Source: Bacillota bacterium
GTDB taxonomy: Bacteria; Bacillota; Sulfobacillia; JAJYWN01; JAJZPE01
DNA: 55,050 nucleotides
Direction of reading: 5' to 3'
Assembly: GCA_021811325.1 (NCBI GenBank)
Contig: JAJZPE010000005.1
Location: 1-55,050 of the forward strand
How positions within the stretch are numbered: position 1 is the first letter of the stretch; each line of letters begins with the position of its first letter. A model generated the notes under the pieces. That model was not told where the DNA came from, did not search any database, and saw only the letters and a list, made by a program, of their open reading frames with translations. Positions 1 to 55,050 of the stretch are shown here, piece by piece. The translations under genes were made by a program, and so were the position numbers.

Positions 1-86
1 TTCACGGATTCTTCGAGCCGCGCGGCACGGCCCCAGCGGCTGCCGCAAAACTGGCCAATAGCTGCATAGACGGTTCAAAATCCCTT

Positions 87-116
87 TTGTTGCGCGCCCC
101 AAGGATGTGTTAGAGT
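87..116 (+). promoter_or_regulatory. Possible promoter of the asnB-like gene
   Basis: TTGTTG at 87-92 and TAGAGT at 111-116 are separated by 18 bases, giving a leader of about 110 bases before the start codon at 234. Both boxes match the sigma-A consensus only partly, so this is a candidate. Nothing else is recognisable in bases 1-233. Confidence 0.3.
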
Positions 117-233
117 AGATTAATTGAAGTCGAGCTGTGTCGAATCCGGCCGGTCGAACGAGGGCCGGTTCGCAATGCCCCAAGTGAAGCCGAAACGCTG
201 TTTTTGTGCGGGTTCCGGGGGGAGGGTTGGGCC

Positions 234-2969
234 ATGTGCGGCGTCTACGGTTTTTCCGGTAAACCTGATAAGGAACTGCTCGACCGGATGGGGGCGGTCC
301 TCATCCATCGCGGACCCGACGACTGCGGCTCGCTCGAGCTGCCGTCGGTCAGCCTGGGCCACCGCCGGCTGTCCATCATCGACCTCGAGACCGGCCACCA
401 GCCGCTCGCCAATGAGGATGGCACGGTCTGGCTCGTTTTCAACGGCGAGGTCTACAATTATCGCGAGCTGCGGGCTGAACTCGTCCAGCACGGCCATGCT
501 TTCAAGACCAACAGCGACACCGAGGTCATCATCCACGCCTACGAGGAGTATGGCCCGGAGTGCTTCGCGCGGTTCAACGGGATGTGGGCCGTGGCCATCG
601 CCGACACGCGCCGTGGCCGGCTGGTCCTCGCCCGTGACCACTTCGGCATCAAGCCGCTCTACTACGCCCGCTCGGGCGGGCGTCTTCTCTTCGCTTCGGA
701 GATCAAGGCCCTCCTGCAGGACCCGTCCCTGCCGGCCCGGGCCAACGACCAGATGGTCTACGAATACTTGGTCCACGGCCTGCACGACCACCGGCCGGAG
801 ACCTTCTTCGAAGGCATCTATCACCTGCCGGCGGCGACGTACATGGAGGTCGCCCTCGGCGACGCAATGGCCGACGACGCGAAAGTCGGCGACGCCGCGG
901 CCTTCGAATCGGCCCGGCCCGTCGCCTACTGGACGCCCCGCCTCAGCGAGGACGGCTCCGGCGACCCGGACGAGTTCCGCGAGCTGTTCCGCAAGGCCGT
1001 GGAGCGGCGGCTGGTGGCCGACGTCCCGGTCGGCTCGTGCCTTTCGGGTGGTCTCGACTCGACGACCATCGTCAGCTTCATGAGCGGCCTCTTGAAGGAC
1101 AAGGCCCCCGACGCGAGCTCGATGCGCGGGCAGCTGAAGACCTTCTCGGCCGTCTTCGACAACGACCCCATCGACGAGCGCGACTACATCGAGGTGGCCG
1201 TGCGGGCCACGGGCGCCGACACCACCTACATCCGGCCGCTCTCCGAGACCTTCGTCGACGAACTGCGCGACCTCATCTGGCATCAGGAGGAGCCGTTCAT
1301 CAGCACGGGTCCTTACGCCCAGTGGTGCGTCCTGCGCGAGGCCCGGAAGCACGTGACGGTCGTCCTCGACGGCCAGGGCGGCGACGAGCTGCTCGCCGGC
1401 TACGTCCCCTACCAGTTCGTCTACCTGAACCAGCTCTGGAAGCGGCGGCAGTACGGACGGTTCCTGCGCGAGGCCTGGGCGGCCCGCGACGTCCTCCGGC
1501 CGCTCGTGACGCGGCGCCTCCGCGACCGCAACCAGGGCTTCCCGCTCAAGAGCCTGCTGCGGGCGGACTTTGTGAGCCGGGCCAAAGACCCGGGTTACAC
1601 CCGTTCGCGCGACGACCTGAAGCGGCGCCTGTTGCAGGACCTGACCACCTACAGCCTGCCGTGCTTGCTCCGTTATGAGGACAAGAACTCGATGGCTCAC
1701 TCGCTGGAGTCGCGGGTGCCCTACCTCGACCAGGAACTGGTCGAGTGGATCCTGCGCCAGCCGTCGGACGCGATCATCCGCAACGGGTGGAGCCGGTGGC
1801 TTCTGCGGCAGGGCCTGAAGGGCATCCTGCCCGAGAAGATCCGGCAGCGCCGGTGGAAGGTCGGGTTCACCACGCCCGAGTTCCGCTGGATCAGGGCCCG
1901 GCGGGTGGCCTTCCTCAGCCTCTTCAACTCGCCGACCTTCGCCGGCCGCCCGTACTGGGACGGTCCGGCGGTGGCCCGGGCGTTCCTCGACGCCAACCGC
2001 GGCCGGATCGACCAGTCCATGTTCTTCTGGCGGGCCATCAACGTCGAGTTGTGGCTCCGCGAGTTCATCGACGGGCGGGACGGCGTGGTGAGCGACGGCG
2101 CGGACGCCCGCGTCAAGGGTGCCATCCCGGGACCCAGGCACCGCGGCAGCCTGGCCGACCTGGGCGACGCCTTGGGTGTGGCCCGCACCCGCTCGGACGA
2201 GGCCGCGCGGCTGGCCGCCGCCTACCGGCCGAACCCGCCCAAGCATCTCTTGGCCGTGGCCGGGGGGCGGACTTACGCCCGTCTGCCCATCCACACCGGG
2301 GTCGTCCGCAAGGGCGACGACCTGGCGGCCTTCTTCAAGGAATCGGTCGGCGCCCACGCCAAACCCGGCGACATCATCGTCATCGCTGAGAAGCCCGTGG
2401 CCATCAGCCAGGGCCGCTCGTGGCCCATCGAGGAGGTCAAGGTCACGTGGCTGGCCCGCCTGCTGACCCAGGCGGTCACCAAAACGCCGCACGGCATCGG
2501 GGTGGGCCTCCCCCAGACGATGCAACTGGCCCTGAACGAGGACGGCGCGCCGCGCATCCTCCTGGCCACGGTGGTCTCCGCCCTCGGGCGGCTGGTCGGG
2601 CGGCGCGGCCTGTTCTACCGCATCGCCGGTCCGGCCGTGGAAGCCATCGACGGCCCCACGCCGGGCACCCTGCCTCCTTACAACCGCCAGGCCAAGCTCG
2701 GTCCGAAGGACCCCATGGGCGTGGCCGAAAAGTTGTCCGCGGCCCTCGGGCACGGCGTCGGCGTGGCCATCATCGACTCGAGCGACCTGTCGACCAAAGT
2801 CCTCGGCTGGTCCCACGGGGTCGACCCCGAACTGGTCACCTGGCTGATGCGGGACAACCCCCTCGGTCAGGGACACCAGCAGACGCCGATCGCCGTCCTG
2901 CGCCAGGTGGGCGCGCCCGACGGGCGGGTGGCCGGCACCGGCAACCGTCCAGGTGGGAATGGAAGATAA
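234..2969 (+). CDS. asnB: Glutamine-dependent asparagine synthetase fused to a C-terminal F420-ligase-like (CofE-like) domain
   Basis: The 911-residue product begins MCGVYGF, so Cys2 becomes the glutaminase nucleophile after Met removal. GGAGG at 221-225 fixes this ATG, although a TTG at 204 is in frame upstream. The class-II glutamine amidotransferase domain (HRGPDD at 25-30) covers roughly residues 1-190. The synthetase domain follows, with the pyrophosphate loop SGGLDS at 271-276, and ends near residue 612. AsnB enzymes of the family usually stop at about 610-650 residues. Here some 300 residues follow: a linker, then a domain from about 665 to 890 with GDIIVIAEKP (from 712), PHGIGVGLPQTMQLAL and RRGLFYRIAG. 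I recognise these as the pattern of F420-0:gamma-glutamyl ligase (CofE, PF01996). AsnB transfers glutamine nitrogen to an ATP-activated carboxylate; some Bacillota homologues amidate cell-wall diaminopimelate. The substrate of the fusion is unknown. Confidence 0.85.
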   Translation: MCGVYGFSGKPDKELLDRMGAVLIHRGPDDCGSLELPSVSLGHRRLSIIDLETGHQPLANEDGTVWLVFNGEVYNYRELRAELVQHGHAFKTNSDTEVIIHAYEEYGPECFARFNGMWAVAIADTRRGRLVLARDHFGIKPLYYARSGGRLLFASEIKALLQDPSLPARANDQMVYEYLVHGLHDHRPETFFEGIYHLPAATYMEVALGDAMADDAKVGDAAAFESARPVAYWTPRLSEDGSGDPDEFRELFRKAVERRLVADVPVGSCLSGGLDSTTIVSFMSGLLKDKAPDASSMRGQLKTFSAVFDNDPIDERDYIEVAVRATGADTTYIRPLSETFVDELRDLIWHQEEPFISTGPYAQWCVLREARKHVTVVLDGQGGDELLAGYVPYQFVYLNQLWKRRQYGRFLREAWAARDVLRPLVTRRLRDRNQGFPLKSLLRADFVSRAKDPGYTRSRDDLKRRLLQDLTTYSLPCLLRYEDKNSMAHSLESRVPYLDQELVEWILRQPSDAIIRNGWSRWLLRQGLKGILPEKIRQRRWKVGFTTPEFRWIRARRVAFLSLFNSPTFAGRPYWDGPAVARAFLDANRGRIDQSMFFWRAINVELWLREFIDGRDGVVSDGADARVKGAIPGPRHRGSLADLGDALGVARTRSDEAARLAAAYRPNPPKHLLAVAGGRTYARLPIHTGVVRKGDDLAAFFKESVGAHAKPGDIIVIAEKPVAISQGRSWPIEEVKVTWLARLLTQAVTKTPHGIGVGLPQTMQLALNEDGAPRILLATVVSALGRLVGRRGLFYRIAGPAVEAIDGPTPGTLPPYNRQAKLGPKDPMGVAEKLSAALGHGVGVAIIDSSDLSTKVLGWSHGVDPELVTWLMRDNPLGQGHQQTPIAVLRQVGAPDGRVAGTGNRPGGNGR

Positions 2970-2977
2970 GACAGACA

Positions 2978-3015
2978 AGGCCCGGAGAGGCTTGAAGCCT
3001 CCCCGGGCCTTTTTG
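2978..3015. terminator. Shared terminator between asnB-like gene and arsR
   Basis: AGGCCCGG at 2978-2985 pairs with CCGGGCCT at 3003-3010, and the stem continues inward to the AAGCC side near 2996 with one A-C mismatch. It is followed by TTTTTGTTT on the plus strand and a weaker TTGTCTGTC on the minus strand. It lies between two converging genes and can serve both, best for the plus strand. Confidence 0.85.
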
Positions 3016-3021
3016 TTTCCA

Positions 3022-3390
3022 TCAGCCGTCCAGGAATTCCCCGAGCAGCCCGCCGAGCTCACGGGCCGTCTTCTTGTTCAGCGAGTAGAAGGTCCACTTG
3101 CCCTTGGTCTCCTCGTCGACGAGGCCGCTCTCCTTGAGGACTCTCAGGTGATAAGACACTCGGGACTGCCCCAGGCCAAAGACATACTGGAACTCACAGA
3201 CGCAGATGCCCGTGGTGGAAGCGTCCGCGGGGACGGATGGCGCGCAGGTGGCGCCCTCGCAGCAGGGCCGCCCGACGACCATCATCTTCAGCATGCGCAG
3301 CCGGGTCGGGTCGGACAGGGCCTTGGCCAGGAGGCTCAGGCGCTCGGCGGCCTGGTCGCCGGCGGTGGCCGTGGGTGTCGTCTTGACCAT
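3022..3390 (-). CDS. arsR: ArsR-family arsenic-responsive repressor
   Basis: This 122-residue winged-helix protein has the ArsR layout: LSDPTRLRML in the first helices, a recognition-helix region SRVSYHLRVLKESGLV, then the wing ETKGKWTFYSL. GICVCEF, just ahead of the recognition helix, is the Cys-x-Cys arsenite-binding signature of the family. A further cluster RPCCEGATC upstream could supply the third thiol. The start is the ATG preceded by GGAGGG; an upstream in-frame ATG would lengthen it by 16 residues without support. It is divergent from the arsenite methyltransferase gene and shares an operator with it. Expected role: repress both genes until trivalent arsenic binds. Confidence 0.9.
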   Translation of the reverse strand: MVKTTPTATAGDQAAERLSLLAKALSDPTRLRMLKMMVVGRPCCEGATCAPSVPADASTTGICVCEFQYVFGLGQSRVSYHLRVLKESGLVDEETKGKWTFYSLNKKTARELGGLLGEFLDG

Positions 3391-3409
3391 GGACAATCCC
3401 TCCATCCAC

Positions 3410-3438
3410 AGTATAGCGTGGATGGATGCCCATCTCAA
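3410..3438 (-). promoter_or_regulatory. Promoter of arsR
   Basis: Read on the minus strand: TTGAGA (3438-3433), 17-base spacer, TATACT (3415-3410). Transcription would start near 3403, leaving a leader of about 13 bases that carries the GGAGGG ribosome site. Confidence 0.7.
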
Positions 3439-3446
3439 GAAATTTT

Positions 3447-3486
3447 GATTTGGGCCTTGTCAAATCAATCCAATTTGATATATCCT
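3447..3486 (+). promoter_or_regulatory. ArsR operator and arsM promoter
   Basis: ATCAA-N6-TTGAT at 3464-3479 is the core dyad typical of ArsR operators. A second overlapping pair, GATTTG (3447-3452) and CAAATC (3461-3466), flanks it. The operator lies between a possible -35 (TTGTCA, 3457-3462) and -10 (TATCCT, 3481-3486, 18-base spacer) for arsM, so repressor binding would block polymerase directly. A further short inverted repeat TATCC-N7-GGATA spans 3481-3497. The A+T-rich sequence contrasts with its surroundings. Confidence 0.65.
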
Positions 3487-3520
3487 ATTCTTGGATAGGA
3501 TCTTCTGGGAGGTGACGAGT

Positions 3521-4768
3521 TTGAGCGGGGAAGTGAAGGAACACGTCCGTCGCAGATACGCGGCCGCGGCGCGGGCGGTCAGGGCGAGCGGTTGTTGTGG
3601 CGCCGAGCCCCCGGGCATCGGCGGCGAGCTGTACTCGGCGGGTGACCGGAAGGGACTGCCCGCCCAGGCGGTCCAGGCCAGCCTGGGCTGTGGCGTGCCG
3701 ACGGCGATGGTCGACATCGTCCCCGGCGAGACCGTGCTTGACCTAGGCAGCGGCGGAGGCCTCGATGTGCTGCTGTCCGCGAAGCGGGTCGGGCCGAACG
3801 GCCGGGTCTATGGTCTGGACATGACCGATGAGATGCTCGCCCTGGCCCGCGAGAACCAGGCGCGCGCCGGGGCCACCAACGTCGAGTTCCTGAAGGGCGA
3901 CATCGAGGCCATCCCGCTGCCGGACGCGACGGTCGACGTCATCATCAGCAACTGCGTCATCAACCTGGCGGCCGACAAGGACAAGGTCTTCCGTGAGGCC
4001 TTCCGCGTGCTGAAGCCGGGTGGCCGCTTCGCCGTGTCCGACATGGCTTTCCAGGGGGACCTGTCCCTGCTGCCGGAGAGGCTGCGGCAGTCGACCGAGG
4101 CTTGGTGCGAGTGCGTCTCCGGGGCCCTCGAGGAGCGCGACTACCTCGCCCGCCTGCGGGCGGCCGGGTTTGTCGACGCGTCCCTGGAGGTGACCCAGGT
4201 CTACGCCGGCACGACCGAGCAGAGCTGTTGCGAACCCGCGGGCGCCACCGCATCGTGCTGCGAGTCAGTCCTGCCCTCCGGCGTCCGCCTGGTGAGCGGC
4301 TTCATCCGCGGCCGGAAACCTGGCGATGGCAGGTTCAGCGTGAGGGAGGCGACCCCCGCCGACCTGCCCGCGGTGCGTCGGCTGCTGAGCGAGACCGGCC
4401 TGGCCGATGGGAAGTTCGAGGTCCAGTTCGGACCGAAGTTCGCGGTGGCGACGGCCACGGATGGCCGGGTCATCGGGGTCGCCGGGGTCGAGGTCCACGG
4501 GGACGACGGGTTGCTGCGGTCGGTGGCCACGGATGCCGCCTGGCGGGGACGCGGGGTCGGGGATGCCCTCACCCGTGACCGCCTCGCCTGGGCTCGCGGG
4601 CGCGGCTTGCGCTCGGTCTGGCTGCTGACGACCACCGCCCAGGACTACTTCCCCCGCTTCGGCTTCGCCCGCGCCGACCGGTCCGCGGCGCCGCCCGAGT
4701 TGCAGCGGTCCGAAGAGTTCGCCGGCGCCTGCCCGGCCACGGCCACGGCGATGAGGGCGCAGCTCTAG
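3521..4768 (+). CDS. arsM: Arsenite S-adenosylmethionine methyltransferase fused to an ArsN2-type N-acetyltransferase
   Basis: 415 residues from a TTG start that has GGGAGG eight bases upstream (3507-3512). Residues 1 to about 265 are an ArsM-type Rossmann methyltransferase: VLDLGSGGG at 72-80, [15 protein letters not shown], and the cysteines expected to bind As(III): Cys57 (SLGCG), Cys145 (SNCVIN) and Cys196/198, plus a Cys25-Cys26 pair. ArsM methylates arsenite with SAM and a thiol reductant, giving volatile or exportable methylarsenicals. From residue 272 a GNAT fold follows ([16 protein letters not shown], then an acetyl-CoA loop [10 protein letters not shown], then [15 protein letters not shown]), which I recognise as the ArsN2 type associated with arsenic operons. 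ArsM alone is usually 260-290 residues. The acetyl acceptor is unknown; ArsN1 relatives acetylate the arsenical antibiotic arsinothricin. No arsenite exporter gene is adjacent. Confidence 0.88.
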
Positions 4769-4789
4769 AGCCCTTGCGGAGCCCCGGGC

Positions 4790-5824
4790 TCACGCGCGGG
4801 GCAGCATCGCCTCGACTTCAGGGATGGCCACGCCGCACCGGTCCAGAAGCAGCTGGTAGATCCGGCCCATCTGGCCCATGGCCTGCCTCATGTTCGCCTC
4901 GGCCCCGGGGCGCATGCCGAGCTTGTCGGCCCCGTGGGTGAGCGACACGGAGACGCTGAAGAGCCGCCTCAGGCACGCGAAGACCTCGAAGAAGTCGAAG
5001 TCCGTGATGGCGTAACCGGCCTTCCGCTCATAGTCCGCGCGGACCAGCGACCAGACCTCGTCCCCGCCCATCAGCAGGGAAGTCCAGGCCAGGTCGACCC
5101 GCGGGTCCGAAAGGCCGGCCGAGGTCCAGTCGATGACGTGGGGCCGGCCATCTTGCATCAGGATGTTGTTGGCGTGGAAGTCGAGGTGGATGAGCGCGGG
5201 CGGGCGGCGCCCGACGGAGACGGCCCGGCGTTCGAGCCAATCGATGACCGGGCCGAAACCCGGCTGGCTGAAGCGCTCAGTCCAGCCCCTGAGGGGCCCG
5301 GACCAGCCCGCGTCGAGGTTGCTCAGCGCGAAGAGCGGCGCTTCGGGCTCGAAGTGGCGCGCGTCCAAGGCATGCAGGTCGGCCAGGAGTTCGGCGAACA
5401 TGGTCACCAGGCCGCGCCGGGCTTCGGGGGCCGAACAAAGGAAGAGGGCGTCGGCCGTCGGGCCGTTGATCTTCTCCATGACGAAGGAGGGGCGGCCGAG
5501 ACCGGAGCCGCCGGCATCGATGGCGTAGACCCGGGGCACCGGGTAGCCCAGTCGGCCGAGCTTTTCGAGGATGCGGTACTCCCTGGCGCATTTGCCCGCC
5601 GGGTCCGACTCGACCGACCCGGGGAACATCCTCAGGATGAGGTCCCGCCGCTCGCGGCCGTCCGCGGATTCGACGGTGAAGGAGTAGACTTCAGACTCCC
5701 ACCCATCGGTGAGCCGGGTCAGGCCCGTGACCTGGCCGCCGCCCCCCCAGGGGAGGGCCGACCGGCAGAAGCGGGTCAGTTGGGTGGACAAAACGGTCGT
5801 CTCTGGCTCCATGCGAATCTTCAT
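4790..5824 (-). CDS. APH-family phosphotransferase (small-molecule kinase), substrate unknown
   Basis: A 344-residue protein kinase-like fold of the aminoglycoside phosphotransferase family (PF01636). It shows an N-lobe with WESEVYSF, the catalytic loop LIHLDFHANNILM (Asp as base, Asn for metal) and a metal-binding VIDW where kinases have DFG. The family also includes homoserine, choline, macrolide and hygromycin kinases, so antibiotic resistance cannot be claimed. The start is uncertain: ATG 5824 directly abuts AAGGGG, while ATG 5812 lies twelve bases beyond it. It converges with arsM-arsN2 (21-base gap). No partner gene indicates a substrate. Confidence 0.75.
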   Translation of the reverse strand: MKIRMEPETTVLSTQLTRFCRSALPWGGGGQVTGLTRLTDGWESEVYSFTVESADGRERRDLILRMFPGSVESDPAGKCAREYRILEKLGRLGYPVPRVYAIDAGGSGLGRPSFVMEKINGPTADALFLCSAPEARRGLVTMFAELLADLHALDARHFEPEAPLFALSNLDAGWSGPLRGWTERFSQPGFGPVIDWLERRAVSVGRRPPALIHLDFHANNILMQDGRPHVIDWTSAGLSDPRVDLAWTSLLMGGDEVWSLVRADYERKAGYAITDFDFFEVFACLRRLFSVSVSLTHGADKLGMRPGAEANMRQAMGQMGRIYQLLLDRCGVAIPEVEAMLPRA

Positions 5825-5945
5825 CCCCTTGCCCCGGCCACGCCAAGCCGGATCCGAATGAACCTCTATTCGACCGTCCCCGTGCGGCTGCCTCCTTTAG
5901 CGCCGAGGACGCAAGCCTCGGAGGGAACCCCGCCCAGCAAATCAA

Positions 5946-5984
5946 GAGACCCCGGAGTCCGGGGTCTCCGGAGTCCGGGGTCTC
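5946..5984. repeat. Palindrome plus 16-base tandem repeat, possible U-poor terminator
   Basis: Bases 5946-5968 form a perfect 11-base inverted repeat around a single G (GAGACCCCGGA-G-TCCGGGGTCTC). The 16-base unit CGGAGTCCGGGGTCTC occurs twice head to tail at 5953-5968 and 5969-5984, so two alternative hairpins can form. It lies downstream of the minus-strand gene ending at 6037, but only TCTTGATTTG follows on that strand. A terminator or mRNA 3'-end stabiliser is possible. Confidence 0.5.
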
Positions 5985-6036
5985 GCTTCGTCTCAAAGGT
6001 CATGGGGCCCCATGAGCCGTGCCTCGCACCTCGACC

Positions 6037-6447
6037 TTAGCACAGCTCAACGGCCGGATAGCCCACCTTGGGCTGCAGGCGCGACATGTACGGGTCGGCG
6101 TTGGTCCGGGCCTCGATGCCGCAGCCGCGGACGCTGTATTCGCGATAGAGCCGGCCTTCCGGGGACTGTTTCGCGAGGTCGGGGTACCACTCCCAGACGA
6201 CCCGGCTGGCATGGGCGATGACGAAGGAGTTGTGACCCACGTCGGGCCCGGAGGGGTCCCACACCCGGAGGATTTCTCCGGTCTCGAAGCGGAGCACAAG
6301 GCACTCGTCCTCCAGGTCGACGTCGGCGATGGTCCGAGTCTCGCCGGCCGGCAGGTCCAACGTGTCCCCGAAGAAGCTGGGCCTCCCGCGCTTGATGCGG
6401 GGCAGCGATTGGCGGGCGTGGCCGGCGATGCGGCTTGCTACTGACAT
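6037..6447 (-). CDS. Hypothetical protein, 136 residues
   Basis: The ATG at 6447 has AAGGAG seven bases upstream. The product is soluble, with no signal peptide or membrane segment. It starts with a basic stretch (HARQSLPRIKRGR) and continues as an acidic, probably beta-rich domain (TIADVDLEDECLVLRFETGEILRVWDPSG), followed by a conserved-looking aromatic segment ASRVVWEWYPD. I do not recognise the family. It is monocistronic; the opposite flank carries the Mn2+ riboswitch promoter, so it may be divergently transcribed from the exchanger gene. Codon use looks like the neighbours, which supports a real gene. Confidence 0.6.
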   Translation of the reverse strand: MSVASRIAGHARQSLPRIKRGRPSFFGDTLDLPAGETRTIADVDLEDECLVLRFETGEILRVWDPSGPDVGHNSFVIAHASRVVWEWYPDLAKQSPEGRLYREYSVRGCGIEARTNADPYMSRLQPKVGYPAVELC

Positions 6448-6687
6448 GGTCACACTCCTTGGTTGGTCCAAGTTTTGTCTGGTAGAGCTTCAGAGCTTGC
6501 CGTTGGTTCTACTTCCTAGGTCGAATGGAAGGGGCTGCCACTTAAGGGCAATCGTCTGACGGGATTCGGCACAATTCGACAAACCGGCCCTCGCGCCTGG
6601 CGGCCGGGCGGGCGGCGGAGCCTCCGTGGAATGGCCGGCTTCAAGCGCCGAGGCCGGGCAGATGCGGCCTCTTGGTCAGGCTGTGGG
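6448..6687. other. Intergenic stretch without recognised gene
   Basis: These 240 bases between the hypothetical gene and the riboswitch promoter hold the ribosome site of the minus-strand gene (near 6455). I see no other motif. The open frames here have no ribosome site and no recognisable protein. Confidence 0.5.
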
Positions 6688-6716
6688 TTGCCCAGGGCGT
6701 CTTCTTCGGGTATAAT
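6688..6716 (+). promoter_or_regulatory. Sigma-A promoter of the riboswitch-exchanger transcript
   Basis: TTGCCC at 6688-6693, exactly 17 bases, then a perfect TATAAT at 6711-6716. Transcription would start near 6723, at the first bases of the riboswitch. Confidence 0.85.
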
Positions 6717-6721
6717 CAGGG

Positions 6722-6850
6722 TTACAGTGAAGGGGAGTAGCTGATCCTTTGGCGGGGTCAACATGACGGCCGACAGGCCTGGCCCAGCCTGCCGTGGAAA
6801 CGGCAAGCGAGACCTTTGCGCCCATGTGGGTGAATCGGTCTCGCTTTTCC
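6722..6850 (+). ncRNA. yybP-ykoY (Mn2+-sensing) riboswitch with overlapping terminator
   Basis: The conserved yybP-ykoY elements are present in order: AAGGGGAGTAGC from 6730, GTCAACATGACGG in the middle (6757-6769), and GCGAGACCTTTGC at 6807-6819 closing P1. In the known family this RNA binds Mn2+ and turns on exporter genes. GCGAGACC (6807-6814), the 3' side of the aptamer, can instead pair with GGTCTCGC (6837-6844), enclosing a small CCCATGTGGG hairpin and followed by TTTTCCTTT: an intrinsic terminator. The two folds exclude each other, so metal binding should favour read-through into the exchanger gene. Recognised by motif memory, not by a covariance search. Confidence 0.88.
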
Positions 6851-6893
6851 TTTGCCAAACGGGCGGTTAGACCAACTGGAGGTGCTCTCAGCA

Positions 6894-8003
6894 GTGACCG
6901 ACGTCGTAGTCCTCGTCCTCAGCTTTGGCTTTATCCTACTCGCGGCCGAGTTCTTCACCAACGCGGTCGAATGGTTGGGGAAGATCCTGCGGCTCGGCGA
7001 AGGCGCCATTGGCAGCGTTATCGCGGCGGTCGGCACGGCCATGCCCGAGACGATGATTTCGCTCCTCGCCATCCTCGCCGGTCACGGTGAGGAGGCGGCC
7101 AGGGATGTTGGGATTGGCGCCATTCTTGGCGCCCCGTTCATGCTGGCGACCCTGGCCCTTTGCCTGGTGGGTATCGCCGCCGTCAGCTTCCCGGCAGGGG
7201 GACGGCCGCGCCGGACAATGCTCATCGATTCCGAAGTCATGAAGCGAGACTTGCGCTTCTTCCTCGTCGTCTACACCGTCGCCATCGGGGCCGCGTTCAT
7301 TCGTCCCCAGCCCGTGCGGATCGTCCTGGCGCTTGGGTTATGGGCGGCCTACGCCATCTACGTGGCCCAGACCTTTCGCAACGGACGCCGTCCGGCTGAC
7401 GAGCCCGAGCACCTGCGGGCTCTGTACCTGTGGCGCCGCCCAGGGGGCCCGCCCACCGCAGCCGTCGTTACCCAGGTGGTTCTGGCGCTGGCCGGCATCG
7501 TCGTCGGGGCCCGCTATTTCGTCCTGGCCACCCAGGGCCTCGCTGAGGCCCTGGCCATGCCGGCCTTCGTCCTGTCGCTCCTGGTCGCGCCGGTGGCCAC
7601 CGAGCTGCCGGAGAAGCTGAACAGCCTCATCTGGGTCAGCCGGGGCCAGGATACTCTGGCCCTCGGGAACATCACCGGGGCGATGGTCTTTCAGGGCTCC
7701 GTCATCCCGGCCATCGGCATCCTCCTGACGCCGTGGGTCCTCAACGGGTTCGCCCTCTTGAGCGCGGCCTTGGCCATCGGCTCGGCGCTTCTCGTCTATC
7801 TTGGCCTCCGGCGGTCGGGGACCTTGGCCCCCACCCTCCTCTTGACCGGCGGCGTCTGGTACTCGGTCTTTCTCTCGACCATCCTGGCGACTGGGTCGGG
7901 CAACGCCAGGTGGTACCTCCTGATGGTTCCTGTGGGTCTGGCCCTTTACGCCGTCGGCGCGAGGCACACGGCCAGGCACCGCGCCGTCAGTGGCGGCGAG
8001 TAG
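6894..8003 (+). CDS. CaCA-superfamily cation exchanger (probable Mn2+/Ca2+ efflux)
   Basis: A 369-residue, very hydrophobic protein with about ten membrane segments in two homologous halves. Each half carries the CaCA alpha-repeat: GSVIAAVGTAMPETMISL near the N-terminus and VAPVATELPEKLNSLIW in the second half; the acidic residues of the PE motifs bind cation. The GTG start at 6894 follows GGAGG (6878-6882). An upstream TTG at 6852 lies inside the terminator region and is unlikely. CaCA proteins exchange Ca2+ or related ions for H+ or Na+ across the cytoplasmic membrane. The Mn2+ riboswitch directly upstream argues that Mn2+ is the relevant ion here. The gene ends 123 bases before the amidinotransferase. 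Confidence 0.85.
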   Translation: MTDVVVLVLSFGFILLAAEFFTNAVEWLGKILRLGEGAIGSVIAAVGTAMPETMISLLAILAGHGEEAARDVGIGAILGAPFMLATLALCLVGIAAVSFPAGGRPRRTMLIDSEVMKRDLRFFLVVYTVAIGAAFIRPQPVRIVLALGLWAAYAIYVAQTFRNGRRPADEPEHLRALYLWRRPGGPPTAAVVTQVVLALAGIVVGARYFVLATQGLAEALAMPAFVLSLLVAPVATELPEKLNSLIWVSRGQDTLALGNITGAMVFQGSVIPAIGILLTPWVLNGFALLSAALAIGSALLVYLGLRRSGTLAPTLLLTGGVWYSVFLSTILATGSGNARWYLLMVPVGLALYAVGARHTARHRAVSGGE

Positions 8004-8126
8004 CTGCGGGCCCGTCGGTGGCCCCCGAGCCTCGGGTGGAAAAGGGGGCCGGCCCGCACCTGTAGAATGAATCGGAGGGGAACGGCCCGGCGAGGAAAGG
8101 CCGGGACCGCCGGGAGGTTATGAACG

Positions 8127-9089
8127 TTGAACGGATCAGACAAGACCGCGAAGAAGGAACTCTTGAGTGCCGGAGAGCGCTGGTTTGAGAAGCCGACCTC
8201 CATGCGGGAGGACCTGGCCGAGCTTTGGGGGGATTGGGGGGTCGACTCCGAGGTCGGGCGGCTGCGAGCAGTGCTGATGCGGCGCCCGGGGAAGGAGATC
8301 GAGGCGGTCGCCGACCCGGCCGGCCCGAGGTGGCTCGAGGTGATGGACCCCGAAAGGGCCCGGGCCCAACACGATGCGCTGGCCGCGATATACCGCGACA
8401 ACGGGGTCGCCGTGCACTACATCGAGGAGATGCGTCCGGACCGGCCTAACGCCTTCTTTGTCCGAGACCTCGTCCTGATGACCCCCGAGGGGGCCATCCT
8501 GGCCAGGCCGGCCATGGCCGAGCGGCGGGGCGAGGAGGCCTATGCGGCGAGGGCGCTGGCGAAGCTCGGCGTTCCTATCATCAAGACGGTCTGCGGGCGG
8601 GGGACCTTCGAAGGCGCCAACGTCCTGTGGATCGACCGCCAGACCGTCTTCCTCGGGGTTGGCAACCGGACCAACGCTGAGGGCGCCCGCCAGGTTGAAG
8701 AGGAACTCCGGAATGTGGGCGTTGAAGAGGTCATCATCTTCCAGGTCCCCTTCGGGCAAGCCCACATCGACGGCATCTGCAACCTTGCTGCCCCGGATGT
8801 GGCGGTGGTCTTCCCCTGGCAGGTGCCTCACGTCGCCGCCCAGGCCCTCCTGAACCGGGGGTACCGGATCCTGGAGGTCGCCTGGCCCGAAGAAGCGAAA
8901 CTGGGCATGGCCATCAACTTCGTCGCCCTCGAGCCGGGGAGGATCGTCATCCCCATGGGTTGCCCACGGACCCGCGACATGTATGAAAAAGCCGGCCTGA
9001 CGGTGGTCGAGGCCGACATCAGCGAGCTCAGGAAGGGCTGGGGTTCGATCCACTGCATGACCGGGTTCCTCAAGAGGGACCCTGTCTGA
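8127..9089 (+). CDS. Amidinotransferase / arginine-deiminase-fold protein
   Basis: 320 residues of the guanidino-modifying superfamily (dimethylarginine dimethylaminohydrolase, arginine deiminase, amidinotransferases). Visible features are an N-terminal MRRPGKEIE, NAFFVRDLVL (substrate Asp/Arg region), GTFEGANVLWID, the catalytic-His segment FGQAHIDGICN, and the nucleophile in SIHCMTGFL (Cys310) near the C-terminus. The enzyme would act on arginine or a substituted guanidine through a thiouronium intermediate. Whether it hydrolyses or transfers cannot be told from sequence. The TTG start at 8127 has GGGAGG (8112-8117) nine bases upstream. No arginine-catabolism gene is adjacent. Confidence 0.8.
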   Translation: MNGSDKTAKKELLSAGERWFEKPTSMREDLAELWGDWGVDSEVGRLRAVLMRRPGKEIEAVADPAGPRWLEVMDPERARAQHDALAAIYRDNGVAVHYIEEMRPDRPNAFFVRDLVLMTPEGAILARPAMAERRGEEAYAARALAKLGVPIIKTVCGRGTFEGANVLWIDRQTVFLGVGNRTNAEGARQVEEELRNVGVEEVIIFQVPFGQAHIDGICNLAAPDVAVVFPWQVPHVAAQALLNRGYRILEVAWPEEAKLGMAINFVALEPGRIVIPMGCPRTRDMYEKAGLTVVEADISELRKGWGSIHCMTGFLKRDPV

Positions 9090-9169
9090 TGAGGGAAACC
9101 GTCAATCCGACCGGCTGAGATCAGGGGAGCCGATGCGGGCCGGCGGTGAAGGAGCGCACGGGAAGTCAG

Positions 9170-9197
9170 AGGGCGGCCGGATGACCCCGGCCGCCCT
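9170..9197. terminator. Strong hairpin between converging amidinotransferase and sigA genes
   Basis: AGGGCGGCCGG at 9170-9180 pairs perfectly with CCGGCCGCCCT at 9187-9197 around a six-base loop. Neither side is followed by a U-tract, so termination would have to rely on the very stable stem, on Rho, or on 3'-end protection. Confidence 0.55.
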
Positions 9198-9204
9198 GAA
9201 CGTC

Positions 9205-10326
9205 TCACTCCAGATAATCCTTCAGCTTCTTGCTCCGGCTCGGGTGCCGCAGCTTGCGCAGGGCCTTGGCTTCGATCTGCCGGATGCGCTCGCGGGTGAC
9301 CTTGAAGACGTGGCCGACCTCTTCGAGGGTCCGGGCCCGGCCGTCGTCCAGCCCGAAGCGCAGCCGCAGGACATCGCGCTCGCGCGGGGTGAGGGTCGCC
9401 AGGACCTCCTCGAGCTGCTCCTTGAGGAGCATGAAGCTGGCGGCCTCGGCCGGCGCCGGGGCGTCCTCGTCTTCGATGAAGTCGCCGAGGTGGCTGTCCT
9501 CTTCCTCGCCGATGGGCGTCTCGAGGGACACCGGCTCCTGGGCGATCTTCAATATCTCGCGGACACGGTCGACGGAAATCTCCATCTCGGCCGCGATCTC
9601 CTCGGGCAACGGCTCGCGCCCGAGCTTCTGGAGGAGCTGCCGCTGGATGCGGATGAGTTTGTTGATGGTCTCGACCATGTGCACCGGGATGCGGATCGTC
9701 CGGGCCTGGTCGGCGATGGCGCGGGTGATCGCCTGGCGGATCCACCAGGTCGCGTAGGTGCTGAACTTATAGCCCTTGCGATAGTCGAACTTCTCGACCG
9801 CCTTGAGCAAGCCGAGGTTGCCCTCCTGGATGAGGTCCAGGAAGAGCATGCCGCGGCCGACGTACTTCTTGGCGATGGACACGACCAGCCGGAGGTTGGC
9901 TTCGGTCAGGCGGCGCTTGGCCTCTTGGTCCCCGGCCTCGATCCGCTTGGCCAGCTCGACCTCTTCTTCGGCGCTGAGGAGGGGCACCCGGCCGATTTCC
10001 TTGAGGTACATCCGAACGGGGTCGTCGATGGCGACCCCTTCGGGCACGTTCAAATCGACCTCTTCGGGTGCCGCGGCTTCGGCCTCGACCGCCGGTTCGG
10101 CGGTCTCATCGCGCTCGAGAGGCTCCACCGGGCTGCCCTCGGGAACCTCGCCGACGACCTCGATGCCGTCTTCCTCCAGCATTTTGTAGATGTCGTCGAT
10201 CTGGTCGGGGGACAGCTCCTCGTCCTGCAGGGCATCCATGACCTCGTTATAGGTCAGGACGCCCCGCTTCTTGCCTTTGACGAGTAGCTCGCGCACCCCC
10301 GCGCTCTTAGGTTCCTGGCTCTTCAT
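9205..10326 (-). CDS. sigA: Primary sigma factor RpoD/SigA
   Basis: 373 residues from an ATG preceded by AAAGGGG. Region 1.1-like residues 1-60 are followed by a Glu/Ala/Pro-rich linker, then region 1.2 ([12 protein letters not shown] from 101). Region 2 carries [16 protein letters not shown] and the melting and -10 recognition segment [14 protein letters not shown]. Region 3 starts [12 protein letters not shown], and region 4 has [12 protein letters not shown] and the helix-turn-helix [19 protein letters not shown]. This is the housekeeping sigma factor that directs RNA polymerase to TTGACA/TATAAT promoters, several of which are visible in the window. The start overlaps the end of dnaG by 20 bases, implying translational coupling, and dnaG-sigA is the usual pair in Bacillota. 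Confidence 0.98.
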
Positions 10327-12220
10327 CCGGTTTCCCCTTTCGAACATCAGGCCGTTGGGCCGGCGGGGCGGCCGTGCCCGAGGCTGAACGTAATTGCTGG
10401 AGTCCCAGGTATTCCCGCAGCATGGCTTCGGGAATCGGCCGGCCTTCGCGCTCCAGGCGCCCCATTTCCGCCCGGACGCGTTCGGCCTTGGTCTTGACCG
10501 AGTCTTCGCGGATCCGCTTGAGATAGCCCTGCACCAGTTTATCAGGTTCGCCCGGCGGAGGTTCGGCCATCAGCAGTTCGGCCGCCGCCTCGGCGTGCTC
10601 TTTGTCTTGCAGACGGGCCAGGACCTGCGACGGTTCCAGGGCCGCGGTGGCCGCGGTCTCCTCGCCCAGGATGACCTTGGCCAGGGCTCGCTCGGCCTCG
10701 CCGGAGAAGTCCTCCGGCGCGATGCCCTCGCTCACGAGCGGTCTGAGGTGGGCGTGGTCCACAGCCAACCGCAGGAGTCCCCGCTCAGCCAGCAGGCGGG
10801 CCGAAGGCCGCGCCTTGCCCGCTTTTCCCAGGTCATGCCCATTATTATTCCTGGCCCCGGCTGGAATATACTGGCTGCCGGTCCCGGCCGTGGGGTCTCG
10901 GGTCTGGCGGGTCTTGGCCGCCTTGCGCACCTCTGTCCGTAGCGCTTCCACAGTCAGGCCTAGCTTGGTCGCAAGTTCCTGAATGTATGCCTCTCGCTCG
11001 ACGGCGTTGTCCAGTCCGGCCAGGACGGGAGCCATGGTCGCGGCAATCCCGACCTTGCCCTCCACCGTGGCCGGGTCGCCGGCCTTCATGGCCAGGGCGA
11101 AGCGGTAATCCACGAGGGGCAGGGCCTTGGCCGCCGCCTCCCGGAAGGCCTCCGGGCCGCGCCGGCGGATGAGTTCGTCGGGGTCCTTGCCCTCTTCGAG
11201 GACGGCCACCTTGACCCGGCAGCCGGCCTCGCCGAGAATCTCCAGGCCGCGCAGAGTGGCGCTCTGCCCGGCGGTGTCGGCGTCGTAGGCGATGACCGTC
11301 TCGGGCGCCAGCCGCGAGAGGATGGCCCCCTGGTCGCGGGTGAGGGCCGTCCCTAGGGTGGCCACGACGTTGGTCACGCCGGCCTGGTGGCAGGCGATCG
11401 CGTCCATGTACCCTTCCACCAGGATGGCCCGGCCGTTCTCGCGGATGGCCGGGCGGGCTAGGTTCAAGGCGTAGAGGTTGCGCCCCTTGGCGAAGACCGC
11501 GGTCTCCGGCGAGTTCAGGTACTTGGGGAGGCTGTCGTCGAGGACCCGCCCGCCGAAGGCGATGACCCGCCCGCGGACGTCGAAGATCGGGAAGACCACG
11601 CGGTTGCGGAGGCGGTCGTAGTAGGAGTCGCGCTCGCGGTTCCGGAGGACCAGGCCGGCCCCCTCCATAACCTTCGGCGAAAAGCCCTTGCGAGTTAAGG
11701 CATTGAGCAACAAATCCCAAGCGTCGGGGGCATATCCCAGGCGGAAGCGCTCGACCGTCTCGGCGGTCAGGCCGCGCCCCTTGAGGTACTCCCGGGCGGC
11801 CGCCCCCTGGCGGGACCTCAGCAGGGCCAGGCGGTAGAACTCCGCCGCCAGCTCGAGGGCATTAAGATAGGCCTCGCGTTCCTGGCGCCTCTGGGCTTCC
11901 TCGGGCGAAAGCTCCGGCTCCGGGAGCGGGAGAGCCACGCGTTCCGCCAGCTTGGCCACTGCCTCGGGAAAGGTGAGGTTGTCCCGCTTGATCAGGAAAT
12001 GAAAAACGTTGCCCCCGGCGTGGCAGCCAAAGCAGTAGAACATCTGTTTGTCCGGGGCAACCGAGAACGACGGCGTCTTCTCGTGGTGAAAGGGGCAGAG
12101 CCCGACGAAGTTCTTACCCGTCTTGCGCAGCGCTACATATTCGCCGATAACGTCGACTATGTCGTTGCGCGAGCGGACCTCTTCGATGAACTCGTCGGAG
12201 AGCCCTCTCACCGTCCCCAC
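10307..12220 (-). CDS. dnaG: DNA primase
   Basis: 637 residues, normal for DnaG. An N-terminal zinc ribbon (Cys42, a histidine at 45-46, Cys63, Cys66 in [12 protein letters not shown]...[10 protein letters not shown]) binds template. The catalytic core carries the TOPRIM motifs [13 protein letters not shown] and AYDADTAG, whose acidic residues hold Mg2+. The C-terminal third is the helicase-interaction domain. The protein makes RNA primers for the replication fork. The start is GTG 12220, the first possible start after an in-frame stop; GTG 12211 is the alternative. It sits between dgt and sigA. Confidence 0.97.
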
Positions 12221-12294
12221 ATCCTCGCAGCCGTCCTAAGCGCCACGGCGCTCGGACTTTATTACGCTTTCGCGATGACTTCTGTTTTTCCTCC

Positions 12295-13386
12295 CTAGGC
12301 TTCGGACTTCCATGGTGATGGGAAAAAGTGCTTGCTGTGCTGGGAGATGGCATAGCGGTCGGTCATCCCGGCGACGTAATCGCAGGCCAGCCGCCAGGCC
12401 GGGCCGGAACCGGCGTCGGCGTCCTCGGCCCCGGGGATCTCCTCGGGGCGGTCGCGGTAGAACCGGTACAGATTCTGGACCAGTCCCTTGGCCTTCTCCT
12501 CCTCGGCCTTGGCCCCCGAGCCGACGTAGACGTGGCTGAAGAGGAAGGCGCGGAGCTCGTCCAGGGCCGCCGTCACCGGCTCGCTCATGGCGATGGCCGG
12601 GCGGTCGCGGCTGCTCTCGATGACGTCGACGACGAGGCTGTTGATGCGGCGGGCGCGGGTGTCCCCGAGGGCGGCCACCGGGCCGCGCGGGAGGTCGTCC
12701 GGGGTGATTATCCCGCCCCGAACGGCGTCATCGATGTCGTGGTTGACATAAGCAATGCGGTCCGACAGCTTGACCAGCTGGCCCTCGAGGGTGGAGGGCT
12801 GGGGGCCGTCGTCGCGCAGGTCGCCGGTGTGGTGGCGGATGCCGTCGCGGACCTCCCAGGTGAGATTGAGCCCGGACCCCGCCGGGTGGCCGGGTTCGAG
12901 GCGCTCGAGGACGGAGACCACGCGCAGGCTCTGCTCGTTGTGGCGGAAGCGGCCACGCCCGTCGGCCCGCAGGCACTCGTCAAGGACGGCCTCCCCGGTG
13001 TGCCCGAAGGGCGTGTGGCCGAGGTCGTGGCCGAGGGCGATGGCCTCGGTCAGGTCCTCGTTCAGGCGCAGGGCCCGAGCCATGGTCCGGGCGATCTGGG
13101 CGACCTCCAGGGTGTGCGTCAGGCGCGTCCGGTAGTGGTCGCCGGCCACGGCGATGAAGACCTGGGTCTTGTCCTTGAGCCGGCGGAAGGCCTTGGAGTG
13201 GATGATCCGGTCGCGGTCACGCTGAAAGGCCGTGCGGATGGGGCACGGCTCCTCCGGCCGTTCGCGGCCGCGCGAGCGGGCGCTCAGGACGGCGTGGGGC
13301 GACAGGGTCTTCTCCTCGATCTCCTCAGTCGTCAATCGAGGTGCGACGGGCGGTTGTCCGCCCGCTTTGTCGTTCCAGTGGCCCAT
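12295..13386 (-). CDS. dgt: dGTPase-type dNTP triphosphohydrolase (HD domain)
   Basis: 363 residues with the HD signature of deoxyguanosine triphosphate triphosphohydrolases: RTRLTHTLEVAQIARTMA, then GHDLGHTPFGHTGE, then a distal Asp in KLSDRIAYVNHDIDDA. These His/Asp residues bind the metal. The family cleaves dNTPs to nucleoside and tripolyphosphate, controlling dNTP pools. AFQRDRDRIIHSKAFRRLKDKTQV near the start is typical of the short bacterial type. The ATG is preceded by GGGGG. It lies between ppdK and dnaG, as in many Clostridia. A hairpin (13470-13486) and an A+T-rich patch precede it, but no clear promoter is seen. Confidence 0.92.
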   Translation of the reverse strand: MGHWNDKAGGQPPVAPRLTTEEIEEKTLSPHAVLSARSRGRERPEEPCPIRTAFQRDRDRIIHSKAFRRLKDKTQVFIAVAGDHYRTRLTHTLEVAQIARTMARALRLNEDLTEAIALGHDLGHTPFGHTGEAVLDECLRADGRGRFRHNEQSLRVVSVLERLEPGHPAGSGLNLTWEVRDGIRHHTGDLRDDGPQPSTLEGQLVKLSDRIAYVNHDIDDAVRGGIITPDDLPRGPVAALGDTRARRINSLVVDVIESSRDRPAIAMSEPVTAALDELRAFLFSHVYVGSGAKAEEEKAKGLVQNLYRFYRDRPEEIPGAEDADAGSGPAWRLACDYVAGMTDRYAISQHSKHFFPSPWKSEA

Positions 13387-13520
13387 CTTTCGTTCCCCCG
13401 CATGGACACGTCTGTTCTTAATACTAGCCGCAGGCCCACATTCCTTCCGCGGCTCGAAATTTTGTCCCCGGCGGCCCTTGGCCGCCGCCTTTTCGGGCCA
13501 GCCAGCTGCTCAGATGCAGG

Positions 13521-13560
13521 AAAACCCGGGACCGCATCAAGCGGCCCCGGGGCCTTTTTC
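13521..13560. terminator. Terminator after ppdK
   Basis: CCCGGG-A-CCGC (13525-13535) pairs with GCGG-C-CCCGGG (13541-13551) around ATCAA. It is followed by TTTTC on the minus strand (ppdK direction) and CCTTTTTC on the plus strand. It lies 40 bases past the ppdK stop. The remaining intergenic sequence up to dgt contains one more short G+C hairpin. Confidence 0.75.
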
Positions 13561-13596
13561 GTCAGCGAGGGTCGGGCGGCTACTCCGCGCGGGGCA

Positions 13597-16281
13597 TCAC
13601 TTGTCTTTCTCCACCTTCGTCCGCTCGGCGATGTTGGCCTGGGCGGCCGCCAGGCGGGCGATGGGCACGCGGAAGGGCGAGCAAGAGACGTAGTCGAGGC
13701 CGGCCCGGTGGCAGAAGTCGATGGACTGCGGGTCACCGCCGTGCTCGCCGCAGATGCCGACCTGCAGGCCCGGGCGGGTGGCCCGGCCGAGCTTGACAGC
13801 CATCTCGACCAGCTTGCCGACGCCGCCCTCGTCGAGGGTGGCGAAGGGATTCGCCGGCAGGATGCCCTTCTGGGTGTAGACCGGGAGGAACTTGGCCTCG
13901 GCGTCGTCGCGCGAGAAGCCGAAGGTCATCTGGGTCAGGTCGTTGGTGCCAAAACTGAAGAACTCGGCCTCGGTGGCGATCTCGTCGGCGGTCAGGGCGG
14001 CCCGCGGGACCTCGATCATCGTCCCAATCATGACGTGCTCGAGGGTCACCCCGGTAGCCTTCTGGACCTCGTCAAGGACCCGTTCGACCATCCCGCGCAG
14101 CAGCTTCAGCTCCTTCACATGGCCGACGAGCGGGATCATCACCTCGGGCCGGGCGTCGACGCCTTCCTTGACGAGCTGCGCCGCGGCCTGGAAGATGGCC
14201 CGGCACTGCATCTCGTAGATCTCCGGATAGACCACGCCGAGGCGGCAGCCGCGGAAGCCCATCATCGGGTTGAACTCGGCCAGGGCGCGGACCTTCTTGA
14301 GCAACTCGTCCTTGCGGGCGATCTCGGCCTCGCCGCCCTTCTCGCCCTTCTCGGCCAGCGTCCGTAGGCGGGCCAGGTCGACGGCAAGCTCCTCGCCGTC
14401 CGGGAGGAACTCGTGGAGCGGGGGATCGAGCAGGCGGATGGTCACCGGCAGCCCCTGCATGGCCTGGAGGATGCCGGAGAAGTCGCCCTGCTGCATCGGC
14501 AGGAGCTTGTCGAGGGCCGTCCGGCGGTCTTTCTCGTTCATGGCCAGGATCATCTCCTGGACCACCGGGAGGCGCTCGGAGGCCATGAACATGTGCTCGG
14601 TCCGGCAGAGGCCGATGCCGCGGGCTCCGAAGTCGCGGGCTTTCTGGGCGTCGCCCGGGGTGTCGGCGTTGGCCCAGACGCCGATCTTCCTGAGCTCGTC
14701 GCACCAGCCGAGGATTTCCCTGAACTCCCCGGACAGCTTCGGGTCGACCAGGGGCACCTCGCCCATGATGACCTGGCCGGTGGCGCCGTCGATGGAGATG
14801 GTGTCGCCCTCGCGGATGGTGGTCCCGCCGACCAGGACCTCCTTGCGGTTGAGGTCGATGCGCAGGGCCTCGCACCCGACCACGCACGGCTTGCCCATGT
14901 GACGGGCGACGATGGCGGCGTGGCAGGTCATCCCGCCGCGGCTGGTCAGGATGCCCTGGGCGGCGATGATCCCGTGGATGTCGTCGGGGGTGGTCTCCGG
15001 TCGGACGAGGAGGACCCGCTGCCCCTTGTCCCCGCGGGCCTGGGCTTCATCGGCGTCGAAGACGACGGCGCCGGAGGCCGCGCCGGGCGAGGCCGGCAGG
15101 CCCTGGGCCATCACCTTCAGCTTGGCCTGGGAGTCGATGCCCCGGTGGAGGAGCTTGGTCAGCTGGTCGGGCTCGATCCGCATGACCGCCTCGGGCTTGC
15201 TTATCTTGCCTTCGTGGACGAGGTCGGCGGCGATCTTCACCGCCGCGGCCGCGGTCCGCTTGCCGGTGCGGGTCTGCAGGGTATAGAGCTTACCGTGCTC
15301 GACGGTGAACTCGATGTCCTGCATGTCGGCGTAATGCCGCTCGAGCAGCTCGCCGACCTCGACCAGGCGCCGATAGGCCTCGGGCAGGTCCTTGGCCAGC
15401 TCGGCGACGGGCTTCGGGGTGCGGATGCCGGCGACGACGTCCTCGCCCTGGGCGTTGGTCAGGTATTCGCCGTAGAGGCCCTTCTCGCCGGTGGCCGGGT
15501 TGCGGGTGAAGATGACGCCCGTGCCCGAGTCGAAGCCGGTGTTCCCGAAGACCATCGCCTGGACGTTGACGGCCGTACCGAGGTCGGCCGGGATGTTGTT
15601 CTGCCTGCGGTAGACGATGGCCCGCTGGTTGTTCCAGGAGGAAAAGACAGCGATGATGGCCATCTCCAGCTGCTCCTTGGGGTCCTGCGGGAAAGGCCGG
15701 CCGGTCTCGCGGAGGACCACGTCCTTGTACTCGCGGACGACGCTCTTCAAGCTGTTGGGAGAGAGCTCGTGGTCGTAGCGGACGCGCTGGTCTTCCTTGT
15801 AGCCCTCGAGGATGCGCTCGAAGTTGTGGATGTCGACCTTGAGGACGACGTTCGAGAACATCTGGATGAAGCGGCGGTAGCAGTCGTAGGCGAAGCGCTC
15901 GTCGTTGGTGTCCCTGGCCACCGCCTGCACCGTCTGGTCGTTGAGGCCGAGGTTGAGGATGGTGTCCATCATGCCGGGCATGGAGAACTTGGCCCCGGAG
16001 CGGACCGAGACCAGGAGCGGGTCCTTCTCCCCGCCGAGCTCTTTGCCCGCCTTCTTCTCGAGGCGGGCCAGCTCCTCGAGGGCGGCCGGCCAGAGTCCCT
16101 CGGGCAGCTTCTCGCCCTGGGCGTAGAAGGCCGTGCAGGCCTCGGTGCTGATGGTGAACCCGGGCGGCACGGGCAACCCGATGTGGGTCATCTCCGCCAG
16201 GTTGGCCCCTTTGCCGCCGAGGAGGTCACGCATCGAAGACCGACCTTCCTCGAAGGGGTAGATGTACTTAACCGCGCTCAT
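13597..16281 (-). CDS. ppdK: Pyruvate, phosphate dikinase
   Basis: 894 residues, the usual length. The N-terminal ATP-grasp domain starts with GGKGANLAEMTHIGLPVPPGF. The swivelling phosphohistidine domain has GGMTCHAAIVAR with catalytic His454; the Thr two residues before is the target of the regulatory kinase. The C-terminal PEP/pyruvate barrel ends with FFSFGTNDLTQM and GICGEHGGDP. It interconverts pyruvate + ATP + Pi and PEP + AMP + PPi. Its start overlaps the end of ppsR by 14 bases, so enzyme and regulator are made together. In anaerobic Bacillota it can run either as gluconeogenic step or PPi-linked glycolysis. Confidence 0.98.
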   Translation of the reverse strand: MSAVKYIYPFEEGRSSMRDLLGGKGANLAEMTHIGLPVPPGFTISTEACTAFYAQGEKLPEGLWPAALEELARLEKKAGKELGGEKDPLLVSVRSGAKFSMPGMMDTILNLGLNDQTVQAVARDTNDERFAYDCYRRFIQMFSNVVLKVDIHNFERILEGYKEDQRVRYDHELSPNSLKSVVREYKDVVLRETGRPFPQDPKEQLEMAIIAVFSSWNNQRAIVYRRQNNIPADLGTAVNVQAMVFGNTGFDSGTGVIFTRNPATGEKGLYGEYLTNAQGEDVVAGIRTPKPVAELAKDLPEAYRRLVEVGELLERHYADMQDIEFTVEHGKLYTLQTRTGKRTAAAAVKIAADLVHEGKISKPEAVMRIEPDQLTKLLHRGIDSQAKLKVMAQGLPASPGAASGAVVFDADEAQARGDKGQRVLLVRPETTPDDIHGIIAAQGILTSRGGMTCHAAIVARHMGKPCVVGCEALRIDLNRKEVLVGGTTIREGDTISIDGATGQVIMGEVPLVDPKLSGEFREILGWCDELRKIGVWANADTPGDAQKARDFGARGIGLCRTEHMFMASERLPVVQEMILAMNEKDRRTALDKLLPMQQGDFSGILQAMQGLPVTIRLLDPPLHEFLPDGEELAVDLARLRTLAEKGEKGGEAEIARKDELLKKVRALAEFNPMMGFRGCRLGVVYPEIYEMQCRAIFQAAAQLVKEGVDARPEVMIPLVGHVKELKLLRGMVERVLDEVQKATGVTLEHVMIGTMIEVPRAALTADEIATEAEFFSFGTNDLTQMTFGFSRDDAEAKFLPVYTQKGILPANPFATLDEGGVGKLVEMAVKLGRATRPGLQVGICGEHGGDPQSIDFCHRAGLDYVSCSPFRVPIARLAAAQANIAERTKVEKDK

Positions 16282-17092
16282 GAGTCTCCCTCCCGTTGAT
16301 CATCTGTAAGATAGCGCCGGCCGTCTCCTCGACGGCCTTGTTGGTGATGTCGATGACCGGGCAGCCGAGCTTCCTCATGATGCCCTTGGCGTACTCGAGT
16401 TCCTCCAGGATACGCTCCCGGCTGGCGTAGGTCGCCCGGTCCGGCAGGCCGAGGGTCTCGAGCCGCACTTCGCGGATGTCGTTGAGGGCGTCTGGGTCGA
16501 TGACCAGCCCGATGACCTTGCCCCGGGGGAGCGCGAAAAGCTCCGGAGGCGGCGGCACCTCGGGTACCAACGGGACGTTGGCCACCTTCAGGCGCTTGTT
16601 GGCCAGGTACATACTGACCGGGGTCTTGGATGTCCGCGAGATGCCGACCAGGACCACGTCGGCCTTCTCCAGACCGCGCGGGTCCAGGCCGTCGTCGTGG
16701 GACACGGCGTACTCGACGGCCTCGATGCGCTGGTAGTAGTCCTCGTCGACGCGGCGGAAGAGCCCGGGCTCCATCCGCGGCAGGCCCCCGGCGACCTCGG
16801 ACAGGGCGGCGAGGGTCGGCCCGAAGAGGTCGACCTGAGGCACGTCCCTGGCCGCGGCCTCGGCCGCGAGGGTCTCGCGCAGCTCCGGGAGGAGCAGGGT
16901 ATGGACGATGGCGCTCCGGCCCCGGGCGGCGGCGCGGGCGACGACCTCGACGATGTGGGCCTTGTCGCCCACGTAAGGCACCCTGATGACCTCGAAGTCC
17001 TCGTTGAACTGGCTCAGGGCGCCCCTGGCGACGAGCTCGGCGGTCTCGCCGATGGAGTCCGAGACGACGAAGACGGCCGCGGATGGGCTCAC
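16268..17092 (-). CDS. ppsR: Pyruvate, phosphate dikinase regulatory protein (kinase/phosphorylase)
   Basis: 274 residues of the DUF299 family. It opens with FVVSDSIGETAELVARG and contains the nucleotide loop GISRTSKTP and the C-terminal segment GCPVIDITNKAVEETAG, all typical. This bifunctional enzyme uses ADP to phosphorylate, and Pi to dephosphorylate, the threonine next to the catalytic histidine of its partner, inactivating or reactivating it. Overlap with ppdK confirms the partner to be PPDK rather than PEP synthase. The start is GTG 17092, preceded by GGGGGGTG. Confidence 0.95.
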   Translation of the reverse strand: MSPSAAVFVVSDSIGETAELVARGALSQFNEDFEVIRVPYVGDKAHIVEVVARAAARGRSAIVHTLLLPELRETLAAEAAARDVPQVDLFGPTLAALSEVAGGLPRMEPGLFRRVDEDYYQRIEAVEYAVSHDDGLDPRGLEKADVVLVGISRTSKTPVSMYLANKRLKVANVPLVPEVPPPPELFALPRGKVIGLVIDPDALNDIREVRLETLGLPDRATYASRERILEELEYAKGIMRKLGCPVIDITNKAVEETAGAILQMINGRETHERG

Positions 17093-17149
17093 CTGGTCAC
17101 CCCCCAGTATATACGCCTGATGCTTTAGAATTCCCTCCCAGCTGAGGCC

Positions 17150-19333
17150 TTAGGCCTTGGCCGAAGGTGCCGCGACGAGCTTGGACAGGTCGGCGACGCG
17201 GGTCGCCAGGCCGGACACGGACCGCAGCAGGTTCAGCCGGTTCTCCCTGACCCGCCGGTCGTCGACCATGACCATGACCGCCTCGAAGAAGGCGTCGACG
17301 GCCGGACGGAGCTTGGACAGGCTGCGGAGGAAATCAGTGTAGCGGCCTTCCTTCTCCATGGCCAGGGCTTCGGCGGCCACGGCTTGGTATGCTTCGAGCA
17401 GGCGCGACTCGGCGTCGTGCTCGAAGAGGGCCGGGTCCACCGGGCGCCCGGCCGGGGCCTTGCCGGCCAGGTTGGCCGCGCGGGTGAAGGCCGTGACCAC
17501 GTCGGCGAAGGCTTCCTCGTCGCGGACGACGGCCAGGGCGCGGGCCCGCTCGCCGGCCCCGGCCGGGTCGTCGAACCCGGCCGCCAGGGTCGCCTCGACG
17601 ACGTCGTAGCGCAGGCCGGTCTCGGCCATGGCGTTGGCGACGCGCCCGCGGAGGAAGTCCATCAGGGCCTCGCGCCCTTCGGCGGCCTTCGTGGCCATCT
17701 GGCCGAGGTGCGAGAAGGCCCGGTCGACCAGTTGCCCGAGGGACAGGCGGAAATCGGCGGCCAGGAGGATGGCAACCACGCCCTGGGCCGCGCGGCGCAG
17801 GCCATAAGGGTCCTGCGAGCCGGTCGGGACGAGGCCGATGCCGAAGGCGGCGGCGAGGGTGTCGGTCTTGTCGGCGAGGGCCAGGACCTTGCCGGCCGTC
17901 GTCGCCGGGACCTCGTCGCCGGCAAAGGCCGGGCGGTACTGCTCGCCGATGGCCCGAGCGACGTCCGGGGACTCGCCCGACTTCTCCGCGTAGACCTGGC
18001 CCATGCGGCCCTGCAGTTCGGTGAACTCCTTGACCAGGTTGGTGACGAGGTCGGCCTTGGCCAGGTGGGCCGCCCGGCGGGCCGTCTCGACCAGGCGCGG
18101 GTCGGCTTCGGACAGGGTCCGCACGGCTCCGCCGCCACGGGCCTCCTTGCCGCCCTGGGCAGGCGCCTGGGCGAGTCGGAGGATGTCCGTCACGAGGGCC
18201 TCGAGGCGGCGGGTCTTGTCGCCCATGGTCCCCAGGCGCTCCTGGAAGGCCACGCCGTCGAGCTCGGTGACCCGGTCGGCGAGGGTCCGCCGGAGGTCAT
18301 CGTCGTAGAAGAACTTGGCGTCGGCCAGCCGGGCACGGAGGACCTTCTCGTTGCCTGTCCGGACGACGTCGAGGGCAAAGTCGTCGCCGTTGCGGACGGT
18401 GATGAACAGGGGCGCCAGGTGGCCCTGGTCGTCGAGGACCGGGAAGTAGCGCTGGTGGCGCTTCATCGTCGTCACCAGGACGTCCGCCGGGAGCTGCAGG
18501 TACTCGGGGGCGAAGCGGCCGAGGAGGACCGTCGGGTACTCGACGAGGAAGGTGACCTCGGTCAGGAGGTCCGGGTCCTCGACGACCCGTCCGCCGGCCT
18601 TCGCCGTGACCGCGCGAATCTGGGACAGGATCTGGGCCCGCCGCTCGGCCGGGTCGACGATGACCTGCCCGAGCCGGACGACCGGCAGGTAGTCGGCGGC
18701 CGTCGCCACGCTGAGCGCCCCGGGATGGAGGAAGCGGTGGCCGAAGGTCTCGCGGCCCGAGGTCACGCCGTCGATGCTGAGCTGGACCACGGTCCCGCGG
18801 TAGAGGGCGAGGAGCCACTTGATCGGCCGGACGAAGCGCAGGTCGTGGTCGCCCCAGCGCATCAGCTTCGGCCACTCGAGCGAGGTGAGCAGGCCGGTCA
18901 GGGCCTCGCCGAGGACGTCCTCGGCGGCGCGGCCGGTCACGTGCCTGTGGGCGAAGACGTACTCGCCGCCGGACGCGGCCTTGACGACGAGGTCGGCCGG
19001 GGTCACGCCCTGCGAGCGGGCGAAGCCTTCGGCGGCCCTGGTCGGACGGCCCTCGGGGTCGAAGGCGGCCTTCTTGGCCGGGCCCTTGGCCTCGACCTCG
19101 CGGTCGGCCTGGCGTCCGGCGACCCCGGTGGCCAAGAGGACCAGTCGCCGCGGGGTGGCGTAGGCGAAGACTTCGTGAGCCCCAAGGAGGGTCTCGTCGA
19201 AGAGGGCGCGGCCGCGGGTCTCCAGTTGCTCAACGGCCGCGGGGAGAAAGCGGGCCGGCATCTCCTCGGTCCCGACCTCGAAGACAAAGTCGGCCGGTCC
19301 GCTCGGGACGCGGCGCACGTTGTTCTCAGCCAC
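17150..19333 (-). CDS. glyS: Glycine-tRNA ligase beta subunit
   Basis: 727 residues. [22 protein letters not shown] at the N-terminus, [30 protein letters not shown] and an HD-like middle region are the signature of the bacterial GlyS. The C-terminal anticodon-binding segment ([21 protein letters not shown]...[18 protein letters not shown]) is complete. With the alpha subunit it forms the tetrameric synthetase that charges tRNA-Gly. It overlaps glyQ by eight bases and shares its T-box-controlled transcript. Confidence 0.98.
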
Positions 19334-20294
19334 GGGCCTTCCCTCCCTTGTCCTCAGTGGCGGCCGCGGCGGGCGCCGTGACGCTCGCCGCGGCGCTCCC
19401 GCCGAACTTGCCGATGAGCGGGAAGCCCATCTCCTCGCGCTTCTTGAGCCACGCCTGGGCGCAGGCGCGGGCCAGGGCCCGGATTCGCCCCAGGTACCCG
19501 GTGCGCTCGGTGACGCTGATGGCCCCCCGGGCCTCGAGGACGTTGAACGTGTGCGAGCACTTCAGGACAAAGTCATAGGTCGGCAGGATGAGGCCGCGCT
19601 CCAGGGTCCGCTTGGCCTCCTGCTCGTAGAGGTCGTACAGAGTGACCAGCGTCTTGACGTCGGCGACCTCGAAGCTATAGACCGAATGCTCGTACTCGGC
19701 CCGCTTGAAGACGTCGCCGTAGGTCAGGTCGTCGACCCAGACGATGTCGAAGAGGTTCTCCTTGTCCTGCAGGTAGCCGGTGAGGCGCTCGAGGCCGTAG
19801 GTCATCTCCACCGAGACCGGCCGGGTCTCGAACCCGCCGACCTGCTGGAAGTAGGTGAACTGGCTTATCTCCAGGCCGTCGAGCCAGACCTCCCAGCCCG
19901 TACCGGCCGCGCCGAGGGTCGGGGCCTCCCAGTTGTCCTCGACGAAGCGGATGTCGTGCCGGCGGGCGTCAATGCCCAGGGCGGTCAGGCTCTGCAGGTA
20001 GACCTCCTGGACGTCGTCGGGCGACGGCTTGAGGATGACCTGGAACTGGTGATGCTGGTAGAACCGGTTGGGGTTCTCGCCGTAGCGGGCGTCGGCCGGG
20101 CGGCGCGACGGCTCGACGTAGGCCACCCGCCAGGGCTCGGGGCCGATGGCCCGGAAGAAGCTCATCGGGTTCATCGTCCCGGCCCCCTTCTCGACGTCGT
20201 ACGGCTGCCCGACGAGGCAACCCCGGTCCTGCCAGAACTGACTGAGGGTCAGGAAGACCTCTTGAAAGGTCAGGGCGTGTTGTTTTCTTGACAC
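19326..20294 (-). CDS. glyQ: Glycine-tRNA ligase alpha subunit
   Basis: 322 residues. It is the class-II catalytic subunit, with [79 protein letters not shown] and ERLTGYLQ, all nearly invariant in GlyQ. The start is GTG behind GAGGGGAG. A short Ala/Lys tail extends the C-terminus beyond the usual 290-300 residues. Expression should be governed by the T-box leader immediately upstream. Confidence 0.98.
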
Positions 20295-20329
20295 GGTTTT
20301 CTCCCCTCGCGCGCGGATTGTGGCCAGAT

Positions 20330-20589
20330 GTGGCCGGTACGTTGCGGCCCCGGGCCCACAGAGACGAATCCCGTCTCCGGGCGGCGGCTTCGCTGCCCAG
20401 GGACGGGATTAGTGTTCCCGCGGTTCCACCCTGGTTGGCCGGGGCTGAGCCCCGACCCCCTCTTCTTGCCCGAGCTACCGAGCGCCTCCCCGGGGGCGCC
20501 GCGCCGGTTCGCACCGACCACCGGCTCTCTTCGAGCGGCCCGCTCCGGGTACCCTTCTCGGTCATCGCCCGATTGGTCTTTCCAAGCAC
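20330..20589 (-). ncRNA. Glycine T-box leader
   Basis: Read on the minus strand, the leader has a stem-I AG-bulge/distal-loop segment (AGAGAGCCGGTGGTCGG then GGTGCGAACCGG, around 20500-20530). The invariant T-box AGGGTGGAACCGCGGG lies at 20433-20418. It then has mutually exclusive folds ending in a hairpin AATCCCGTC...GACGGGATT. A GGC triplet at 20486-20484, next to the closing strand of stem I, is a plausible glycine specifier; this assignment is inferred. Uncharged tRNA-Gly would pair with specifier and T-box and permit glyQS expression. The final hairpin is followed by CGTCTCTGTGG instead of a U-run, so termination may be weak. Confidence 0.9.
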
Positions 20590-20595
20590 GCTTTT

Positions 20596-20624
20596 AATCT
20601 ACCAGATTCGCCGGGGGTTGTCAA
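20596..20624 (-). promoter_or_regulatory. Promoter of the T-box-glyQS transcript
   Basis: On the minus strand: perfect TTGACA (20624-20619), 17-base spacer, TAGATT (20601-20596). The start of transcription falls near 20589, at the 5' end of the T-box leader. Confidence 0.8.
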
Positions 20625-20649
20625 AAGCGCGAGGGCTGTGGCCCTTCGC

Positions 20650-22050
20650 CTAGGTCGTCCAGACCCGCGGCAGGTGCCCCATCTTGAAGAGCACCTGGCG
20701 GATGGTCATCATCCCCGTGTAGTTGCAGAGGGCGAAGACGAACGCGCCCGGTGGCGTCGTGGCCAGGGCCAGCTCGATGGCCTGGCGGTAGTCGGGTTCG
20801 CGGCGGATGGGGGGGCCGCCCGGGGTGGCGTACTTAAGGCGCACGGCCAGGTCGTCGGCCCAGGTCCCGGAGACGATGGCCCGGTCGAAGCGGTTCGGCC
20901 CCTCGAAGAGGGTCTCGAAACCGACGTCCCAGATCCAACCGACGTCGATGCCCCGCACCAGCGGGTCGTTCATGGCCACGAGGAGCGATTTCGGCCGCGG
21001 GTGACCAACGATGGTCTTGATCATCTCGTTGCCCCCGACCGGGTTCTTGACCATGCCAATGAAGAACTTGCGGCCGCGGACCCGGACCACCTCGCCGCGA
21101 CCGAAGGCCGGGCGGCAACGCTCGAGCCCTAGGCGGACCTGCTGGAGGTCGACGCCGAGGCAGAGGCCGGCGGTCAGGGCAGACAGGGCGTTGTAGGCGT
21201 TGAAGAGGCCCGGGAAGGGGATCTTGAACTGGTGCATCGCCCCGGCGATCTCGATGCTCAGCTCCGAGCCCTCGGCGCCGCGGGGCTTGAACTTGCGGAG
21301 GATGACCGACGCCTCCGGGCGCCTGTAGTCGCAGCCGGGGCAACGGTAGATGCCGGCGTGGGCGAAGTACTCGACCTTGTACTCGAGCCGTGAGCCGCAG
21401 CGCGGGCAACGCCGCCCCTCGCTGAGGTGACCCTCCAGGCGCTGGTCCTCGAAGCCGTTCTCGGCCCCGAAGAAGCGGATGACGCGGCCTGAGTGCGAGT
21501 CGAGGCTGGCCACCAGCGGGTCGTCGGCGTTGAGGGCGCAGAAGCCGTTGGGGATGGAGGCCAGGCCGCGCCCGACCTTCTGGACGACCGCCTCGATCTG
21601 GCCGTAGCGGTCGACCTGGTCGCGCGAGAAGTTGGTGACCACGAGGCCGGTGCAGCGCAGGTCGTTGACGACGAGGGGCAGCCACCCCTCGTCGACCTCG
21701 AAGACGGCGTAGTCGGCGTTGATGCGGCCCCAGCAATCCGAGGCGTTGATGAAGGCCGCCGCCACGCCGTAGCGGAGGTTGGCCCCGGACGGGTTGTGGA
21801 CCACGCGGTGGCCGGCGGTCCTCAGGATGGAGGTCAGCATCCGGGCGGTGGTCGTCTTGCCGTTGGTCCCGGTGACCACGATGGTGCCTCGCTTGACCCG
21901 CGTGGCCAGGGCCTTGAGCAAGGACGGGTCGAGGGTCAGGGCGACCTTACCGGGGAGGTTCGAACCCCCCCGGCCGAAGGCGCGACTCGTGTAGAAGGAG
22001 AGCTTGGCGGCGGTCAGGGCCAACCGCCCCCGCACACCGTAACGGCTCAA
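20650..22050 (-). CDS. murT: MurT-like Mur-ligase domain protein (lipid II isoglutaminyl synthase subunit)
   Basis: 466 residues. A Mur-ligase ATP site, VVTGTNGKTTTARML (P-loop 61-66), is followed by a four-cysteine zinc ribbon inserted in the central domain (Cys215, Cys218, Cys237, Cys240) and a C-terminal DUF1727 domain. This is the MurT architecture. MurT with the glutaminase GatD amidates the alpha-carboxyl of D-glutamate in lipid II. The usual gatD partner is not adjacent here: recO lies upstream and the glyQ promoter downstream. The start is TTG 22050 behind GGAGGGGG. A poor promoter-like pair (TTGGCA, CATAAA) precedes it. Confidence 0.88.
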   Translation of the reverse strand: MSRYGVRGRLALTAAKLSFYTSRAFGRGGSNLPGKVALTLDPSLLKALATRVKRGTIVVTGTNGKTTTARMLTSILRTAGHRVVHNPSGANLRYGVAAAFINASDCWGRINADYAVFEVDEGWLPLVVNDLRCTGLVVTNFSRDQVDRYGQIEAVVQKVGRGLASIPNGFCALNADDPLVASLDSHSGRVIRFFGAENGFEDQRLEGHLSEGRRCPRCGSRLEYKVEYFAHAGIYRCPGCDYRRPEASVILRKFKPRGAEGSELSIEIAGAMHQFKIPFPGLFNAYNALSALTAGLCLGVDLQQVRLGLERCRPAFGRGEVVRVRGRKFFIGMVKNPVGGNEMIKTIVGHPRPKSLLVAMNDPLVRGIDVGWIWDVGFETLFEGPNRFDRAIVSGTWADDLAVRLKYATPGGPPIRREPDYRQAIELALATTPPGAFVFALCNYTGMMTIRQVLFKMGHLPRVWTT

Positions 22051-22141
22051 GCGCCAGAACCCCCTCCGCGCGTCTAAGGCGCGCTATAGTTTATGGGAGG
22101 GGGTCGGGCGGTGCCAATAGTTGACAGAATGGGGCGTGCGA

Positions 22142-22930
22142 TCAGCCCCCCCGCACCTCGCGCAGGAAGCTCAACGATTTCAGCGGCTTCTCCAGGTGGT
22201 GCAGGATGTAGGCGCTGAGCATGTCCTCGAGGGCCCGGGCCACCGGCGCCGAGAGCTTGAGGGCAGCGGCCCTGCGCAGGTCGGCGGCGAGCAGGAACCG
22301 GGCCGACTCGACCGCTCCGGGCGGGACCGCCAGGGCCGTCGGGTCCGAGGCCGCGCAATCGGGGCAGAGCACGCCGCCGGCGGCGACCGAGAACCCGCCC
22401 AGGTTCCAGGCGCCCGCGCCCCGCCCCTCGGCGCCCGTGCCGCCCGGCGCCACCGCCCGCCCGCAGCCCGCGCACCGCTCAAGCTCCGGCCGCAGGCCGG
22501 CCAGGGTCAGCAGGCGCAGCTCGAACAACCTGGTGACGACCTCCGCGTCGCTGCCCGCCTGGAGCATGTGCTGGGCGGCCAACAACGCCAGGAAGACATC
22601 CGGGTTGCGGTCCCTCTCCCGGGTGAACTCGTCGGTCAGCTCGGAGAAGTAGGTCGCGTAGGCCGACTTGGCGAGGTCCCCGCGGATGCCGGCGAACGGC
22701 TCACGAATCTCGAACTGGCTCAGTCGGTCGAGGCCGCGGCCCCGGAAACAAAGCATGAACCCGTGGGTGAACGGCTGGGTCGCCGCGGCCAGCGGGCTCC
22801 GGGAGCGTCTCGCCCCGACCGCGGCCACCTGGACCTTGCCTTCCTCACGGGTGTAAAGGGTCAGGGCCTTGTCCGCCTCGCCCAGGTTCCGCGCGCGGAG
22901 GACGATGCCCTCGGTCTTGTAGAGGGACAC
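22142..22930 (-). CDS. recO: DNA repair protein RecO
   Basis: 262 residues. The N-terminal OB fold begins SLYKTEGIVLRARNLGEADKALTLYT, with GKVQVAAVGARRSRSPL typical of RecO. A helical C-terminal domain holds CAGCG and a later CPDC, the zinc-binding cysteines found in Gram-positive RecO. RecO loads RecA with RecF and RecR and anneals SSB-coated strands. It starts three bases after deoC and belongs to the era-recO cluster usual in Bacillota. Confidence 0.95.
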   Translation of the reverse strand: MSLYKTEGIVLRARNLGEADKALTLYTREEGKVQVAAVGARRSRSPLAAATQPFTHGFMLCFRGRGLDRLSQFEIREPFAGIRGDLAKSAYATYFSELTDEFTRERDRNPDVFLALLAAQHMLQAGSDAEVVTRLFELRLLTLAGLRPELERCAGCGRAVAPGGTGAEGRGAGAWNLGGFSVAAGGVLCPDCAASDPTALAVPPGAVESARFLLAADLRRAAALKLSAPVARALEDMLSAYILHHLEKPLKSLSFLREVRGG

Positions 22931-22933
22931 CGG

Positions 22934-23701
22934 CTACTCCCCGGCCCCGTCGGGCCCCTTGCCTCCGGTCGCGCCCTCGGCCCGCGCCGCCTCGAACTCC
23001 TTGAGGATGGCCGCGCCGGCACTGGCCCCGATGCGGTTCGCCCCGGCCTCGATCATCGCCTGGGCGTCGCGCAGGGTGCGCACACCACCGGCGGCTTTGA
23101 CCCCGATGTTCGGCCCGACCGTCCGCCGCATCAGCCTGACGTCCTCGACGGTGGCCCCGCTGGGGCCGAAGCCGGTCGAGGTCTTGACGAAGTCGGCCCC
23201 GGCGCGGACGGCGGCCTGGCAAGCCCGGACCTTCTCCTCGTCCGTAAGGTAGCAGGCCTCGATGATGACCTTGACGATGACCCCGGCCCCGGTCCGGGCC
23301 GGGCGCGCCAGGCTGGCCGCCCGCTTGCCGTAGGCTTCGCGGCCGGCCTCGACGACGGCCTTGACGTCGTTCTCGACGAGGTCGTCGCGGCCGCCCTTGA
23401 GGGCGCCGACGTTGATCACCATGTCGACCTCATCGGCCCCGGCCAGTACGGCCTCAGCGGCCTCGGCGGCCTTGGTGGCGGTGGTCGTCGCCCCGAGGGG
23501 GAAGCCGACGACGGTGCAGACCTTGACCCCCGACCCGTCGAGGTTCGACGCCGCCAGGGGCACGTGGCCGGCGTTGACGCAGACGGAGATGAAGCCGTTC
23601 TCCTTGGCCTCCTCGCAAAGGCTGAGGATGTCACGGGCGGTCGCCTGGGCCTTCAGGAGCGTGTGGTCGATCATCCCAGCCAGGGCCTTCCTGGTGAGCA
23701 T
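22934..23701 (-). CDS. deoC: Deoxyribose-phosphate aldolase
   Basis: 255 residues. [11 protein letters not shown] at the N-terminus, [17 protein letters not shown], and the catalytic lysines in [14 protein letters not shown] (Schiff base) and [14 protein letters not shown] identify DeoC. It splits deoxyribose-5-phosphate to glyceraldehyde-3-phosphate and acetaldehyde. A small insertion rich in Ala/Arg ([11 protein letters not shown]) precedes the Schiff-base strand, and a Gly-rich tail ends the protein. It sits with cdd two genes upstream, giving a pyrimidine deoxynucleoside salvage pair inside the era-recO cluster. Confidence 0.96.
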
Positions 23702-23728
23702 GGTGTGGTCTCCTCCCCCGCGGCCGTC

Positions 23729-24661
23729 TCAGCGGCCGGTCTGCTCTGAGTAACCCAACAGGCGCAGGACTTCCTGGCTGTTCCGCCAGTCTTTGTTGAC
23801 TTTCACCCACAGGTCCAGGTACACCGGCGAGCCGAGGAGGCTCTCGACCTCCTGCCGGGCCTCCTTGCCGATCTCCTTGAGCATCCGCCCACCCTCGCCG
23901 ATGATGATGCCCTTCTGTGAGTCGCGCTCGACGAAGATGACCGCCTTGACGTAGACCATGTTGTTGGGCCGCGGCGACATCTCCTCGACGACGACGGCCA
24001 CCGAGTGCGGCACTTCCTCGCGGGTCAGCCGCAATATCTGCTCGCGCACGAGTTCGGCAACGATGAACCGCTCGGGCTGGTCGGTGACCGTGTCCTCGGG
24101 ATAGTACTTGGGCCCCGGCTCGAGGTGGTCGATGATCTCGCGCAGGAGGACGTCGAGGTTCTCGCCCATGGAGGCGGAGATGGGGACGACCGCCGCGTAG
24201 GGGTGGAGCCGCCCATACTGCGCGGCGATCCGGTCGACGTCGTCCCGTTTGACCAGGTCGATCTTGTTGACGGCGAGGATGGCCGGGGTCCGGACCTCAC
24301 CGAGTTTGCGGGCGATGAGCTGGTCCCCCGGCCCGATCTCGGCCTGGGCCTCGATGACGTGGACGATCAGGTCGACGTCGCTCAGCGTCCGCTGGGCCAG
24401 GTTGACCATGTACTCACCGAGCTTGTGCCGCGGCTTGTGGATGCCCGGCGTGTCGAGGAAGATGACCTGATAGTCGTCGCCGGTGAGGACGGAGAGGATC
24501 TTGTTCCGCGTCGTCTGCGGCTTATCCGAGACGATGGCCAGCTTCTGGCCGGACATCTGGTTGAGCAAGGTCGACTTGCCGACATTGGGGCGGCCGATGA
24601 GGGCGGCGAACCCGGAGCGGAATGGAGCCGCCCCGACCTGGTTGTCCTCAGCCAAACTCAC
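23729..24661 (-). CDS. era: GTPase Era
   Basis: 310 residues starting at a GTG that overlaps the cdd stop as GTGA. Longer in-frame starts would run through cdd and are rejected. G1 is GRPNVGKST (23-31). The switch region QTTRNKI, DTPG, NKIDL and a SAS-type G5 follow, then a KH RNA-binding domain with GEGGRMLKEIG. Era binds the 3' end of 16S rRNA and helps 30S subunit maturation. Position between cdd and recO is conserved in Bacillota. Confidence 0.98.
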   Translation of the reverse strand: MSLAEDNQVGAAPFRSGFAALIGRPNVGKSTLLNQMSGQKLAIVSDKPQTTRNKILSVLTGDDYQVIFLDTPGIHKPRHKLGEYMVNLAQRTLSDVDLIVHVIEAQAEIGPGDQLIARKLGEVRTPAILAVNKIDLVKRDDVDRIAAQYGRLHPYAAVVPISASMGENLDVLLREIIDHLEPGPKYYPEDTVTDQPERFIVAELVREQILRLTREEVPHSVAVVVEEMSPRPNNMVYVKAVIFVERDSQKGIIIGEGGRMLKEIGKEARQEVESLLGSPVYLDLWVKVNKDWRNSQEVLRLLGYSEQTGR

Positions 24662-25098
24662 TTTCCCCCCTTCTCGAGAGTGAACGAGAAGGGCAAGAGG
24701 TCGGCCAGGGTGGCGATGACGGCTTCTCCGGTGTCGACGTTGGCCATGACGACGCGCAGGTCGGGCCGGGCGAACTCGGACAACACCTGCCGGCAGACCC
24801 CGCACGGATAGGGGAAGCCTTCTCCCCCGCCGGTCACGGCGATGGCCGAGAACTCGCGGTCGCCCTCGGAGACGGCCTTGAAGACGGCCGTCCGCTCGGC
24901 GCAGTTGGTGGGACCATAAGCGGCGTTCTCGATGTTGCACCCGCCATATGTCTTGCCCCCGGGCGTCCGCAGGGCGGCCCCGACCTTATACCCCGAGTAG
25001 GGCGAATAGGCCCGCCGGCGGTACGTGGCGGCCAGGTCCAGGAGCCGGCGGTCGTCCGGATTGAGCTTATCCACGCGCCGCTTCTCGACGGAACTCAC
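24658..25098 (-). CDS. cdd: Cytidine deaminase
   Basis: 146 residues. AYSPYSGYKVGAAL, the zinc motif TNCAERTA (Cys ligand and catalytic Glu) and PCGVCRQ (two Cys ligands) identify the homotetrameric type, which deaminates cytidine and deoxycytidine. The start is a GTG overlapping the upstream stop as GTGA, and its own stop overlaps era the same way, so three genes are translationally chained. The usual length is about 130-136; a short N-terminal extension (SSVEKRRVDKLNPDD) accounts for the excess. Confidence 0.96.
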   Translation of the reverse strand: MSSVEKRRVDKLNPDDRRLLDLAATYRRRAYSPYSGYKVGAALRTPGGKTYGGCNIENAAYGPTNCAERTAVFKAVSEGDREFSAIAVTGGGEGFPYPCGVCRQVLSEFARPDLRVVMANVDTGEAVIATLADLLPFSFTLEKGGK

Positions 25099-26141
25099 TT
25101 CGTGTCCACCTTCGTTTCCAGAGGAACGACTTCGATCCAGGTCTGCCCGGGCACGAGGACCAGCGGGTGACCCTGGGCGTCGGTGAAGACGGTCGGGGCC
25201 TCGCGGGAGGCCTTCTTCCATTTGGCCTCGATGGCCACGCCCTTGACGAAAAGCTGCGCCCGCCCTTCACCGACGAAGTAGACGTTTATCCGCAGCTTGG
25301 GATCTTTCGGGATGGCCTCGGACCGGACGTACTGGACGATGATGTTCGGCGTGGTCAGTTGCCTGCCGGTCGGCTTGTCCAGGTACGGCCGGCCCTTGAC
25401 GAAACGGGAGTACAGCCCGGTGGCCGGGTCATGCTTCCACGACACGACATAGCCCTCGTAGCCCTTGGGGTACGGGATGGTGACCTCGGTCGCCGCGGCG
25501 CCCGTCGGGGCCAGGGCGGGGTCGCGCTTGAAGAGCTCGCGCGGCTGGCCGCTCGTGGTCGTCCGGTACTTCTTCTCCGCCGCGGCCCCCATTGTCCGTT
25601 CGTAGCTCGTGTAGAGATTGTGGGGTGACTGCCGGTCGGAAGCCCGCCAAGAGAAACGGGCGGGGACGTTGAACTCGAGGTTGATGTCGTTGATGTTGAA
25701 GGCCGGGATCTCCTCCTCGGCCTGGGGACTCTGACCGCAATGGACATAGAGGGCGTCGAGCTCCATGGCCAGGTCGAGGAAGTAATCGCGGGCGCTCCGC
25801 ACCGGGCCGACCTCGGGCACGGCCTGGTCGAGGTAGACGGCGAAGTAACGGGTGATACCGCCCTCGGCCAGCACCTCATAGACCAGGCCGGCCTGGTCGA
25901 GGCCCGACTGCGGACGGGCGTCCGGATGGTTGTCGATCATCACCGCCACCGGCCGGCGCTTGGTCAGCTCCTCGGTGGTCAGTTCGCCGGTGAGCGGCGA
26001 GTAGAACTTGGGCGGCTCGGGCGGGGGCGGCGGCGGCCGGCGGGCGAGGTGAGCGCGGTAGGCGGCCGCTCCTCCAAGGGCTCCGAAGGCGACGAAAATG
26101 GCGATGAGGTACCAGAGGAGATGACGGGGAGCACGGGGCAT
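25095..26141 (-). CDS. DUF3048 (YerB-like) membrane-anchored protein
   Basis: 348 residues with one N-terminal hydrophobic segment (LLWYLIAIFVAFGALGG), a Pro-rich linker, and an external domain. KRRPVAVMIDNHPDARPQSGL, YEVLAEGGITRYFAVY and GPVRSARDYFLDLA are the DUF3048 signature known from B. subtilis YerB. The function of the family is unknown. There is no lipobox cysteine, so it is anchored by the helix and not as a lipoprotein. It is placed ahead of cdd with a GTGA overlap and would face the outside of the cell. Confidence 0.85.
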   Translation of the reverse strand: MPRAPRHLLWYLIAIFVAFGALGGAAAYRAHLARRPPPPPPEPPKFYSPLTGELTTEELTKRRPVAVMIDNHPDARPQSGLDQAGLVYEVLAEGGITRYFAVYLDQAVPEVGPVRSARDYFLDLAMELDALYVHCGQSPQAEEEIPAFNINDINLEFNVPARFSWRASDRQSPHNLYTSYERTMGAAAEKKYRTTTSGQPRELFKRDPALAPTGAAATEVTIPYPKGYEGYVVSWKHDPATGLYSRFVKGRPYLDKPTGRQLTTPNIIVQYVRSEAIPKDPKLRINVYFVGEGRAQLFVKGVAIEAKWKKASREAPTVFTDAQGHPLVLVPGQTWIEVVPLETKVDTK

Positions 26142-26186
26142 GTCCGAAAGAGCCCTCCAATGATCAAGTTCTGGAAGGTGGCAGGT

Positions 26187-26789
26187 TCAGGAATGGCGCG
26201 GCCACGGGCTGATGACCCCGCCCGAGATGACCAGCTTCATGCCTTCCTCGACGGTGATGTCGGTGTGGATGATCTGGCTCTCGGGGACGAGCATCAAAAA
26301 GCCCGAGGTCGGGTTGGGCGTCGTGGCCACGAAGACGTTGATGAGCTTCTCGCCATTCTCCTGACCGGCCGAGCGCGGGGTTTCGCCGGTGACGAAGGCC
26401 ACGGTGTAGATCCCCTTGCGGGGCCACTCGACCATGGCCACCCGCTTGAACGCGGTCTGATTGGGCTTGGCGAAGGCATCGACGATCTGCTTCATGGTCC
26501 CGTAGACGCCCCGCACCAGCGGCGTCCGCAAGAACAGCGACTCGGCCCAGCTCAGGAGGCGCCGGCCGAGCCAGATGTTGGCCAGGAGGCCGACCGCGAG
26601 GACCACGGCCAGGGTCGCCAGGACCCCCAGCCCGGGCACCTTGAAGCCGAAGAACCTCACGTTCTCGACCAGGCCGCCGGAGAGTTGGTTCAGGAACGAG
26701 AAGACCGCGCGGAGGACGTAGAAGGTCCCCATGACCGGGAGAAGGACGATGACTCCGGCGATGAAGTGGTTACGCAATTTCTTCCACAT
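26187..26789 (-). CDS. DUF502 membrane protein
   Basis: 200 residues with two membrane segments (FIAGVIVLLPVMGTFYVL near 9-26 and VPGLGVLATLAVVLAVGLLANI near 51-72) and a soluble C-terminal domain. RTPLVRGVYGTMKQIVDAF, FVATTPNPTSGFLMLVP and MKLVISGG match the DUF502 family. Its function is unknown. Part of the dgkA-era membrane and RNA-processing run. Confidence 0.85.
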   Translation of the reverse strand: MWKKLRNHFIAGVIVLLPVMGTFYVLRAVFSFLNQLSGGLVENVRFFGFKVPGLGVLATLAVVLAVGLLANIWLGRRLLSWAESLFLRTPLVRGVYGTMKQIVDAFAKPNQTAFKRVAMVEWPRKGIYTVAFVTGETPRSAGQENGEKLINVFVATTPNPTSGFLMLVPESQIIHTDITVEEGMKLVISGGVISPWPRHS

Positions 26790-26825
26790 TGGATGGACTC
26801 TCCCCTTCCTCTGAGCAGGCGTCGA

Positions 26826-27380
26826 CTAACATTTTTTCCCAAACCGGTGACCGGCGAGGACGGCCCAGGTGAGGAGGGCCACAAGACCGGCCGCCAGAGC
26901 GATGGCCAATCCGGGCCGCTCGGCGACCCGGCGGAAGACGAGAGAGGGGTCGGGGTTCCGGGCCACGATGACCAGCCCGGCGACGACGAGGCTGAAGACG
27001 GAGGCCACCAACACCGCCCCGGCCGCAGCGTCCTTGGCCAACCTGGCCGCGGGGTCCGGGCGGTCGCCGGCCGAGTCGACGGCGGCCTCGACGGCCGTGT
27101 TGATGAGCTCAGTCACCAGGACCAGGCTGATGGCCAGGGTGACCCAGAGCCAGTCGGTCCGCAGGAAGTCCAAAAAAAGCCCGGCGGCGAGGACCAGGTA
27201 GGCAACCAGCCAGTGGATGCGGAGGTTGCGCTCGCGCCTGGTGGCCTCGGCCACGCCGGAGGAGGCCCAGGACAGGGAGCGGATGAACGGCGCGTGGCGC
27301 CGCCTCTGCCCCTGCGGTGAGTCTGTTCCGGGGTCAGCGGGGTAAACCGAGTCGTTCGAGGATGGCCTCCTGTCGCTCAT
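26826..27380 (-). CDS. dgkA: DgkA-family lipid kinase (undecaprenol/diacylglycerol kinase)
   Basis: 184 residues. A basic N-terminus is followed by ATRRERNLRIHW and the catalytic TELINTAVEAAVD...ARLAKDAAAGAVLVAS, with several membrane helices. Gram-positive members phosphorylate undecaprenol, recycling the cell-wall lipid carrier. At least 50 residues at the C-terminus form an additional helix pair beyond the typical 120-140 residues. The start (ATG behind GGGAGG) overlaps the end of ybeY by 47 bases. Confidence 0.92.
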   Translation of the reverse strand: MSDRRPSSNDSVYPADPGTDSPQGQRRRHAPFIRSLSWASSGVAEATRRERNLRIHWLVAYLVLAAGLFLDFLRTDWLWVTLAISLVLVTELINTAVEAAVDSAGDRPDPAARLAKDAAAGAVLVASVFSLVVAGLVIVARNPDPSLVFRRVAERPGLAIALAAGLVALLTWAVLAGHRFGKKC

Positions 27381-27819
27381 TCATCTCGGCCTCCCGCTCG
27401 GAGGTCTGATGGTCGTGACCCAAAAGGTGAAACAGCCCGTGCAAGGTCAGGAAGGCCACTTCGCGCTCGAAGCTGTGGCCATAGTCTTCGGCCTGCTTGC
27501 TGGCCCGTTCGAGGGAGACGACGATGTCCCCGAGGAGCAGCGGGCCTTCGCTTTCGTCTTCACCGGCGCCCTCGGGTTCACGGGCGCCCTCGAGCATGGC
27601 GAAGGACAGGACGTCGGTGGCGCAGTCGGTCTCGCGGTACTTCCGGTTCAGCTCGTGAATGTGTTCATCGTCGACGAGGGCCACGCTGACCTCGGCGCGG
27701 TCCCTGTCGGCCGGCGCCAGTTCGTCGGCCAGTCCGGCCTCGACCGCACGCCTGACGAGGTCCTCGAGCCGACCGTCCACCGGCACCTTATCCTGAAGAT
27801 TGCTTATCAGTACGGCCAT
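27334..27819 (-). CDS. ybeY: Endoribonuclease YbeY
   Basis: 161 residues. The zinc motif HGLFHLLGHDH near the C-terminus and TDCATDVLSFAM identify YbeY, the metal-dependent RNase required for 16S 3'-end maturation and ribosome quality control. MAVLISNL is taken as start; upstream frames run through pgpH. It overlaps pgpH by 32 bases and dgkA by 47. An acidic insert (EPEGAGEDESEG) lies in the middle. Confidence 0.96.
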   Translation of the reverse strand: MAVLISNLQDKVPVDGRLEDLVRRAVEAGLADELAPADRDRAEVSVALVDDEHIHELNRKYRETDCATDVLSFAMLEGAREPEGAGEDESEGPLLLGDIVVSLERASKQAEDYGHSFEREVAFLTLHGLFHLLGHDHQTSEREAEMNERQEAILERLGLPR

Positions 27820-30001
27820 CGGCGGCACCCTCCCCGTTCGTCTGCTCGGCCCCATTCTGGGCTTCCTTCCCGCTATCCTTCCCGCTTTCCCGGCCGTTCT
27901 TGCCGTTCTTGGCGTCTTTGCGCAGCTCGGCCAGCATGGTGTCGGGGTACTCGATGCGCGGGTGGAAGATACCGGAGAGGACGCGGACGAACGAGGAAGC
28001 GATGATGTCAAGGTCGCGGAGGGTCAGGTCGGACGAGTTCAACTGCCCGTCGTCAAGGCGGTCCTTGATGATCTTGCGGACCAGCGTCTCGATTCGGAGC
28101 GGGGTCGGCTTGGAGAGCGAGCGGACGGCGGCTTCGACCGAGTCGGCCAGCATGACCACGGCGCCTTCGCGGGTCTGCGGGCGCGGGCCTTCGTAGCGGA
28201 AGTCCTCTTCGACGACCTCCTCGGCCCGGCCGTTCTCAGTCGCCCGCGAGAAGAAGTAGGACACCAGCGAGGTCCCGTGGTGCTGGCGGACGATGTCGAC
28301 GATGGCCGGCGGCAGGTGATACTGCTGGGCCAGTTCGACCCCGTCCTTGACGTGCGAGGTGATGATCAGCGTGGACAGCGACGGGGAGATCTTGTCGTGC
28401 GGGTTCTCCACGCCGAACTGGTTATCGATGAAGAAGTAGGGCCGCTTGGTCTTGCCGACGTCGTGGTAGTACGCGCCGACGCGGGCCAGGAGCGGGTCCC
28501 CGCCGATGGCCTCGGTGGCCGCCTCGGCCAGGTTGGCCACCATGATGCTGTGGTGATAGGTGCCCGGGGCCTCGACCAGCAGCTTTTGCAGGAGGGGCTG
28601 GCCCGGGTGGGAAATCTCGAGCAGCTTGACCGAGGTGATGACGCCGAAGAAGTTCTCGAAGAAGGGCAGCGAGCCGATGGTCAGAATGGAGGCGACGAGG
28701 CCGTTGACCATCCCCCAGAGGTAAGACCGCCAGGTCTCGACCTCGTACAGGGAACGGGCCCCGATGAGCGACAGGGCAAGGATGCCCGCCAGGTTGGCCA
28801 GGCCGACCAGGAAGCCGGCCCGCATCACGTCGGAGCGCTGGCCCACGCGGGCCACCGAGAAGACCCCGGCCAGGCCGCCGAGGAGGGCGACGGTCACGTA
28901 ACGGAAGTCGTTGGCGTTGACCAGGCCGGTCACGACGGCCAGGACGAGGGCGAAGACGACGGCCGTCTGGCGGTCGATGAGGATGGCCACGAGGATCGTC
29001 CCGAAGGCCACCGGGACCAGGTAGCCGGAGATGGTGTTGACCGCGCCGGCCAGGAAGGCCGTGACGACCAGAATGATGCCCATCATGACCAGGGCGGCCT
29101 CGTTGTCATAGACCTTGCGGGCCATGGTCCTGAGGTAGAGGGCGATGGCGGCGATGAGGATGGCGGCCATGGCCGCCGCGCCGGCGAAGTAAGCCACGTC
29201 GAAGCCCTGGCGGAGGAGGCCGAGGTCCTGGAGGACGGCCAGGTCGGGAGCGGTGACGATGGCCCCCTTGCGGACGATCCGTTGGCCCTTGAGGATCTTC
29301 ACCGGCTCGACCGAGTCCATGGCCTCCTGGCGCCTGGCCCTGGTGGCCGCGTCGTTGAGGGCCATGTTCGGTCGGACCATCGCCTTGGCCAGCGCCAAGA
29401 CGAAGGTGCGGTCGGCCCCGGTCAGCTGGAGGGCCCCGACCTCGTTGTCAGTCTGCTGCTTGGCGGCATCCAGGGTGTCCTGGCGGATGCCGACCTGCAT
29501 CACCCGCTCGATGACCCCGGTCGTCCAGTTCTCGAGGCTGGCCAGGCCGGCCGCGCTGGCCCTGAGGACGAGGGACAGGTTCGGGTCGCCGAGGTCGACC
29601 TCGGTCACGCTCTTGAGCTTGGCCAGCTTCTGTTGATAGGTCAGGGAGCCGTTGCCCCGGACCTCCTTGGCCTGGCCGAAGAAGCGAGCCAGGTCGGCCA
29701 CGGCCTCTTTGGCCACCGCCGGGTTCAGTTCGTAGACCTCGGGGACCGCGGCCGCCTGCTCCTGCCGCAACCGGTCGGTCTCCGGCCGGTTGACGATGGT
29801 CCGGGGGGCGTCGATGTCCCGCGGGGCGGGTTGTCCAACCTGCACCGAAACCTTCTCTGGCCGCGAGTAGCCGGCAATAATCACCGTCAGGAGCACAAAG
29901 AAGATAACCGCCCATACGACGCGCCGTTGGGCGGGGTCCGGCAGCAGGCGTTGGTTAAGGAAGCGGGTCCATCTCTTGCCGAGGTCCTCGAAAGACACCA
30001 A
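27788..30001 (-). CDS. pgpH: 7TM-HD family c-di-AMP phosphodiesterase (PgpH/YqfF)
   Basis: 737 residues. One N-terminal helix (VVWAVIFFVLLTVIIAG) is followed by a large extracytoplasmic 7TMR-HDED domain, a seven-helix membrane core and a cytoplasmic HD domain: GTYHHSIMVANLAEAA, AYYHDVGKTKRPYFF, ITSHVKDGVELA, RQHHGT. Listeria PgpH hydrolyses c-di-AMP, controlling osmotic balance. The C-terminal tail is low complexity (Gly/Lys/Asn). The start is TTG 30001 or GTG 29998; neither has an ideally spaced ribosome site, and the gene follows phoH by only a few bases. Confidence 0.95.
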   Translation of the reverse strand: MVSFEDLGKRWTRFLNQRLLPDPAQRRVVWAVIFFVLLTVIIAGYSRPEKVSVQVGQPAPRDIDAPRTIVNRPETDRLRQEQAAAVPEVYELNPAVAKEAVADLARFFGQAKEVRGNGSLTYQQKLAKLKSVTEVDLGDPNLSLVLRASAAGLASLENWTTGVIERVMQVGIRQDTLDAAKQQTDNEVGALQLTGADRTFVLALAKAMVRPNMALNDAATRARRQEAMDSVEPVKILKGQRIVRKGAIVTAPDLAVLQDLGLLRQGFDVAYFAGAAAMAAILIAAIALYLRTMARKVYDNEAALVMMGIILVVTAFLAGAVNTISGYLVPVAFGTILVAILIDRQTAVVFALVLAVVTGLVNANDFRYVTVALLGGLAGVFSVARVGQRSDVMRAGFLVGLANLAGILALSLIGARSLYEVETWRSYLWGMVNGLVASILTIGSLPFFENFFGVITSVKLLEISHPGQPLLQKLLVEAPGTYHHSIMVANLAEAATEAIGGDPLLARVGAYYHDVGKTKRPYFFIDNQFGVENPHDKISPSLSTLIITSHVKDGVELAQQYHLPPAIVDIVRQHHGTSLVSYFFSRATENGRAEEVVEEDFRYEGPRPQTREGAVVMLADSVEAAVRSLSKPTPLRIETLVRKIIKDRLDDGQLNSSDLTLRDLDIIASSFVRVLSGIFHPRIEYPDTMLAELRKDAKNGKNGRESGKDSGKEAQNGAEQTNGEGAADGRTDKQSSG

Positions 30002-30006
30002 CCGAC

Positions 30007-31008
30007 TCAGCTCGTTTCCTCTTGGCCGGTTTCTGTTTTCTTGCGAGTCAGGTCAAAGCGTTCGTAGGCCTTGATTATCTTCTGGACCAGCTCGTGGCGG
30101 ACCACGTCGCGGTCGCTGAGATAGACGAAGGCGATGCCCTCGACGTCGTGGAGGACGGTGCGGACCTCCTCGAGCCCGGAGAACTTCCCCCGCGGCAGGT
30201 CGACCTGGGTGATGTCGCCGGTGACGACGGCCTTCGAGCCGAAGCCGAGGCGGGTCAGGAACATCTTCATTTGCTCGGCCGTGGTGTTCTGGGCCTCGTC
30301 GAGGATGATGAAGGAGTCGTCGAGGGTCCGGCCGCGCATGTAGGCCAGGGGCGCGACCTCGATCATCCCGCGCTCCATGAACCGCTGGAACGAATCAATG
30401 CCGAGGATGTCGTAGAGGGCGTCATAGAGCGGGCGCAGGTACGGGTCGACCTTCTCCTGCAGGTCCCCGGGGAGGAAGCCGAGCTTCTCACCGGCCTCGA
30501 CGGCCGGCCGGGTCAGGATGATCCGGTTGACCTCCTTGTTCTTGAAGGCCTGGATGGCCATGGCCATGGCAAGGTAGGTCTTGCCGGTGCCGGCCGGACC
30601 GATGCCGAAGACGAGGCCGTTCTGGCGGATGGCCTCGACGTATTCCTTCTGCCCGAGGGTCTTCGGTTTGATCGGCTTTCCGCGGGTGGTCACGCAGACC
30701 ACGTCGGAGAAGACATCGCCCAGGTCGGCGTCTTTCCCCTCCTGGGCAAGTCGGATGGCGTACTTGACCTCCCGCCCGGAGACGGTCACGCCCGAGCGGA
30801 GCAGGTCCAACAGTTGTTGCACGAGGGTGGAGACCTTGTCGACGTCCTCCGGCGCACCGGTGACAACGACCTCGTCGCCTCGGCTGACTATCTTCACCGG
30901 GAAGCTCTCCTCGACCAGCTTCAGGTGCTGGTCGAAGCGGCCGAAGAGGTTCTGGGCTTCATCGTTGCTGAGGATCGGGACCCTGGTCTCCGTCTCTTTG
31001 TGCGCCAA
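30007..31008 (-). CDS. phoH: PhoH-family ATPase
   Basis: 333 residues. An N-terminal KH-like segment is followed by the PhoH ATPase core: Walker [17 protein letters not shown], Walker [10 protein letters not shown], and [11 protein letters not shown] cytoplasmic P-loop protein implicated in RNA metabolism. The order phoH-pgpH-ybeY is conserved in Bacillota and points to rRNA processing. It follows yqfD by 54 bases. Confidence 0.96.
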
Positions 31009-31062
31009 AACGGGGTTTGATGACCTCCCTGTCGCCGCGGGCCGGGCCCGCGGTCCAGCGGT

Positions 31063-32298
31063 TCAGCGACCAACCGGTTCGGACACGCCGATGTTCTCGA
31101 GGGTTTCGATGACCACGTCAACGCTGACTTTTTCATCTTTCGCCGTTGCGGTCGGGTTCACGCCGAGAATCCTCACGCCGGGCGGCACCTTCGTCATGGC
31201 TTGGACGATGGCGTTCTCTCGGGCTTCCTGCTCGGCGACCTCCGGCCCGACTGCCTCTTCGACCAGTTTAACCTGGTGAAACGTCGTCACAATCACTTCG
31301 ACAGGAATCTGTATATTCCTCCACACGGGCAGGGAGCGGCGAACGACCTCCGTGTCGAACTCCTCGAAGGGGACGTCGCCCTGGCCTTTGATTATTATTT
31401 CCTGCCCCCCGATTTTGATGAGGATTCGGGTCGCGGTCTGCCCGGTGGGCTTACGGAGTTGGCGGTTAAGGAGGGCCTCACCGTGGCCGCGATACCACAC
31501 GCGGGCCCGGATGACCCCCATGGCGTGGACCAGCGCCGTCTGAGGGGGTAGCCCCCCGGGGAGCTTCCTCGGCTCGACCAGCCCGAGTTGCTCTTCGGCC
31601 GACAGCCCGATGAGCCCGGAGATGAGGATCTGGCCCTGGCTGACGGTCTGCCCCCGGCGCACCAGAGCCACCCCCTTGAGGGCCATGACCTCGGTGAGCA
31701 GCCCGTTCTTGGCCGCCACGACGTGAGACGGGGTGCCCGCCGGGGGCTCGGCCGGCGGCAAGGTCTTTTCGACGACCTTGATGATCGCCCGCGTGCCGTG
31801 GATTTCCAGGCCGGCCCAGGACACCTCGCGGACCTCGATGACCAGCCCGTTCTGGATGCGCTGGTAGTCGACCGACCGCTTGAGCACCCCGGGCCTGAGC
31901 CCGAGCCTGGCCGCGCCCTGCAGGACGACGTCGGCCGGGAGGGTCTCCAGGCCGCTGACCTCGACCGTCCAGATGAACGAGGACAGGACGTACAGGCCGG
32001 CAAGAAACAAAAAAAACCCTATCACCAGACCCTGGCGCCGGAGGACCAGGTGGGCCCCGAAGGGCAGGCCGTGGCGGCGCTCGATGTGGACCATCACCCG
32101 GGCCTTGCGGGCCAGGTGGTGAAGGTCGCGGAAATAGCGCGCCGGGACGCACATCCGCAGGAGATGGCGCCCCGCCTCGACCTGCCAGACCGGAAGGCCC
32201 TCGTGGATGGCCAGGTTGACCAGCCGTTCGGGGTTCTGCCCCTCGACCCGGAGGGTGAGGTAGCCAATGAGGTAGGCGATGAGCCGGGAGACCAGCAT
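31063..32298 (-). CDS. yqfD: Sporulation protein YqfD
   Basis: 411 residues. It has a cytoplasmic N-terminal part with LTLRVEGQNPERLVNLA, a membrane segment (LVIGFFLFLAGLYVLSSFIW) and a long external domain with VEVSGLE, KRSVDYQRIQNGL and EKTLPP, as in the YqfD family needed at stage IV of sporulation. It is expected in the mother-cell membrane under sigma-E; no such promoter is obvious. Directly preceded by yqfC, as in B. subtilis. Confidence 0.93.
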   Translation of the reverse strand: MLVSRLIAYLIGYLTLRVEGQNPERLVNLAIHEGLPVWQVEAGRHLLRMCVPARYFRDLHHLARKARVMVHIERRHGLPFGAHLVLRRQGLVIGFFLFLAGLYVLSSFIWTVEVSGLETLPADVVLQGAARLGLRPGVLKRSVDYQRIQNGLVIEVREVSWAGLEIHGTRAIIKVVEKTLPPAEPPAGTPSHVVAAKNGLLTEVMALKGVALVRRGQTVSQGQILISGLIGLSAEEQLGLVEPRKLPGGLPPQTALVHAMGVIRARVWYRGHGEALLNRQLRKPTGQTATRILIKIGGQEIIIKGQGDVPFEEFDTEVVRRSLPVWRNIQIPVEVIVTTFHQVKLVEEAVGPEVAEQEARENAIVQAMTKVPPGVRILGVNPTATAKDEKVSVDVVIETLENIGVSEPVGR

Positions 32299-32345
32299 GG
32301 TCAGGGAGTCCCCCCGGTCGGGCGGCGGGCCGCTCGGCGGCCGCG

Positions 32346-32684
32346 CTACGCCCGGTACTCCAGGCCGGTGAGGCGGCCGAGGATGATCATGTCCTCGGCC
32401 CCCACGGTGCCGATGACCAGGCTTTCCCCGGTGAGCACGAGCTGACCGGCGTCGAGACCGACGCGGACCCGGCCGGGCGAGTACTCGATGAGCCCCCGGT
32501 GGTTCTCGATGACCGCCTGGACGTTGCCGACAAGGACGACGCGGGGCAGGTCGAGGACGACGTCGCTGGGCAGTTCGAGCAGGTTGGCCAGGCGCTGCCG
32601 CACCCGGCGACTGCGGACGCGGTAGCGGGTCAACCTCTCCTCGATGGCCCGGTTCAGCCGCGGCTTCTGCGCCTTGCTCGCCAT
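32346..32684 (-). CDS. yqfC: Sporulation protein YqfC
   Basis: 112 residues. Basic N-terminal tail, then LPSDVVLDLPRVVLVGNVQAVIENHRGLIEYS and a GQLVLTGESLVI strand typical of the YabP/YqfC family, which is made in the mother cell and is often needed for spore coat or cortex assembly. Family usual length is about 90-95; the extra residues are the basic N-terminus. Paired with yqfD. Confidence 0.92.
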   Translation of the reverse strand: MASKAQKPRLNRAIEERLTRYRVRSRRVRQRLANLLELPSDVVLDLPRVVLVGNVQAVIENHRGLIEYSPGRVRVGLDAGQLVLTGESLVIGTVGAEDMIILGRLTGLEYRA

Positions 32685-32831
32685 CTTCGTACCCCCGCGT
32701 GGGTGACGCCCCTCCGCACGGCCTGGTTCTCTAGAGCTTATGCCGGGCCGGGCCGGGCAATGACCGGGCCGCCTGGGAGGCCTGGGGGGACGGCCCGCCC
32801 CCGGCCGGCGCCGGCGGGCGGCGCCCCACGG

Positions 32832-33281
32832 TCAGGGCAGGAGTTCGCGGACGATCTGGTTGACCAGCTTGCCGTCGGCCCGGCCCTTGACCTTGGGCAT
32901 CAGCGCCCCCATCACCTTGCCCATGTCCTTGCCGTCCCTCGCCCCGACCTGGGCGACGACCTCTCTGGCCAGGGCCCTGATCTCGTCGGCCGACATCTGC
33001 CGGGGCAGGTAGCCGAGGACGATGTTCATCTCCCGCTCGAGGGCGGCCACGGCCTCGGGCCGGTTGGCCTTCTGGTACTCGAGGATGGCGTCGCGGCGCT
33101 GCTTGACCTCGCGCGCCAAGACCTCCAGGACCTCCTCGTCGGACAGCTCGTGACGGCGGTCGATCTCGGCGTACTTGATGGCCGCGCGGGCCAGACGGAT
33201 GACCGACAGCCTCTCCTTGCCGGCCTCGCGGGCCTTCATGGCCTGCTTCATGTCCTCGTTGAGCCGTTCTTTCAAGGTCAC
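32832..33281 (-). CDS. yqeY: GatB/YqeY domain protein
   Basis: 149 residues from a GTG with GGAGG eight bases upstream. The start TLKERLNEDMKQAMKAREAGKERLSVIRL and the second half ALEREMNIVLGYLPRQMSADEI...GKDMGKVMGALMPKVKGRADG are diagnostic of YqeY, the free-standing relative of the tRNA-binding tail of GatB. Probably a tRNA-related role. The adjacent rpsU-yqeY order is standard. Confidence 0.95.
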   Translation of the reverse strand: MTLKERLNEDMKQAMKAREAGKERLSVIRLARAAIKYAEIDRRHELSDEEVLEVLAREVKQRRDAILEYQKANRPEAVAALEREMNIVLGYLPRQMSADEIRALAREVVAQVGARDGKDMGKVMGALMPKVKGRADGKLVNQIVRELLP

Positions 33282-33310
33282 CGACGGCACCTCCGTTCTG
33301 CTGATTGTGG

Positions 33311-33342
33311 TCATAACAAAAGCTGGGCCCGATGGGCCCAGC
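33311..33342 (-). terminator. Terminator between rpsU and yqeY
   Basis: GCTGGGCCC (33342-33334 on the minus strand) pairs with GGGCCCAGC (33330-33322) around a three-base loop, followed by TTTTGTTATG. It begins seven bases after the rpsU stop, so rpsU can be made as a short separate transcript with partial read-through to yqeY. Confidence 0.8.
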
Positions 33343-33348
33343 CGACGT

Positions 33349-33522
33349 TCAACGGAACCGGCGTTTCCGCGCCGCCTCGGACTTCTTCTTCCGGCGGACG
33401 CTAGGCTTGTCGTAGTGCTCCCTTCGACGGGCCTCAGCGATGACACCAGACTTCTGGCACTGACGCTTGAAGCGACGAAGTGCGCTTTCGAGAGTTTCGT
33501 TTTTGCCAATCTTGACTTCCAC
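33349..33522 (-). CDS. rpsU: 30S ribosomal protein S21
   Basis: 57 residues, too short for most length cut-offs. The product runs [20 protein letters not shown], then [20 protein letters not shown] and a basic tail [17 protein letters not shown]. This is a standard S21. The GTG start follows GGGAGGGATAATC. It has its own strong promoter and its own terminator, consistent with the high copy number of a ribosomal protein. Confidence 0.97.
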
Positions 33523-33616
33523 GATTATCCCTCCCCTCGCCTAAGAGGGTGGGCCTTATTGGCCGGTTTAGAAAATGGTCGTCCGTCTGGGCCAGAGACC
33601 GCGGACAGACAGAAAG

Positions 33617-33646
33617 ATTATACTATGCCGTATTTCGTTATGTCAA
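33617..33646 (-). promoter_or_regulatory. Strong promoter of rpsU
   Basis: On the minus strand: TTGACA (33646-33641), 18-base spacer, TATAAT (33622-33617), both perfect matches. The start near 33610 gives an 88-base leader. Confidence 0.9.
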
Positions 33647-33699
33647 TCAATAACAGAGAGTCCCTCCGGCGGTCGCGGTGCCGCTCGACGCGCCCCGGT

Positions 33700-34044
33700 C
33701 TAGCCCGGCGGCCAGGCCAGTTTTCGGCCGCCAAGGACGTGGAAATGCAAGTGCTGCACGCTTTGCCCGGCGTCCGGGCCGTAATTGACGACGACGCGAT
33801 AACCGTTCGGCACCAGTCCGACCTTCTTGGCCTGCGTGTTCAGGACGTCGAAGATGTGCCCAAGGAGGTCGGCGTCCCGTTCGGCCAGGTCGCGAAGGGA
33901 AGCGATGTGCTCCTTGGGAATGACCAAGAAATGGATTGGAGCGCCCGGGTTGATGTCCTTGAAGACCTTCACCCGGTCGTCCTCGTATAGCGTGTCGCTC
34001 GGGATTTCCCCCCCCGCCAAGCGGCAGAAGAGACAGTTCTCCAT
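33700..34044 (-). CDS. HIT-family nucleotide hydrolase (HinT type)
   Basis: 114 residues. CLFCRLAGGEIPS at the N-terminus and the histidine triad HLHFHVLGG at the C-terminus identify an HinT-like purine nucleoside phosphoramidase. It hydrolyses AMP-lysine-type phosphoramidates. The two N-terminal cysteines are often part of a zinc site. Located upstream of rpsU, as in many Bacillota. Spacing suggests its own transcript, but no clear promoter was found in 34045-34189. Confidence 0.95.
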   Translation of the reverse strand: MENCLFCRLAGGEIPSDTLYEDDRVKVFKDINPGAPIHFLVIPKEHIASLRDLAERDADLLGHIFDVLNTQAKKVGLVPNGYRVVVNYGPDAGQSVQHLHFHVLGGRKLAWPPG

Positions 34045-34189
34045 GACTTCACCCGTCCTTCGAAGGTGTCCGTTTGTGGGACGGCGGTCGGCCTGTGTCA
34101 GATAGAGTATCGGAAAGGGCCGCCCTATTTATTCGATTCCCGGTGGAACATCCCTCTCTTGGAAGTTTCAAGGGCCGGCGGGTCCGGAT

Positions 34190-35767
34190 TCAGCGGTGGA
34201 CGACCTTGCCGCCGACCACGGTCATCAACACGCGGGTCTCCGGGATGACCTCGGGCGGCTCGCGGAAGATGTCGCGCGAGAGGACCACGACGTCGGCCAG
34301 CTTGCCGGGGGCCAGCGTGCCCCGCAGGCGCTCTTCATACGACGCGTAGGCGGCCCCTTCGGTATAGGCGCGGACGGCCTCCTCGACGGTCAGGCGCTCC
34401 TCGGGGTACCAGGGCCGGCCGGCCGGCTCCTCCTCACGCCGCCGGGTCACGGCCGCGTAGATGCCCTTCAGTGGGTCGATGGACTCGACCGGGGCGTCGG
34501 AGCCGAAGCAGACGTGGGCCCCCGAAGCCAGCAGCGACCGGAAAGGATAGGCCAGGCGCGCGCGGGCGCCCCAGTAACGGTCGGCGATGTAGCGGTCGGA
34601 GGTGGCGTGGATGGGCTGGACCGAGGCGATGACCCCGAGACGGGCGAAGCGCGGCAGGTCTTCGGGGTGCAGGAGCTGGGCGTGCTCGATGCGGTGCCGC
34701 AGCCTGCGGGCGCGGGTGTCGTCGGCCACGGCCTCGTAGGCGTCGAGGACGAGGCGGTTGGCCAGGTCGCCGATGGCGTGGACGGCCATCGACAGACCGT
34801 TTTGGGCGGCCCTGGCCACCAGTTCCCGCATGGCCTCGGGGGTGGTCGTCGGGATGCCGCGGTAACCGGGGCGGTCCTCGTAGTCCGCCATCATGTAGGC
34901 CGTCTGCGAGCCCAGGGCGCCGTCGGCGAAGGCCTTGACCGGCCCCACGCGCAGGTACTCGTCGCCGAACCCGGTCCGCAGGCCGAGGGCGGCCGCCGCC
35001 GGAAGGGCCTCGGCCGGCACCATCATAAAGACGCGGAAGTCGAGCCCGCCAGCCGCCTTCAGCTCCTGGAAGGCGCGGAAGGACTCGGCCCCCTCGGGGC
35101 AGTGGACGCCGACGAGCCCAAGGGTCTGAGCTTCGTGGACGCCTCGCCTCAGGAGTCGCCCATGGTCTTCGGGGGTGCGCGCCGGGACATGGCGGTAGAC
35201 CAGCCCCTGGGCGAACTCGAAGAGGATGCCCGCGGGCTCGCCGTCCTCGCCGCGCTGGAGGGCGCCGTTGGGTGGGTCCTCGGTCGCGCCGGTCACGCCG
35301 GCGATGGCCAGCGCCTTCGAGTTGACCCACAGGGCGTGCCCGTCCTTGCTGCTGAGGGCGACGGGCCGGTCGGACACGGCGCGGTCGAGGTCGTGGCGGG
35401 TCGGGAAGCCGCCCCAGAGGTTCTTGTTCCAACCGCCCCCGGTGACCCAGCCACCGGGCGCCGCCGCGGCCGCCCCGTCCTTCACGCGGCGCAAGGCCTC
35501 CTCGAGGGTCGCCACGCCCTCCAGGTCGACCTCCTCGAAGCGCTCGCAGAAGGACAGGAAGTGGGCGTGGCAGTCGGTGAAGCCGGGTAGCGCCGTCCGG
35601 CCTTCGAGGTCGATGACCTCGTCGGCCGCGCCCTTGAGCCCGAGGACCTCGTGGTCCTCGCCGGCGACGACGACCCGGCCGCCGGCCGCGGCGAGGGCCG
35701 TCACCACTGGTTTGTGCGTATCCAGCGTGTGAATCCGGCCGTTGACGAAGAGGGTCTTCTTGGGCAT
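34190..35767 (-). CDS. Amidohydrolase family 3 (YtcJ-like)
   Basis: 525 residues starting MPKKTLFVNGRIHTLD, with AGGAGG eight bases upstream. TDCHAHFLSF gives the first metal-binding His pair, VHAIGDLANR and RIEHAQLL the further histidines, and FGSDAPVESIDPLKGIYAA the catalytic Asp region. These are the marks of the YtcJ/NfdA group, zinc-dependent hydrolases of N-formyl or N-acyl compounds. No signal peptide; cytoplasmic. The gene starts 11 bases after the flavin oxidoreductase and was probably co-transcribed. Substrate unknown. Confidence 0.88.
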   Translation of the reverse strand: MPKKTLFVNGRIHTLDTHKPVVTALAAAGGRVVVAGEDHEVLGLKGAADEVIDLEGRTALPGFTDCHAHFLSFCERFEEVDLEGVATLEEALRRVKDGAAAAAPGGWVTGGGWNKNLWGGFPTRHDLDRAVSDRPVALSSKDGHALWVNSKALAIAGVTGATEDPPNGALQRGEDGEPAGILFEFAQGLVYRHVPARTPEDHGRLLRRGVHEAQTLGLVGVHCPEGAESFRAFQELKAAGGLDFRVFMMVPAEALPAAAALGLRTGFGDEYLRVGPVKAFADGALGSQTAYMMADYEDRPGYRGIPTTTPEAMRELVARAAQNGLSMAVHAIGDLANRLVLDAYEAVADDTRARRLRHRIEHAQLLHPEDLPRFARLGVIASVQPIHATSDRYIADRYWGARARLAYPFRSLLASGAHVCFGSDAPVESIDPLKGIYAAVTRRREEEPAGRPWYPEERLTVEEAVRAYTEGAAYASYEERLRGTLAPGKLADVVVLSRDIFREPPEVIPETRVLMTVVGGKVVHR

Positions 35768-35778
35768 CCGACGGCCTC

Positions 35779-36906
35779 CTAGGGGGCCTGCGGTCGGGGT
35801 GTCTTTGACGGCGGGGGACACCCGCGCTCGTGGTGGATGCAGTCGCGGCAACCGGAGCAGACCCTGATCTCGTCCTCGAGCCCGGCCGCGGCCTTGCGAA
35901 CCCAGAGCGGGTCGGCCAGGAGGGCACGGCCGATGGCGACCAGGTCGGCCGTCCCGGTCTCGATTATCTTCCGGGCGACGGCGGGGCGAAGGACGTGGCC
36001 GACGGCGATGACCGGCGCCCTCAGGCCGTTGACCGTCAGCACTTGCTTGACGCCGCGGGCCAGGAGGACGGTGGAACTCGGGTCGTCGCCGGGGCCCTCG
36101 GGCGGGGCGTGGCCGCCGGGGACGCCGGCCGAGACGTGGATGAAGTCGGCCCCGCTCTCGACCAGGCGGCGGGCGATGACGGCGCTCTCGGCCAGGGTGT
36201 GGCCCCCAGGGACGTGCTCGTCGGCGCTAATCCTCAGGCCCACCGGGAAGTCGGGTCCGACGGCCTCACGCACGGCCGCCAGGACTTCCAGGGGGAAGCG
36301 CAGGCGGCCCTCGAGGCTTCCGCCGTATTCATCGGCGCGGTAGTTGGAGAACGGCGAGAGGAACTGGTTCAGCAGGTAGCCATGGGCCGCGTGGAGTTCG
36401 ACGGCGTCGAAGCCCGCGGCCACGGCCCGCCGGGCGGCCCGGGCGAAGTCCTGGACGAGGGCGCGGATCTCGGCCGCGGCCAGTTCGCGCGGCTTCGAGA
36501 GGGGCAGGGTCGGAGAGGGGATGGGCGACGGGGCGACGAGGTCGGCGCCGGTCCGCGCCCCGAAGGACGACTGGCGGCCGGCGTGATGGAGCTGGACGGC
36601 GACCTTGGCGCCGGTCCCGTGGACCCGCTCGGTCAGGTAGCGCAGGCCGTGGAGCTGTCCGTCGTCCCAGATCCCGAGTTGGTTCGCCCCCAGGCGGCCG
36701 TTCCTGGTGATGGCCGTGGCCTCGATGGTGATCAGCCCCACGCCGCCGTCGGCCCGCTCACCGTAGTAGCTGATGAGCCGTAGGGTGACCTCCCCGTCTT
36801 CGGTGGCGTAGTCGCTGACCATCGGCGCCATGACCACGCGGTTCCTCAACCTGACCCCGCGGAGCTGGAATGGATCGAACAGCGACGGCAACGACAACGG
36901 CTCCAC
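35779..36906 (-). CDS. NADH:flavin oxidoreductase (old yellow enzyme type) with C-terminal cysteine cluster
   Basis: 375 residues. An FMN-binding TIM barrel: LFDPFQLRGVRLRNRVVMAPM, QLHHAGRQ, the catalytic HAAHGYLLNQFLSPFSNYRADEYGG, and DLVAIGRALLADP. After the barrel come four cysteines, CSGCRDC then a Cys six residues on, resembling the 4Fe-4S site of 2,4-dienoyl-CoA reductase and trimethylamine dehydrogenase. The chain then ends with a Pro-rich tail; the FAD/NAD(P)H domain of those enzymes is absent, so electrons must come from a separate partner. Start GTG 36906 is behind AAGGCGAG. Likely reduces an activated C=C bond. Confidence 0.87.
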   Translation of the reverse strand: MEPLSLPSLFDPFQLRGVRLRNRVVMAPMVSDYATEDGEVTLRLISYYGERADGGVGLITIEATAITRNGRLGANQLGIWDDGQLHGLRYLTERVHGTGAKVAVQLHHAGRQSSFGARTGADLVAPSPIPSPTLPLSKPRELAAAEIRALVQDFARAARRAVAAGFDAVELHAAHGYLLNQFLSPFSNYRADEYGGSLEGRLRFPLEVLAAVREAVGPDFPVGLRISADEHVPGGHTLAESAVIARRLVESGADFIHVSAGVPGGHAPPEGPGDDPSSTVLLARGVKQVLTVNGLRAPVIAVGHVLRPAVARKIIETGTADLVAIGRALLADPLWVRKAAAGLEDEIRVCSGCRDCIHHERGCPPPSKTPRPQAP

Positions 36907-37055
36907 CTCGCCTTGATGATTCGCGGTCAGGACGGGCGCGCCCTGCCGGTAGTGCCACTTTGCGGTCGGCTGAAGACGCCCCCGAAACGGGAAGGATAGG
37001 AGCGGACGCGACCGGACGAGGCCGGCCGCGAGTCGGCGAGATAAGGGGTGGAGAG

Positions 37056-37526
37056 ATGGAGATGGAGACGGCGACTGTCGAGCCGCTCAAACTGGATGTC
37101 CGCGCGCATTGGGAAGGGCAGGCCAAGACGGCCGTGTATGTCCGCGACTTCCCGCCGCTCTTCATGGACGAACCACCGGCCATGGGCGGCGGGGACGCCG
37201 GGCCGAGCCCCATGGAATACGTCCTGGCGGCCCTCTGCGGCTGTACCGCCATCATCATCAAGATGGTCGCCGGGGAGATCGGGGTGGCCGTCACGGGTAT
37301 CGAGATATCCGCCAAGGGCACCATCGACCCCCGCGGCTTCAAGGGCAGCCCCAGGGTCAGCGAGCATTTCCAGCAGGTCATCGAACGGGTGAGCCTGACC
37401 ACCGACGCCCCGCCGGAACGCCTCGAAGCGCTCCGTGAGGCCTGGAGGGACCGCTGCCCGGCCTACAACCTCTTGAAGGACGCGGGCATCCGGATGGACG
37501 TCGAATGGGACATCCGTCGGCCGTGA
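37056..37526 (+). CDS. OsmC-family protein
   Basis: 156 residues from an ATG behind AAGGGGTGGAG. GPSPMEYVLAALCGCTAIIIKM gives the first redox Cys on the central helix; DRCPAYNLL gives the second, in the usual OsmC/YhfA arrangement. The family reduces organic hydroperoxides or acts on small thiol-reactive compounds. Transcribed divergently from the flavin oxidoreductase. The 149 bases between the two starts show no clear promoter. Confidence 0.88.
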   Translation: MEMETATVEPLKLDVRAHWEGQAKTAVYVRDFPPLFMDEPPAMGGGDAGPSPMEYVLAALCGCTAIIIKMVAGEIGVAVTGIEISAKGTIDPRGFKGSPRVSEHFQQVIERVSLTTDAPPERLEALREAWRDRCPAYNLLKDAGIRMDVEWDIRRP

Positions 37527-37533
37527 CAGGACA

Positions 37534-37567
37534 GCCGCCCCTGGGACCAGCAGTTCCCTGAGGCGGC
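37534..37567. terminator. Possible shared hairpin between OsmC gene and ddl
   Basis: GCCGCC (37534-37539) pairs with GGCGGC (37562-37567) and GGGA (37543-37546) with TCCC (37555-37558). The genes converge here. No U-run follows on either strand. Confidence 0.35.
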
Positions 37568-37599
37568 CGGAGACGAACGGGCTTGGGAAGCATATCGCG

Positions 37600-38766
37600 T
37601 CACTCCGCCCGGTACGCCGTCTCGCTGCGGTTCTTGTCGGCGTGCCGGTCGACGGCCAACTCGATGAGACGGTTGATGAGGTCGGGGTAGGACAGGCCGC
37701 TGGCCTCCCAGAGCTTCGGGTACATGCTTATCTTGGTGAACCCGGGGATGGTGTTGACCTCGTTGATGTAGAGCACGTCGGTGCCGCGTTCCAGGAAGAA
37801 GTCGGCCCGGGCCATGCCCGCCCCGTCGATGGCCTTGAAGGCCTCGACGGCCAGCCGTCTGACCTCGGCGGCGACACCCGGCGGCAGGTCGGCCGGGATC
37901 TTCAGCTCCGAACGTTCATCGATGTACTTGGCGTCGTAGTCGTAGAACTCGTTGCAAGGGACGATCTCGCCGGGGATCGAGGCCACGGGGTCGTCGTTGC
38001 CGAGGACGCTGCACTCGATCTCGCGGGCGTCGACGGCCTTCTCGGCCAGGATCCGCCGGTCGTAACGGGCGGCCAGGGCCATGGCCCGATACAGCTCGTC
38101 GTGGTCGTGCGCCTTGCTTATCCCGACGCTCGACCCCAGGTTGGCGGGCTTGACGAAGACCGGGTAGCCGAACTTGACCTCGATTTCCCGGACCACCGCG
38201 TCCGGCCGCTGCTCCCACTCGCGGCGAAGACAGACCAGATAGTCGACGATGGGCAGGCCGCGTTCGCGCCAGATGGCCTTGGCCATCGCCTTGTCCATGC
38301 CGACCGCCGAGGCCAGGACGCCCGCCCCGACATAGGGGAGGTTGGCCAGTTCGAGCAGGCCCTGTACCGTGCCGTCTTCGCCATAGGGCCCGTGGAGGAC
38401 CGGGAAGACCACGTCGACGGACACCGAGACCGTGCCGGCACCCGCCGCGCCTTCGACCGCTCCGCCCGGGCCGGCCGCAGCGGGGACCATGGCCCCGCCC
38501 GTCTCGGACAGCTTGACCAGGGCCGGTTTCCCGGGGTCGGTGAGGAAGGCCAGGGGCGTCCCCGGCGCCTCTTCGATGCCGGCCCGCAGGGCCTTCAACG
38601 GGTCCCCGGAAAGGAGCCACCTGCCGGAGCGGGTAATCCCGATGGGGACCACCTCGTACTTGCTCTTGTCGATGGCGCTGATGATCGAAGAAGCCGACAT
38701 CAGTGAGACCTCGTGCTCCCCTGAACGGCCTCCGAAGATGACGCCGACCCTGATCTTTCTGCTCAA
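37600..38766 (-). CDS. ddl: D-alanine-D-alanine ligase
   Basis: 388 residues. [18 protein letters not shown] binds the first D-Ala; the ATP-grasp core includes [15 protein letters not shown], and [10 protein letters not shown] carries the Lys-Tyr pair that marks D-Ala-D-Ala rather than the D-Ala-D-Lac (vancomycin-resistance) specificity. The metal-binding segment is [21 protein letters not shown] Gly/Ala-rich insert sits near residues 88-112. It makes the dipeptide for peptidoglycan precursors in the cytoplasm. The start is TTG 38766 behind GGGGAGG. Not in a cell-wall operon here. Confidence 0.96.
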
Positions 38767-38861
38767 AAGGGTTTACCTCCCCATCCAAGCGCAAAAAACA
38801 GTACTAGACTATTCAACGGGGAAAAAGCTTATCCCTTTAGGGCAGCGCGGGAGACAGCGAA

Positions 38862-38886
38862 GCGCCGGGGCATCGCGCCCCGGCGC
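38862..38886 (-). terminator. Hairpin after the chemoreceptor gene
   Basis: GCGCCGGGGC (38862-38871) pairs perfectly with GCCCCGGCGC (38877-38886) around five bases, 24 bases past the stop. The sequence after it on the minus strand (TTCGCTGTC) is only mildly U-rich. The rest of 38767-38909 shows no definite promoter for ddl. Confidence 0.55.
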
Positions 38887-38909
38887 CGTCGTTCCTGCTC
38901 CCATCCCGG

Positions 38910-40796
38910 TCAGAGCTTGAACCGGCCGACCAGGCCCTGCAGGCGCGTGGCCATGTTGGCCAACGATTGGACCGAGGCCACGATCTCCTCCACCGAGGCG
39001 TTCATCTCTTCGGTCGAGGCTGAGACTTCCTCGGAGGCCGCGGCGTTCTCCTGGGAGACGGCGGCAGCCTTGGCCACGGCGTCCGCGGCCCGGCTCGAGG
39101 AGGCCGCCATCTGTTCGGTCGCGGCGCTGTTCTCCTCGGTCACCGAGGCCACCTTGTCGACCGACCTGACCACTTCCAGGCTGCTGTTGCCGGCCTGGGC
39201 GGCGGCCTCGACGATGCCCTTGATGCGGGAGACGGTCTCGTCGACGGTCGAGAAGATGAGGTCAAGTGCCTGGCCGGCCTGGGCGGCGAGGGTGACGCCC
39301 TTCTCGACGTCGGCGGTCCCGGCGTTCATCGCTTTGATCGCGCCCTCGGTGCCTTGCTGCATGTGGCCGATGAGGTCGCCGATCTCGCGGGTCGCCCGCG
39401 AGGAACGCTCAGCAAGCTTGCGCACTTCCTCGGCGACGACGGCGAAGCCCTTGCCGGCCTCGCCCGCCCGGGCCGCCTCGATCGCCGCGTTCAGGGCCAG
39501 GAGGTTGGTCTGGCCGGCGATGTCGTCGATGACCTGGATGATCTGGCCGATCTGGCTGGAGTTGTGGCCGAGTTCCTTGATCCGTTCGGCGGTCTCGAAG
39601 ACCGTCTTCTTGATCTGCTCCATCCCGCCGATGGCCGCCCGGACGGTCTCCCCGCCGGTCTGCGCCGACTCGGCGGTGGCCCGGGCCGACTGCTCCAATT
39701 CACCGGCCGTGTGCCGGATATGCTCGACCGCGTCGGCCATGCGCTGGACGTCCACCGAGGCGTCGCTGGTCGCCCTGGCCTGTTCCTGGGCACCCTTGGC
39801 GATCTGGTCGATGGTCTCTTTCAATTGAGTGACGCCGGTCGCTGTGTCGCTCAGGTTCCGCGCTTGCTCGGCGGCCCCGCCGGCGATGCCGGTGACGGCC
39901 GTCGTGACCTGTCCGACCGCCTGTCCGACCTGGGCGCTCGAGGCCGACAGCTCCTCGCCCGTCGACGCGACCTCCTCGGCCGTGCGGGCGATTTCGGCGA
40001 CGACCTCCCCCAGGCTCTGGGCCATGTTGTTGAAGGCCCGGGCGAGGTCGGAGAGCTCGTCCCCGCCCCCCGCCTTGAGCTCCTTGACGGTGAGGTCCCC
40101 GTCGGCCAGCCGGAGCACGTTCGAGGCGATGGCGACCACCGGCCGGCTGATGCCCCTGGAGATGTTCAGGGCCAGGACCAGGCCGATGATGATGGCCGCG
40201 GCGCCGGCCCCCACGGAGACGGCCACGGCCTCGCCGTATGAACGCGCGGCCACCAGCCGGTCGCCGGTGGCCTCCTGGTCATGCATCGACAGGAGCTTCT
40301 CGACATCCTGGTCGGCCCCGGCGAAAGCCCGGGCGCCCTCGGTGTTGAGGTAGGCCGTCGCCTGGGCGGCGGTGCGCCCCTGGCGGGCCAGCTCCATGAA
40401 CCGGTCGTGGACCGTCAGGTAAGCGCTCACGCTGCCGCTGAGGTCCTTGAAGGCCGCCCGTTCCGGGCCGTCTTTCGGCAGCCCCTGGTCGACGGCGGCG
40501 AGGGCGGCGGCCAGATCGGCCGTGGCCTGGTCGATGGCCTCGGCCTCCCGGGCCCGGCCGGCGGCGTCCGGGCTGAGGGCGTAGGCGAGTTCATGGCGGT
40601 TGAGATCGGCCAGGCCGGCGTTGACCTGCCCCAGGTGTTGCCCACTCGGCAGCAGGTCGTCACTGAAGTTGACGACCTCCCGGTTGACCTTGTTGAGCAT
40701 GCCGAGGCCGATGGCCACGACCACCGCCATGAGGACAAGGACCACCCCGAAGCCTCCGGTTATCTTGGCCCCGAGCTTAAGTCGCAGCTTGAACAT
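38910..40796 (-). CDS. Methyl-accepting chemotaxis protein
   Basis: 628 residues. Membrane segment 1 (about 13-33), a four-helix-bundle sensor domain with few recognisable ligand residues, membrane segment 2 (about 193-213), a HAMP linker ([26 protein letters not shown]), then a long coiled-coil signalling domain with the hairpin tip [43 protein letters not shown]. It passes ligand signals to CheA/CheW. Methylation-site repeats of Ala/Glu/Ser flank the tip. It stands alone; no che genes are adjacent. A motility-sigma-like promoter precedes it. Implies a motile cell. Confidence 0.96.
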
Positions 40797-40886
40797 CTTT
40801 CCTTCACCTTTCCTCCAGATCTGACCTCGTTGGGTTCGGCGGGACGGGTGTTGGGAATGACGGTCTTGGTGGCTCTCATACCCTGA

Positions 40887-40912
40887 TTATCGGAGCGTGG
40901 GGCGCTTTTCTA
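40887..40912 (-). promoter_or_regulatory. Possible sigma-D (motility) promoter of the chemoreceptor
   Basis: On the minus strand: TAGA (40912-40909), 14-base spacer, TCCGATAA (40894-40887), compared with the B. subtilis sigma-D consensus TAAA-N15-GCCGATAT. It lies about 90 bases before the ATG. Match is partial; inference. Confidence 0.4.
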
Positions 40913-40939
40913 TAGACCGAAACGCAAATCAGGCCCTAA

Positions 40940-40975
40940 ATAAAAAAGAAGCCCCGGGGAAACCCTGAGGCTTTT
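40940..40975 (-). terminator. Terminator of the heat-shock operon, after mtaB
   Basis: On the minus strand AAGCCTCAGGG (40973-40963) and CCCCGGGGCTT (40959-40949) form a hairpin with one or two internal mismatches, followed by CTTTTTTATTT. It begins about 11 bases after the stop of the prmA-mtaB frame and closes the hrcA operon. Confidence 0.85.
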
Positions 40976-40983
40976 GGGGTGGT

Positions 40984-44483
<3,500 letters not shown>

Positions 44484-44500
44484 TCAAGTGGTGGCCGCCG

Positions 44501-44749
44501 TCACAGGCCGGCCAGGACCCGCCGGGTCACGGTCACGTCGAGGTGGCGCGGCCCCGCGGCGTCGGAGATGATGCAGGGGAGGTTGACGTTGGTCACCGGC
44601 CGCCGTTCGAGGTCGGCCAGCACCCGCCGGGCGGCGTCGAGCAGCTGGCCCCAGGCGCGCCGGTCGCCCCGCAGGTCGATGCCCTCGCGGGCCTGGAACT
44701 CGCCGGCCAGGTAGGCGGCGACCGCCTCGAGGCTGGGCCCCTCGCTCAC
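44501..44749 (-). CDS. 82-residue protein matching only the DnaK nucleotide-domain subdomain IIB region
   Basis: The GTG at 44749 has GGAGG six bases upstream (TTG 44755 is the alternative). The product reads like one continuous slice of DnaK: YLAGEFQAREGIDLRGD, a helix LLDAARRVLADLERR, then VNLPCIISDAAGPRHLDVTVTRRVL. E. coli DnaK has GIDLRNDPLAMQRL, NLPYITADATGPKH and VTRAKLESL at roughly residues 230-306, which is subdomain IIB. Structural positions (GIDLR, NLP, DA-GP-H, TR) are kept. By my alignment, the Glu, Lys and Ser that hold adenosine in the EKAKIELSS helix are replaced by Arg, Leu and Glu/Arg. No P-loop, ATPase or substrate domain is present. It sits where grpE-dnaK would be. It is either a retained microprotein or a dnaK remnant; the intact frame, start and ribosome site favour expression. 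Confidence 0.75.
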   Translation of the reverse strand: MSEGPSLEAVAAYLAGEFQAREGIDLRGDRRAWGQLLDAARRVLADLERRPVTNVNLPCIISDAAGPRHLDVTVTRRVLAGL

Positions 44750-44790
44750 ACCCAAGACCTCCTCGAGCCCTTCGCCGGTGATTCCCCGCC

Positions 44791-44824
44791 GGGGATTCCA
44801 CCGCCGGGGATTCCACCGCCGGGG
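44791..44824. repeat. 15-base tandem repeat between chaperonin and DnaK-like frame
   Basis: GGGGATTCCACCGCC occurs twice head to tail (44791-44805, 44806-44820), followed by a further GGGG. A degenerate third copy (GATTCCCCGCC) precedes it from 44780. It lies between the chaperonin stop and the start of the 82-residue frame and may mark the deletion or insertion junction where dnaK was lost. Confidence 0.7.
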
Positions 44825-44828
44825 CGGT

Positions 44829-46424
44829 CTAGAAGCTCTTCGAGAAGTCCTCGCCGGATGCGCCCGAGGAGCCCGCGGCGGCCAGGTCCTTCTGCTCCTT
44901 CATCTTGATGATCGTATCGATCCTCAGGATGGCCTCGGCGATCTCGCCGGCGGCCTTGAGGGCGTGGATCTTGACCAGGGCCGGGTCGACCACGCCGAGG
45001 TCGAGCATGTCGGCGATGTCCCCGGTGTCGCAGTTGACGGCCAGCGAGTCGCGCTTGCGGCGGGTCTGCGCGGCGATGACGTCGCCGACCTTCTCCAACG
45101 GGTTGAAGCCGGCGTTGCCGACGATCTGGGCCAGCGGCTTCTTGAGGGCCTCGACGACGCAGTCGAGGCCGTAGACGCTCATCCCCTTGGCCCCGTCGCG
45201 GTGCTTGGCCAGCTCGCGCCCGACGGCCAGCTCGATGGCCCCGCCGCCGGGGACCACCCCGGCTTTGAAGGCCACTTGGACCGACGAGGCGGCGTCTTTG
45301 GCGATGCGCTCACGCTCGCCGACGACTTCTTCGGTGGCCGCGCCGACGAGGATGGTGGCCATCGGCTTCCCTTTGCCGCCGACGATGCGGACCTGCTCGA
45401 GTTTCTCATCCTCGTAGACCCGGTCGGCCCGGCCAAGGTAGCGCTCAATCTCGTCGGGCTCCTTCTTGAGGGCCGTCCGCTTGACCATCCTGGCCCCGCT
45501 GTGCTCGGCCGCCTTGCGGAGCTCGCGTGACGAGACACGGCTGAGGACCAGGACGCCGGCGTCGGTGAGCAGTTCATCGGCCGCGTCGTCGACCCCGCGG
45601 TCGACCAGGACGACGGTGACCCCGAGGCCCACGAGCTTCCTCAGGTTCTTCCGGAACTCGTCCTGGAGTTCCATGTAACGGGCGAAACCGGCTTCGGTCG
45701 AGAGGGCCTCGTCCTCGATCTCCTCAGGCTCAAGGGCGTCGTCGACGATGAGGACGCGGGCGTCCCGGATGTCCTTCGGCATCTGCTTGTTGAGGCGTTC
45801 CTTGTCGATGATCACCCCGAGGAAGACCTCGTTCTCCGCGCCCTCCTCGGAGATGACCGTGTCGGCCAGTTTGAAATGGGTCTCGACGAGCTTCTCGGGC
45901 CCGATCATCCGGGCCGCGCCGACCACCAGGTCGGCGATGTCCTCGTGCTCGCGGCCGGCGATGAGGGCCACCCGCCGGAGGAGCGGGTCGTCGAGGCCGT
46001 TGACCTTGATGGCCTTTTCCTTGATGAGGTCGACGGCCTTCTTGATACCGTAGCGGACGCCGTCGATGACCCGGGTCACCGGGACGCCGCGGGACACCTG
46101 GTTGACCCCCTCTCCGAGGAGCGCGCCGGCCATGATCGTGGCCGTGGTCGTCCCGTCGCCGACCTCCTCCTCCTGGGCCTTGGCGGTGTTGATGACCATC
46201 CGGGCGGCCGGGTGGTTGACCTCCATGCGGGTCAGGATGGTGATGCCGTCGTTGGTGATGACCACCTCGCCGAAGCGGTCGACGAGCATCGTGTCGAGGC
46301 CCTTCGGCCCGATGGTGCCCTCGACCGCCGAGGCGATGGCCCGCACGGCGTTGGCGTTGGTGAACAGCGCGGCCAACCGCTCGTCGACTTCAGAGCCGCT
46401 GGAGATCTGCTTGACGTTGGACAA
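44829..46424 (-). CDS. Archaeal-type (Group III) chaperonin
   Basis: 531 residues of the thermosome/CCT kind, not GroEL. GTIGPKGLDTMLVDRFGEVVITNDG (36-60) and GDGTTTATIMAG (89-100) form the ATPase site; VPGGGAIELAVGREL and VVDPALVKIHALKAAGEIAEAILRID close the equatorial domain. The apical domain runs through GVIIDKERLNKQMPKDI and contains the helical protrusion (DEALSTEAGFARYMELQDEF) that serves as built-in lid in Group II, so no GroES is needed. The GGM tail of GroEL is absent. Group III chaperonins in hsp70 operons are known from Carboxydothermus and form a 16-mer that refolds proteins with ATP. TTG start behind AAGGAGG, 40 bases after hrcA, hence under CIRCE/HrcA control. Confidence 0.95.
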   Translation of the reverse strand: MSNVKQISSGSEVDERLAALFTNANAVRAIASAVEGTIGPKGLDTMLVDRFGEVVITNDGITILTRMEVNHPAARMVINTAKAQEEEVGDGTTTATIMAGALLGEGVNQVSRGVPVTRVIDGVRYGIKKAVDLIKEKAIKVNGLDDPLLRRVALIAGREHEDIADLVVGAARMIGPEKLVETHFKLADTVISEEGAENEVFLGVIIDKERLNKQMPKDIRDARVLIVDDALEPEEIEDEALSTEAGFARYMELQDEFRKNLRKLVGLGVTVVLVDRGVDDAADELLTDAGVLVLSRVSSRELRKAAEHSGARMVKRTALKKEPDEIERYLGRADRVYEDEKLEQVRIVGGKGKPMATILVGAATEEVVGERERIAKDAASSVQVAFKAGVVPGGGAIELAVGRELAKHRDGAKGMSVYGLDCVVEALKKPLAQIVGNAGFNPLEKVGDVIAAQTRRKRDSLAVNCDTGDIADMLDLGVVDPALVKIHALKAAGEIAEAILRIDTIIKMKEQKDLAAAGSSGASGEDFSKSF

Positions 46425-46464
46425 TCAGGGCCCTCCTTGATGGACACCGCGTGGGAAACGCCCG

Positions 46465-47511
46465 TCACCGCCGCATCTGGCGGGTGAGGACGTCGGTCAA
46501 TTGCCCGGAGACGTAGCTGACGACGGACATGACATGGCCATAGCGCATGCGGGTCGGGCCGAGGACGCCGACGGCCCCCATGACCCGCTCGCCGGCCCCA
46601 TAGGCGGCCATGACCAGGCTGCAGCTCTGCAGCTCCTGATAGGGATTCTCCTCGCCGATGTAGACCTGCACGGGGCCGGCTTGGGGTTCGCTGAGCAGCG
46701 CCGACACCAGGTGCTCGCGCTCCAGGAAGCCGAGCAGGTCGCGGACGACGTCAAGGTCGCCGAAGTCCGGCTGGCTCAGGATGTTGGCCGTGCCGCCGAG
46801 GTAGACCTTGTCCTCCGCGTCGGCCTGCCCGGCGCGGCCGAGGGCGTCGAAAATGGTGCTGATGAGGCTCCGCCGGCCCGTCGACCCGGCGTTCAGCGAG
46901 CGGACGAAGCCGCGGGTCAGCTTGCCGAGGATCATCCCGCGCAGAATCTCGTTGAGGCTGCGGGAGACCCCGGTGAGGTCCTCGTCGGTGAGGCCTTCGG
47001 GGAGGTCGATGACCCGGTGCTCGACCAGGCCGACGTCGGTCGAGAGGACCATCAACAGGCGGTCGCCGGGCAGCCGGACCAGCTTGAGGTCGCGGAAGAC
47101 GGCCCTGGCGTAACGCGGCCCGAGGACCATCGCCGTGTAGCTGGTGGCCTCCGAGACCAGCCGGGCCGTCTGCTGGATGAGGGTCTCAGCGTCGCGCGGG
47201 CTGTCGTAGGCCTCCCTTATCCAGCGGGCCTCGACGTCCTCGAGGTCCTCGGGGTGGGTGAGGGAGTCGACGTAAAAGCGGTAACCCCGGCTGGACGGGA
47301 CGCGCCCGGCCGAGGTGTGCGGCTGCTGCAGGTAGCCCAGGGTGTCCAGCTCGGCCGTCTCGTTGCGGATGGTGGCCGGGCTGACCCCCAGGTCGTGGCG
47401 GGCGAGCAGAGCCAGGGAACCGACCGGCTCACCCGTCCGGATGTAGTCCTCGACCAGGGCCATGAGGATGGCCCGTTTCCTGGGGTCCAGGCGTTGCGCC
47501 GTCTCAGGCAT
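46465..47511 (-). CDS. hrcA: Heat-inducible transcription repressor HrcA
   Basis: 348 residues from an ATG preceded by GGAGGGAAGAGG. N-terminal winged helix (DPRKRAILMALVEDYIRTGEPVGSLAL, SPATIRNETAELDTLGYLQQPHTSAGRVPS), then the GAF-like domain and the C-terminal end RYGHVMSVVSYVSGQLTDVL. HrcA binds CIRCE, needs chaperonin help to stay folded, and is titrated during heat shock. In most bacteria GroEL stabilises it; here the co-encoded Group III chaperonin could do so. First gene of the operon with CIRCE in its leader, so autoregulated. Confidence 0.97.
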   Translation of the reverse strand: MPETAQRLDPRKRAILMALVEDYIRTGEPVGSLALLARHDLGVSPATIRNETAELDTLGYLQQPHTSAGRVPSSRGYRFYVDSLTHPEDLEDVEARWIREAYDSPRDAETLIQQTARLVSEATSYTAMVLGPRYARAVFRDLKLVRLPGDRLLMVLSTDVGLVEHRVIDLPEGLTDEDLTGVSRSLNEILRGMILGKLTRGFVRSLNAGSTGRRSLISTIFDALGRAGQADAEDKVYLGGTANILSQPDFGDLDVVRDLLGFLEREHLVSALLSEPQAGPVQVYIGEENPYQELQSCSLVMAAYGAGERVMGAVGVLGPTRMRYGHVMSVVSYVSGQLTDVLTRQMRR

Positions 47512-47602
47512 CCTCTTCCCTCCCGCGGGGCTCGGGTGAGCCGTTCGTCGCGCAAACCTTAGTGGAGCCTGCATTTGGCAAATCGTCGGACGGTTCTTCA
47601 CT

Positions 47603-47629
47603 CTAGCACTCCCGCCCGGCGAGTGCCAA
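47603..47629 (-). promoter_or_regulatory. CIRCE operator
   Basis: TAGCACTC at 47604-47611, nine bases, GAGTGCCAA at 47621-47629. The consensus is TTAGCACTC-N9-GAGTGCTAA, so only the outer bases differ. The spacer is pure G/C. It lies just downstream of the hrcA promoter -10 box, covering the transcription start, as expected for HrcA repression. Confidence 0.93.
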
Positions 47630-47640
47630 CCCTAAGATAG

Positions 47641-47669
47641 AACATAGCATCACCAGGAAACCCTGTCAA
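47641..47669 (-). promoter_or_regulatory. Sigma-A promoter of the hrcA heat-shock operon
   Basis: On the minus strand: perfect TTGACA (47669-47664), 17-base spacer, TATGTT (47646-47641). Start near 47634, within reach of CIRCE. Confidence 0.88.
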
Positions 47670-47866
47670 GGCACGACCACGGCGATCAAGCTGGCCACGT
47701 TTTCAGCCACTGGGGGCTGGACTTCATCACCGTGATCCACGTCCGTGGTAACGCCGCGCGTAAACGGCTGGCCGGGCAAGACGAGAAGTCATCGCTGCGT
47801 CCGTCAGCTTAGCGGGCCCCGGCGATCACCAAGGCGCGCGCGGCCACCCTTACCGGAGAGTCGGCG
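47670..47866. other. Non-coding stretch upstream of the hrcA promoter
   Basis: About 200 bases between the promoter and the end of hemW. CTGGCCACGTTTTCAGCC near 47690-47708 resembles repeated blocks found in IS21-family ends, but no transposase is present. Short frames on both strands are broken by stops. No terminator for lepA-hemW was recognised. Confidence 0.4.
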
Positions 47867-49039
47867 TCAGTCAACGAACTCCTGAAAGACCTGATTGGCC
47901 AGGAGCAGCCCGCGCCCGGTCAGGCGCAGCCGGTCGCCCTCACGGGCGGCCAGGCCCGACGCCGTGGCCCGGCCGATGGCCCCGGGGAAGAGGTCTTCGA
48001 GGCTCCGGCCGTGCTCAGCGGCGAACTCGGCCAGCGACAGCCCCTCGATGAGCCGCAGGGCCAAGAAGGCGGCCTCACCGGCGGCCCGGCGCGGGTCCAG
48101 TTCCTCGGCCTCGCCGACGGGGTCGGCCCCGGCCTCGACGAGGTGGATATAGCCGGCGACGTCGCCGACGTTGCCGCGGCGGCGCGCCCCCAGGTGGGAC
48201 CAGGCCGCTGCGCCGAGGCCGGCGTAGTCGCGGTTGCGCCAGTAGAGGAGGTTGTGCCGGGAGCGGCTCCCGGGGCGCGCCCAGTTGGATAGCTCGTAGT
48301 GCTCGTAGCCCGCGACGGCCATGGCCTCCCGGGCGTCCTCGTACATGGCCGCCTCGGCGTCCTCGCCCGGGAGGTCCAGGCGGCCGGCGGCCTGGTCGCG
48401 GTGGAACGGCGTCCCCGGCTCGACCTTGAGGGCGTAGGCGGCGAGATGTTCCGGTTCAAGGGCGACGGCGGCCCGCAGGGTCGCGCGCCAGTCGTCGGCG
48501 GTCTGACCGGGCAGGCCGTAGATGAGGTCGAGGTTCAGGTCGGTGAAGCCGGCGGCGCGGGCGGCGGCCACGGCGGCCTTGATGGCCGCGGCGTCGTGGG
48601 CCCGCCCGAGGCGGGCCAGGAGGCGGTCCTGGAAGGCCTGCGCCCCAAGGCTAAGGCGGTTGAAGCCGGCCGCCCGCAGGTCTCCCAGGCGGGCGGCGTC
48701 GACCGTCCCGGGGTTGGCCTCGACGGTCACCTCGGCCCGGGGCTCGACGGCGTAGCGCGCGGACAGGTGCTCGAGGAGGCCGGCCAACTCACGAGGTTCG
48801 ATGGTCGTCGGCGTGCCGCCGCCGAAGTAGACGCCCTCGATGGCGCGGCCGGCAAGCTCCGGGGCGCGCCGGTCGGCCTCGCGGCGCACGGCCGCGAAGT
48901 AGGGCCTGACCAGTCCCGCCGCTCCGGCCCGGCCGATGGGCAGCGAGACGAAGTCGCAGTAGTTGCACTTTCGGAGGCAAAAGGGGACGTGGACGTAGAG
49001 GCCGGCGGGAGCGGCCCCACCGCCGATGGTCTGGCTCAC
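47867..49039 (-). CDS. hemW: Radical SAM heme chaperone HemW
   Basis: 390 residues from a GTG overlapping the lepA stop as [22 protein letters not shown] gives the radical-SAM CxxxCxxC followed by Phe, which separates HemW (heme-binding chaperone) from the oxidase HemN, where a fourth Cys occurs. [27 protein letters not shown] and [10 protein letters not shown] are typical of the family. It hands heme to respiratory proteins. The lepA-hemW-hrcA order is standard in Bacillota. Confidence 0.95.
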
Positions 49040-50850
49040 TCGATCTTCAGGACGGCCATGAAGGCCTCCTGCGGCAGGTCGACCTGGCCGACCCGCTTCA
49101 TCCGTTTCTTGCCTTCCTTCTGCTTTTCGAGGAGCTTGCGCTTGCGGGTGACGTCGCCGCCGTAGCACTTGGCCAGGACGTCCTTGCGCATGGCCTTGAC
49201 CGTCTCCCGGGCGATGATTGTCCGGCCGATGGCCGCCTGGACCGGGATCTCGAAGAGGTGCCTGGGGATGACCTCCTTGAGCTTCTCGGTCAGGGCCCGC
49301 GCCCGGACCAGCGCCTTGTCCCGATGGAGGATGACCGACAGGGCGTCGACCGGCTCCTCGTTGATGAGGAGGTCCATCCGGACCAGGTCGCCGGAGCGGT
49401 AGGCGAGGAAGTCGTAGTCGAGCGAGGCGTAGCCGCGGCTCCTCGACTTCAACTGGTCGAAGAAATCGAACATGATCTCCCCGAGGGGGAGTTCGTAGGT
49501 CAGCTCGACCCGCGCCGTATCGATGTACTCCATGGTCACGAAGACCCCGCGCCGCTCGCGGCACAGGTCCATCAGCGGGCCGAGGTAGTCGGTCGGGGTT
49601 ATCAGGCTGGCCTTGACGTATGGCTCCTGGATCTCGACGAGGCGGTCGGGGGTGGGCATGTCCACCGGGTTGTCGATCATCCGGACCGTCCCGTCGGTCA
49701 TGATCACCCGGTAGACCACGTTCGGGGCGGTGGTCACCAGGTCCAGCCCGTACTCGCGTTCCAGCCGCTCCTGGACGATCTCCATGTGGAGCAGCCCGAG
49801 GAAGCCCCCGCGGAAGCCGAAGCCGAGGGCGGCCGAGGTCTCCGGCTCATACACCAGGGCGGCGTCGTTGAGCTGCAATTTCTCCAGGGCCTCACGCAAA
49901 GGCTCGTAGTCGGTCGGCTCGACCGGGTAGAGCCCGCAGTAGACCATCGGCGTCGCCTTGCGGTAGCCGGGCAACGGGGCCGCGGCCGGGCGGTCGGCGG
50001 TGGTGATGGTGTCGCCGACCCGGGTGTCGGCCACGTTCTTGACGCCGGCGGCGATGTAGCCGACGTGGCCCGTGGGGAGCTCGTCGACCTGGGTCATGGC
50101 CGGCCTGAAGACCCCGACCTCGCTGACCTCGAAGTCCTTGCCGGTGGACATCATCTTCATCCGGAGGCCCTTCCGCACGCTCCCGTTGAAGACCCTGACG
50201 TAACTGATGGCGCCCTTATAGGAGTCGTAGTGCGAATCGAAGATGAGGGCCTGCAAGGGCGCCTCCCGGCCGCCGGCCGGCGGCGGGATGCGCTTGACGA
50301 CAGCCTCGAGGACCTCGTCGATGCCCCGGCCTGCCTTGGCCGAAACGGCGATGGCCTCCGCCGGGTCGAGGCCGAGGACATCCTTGATTTGGCCCTTCAC
50401 ACGCTCTACGTCGGCGCTGGGCAGGTCGATCTTGTTGATGACCGGGACGAGGACCAGGTCGTGCTCCATGGCCAGGTAAGCGTTGGCCAGGGTCTGGGCC
50501 TCGATGCCCTGGGTGGCGTCGACCACCAGGAGCGCTCCCTCGCAGGCGGCGAGGCTGCGCGAGACCTCGTACGAGAAATCGACGTGGCCCGGGGTGTCGA
50601 TGAGGTTGAGGACATAGGCCTGCCCGTCGCGGGCGTGGTAGGTCAGGTTCACGGCGGTCGCCTTGATGGTGATGCCGCGCTCACGCTCCAGGTCCATCTG
50701 GTCGAGGACCTGGTCCTGCATCTCGCGGGCGGCGATGGCCCCGGTCACCTCGAGGATGCGGTCGGCCAGGGTCGACTTGCCGTGATCGATGTGGGCGATG
50801 ATGCAGAAGTTCCTCAAGTGGTCCTGGGGGACGGGACGGTCATTGGGCAT
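49036..50850 (-). CDS. lepA: Elongation factor 4 (LepA)
   Basis: 604 residues. [17 protein letters not shown] (G1), RGITIKA (G2), DTPGHVDF (G3), NKIDLP (G4), domains II and III, the LepA-specific [14 protein letters not shown] segment, and a C-terminal domain ending [22 protein letters not shown]. It binds stalled or assembling ribosomes and promotes back-translocation or 30S maturation. ATG with AAAGGGA upstream; its own promoter precedes it. Confidence 0.98.
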
Positions 50851-50892
50851 AAAGAAAATCCCTTTCTCTCGGGATTAGCAAAATACAGCTAG

Positions 50893-50922
50893 ATTATACA
50901 CCGGAGCCGGAAACGCAAGCAA
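50893..50922 (-). promoter_or_regulatory. Promoter of lepA-hemW
   Basis: On the minus strand: TTGCTT (50922-50917), 18-base spacer, perfect TATAAT (50898-50893). It overlaps the last codons of the preceding gene and starts transcription about 35 bases before the lepA ATG. Confidence 0.65.
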
Positions 50923-51352
50923 GGCCGGGGCTCGGCAGGCGAGCCGGCGGGTCCGTCCCCGGCCCGCCACCAAGGGCCCGGCGCAAGGCTTCGAGGCAAC
51001 GGCCGACGGCTTCGCGCCAGGCCTCGACCGAGCCGAGCCAGACGCGGCCGGTGAAGAAGCTCCGGCTCGCACCTCCGGCCGGTCCGTGGCCCGGGATGAA
51101 CAGGGCCAGGCCGGGCCGGTCGCCGGCGCCGGCCTCGAAACCGAGCCCCGCCAACCGCTCGGACCAGCGATAATCGTGCCCGAAGAGGGACAAAGCGTAA
51201 TGGCCCGGCGCCGGCCGGGCGAGACTGAGGGCTCGTCCGACCTGACGGCGGCCGGTCAGGGCGGTTATCCCGTCTTCGGCCGTGCCCAGGCCGACCTGCA
51301 GGAGAAGGATGACGGCCAGCAGGATGACCGCGGTCTTGGGACGATCGGGCAT
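50894..51352 (-). CDS. Hypothetical exported or membrane-anchored protein in the yqxA position
   Basis: 152 residues beginning with a basic tip and a hydrophobic segment (TAVILLAVILLLQVGLG), then a soluble domain with GHYALSLFGHDYRW and a Gly/Pro-rich tail. In B. subtilis the gene between spoIIP and lepA is yqxA (DUF3679), also a small membrane-anchored protein. The position and topology agree, but sequence similarity is not evident to me. The ATG at 51352 lacks a good ribosome site; translation may depend on spoIIP 90 bases upstream. Confidence 0.5.
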   Translation of the reverse strand: MPDRPKTAVILLAVILLLQVGLGTAEDGITALTGRRQVGRALSLARPAPGHYALSLFGHDYRWSERLAGLGFEAGAGDRPGLALFIPGHGPAGGASRSFFTGRVWLGSVEAWREAVGRCLEALRRALGGGPGTDPPARLPSPGLACVSGSGV

Positions 51353-51442
51353 ACTAGGGATAAAGTGCCAATCCCCGGCCGGGACTATGCGTGAAAAGCA
51401 AGGGGGCACTTCCGGCGAGGCGCCCACCCGACGAAGGGGCCC

Positions 51443-52681
51443 TCACCGGCCGCCCTGGGCGGTCTGGCCGCTCTGGCCCTTGAGCAACCCGGCGACGGCC
51501 CTGGCCATCAACTTGGCCGTCCGCAGCTCCTCGTCGAGGGAGTTCTCCGGCCCGCCTATCTCGATGAGGACGGCGTTGGGCGAGAGGTGCTGGTTATAGC
51601 GGTCGGCCTTGACCGCAATCCCCCGCGAGAGGCCGGGATACAGCCGCTCGACCTCCGCCACCAGGTTCTTGGCGACGGCGTAGTTCTTCTGCCAGTTGGG
51701 TTGACGAAGCGACCGCCCGCCGCTCCCGATGATCAGCATCACCCGGGCCACGTCCCGCCCGTCGACCCGTAGGACCGTGTCCTTGCGCGCCGAGGAGTCG
51801 CGGTGCAAGTCGATGATCAGCCTGAGGGTGGGGTAGTCTTTCAGGAGGCTCTGGACGGTGGTCGCCGAACGGGTGTAGGCGCCGAGGTAGCCGTCCGCGT
51901 CGTGGGGCACGCGGACCTGCACGACGCCCAGGCCGTACCGCGAATACAGCTCGCGGGCCAGTTCCTCGCCGACCCGGATCACGTTCAACCGCTGGTCGCT
52001 GGTGTAGGCGTTGGGCTGGTAAGGCCGTCCCGAGGCCACCAGGTCGGGCAGGAACGACTCCGAGGAGTGCGTGCTGTAGATGGCCACCTCGACCTTCTGC
52101 CCCAGGACCAGCGGGTCGGTCCCATTCGCCGCCGGCGGCCCGGGCGTGGTCGAAGTGGCCGGCGCGACCACCGGGGGGACCACCTCTTCGCCGCTGTCGG
52201 CGCTGACCAGTTCGACCTGTTCGAGCAGGGGCACGCCGGCCCTTAGGAGTGACAGAGGGTCGGTCGGTTCGAAGCCCAGGAAGTAACTCGCCGCCTGGGC
52301 GAGCAGCCCGCGGTTCTGCGCCGGTGCCCGGCCCGATTGGTCCAGGCCGATGAGGGGGATGGTGTTGTCGATGATCTCCCGGAAGACTCGTTTCTGCAGG
52401 CGGTGCCAGACATCGTCCTCCGGTTGCGCCGCCGGGGCTGGGGCTTCGCTCTTGCCGGCGGAAGCCATGGCCGGAACGGCCTCTTCGCCGATGACCGCCC
52501 CGTGAAGGCCGGCGGGCCCGTCCGTCGCCGGCGGCCGGCCAACGGCGAGCAGCCGCGGTTCATCGACGAGCAACCCGACGGTAGCCACGCAAACGAGGAC
52601 GTAGACCAAGAGCCATCCGGGGTGGATGCGGCCCAGCCCGGGAACATCCACCCGGGCCTTTTTCCACGCGCCGTGGGCCAA
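51443..52681 (-). CDS. spoIIP: Stage II sporulation protein P
   Basis: 412 residues. A membrane segment near the N-terminus (LLVYVLVCVATVGLLV), a variable Ala/Pro-rich linker, then the amidase domain: VAIYSTHSSESF, LIIDLHRDSS, MLIIGSGG, and SPNAVLIEIGGPENSLDEE with the catalytic His and Glu residues. SpoIIP with SpoIID and SpoIIM degrades septal peptidoglycan for forespore engulfment. The TTG start follows GGGGGTG. This shows that the organism encodes an endospore pathway. gpr, usually just upstream, is not present. Confidence 0.93.
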   Translation of the reverse strand: MAHGAWKKARVDVPGLGRIHPGWLLVYVLVCVATVGLLVDEPRLLAVGRPPATDGPAGLHGAVIGEEAVPAMASAGKSEAPAPAAQPEDDVWHRLQKRVFREIIDNTIPLIGLDQSGRAPAQNRGLLAQAASYFLGFEPTDPLSLLRAGVPLLEQVELVSADSGEEVVPPVVAPATSTTPGPPAANGTDPLVLGQKVEVAIYSTHSSESFLPDLVASGRPYQPNAYTSDQRLNVIRVGEELARELYSRYGLGVVQVRVPHDADGYLGAYTRSATTVQSLLKDYPTLRLIIDLHRDSSARKDTVLRVDGRDVARVMLIIGSGGRSLRQPNWQKNYAVAKNLVAEVERLYPGLSRGIAVKADRYNQHLSPNAVLIEIGGPENSLDEELRTAKLMARAVAGLLKGQSGQTAQGGR

Positions 52682-52760
52682 GCCCCGTCACCCCCATGTA
52701 GCCTATCCTATGAGGGACGAAGCCCGATATGACCCGGCAGGGACGACCCCCGGCGACAAG

Positions 52761-52800
52761 AACCCCGGACGGCCTGGCGGTTCGGCCAGGCGCCGGGGTT
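52761..52800 (-). terminator. Hairpin after the holin-like gene
   Basis: AACCCCGG (52761-52768, plus strand) pairs with CCGGGGTT (52793-52800), with an inner GCCTGGC/GCCAGGC stem. On the minus strand it is followed by CTTGTCG, so the U-run is weak. It separates the small membrane-protein gene from spoIIP. Confidence 0.6.
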
Positions 52801-52843
52801 TGAAGGCGGTAGCGTCGGTCGCTCGGGTTACTCGGGCCGCGCG

Positions 52844-53173
52844 TCAGCCACGGAGTTCCGTAGGTACCAGGGCATCGATGACCCCGATGACCAGGGCCGC
52901 CAGCAGCGCTCCGATGATGCTCACCCGCATCGTCGGAACCAGGAACTGCGCCAGGTAGATGACTACGGCGGAGACCACGAAGCCCACCAGGCCGCGGCTT
53001 TGTGGCGAGACACGGCGGCCGAGGATGGCTTCGATGACCCAACCGATGGCCGCGATGACCAAGGCGGCCAACAGCGCGTTCCAAAATCCGGCGATCCGGA
53101 AACCAGGGACGATGTACTGCACGAACAAGAGCACCAGGGCCGAGACAACGAACCGTACAATCGCTCCAAGCAC
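52844..53173 (-). CDS. Phage-holin-family 4_2 (YvlD-like) small membrane protein
   Basis: 109 residues, almost entirely membrane-embedded with about four helices in two similar halves: VSALVLLFVQYIVPGFRI and ALVIAAIGWVIEAILG, then VSAVVIYLAQFLVPTMRV and ALVIGVIDALVP. This internal duplication is typical of PF04020. The function is unknown in bacteria; the phage-holin name is by similarity and no other phage gene is near. GTG start behind GAGGGGGTG. It lies in the slot of gpr. Confidence 0.85.
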   Translation of the reverse strand: MLGAIVRFVVSALVLLFVQYIVPGFRIAGFWNALLAALVIAAIGWVIEAILGRRVSPQSRGLVGFVVSAVVIYLAQFLVPTMRVSIIGALLAALVIGVIDALVPTELRG

Positions 53174-53295
53174 CGGCTTTCACCCCCTCTAGGCTGGACT
53201 GACAGTCATGCTTTTCCAGCTCTAGGCTGCCCTCGGTGGGCCCGGTTTATGCGTCCGCGCTCGCCGACGGTCCCGGCGCCGAGGCCGGCCGAAAC

Positions 53296-53325
53296 TTGCG
53301 CCCACCCAGTCCAGCATGGTAAAAT
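53296..53325 (+). promoter_or_regulatory. Promoter of rpsT
   Basis: TTGCGC (53296-53301), 18-base spacer, TAAAAT (53320-53325). The short leader carries AGGGGGTG ahead of the TTG start at 53347. Confidence 0.65.
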
Positions 53326-53346
53326 CTACAAGGGGGTGAAACGGAT

Positions 53347-53712
53347 TTGGCCAACATCAAGTCGGCGTCCAAGAGAGCCCGGACATCCGAGAGAAAGAGA
53401 AACACCAACGTTGGGGTCCGTAGCCGGATTCGTGGTCTGGTCCAGCAGTATGGGGCGGCCGTAGCCCAGAAAGACCTGCCCAAGGCCCAGGGGCTACTGC
53501 TCCAGGCCCAAAGCGCGATGGACAACGCCGTCGGGCGGGGGGTCATCCACAAGAACGCCGGCTCCAGGCATAAGTCGCGGTTGGCCAAGGCCCTCGTCCC
53601 ACTGACCAAGACAAAGCCGAAACGGGCCGCCCGCACGCGCAAGAAGACCGCGCCGGCGCCGGAGCCGCCCGTGGAGAAGAAGATCGCCGAGGAGAAGGTC
53701 GCCGCGCCCTGA
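53347..53712 (+). CDS. rpsT: 30S ribosomal protein S20 with C-terminal tail
   Basis: 121 residues from a TTG start. ANIKSASKRARTSERKRNTNVGVRSRIR and the later GVIHKNAGSRHKSRLAKAL are standard S20, which ends near residue 88. About 30 further residues rich in Lys, Pro and Ala/Glu follow (RKKTAPAPEPPVEKKIAEEK). S20 binds 16S rRNA helices 9 and 44. Convergent with holA, as in many Bacillota. Confidence 0.97.
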   Translation: MANIKSASKRARTSERKRNTNVGVRSRIRGLVQQYGAAVAQKDLPKAQGLLLQAQSAMDNAVGRGVIHKNAGSRHKSRLAKALVPLTKTKPKRAARTRKKTAPAPEPPVEKKIAEEKVAAP

Positions 53713-53760
53713 GACGGGTGGGCCCTCGACCCTCGACCCGTCCCGGTCCCGAGGGACAAC

Positions 53761-53793
53761 AAGCCCCGGGGGGTTCGAACCCCCGGGGCTTTT
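53761..53793. terminator. Shared terminator between rpsT and holA
   Basis: AAGCCCC-GGGGG (53761-53772) pairs with CCCCC-GGGGCTT (53780-53791) around TTCGAA, followed by TTCC on the plus strand; the minus strand ends with CTTGTTGT. A bidirectional terminator for two converging genes. Confidence 0.88.
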
Positions 53794-53818
53794 CCGCCGT
53801 CGGCGCCGGGCCGGCGGG

Positions 53819-54988
53819 TCAGACCAGTTCCAGCAGGAGCAACTCGACGGCCAGGGCCGGATCGACCTCGGTCGTCTTTATCTTCAGGTCGGTCTCGAAG
53901 ACGCGGGTCAGGGCGGCCGTCAGTTCGGCCGTCGTGAAGCCGCGGGCCTGTTCGACGAGGCGCGAGGCCAGGAACGGCTGGAGCCCCAGGGCGGCGGTCA
54001 CGGCGGCCGGGTCCTTCCCCGCGTCCATCAAGGCGCGCGCCCTCAACAGGCGCCGCAGCTGCATGGTGACGAGACCCATCACGGCCAGCGGGTAGACGCC
54101 CTGCCGGTGGAGGGCCCGGAGGAGGTCCAGGGCCTCGCCGCGCCGGCGGTAGCCGAGGGCGTCGAGGAGGTCCCACACGCGGCGCTCGGCCGTCGGCGAG
54201 GCCACGGCGGCGATGTCCCCGGCGGTGATGGCCGGGCCGTCTCCGGCATAGAGGGCCAGCTTCTGCAGCTCCGAGGCGACCGTCCGGAGGTCTTCGCCGA
54301 CCGTGTGGACCAGTTCCAGGGCCACGTTCTGGTCGAGCTTCTTCCCCAGCCGCTTGGCCCGGTCGGCGGCCCAGCGGGCGGCCTGCCAATCCTTGAGTCT
54401 GGCGCACTGGACGAGGGCGCCGGCCTTCTCCACGGCCTTGGTGACCTTGCGGCGCCGGTCGGGGTCGGGAAGCCGCCGCTCGCGGTCGCTGGTCAGGGTG
54501 AAGATGAGACAGGTGGTCGGGGACGGGTTGGCCAGGTAATTAAGGAGGGCGTGATCGCCGGCACCTTCGTCGCCGGCGTCCTCCCCGTCGCCTGAGCCCC
54601 GGGCATCGGCGCGGTCCGCGCTTTGGCCCTCCCCCGCCTCATCGGCGGCCTCGGCGGCGTCGCCCTCGTCGTCGGCCGCGCCGCGGGCGGCCGAGGCCTT
54701 GCGGCGTCCGGGGCGGAAGAAGCGGGCCTCGATGACCAGCACGAGGCGCCGGTCGGCCATGAACGGCAGGGTCTCGGCGGCGGCGGCGATGTCCCGCCCG
54801 TCGGCCGCGGCCCCGTCGAGCTTGTTGAGGTTGAAATCCTCGAGCCCGGGCGGCGTCAACTTCTGCCGGGCCAGGCCAATCAACTCGTCGAAGAGGAAGG
54901 TCTCCTCGCCGTAGAGCAGGTAGACCGGGCGGAACTGCCCGCGCTCGAATTCTTTGAGGGCTTCTTCGGCCTTCAGCGGCTGGCTCAT
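53819..54988 (-). CDS. holA: DNA polymerase III delta subunit
   Basis: 389 residues from ATG 54988; ATG 55036 behind GCGGGG is a possible earlier start. FERGQFRPVYLLYGEETFLFDEL, DFNLNKLDG, ETLPFMADRRLVLVIEA and the C-terminal collar region (RVWDLLDALGYRRRGEALDLLRAL...FLASRLVEQARGFTTAEL) identify HolA, the clamp-loader wrench that opens the beta ring. An insert of about 50 residues rich in Asp, Glu, Gly and Ala (about 98-145) separates the strands of domain I; it is probably disordered. The final 14 bases of the window hold nothing recognisable. Confidence 0.93.
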   Translation of the reverse strand: MSQPLKAEEALKEFERGQFRPVYLLYGEETFLFDELIGLARQKLTPPGLEDFNLNKLDGAAADGRDIAAAAETLPFMADRRLVLVIEARFFRPGRRKASAARGAADDEGDAAEAADEAGEGQSADRADARGSGDGEDAGDEGAGDHALLNYLANPSPTTCLIFTLTSDRERRLPDPDRRRKVTKAVEKAGALVQCARLKDWQAARWAADRAKRLGKKLDQNVALELVHTVGEDLRTVASELQKLALYAGDGPAITAGDIAAVASPTAERRVWDLLDALGYRRRGEALDLLRALHRQGVYPLAVMGLVTMQLRRLLRARALMDAGKDPAAVTAALGLQPFLASRLVEQARGFTTAELTAALTRVFETDLKIKTTEVDPALAVELLLLELV

Positions 54989-55050
54989 GGGGACTGGTTT
55001 CGACCCCCGCGGCGGAAAAACCTCCGCGCCCTTCATCCCCGCCGCCGCGG

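Follow-up and report, generated by a model that had tools for sequence, protein, structure and literature searches.

The window analysed here is a stretch of 55,050 nucleotides, and the gene under study, which encodes a stand-alone Hsp70 subdomain IIB of 82 amino acids, lies on its minus strand at positions 44501-44749. The frame starts with GTG at 44749 and ends with the stop codon at 44501-44503. A Shine-Dalgarno motif, GGAGGT (44757-44762, minus strand), was read from the sequence 7 nt 5' of the GTG, in agreement with the start and GGAGG given by the first-pass annotation. GTG is a better start than the TTG two codons upstream, because the latter leaves a spacing of 1 nt to GGAGGT. Upstream lies the gene for a Group III (archaeal-like) chaperonin of 531 amino acids (44829-46424, minus strand; PF00118, E 4.9e-111). 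Its best natural PDB match is 5x9u (E 1.2e-144), the Carboxydothermus Group III chaperonin (PMC5635000), with thermosomes following at E 1.6e-72 or weaker. The spacer between the chaperonin and IIB genes contains three 15-nt direct repeats (44772-44815). Downstream lies dnaJ (43323-44462, minus strand), encoding a J domain with HPD, a zinc finger and C-terminal domains; the ATG at 44462 was chosen as its start, the listed frame beginning with TTG at 44474. At the head of the group stands the heat-shock repressor gene hrcA (46465-47601, minus strand; PF01628, E 5.4e-59), given here from its first listed start, the true start being probably further in. It is preceded by a CIRCE-like inverted repeat, the HrcA operator (47603-47629), with two mismatches to TTAGCACTC-N9-GAGTGCTAA, a match that none of 100 shuffled sequences gave, and by a sigma-70-like promoter, TTGACA-17-TATGTT with an extended TG (47641-47669, minus strand). 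The order hrcA, chaperonin, IIB gene, dnaJ bears out the heat-shock operon setting claimed earlier, and we infer HrcA control and co-expression of the IIB gene under heat stress.

Three comparisons agree on the identity of the 82-residue protein. The Pfam HSP70 profile PF00012 matched at positions 229-298 only (33.7 bits against a cut-off of 20.6, E 1.6e-8, for the 84-residue version from the TTG), and a PDB sequence search matched E. coli DnaK 237-306 (E 4.8e-12). The predicted fold, which is confident, consists of two helices, a two-stranded sheet and a closing helix, and it aligns to and superposes on DnaK 226-308, that is, subdomain IIB (229-306 in Hsc70 numbering, PMC2940730). The frame is one uninterrupted IIB piece of DnaK, as had been proposed, and the suggested structure check returned the Hsp70 IIB fold. 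It is IIB only: the complete four-subdomain nucleotide-binding domain, the linker and the substrate-binding domain are absent, the NCBIfam DnaK model (TIGR02350) gives 46 bits against a cut-off of 822.55, and the PF00012 search found no further DnaK match on the contig. The product is an Hsp70-derived single-subdomain protein and not an Hsp70 chaperone, whose defining features were tested and are absent; it is predicted to fold alone. A chance frame is ruled out by the homology (E 1e-8 to 1e-12), the relatives and the selection described below. An assembly split of a normal dnaK is likewise ruled out by the intact genes on both sides and the same arrangement in 12 other genomes.

The first-pass annotation had also raised the possibility of a relic of a lost dnaK. 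A PF00012 search of the window genome found the start of a dnaK on contig C166, 495 amino acids up to the contig end, and its C-terminus on contig C196, where an Hsp20-like gene and grpE come next. These two pieces rule out that the genome has lost dnaK: "lost dnaK" applies to the operon but not to the genome. The second locus is whole in G037, G038 and G039, where it comprises dnaK, grpE and a second dnaJ, with hsp20 after dnaK in G039. A scan of the second-locus stretches of these three genomes for CIRCE-like sites, allowing up to 4 mismatches, gave no match.

We then asked how widespread the IIB gene is. A profile of the short proteins, searched against 154 genomes of the class, ranked 13 short frames at the top (E 3.1e-26 or better). 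Class genomes with matches outside this first listing were searched again, which added one gene, that of G056 (E 1.2e-9, its own sequence being absent from the profile). The remaining class matches were frames of at least 347 amino acids, and 8 of the 154 genomes had no match whatever, DnaK included. Weak second matches occurred in G017, G097 and G098 (E 2e-4 to 7e-3). G031 has a 115-residue dnaK-paralog fragment that covers the IIB part (L340, 3956-4300), which keeps the Glu, Lys and Ser and was not counted as an IIB gene; no other DnaK piece was recognised within the 8 kb read. In G030 there is another Hsp70 frame, divergent and 629 amino acids long (L342, 3017-4903). The IIB gene is present in 14 genomes from eight families (f1, f2, f6, f14, f15, f23, f27 and f46), which rules out restriction to one genus, and the frame is open across the whole match in all of them. 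Each of the 14 has a DnaK frame of at least 380 amino acids elsewhere. In these statements on other genomes each species is represented by a single genome, often a draft in multiple contigs.

In all eight families the gene is conserved at the place of dnaK in the hrcA operon. In 13 of the 14 genomes, covering seven of these families, it lies directly behind the Group III chaperonin, at distances of -11 to +79 nt with the chosen starts (four overlapping). Both hrcA on its 5' side and dnaJ after it were found in 13 of 14 loci, the exception in each case being a contig end. In G039, of the same genus as the window genome, an IS605-type OrfB/TnpB transposase gene (PF01385, PF07282; L042, 8408-9541, minus strand) separates the IIB gene from dnaJ; the IIB gene is intact despite this neighbour. 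CIRCE was found at hrcA in 12/12 chaperonin loci with hrcA on the contig, and also in G056. The latter (locus L341, 1-2222, minus strand) has the order hrcA-grpE-IIB-dnaJ, a perfect CIRCE before hrcA, an IIB start overlapping the grpE stop (TGATG), and no Group III chaperonin match in the genome. An absolute tie of the IIB gene to the chaperonin is broken by this genome. Its protein equals the database entry P0041, labelled Leptospirillum sp. Group IV 'UBA BS', which may be a mislabelled metagenome bin.

The chaperonin was found in 44 class genomes, 13 of which have the IIB gene. In 21, the J domain lies 3-84 nt behind the chaperonin frame, with no IIB gene between; in 6 the slot holds grpE or grpE-dnaK, in 2 an unrelated frame, and in 2 (G017 and G149) the contigs end. 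The IIB gene is also missing from G029, whose family otherwise has it. The prediction that relatives carry the frame thus held in part: the frame is intact where present, but many related genomes of the class are without it, and it is dispensable. In family f47, a frame of about 280-300 amino acids (L174 in G148, 5051-5887; L172 in G146) stands between the Group III chaperonin and dnaJ, and its G148 copy gave a weak nucleotidyltransferase match below cut-off (PF01909). Families f12 and f13 show a tightly coupled pair with no DnaK remnant: in each of the 12 genomes with both genes on the contig, 8 nt separate the chaperonin frame end from the J-domain motif.

As a control, we considered the 110 chaperonin-less class genomes. 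Here hrcA is apart from dnaK in 63 (two of which, G034 and G076, may be contig breaks) and adjacent to it in 35, while 12 were left out for a missing hrcA or dnaK match. Among genomes with hrcA apart from dnaK, the IIB gene occurs in 1/63 without and 13/36 with the chaperonin (Fisher 4e-6, relatedness ignored; the hrcA locus of the 63 was read for G056 only).

Outside the class the arrangement differs. The chaperonin was found in 127 of 398 genomes of a phylum sample, and outside the class grpE is next in 87/87 loci read (of 124), followed by dnaK in 86, one contig ending first. A contig scan with a chaperonin alignment used general patterns, so its figures hold among the matches listed: 10 of 80 loci (L050-L058 and L080) were high-scoring Group III frames with the operon. 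Eight of these had grpE-dnaK, L054 had grpE with no dnaK match, and L055 ended in the chaperonin. The full operon with grpE-dnaK is likely the ancestral state, and the reduced operon, with IIB alone for dnaK, was seen in this class only. A phylum search with the IIB profile returned matches dominated by normal DnaKs, with no short frame besides that of the window among those listed; such proteins may exist outside the class, away from a chaperonin. In a database of 5.8 billion proteins we found about 38 clusters of such short proteins, called 'Hsp70 family protein', 'molecular chaperone DnaK' or hypothetical where named. Sequences that run into other DnaK parts or are frame-broken DnaKs (P0034-P0037, P0043, P0044, P0046-P0058) were not counted, and 14 of the 21 new sequences from the last search were read. 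P0027, identical to the G145 protein, comes from 'Clostridiales bacterium UBA8153' (NCBI: Clostridiales Family XVII, Bacillota).

To measure selection, omega was calculated by the Nei-Gojobori method for two trios of related genomes. The IIB gene gave 0.24, 0.33 and 0.41 in f1 and 0.17, 0.22 and 0.14 in f15. For the same pairs, dnaJ gave 0.27, 0.17 and 0.30 (f1) and 0.06, 0.05 and 0.07 (f15), and the chaperonin 0.19, 0.16 and 0.19 (f1) and 0.06, 0.04 and 0.06 (f15). In each of the four pairs (of six) so tested, none of 2000 randomised change sets reached a pN/pS as low as that observed. The IIB gene is under purifying selection, weaker than that on the chaperonin in 6/6 pairs and on dnaJ in 5/6, and the proposed dN/dS check returned values of 0.14-0.41 rather than neutrality. 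These data bear on the idea of a decaying relic, in which dnaK shrank by deletion and the leftover frame drifts with little or no function. The weaker constraint, the long branches in the IIB tree and the absence of the gene from 21 chaperonin-bearing genomes and from G029 are what such decay would leave. Against it stand the randomisations, the 14 open frames in eight families with borders near those of IIB each time, the confident predicted fold and two invariant residues, P284 and H295, and we consider a relic improbable. The first-pass argument against a random deletion remnant is upheld by the same 14 genomes and by omega below 1. A translation-coupling frame, which would matter for linking dnaJ translation to that of the gene before it and not for its protein, would account for starts that overlap or closely follow the preceding stop at several loci. 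Selection, however, acts on the amino acids, and in 21 genomes dnaJ comes straight after the chaperonin with no such leader; we give this explanation hardly any credence.

Residues were compared between 30 short proteins, including near-duplicates of the 13 genomic ones but not the G056 protein, and 38 DnaK IIB domains. The short proteins keep F244, G249, D251, D255, A258, A265, L273, L283, P284, H295 and L296, with P284 and H295 invariant and also present in G056. The adenosine contacts E267, K270 and S274, present in 38/38 DnaKs, remain in 3, 0 and 1 of the 30. The earlier observation that fold positions are kept while the adenosine-contact Glu, Lys and Ser are replaced proved accurate: the window protein has R41, L44 and E48 in their place. 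The corresponding Hsc70 residues E268, K271 and S275, offset by one, are listed as nucleotide-binding in PMC2940730, and their loss makes ATP use by the IIB protein unlikely, as judged from sequence. On helix 9, Q260 falls from 97% of DnaKs to 0/30 and R261 from 100% to 1/30; these equal R261 and R262 of Hsc70, which with R258 are given as contacts of nucleotide exchange factors (NEFs) in PMC2940730. Position 257 varies among DnaKs and is uninformative as an NEF contact. E264 is present in 92% of DnaKs and 3/30 short proteins; with E267 it forms two cleft salt bridges of DnaK, according to PMC8215388, where residues 290-295 are described as the GrpE signature. This loop is present in the short proteins, with G292 in 25/30 (83%), P293 in 24/30 (80%), H295 in 30/30 and K294 in 0/30. 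The G004 lineage (with P0025, P0026 and P0030) has lost the helix-9 residues too. G056 diverges further, with D251, D255 and A258 changed and the same contacts missing, and keeps P293 and H295.

The kept loop raises a second function, that of a GrpE decoy or rheostat: free IIB would occupy GrpE, so that DnaK from the second locus would exchange its nucleotide less and hold clients for longer in heat shock. All four NEF types examined in PMC2940730 and PMC4753570 contact IIB, the signature-loop residues are largely retained, also in G056 (P293, H295), where the IIB gene directly follows and overlaps grpE, and grpE is present in 41/44 chaperonin-bearing class genomes. On the other hand, the helix-9 contacts are almost all gone, the cleft acids E264 and E267 survive in 3/30 each, GrpE also touches lobe I, which the short protein lacks, and no grpE turned up in G028, an IIB-bearing genome that is about 91% complete. 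The enrichment of the gene behind the chaperonin would also be left unexplained. We regard a GrpE-binding peptide as possible, nearly as likely as the docking adaptor proposed below.

Coevolution did not separate the neighbouring partners. In 11 of the then 13 genomes (G028 and G145 were left out for contig ends), distance matrices of IIB gave partial correlations of 0.522 with the chaperonin and 0.519 with dnaJ. The equally high value for dnaJ, together with its position after the IIB gene in 13/14 loci, G056 included, would suit a partner of the operon DnaJ that helps it to pass clients on without DnaK. The J-domain contacts named in PMC8215388, R167, Q378 and SBD-beta, fall outside IIB, however, and many genomes with dnaJ directly behind the chaperonin manage without the gene. 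We judge this reading to be, if anything, a shade less probable than a relic.

A tree of 56 IIB sequences (18 short proteins without that of G056, and 38 DnaKs; four DnaK loci with no IIB in the stretch were dropped) grouped 17 of the 18 short proteins apart from all DnaKs (99/93). The G004 protein sits among the DnaKs on a very long branch, and a single clade of all 18 was not rejected (p-AU 0.298). A separate clade is tentative because long branches meet. The chaperonin tree, made by a quick method from 42 of the 44 class genomes, has poorly supported deep forks. On it the chaperonin-linked IIB state requires 6 changes, at least 2 of them forced by starred branches. We infer that the IIB gene is all that is left of the operon dnaK after internal reduction; its history may have involved recurrent losses, parallel reductions or a mixture of the two. 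At L192 (G059), the Group III chaperonin has diverged to an extreme degree (an end branch of about 5 in the chaperonin tree), yet lies in an hrcA-cpn-grpE-dnaK group.

As the main reading, we propose with a probability of about one in three that the IIB protein works without ATP as an adaptor that docks on the Group III chaperonin encoded by the preceding gene. The proposal rests on the position of the gene mostly beside the chaperonin, the apparently HrcA-controlled operon, the stripped nucleotide contacts and the kept hairpin. Group III chaperonins sit inside the DnaK operon, and cooperation of DnaK with the chaperonin without prefoldin has been suggested (PMC5635000, PMC5220055). In the proposed mechanism, full DnaK would touch the chaperonin through IIB while handing clients over; with the ATP-driven Hsp70 made from the second locus, the touching lobe would stay in the operon. 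Its product would now fill or span the place on the lid or apical domain of the chaperonin where DnaK would dock, with a putative contact surface formed by the kept hairpin around H295 and the rebuilt helix-9 face. The chaperonin-less G056 lineage would be a survivor in which this lobe pairs with GrpE or DnaJ instead. Because G056 keeps the IIB gene with no Group III chaperonin match, overlapping the grpE stop, we lowered the probability of docking from 0.4 to 0.33, raised that of the GrpE decoy somewhat and that of the DnaJ partner slightly. Several further findings speak against docking: the kept loop is the GrpE-signature region, 21 of 44 chaperonin-bearing genomes do without the gene, the coevolution analysis gives the chaperonin no advantage over dnaJ, and the poorly supported deep forks leave room for parallel reductions. 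The fuller claim, that an Hsp70 was cut down to the lobe by which DnaK grips the Group III chaperonin and became a new, heat-shock-controlled, ATP-independent docking factor, is doubtful and carries longer odds than either the adaptor role or GrpE binding.

Comparison with known systems places these findings. The protein resembles bacterial Hsp70 (PF00012, TIGR02350) in its homology over E. coli DnaK 226-308, predicted fold and core residues, but lacks subdomains IA, IB and IIA, the linker and the substrate-binding domain, and has lost E267, K270 and S274. The gene group shares its order, hrcA head, chaperonin and dnaJ with the hrcA-cpn-grpE-dnaK-dnaJ operon of Paenibacillus, Aneurinibacillus and Peptococcaceae, whereas here grpE is gone, dnaK is reduced to IIB, and both are at a second locus. 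Most of the short proteins have lost both cleft salt-bridge acids, as has HscA, which like HscC is an Hsp70 that does not use GrpE (PMC8215388). In HscA and HscC, however, the 290-295 loop is deleted or the signature absent, while the short proteins keep the loop and lack the remaining protein. The prefoldin and Hsc70-CCT handover of archaea and eukaryotes offers a working analogy, in which a thermosome-type chaperonin is served by a factor that is small or derived from Hsp70 (PMC5635000); kinship to prefoldin is not claimed. In the open-access literature we found no description of a stand-alone IIB protein or Hsp70 subdomain, and nothing relevant on truncated DnaK or Hsp70-chaperonin contacts. 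Cooperation of Group III chaperonins with DnaK has been proposed, with contact tests announced as under way in 2017 (PMC5635000).

Should the protein prove functional, a single lobe of an intensively studied chaperone would be able to act on its own and without ATP. As a natural piece of DnaK kept in the operon, it offers a small probe for where the chaperonin, GrpE or DnaJ touch Hsp70. If docking on the chaperonin is true, the IIB protein would reveal the Hsp70-chaperonin contact surface in bacteria.
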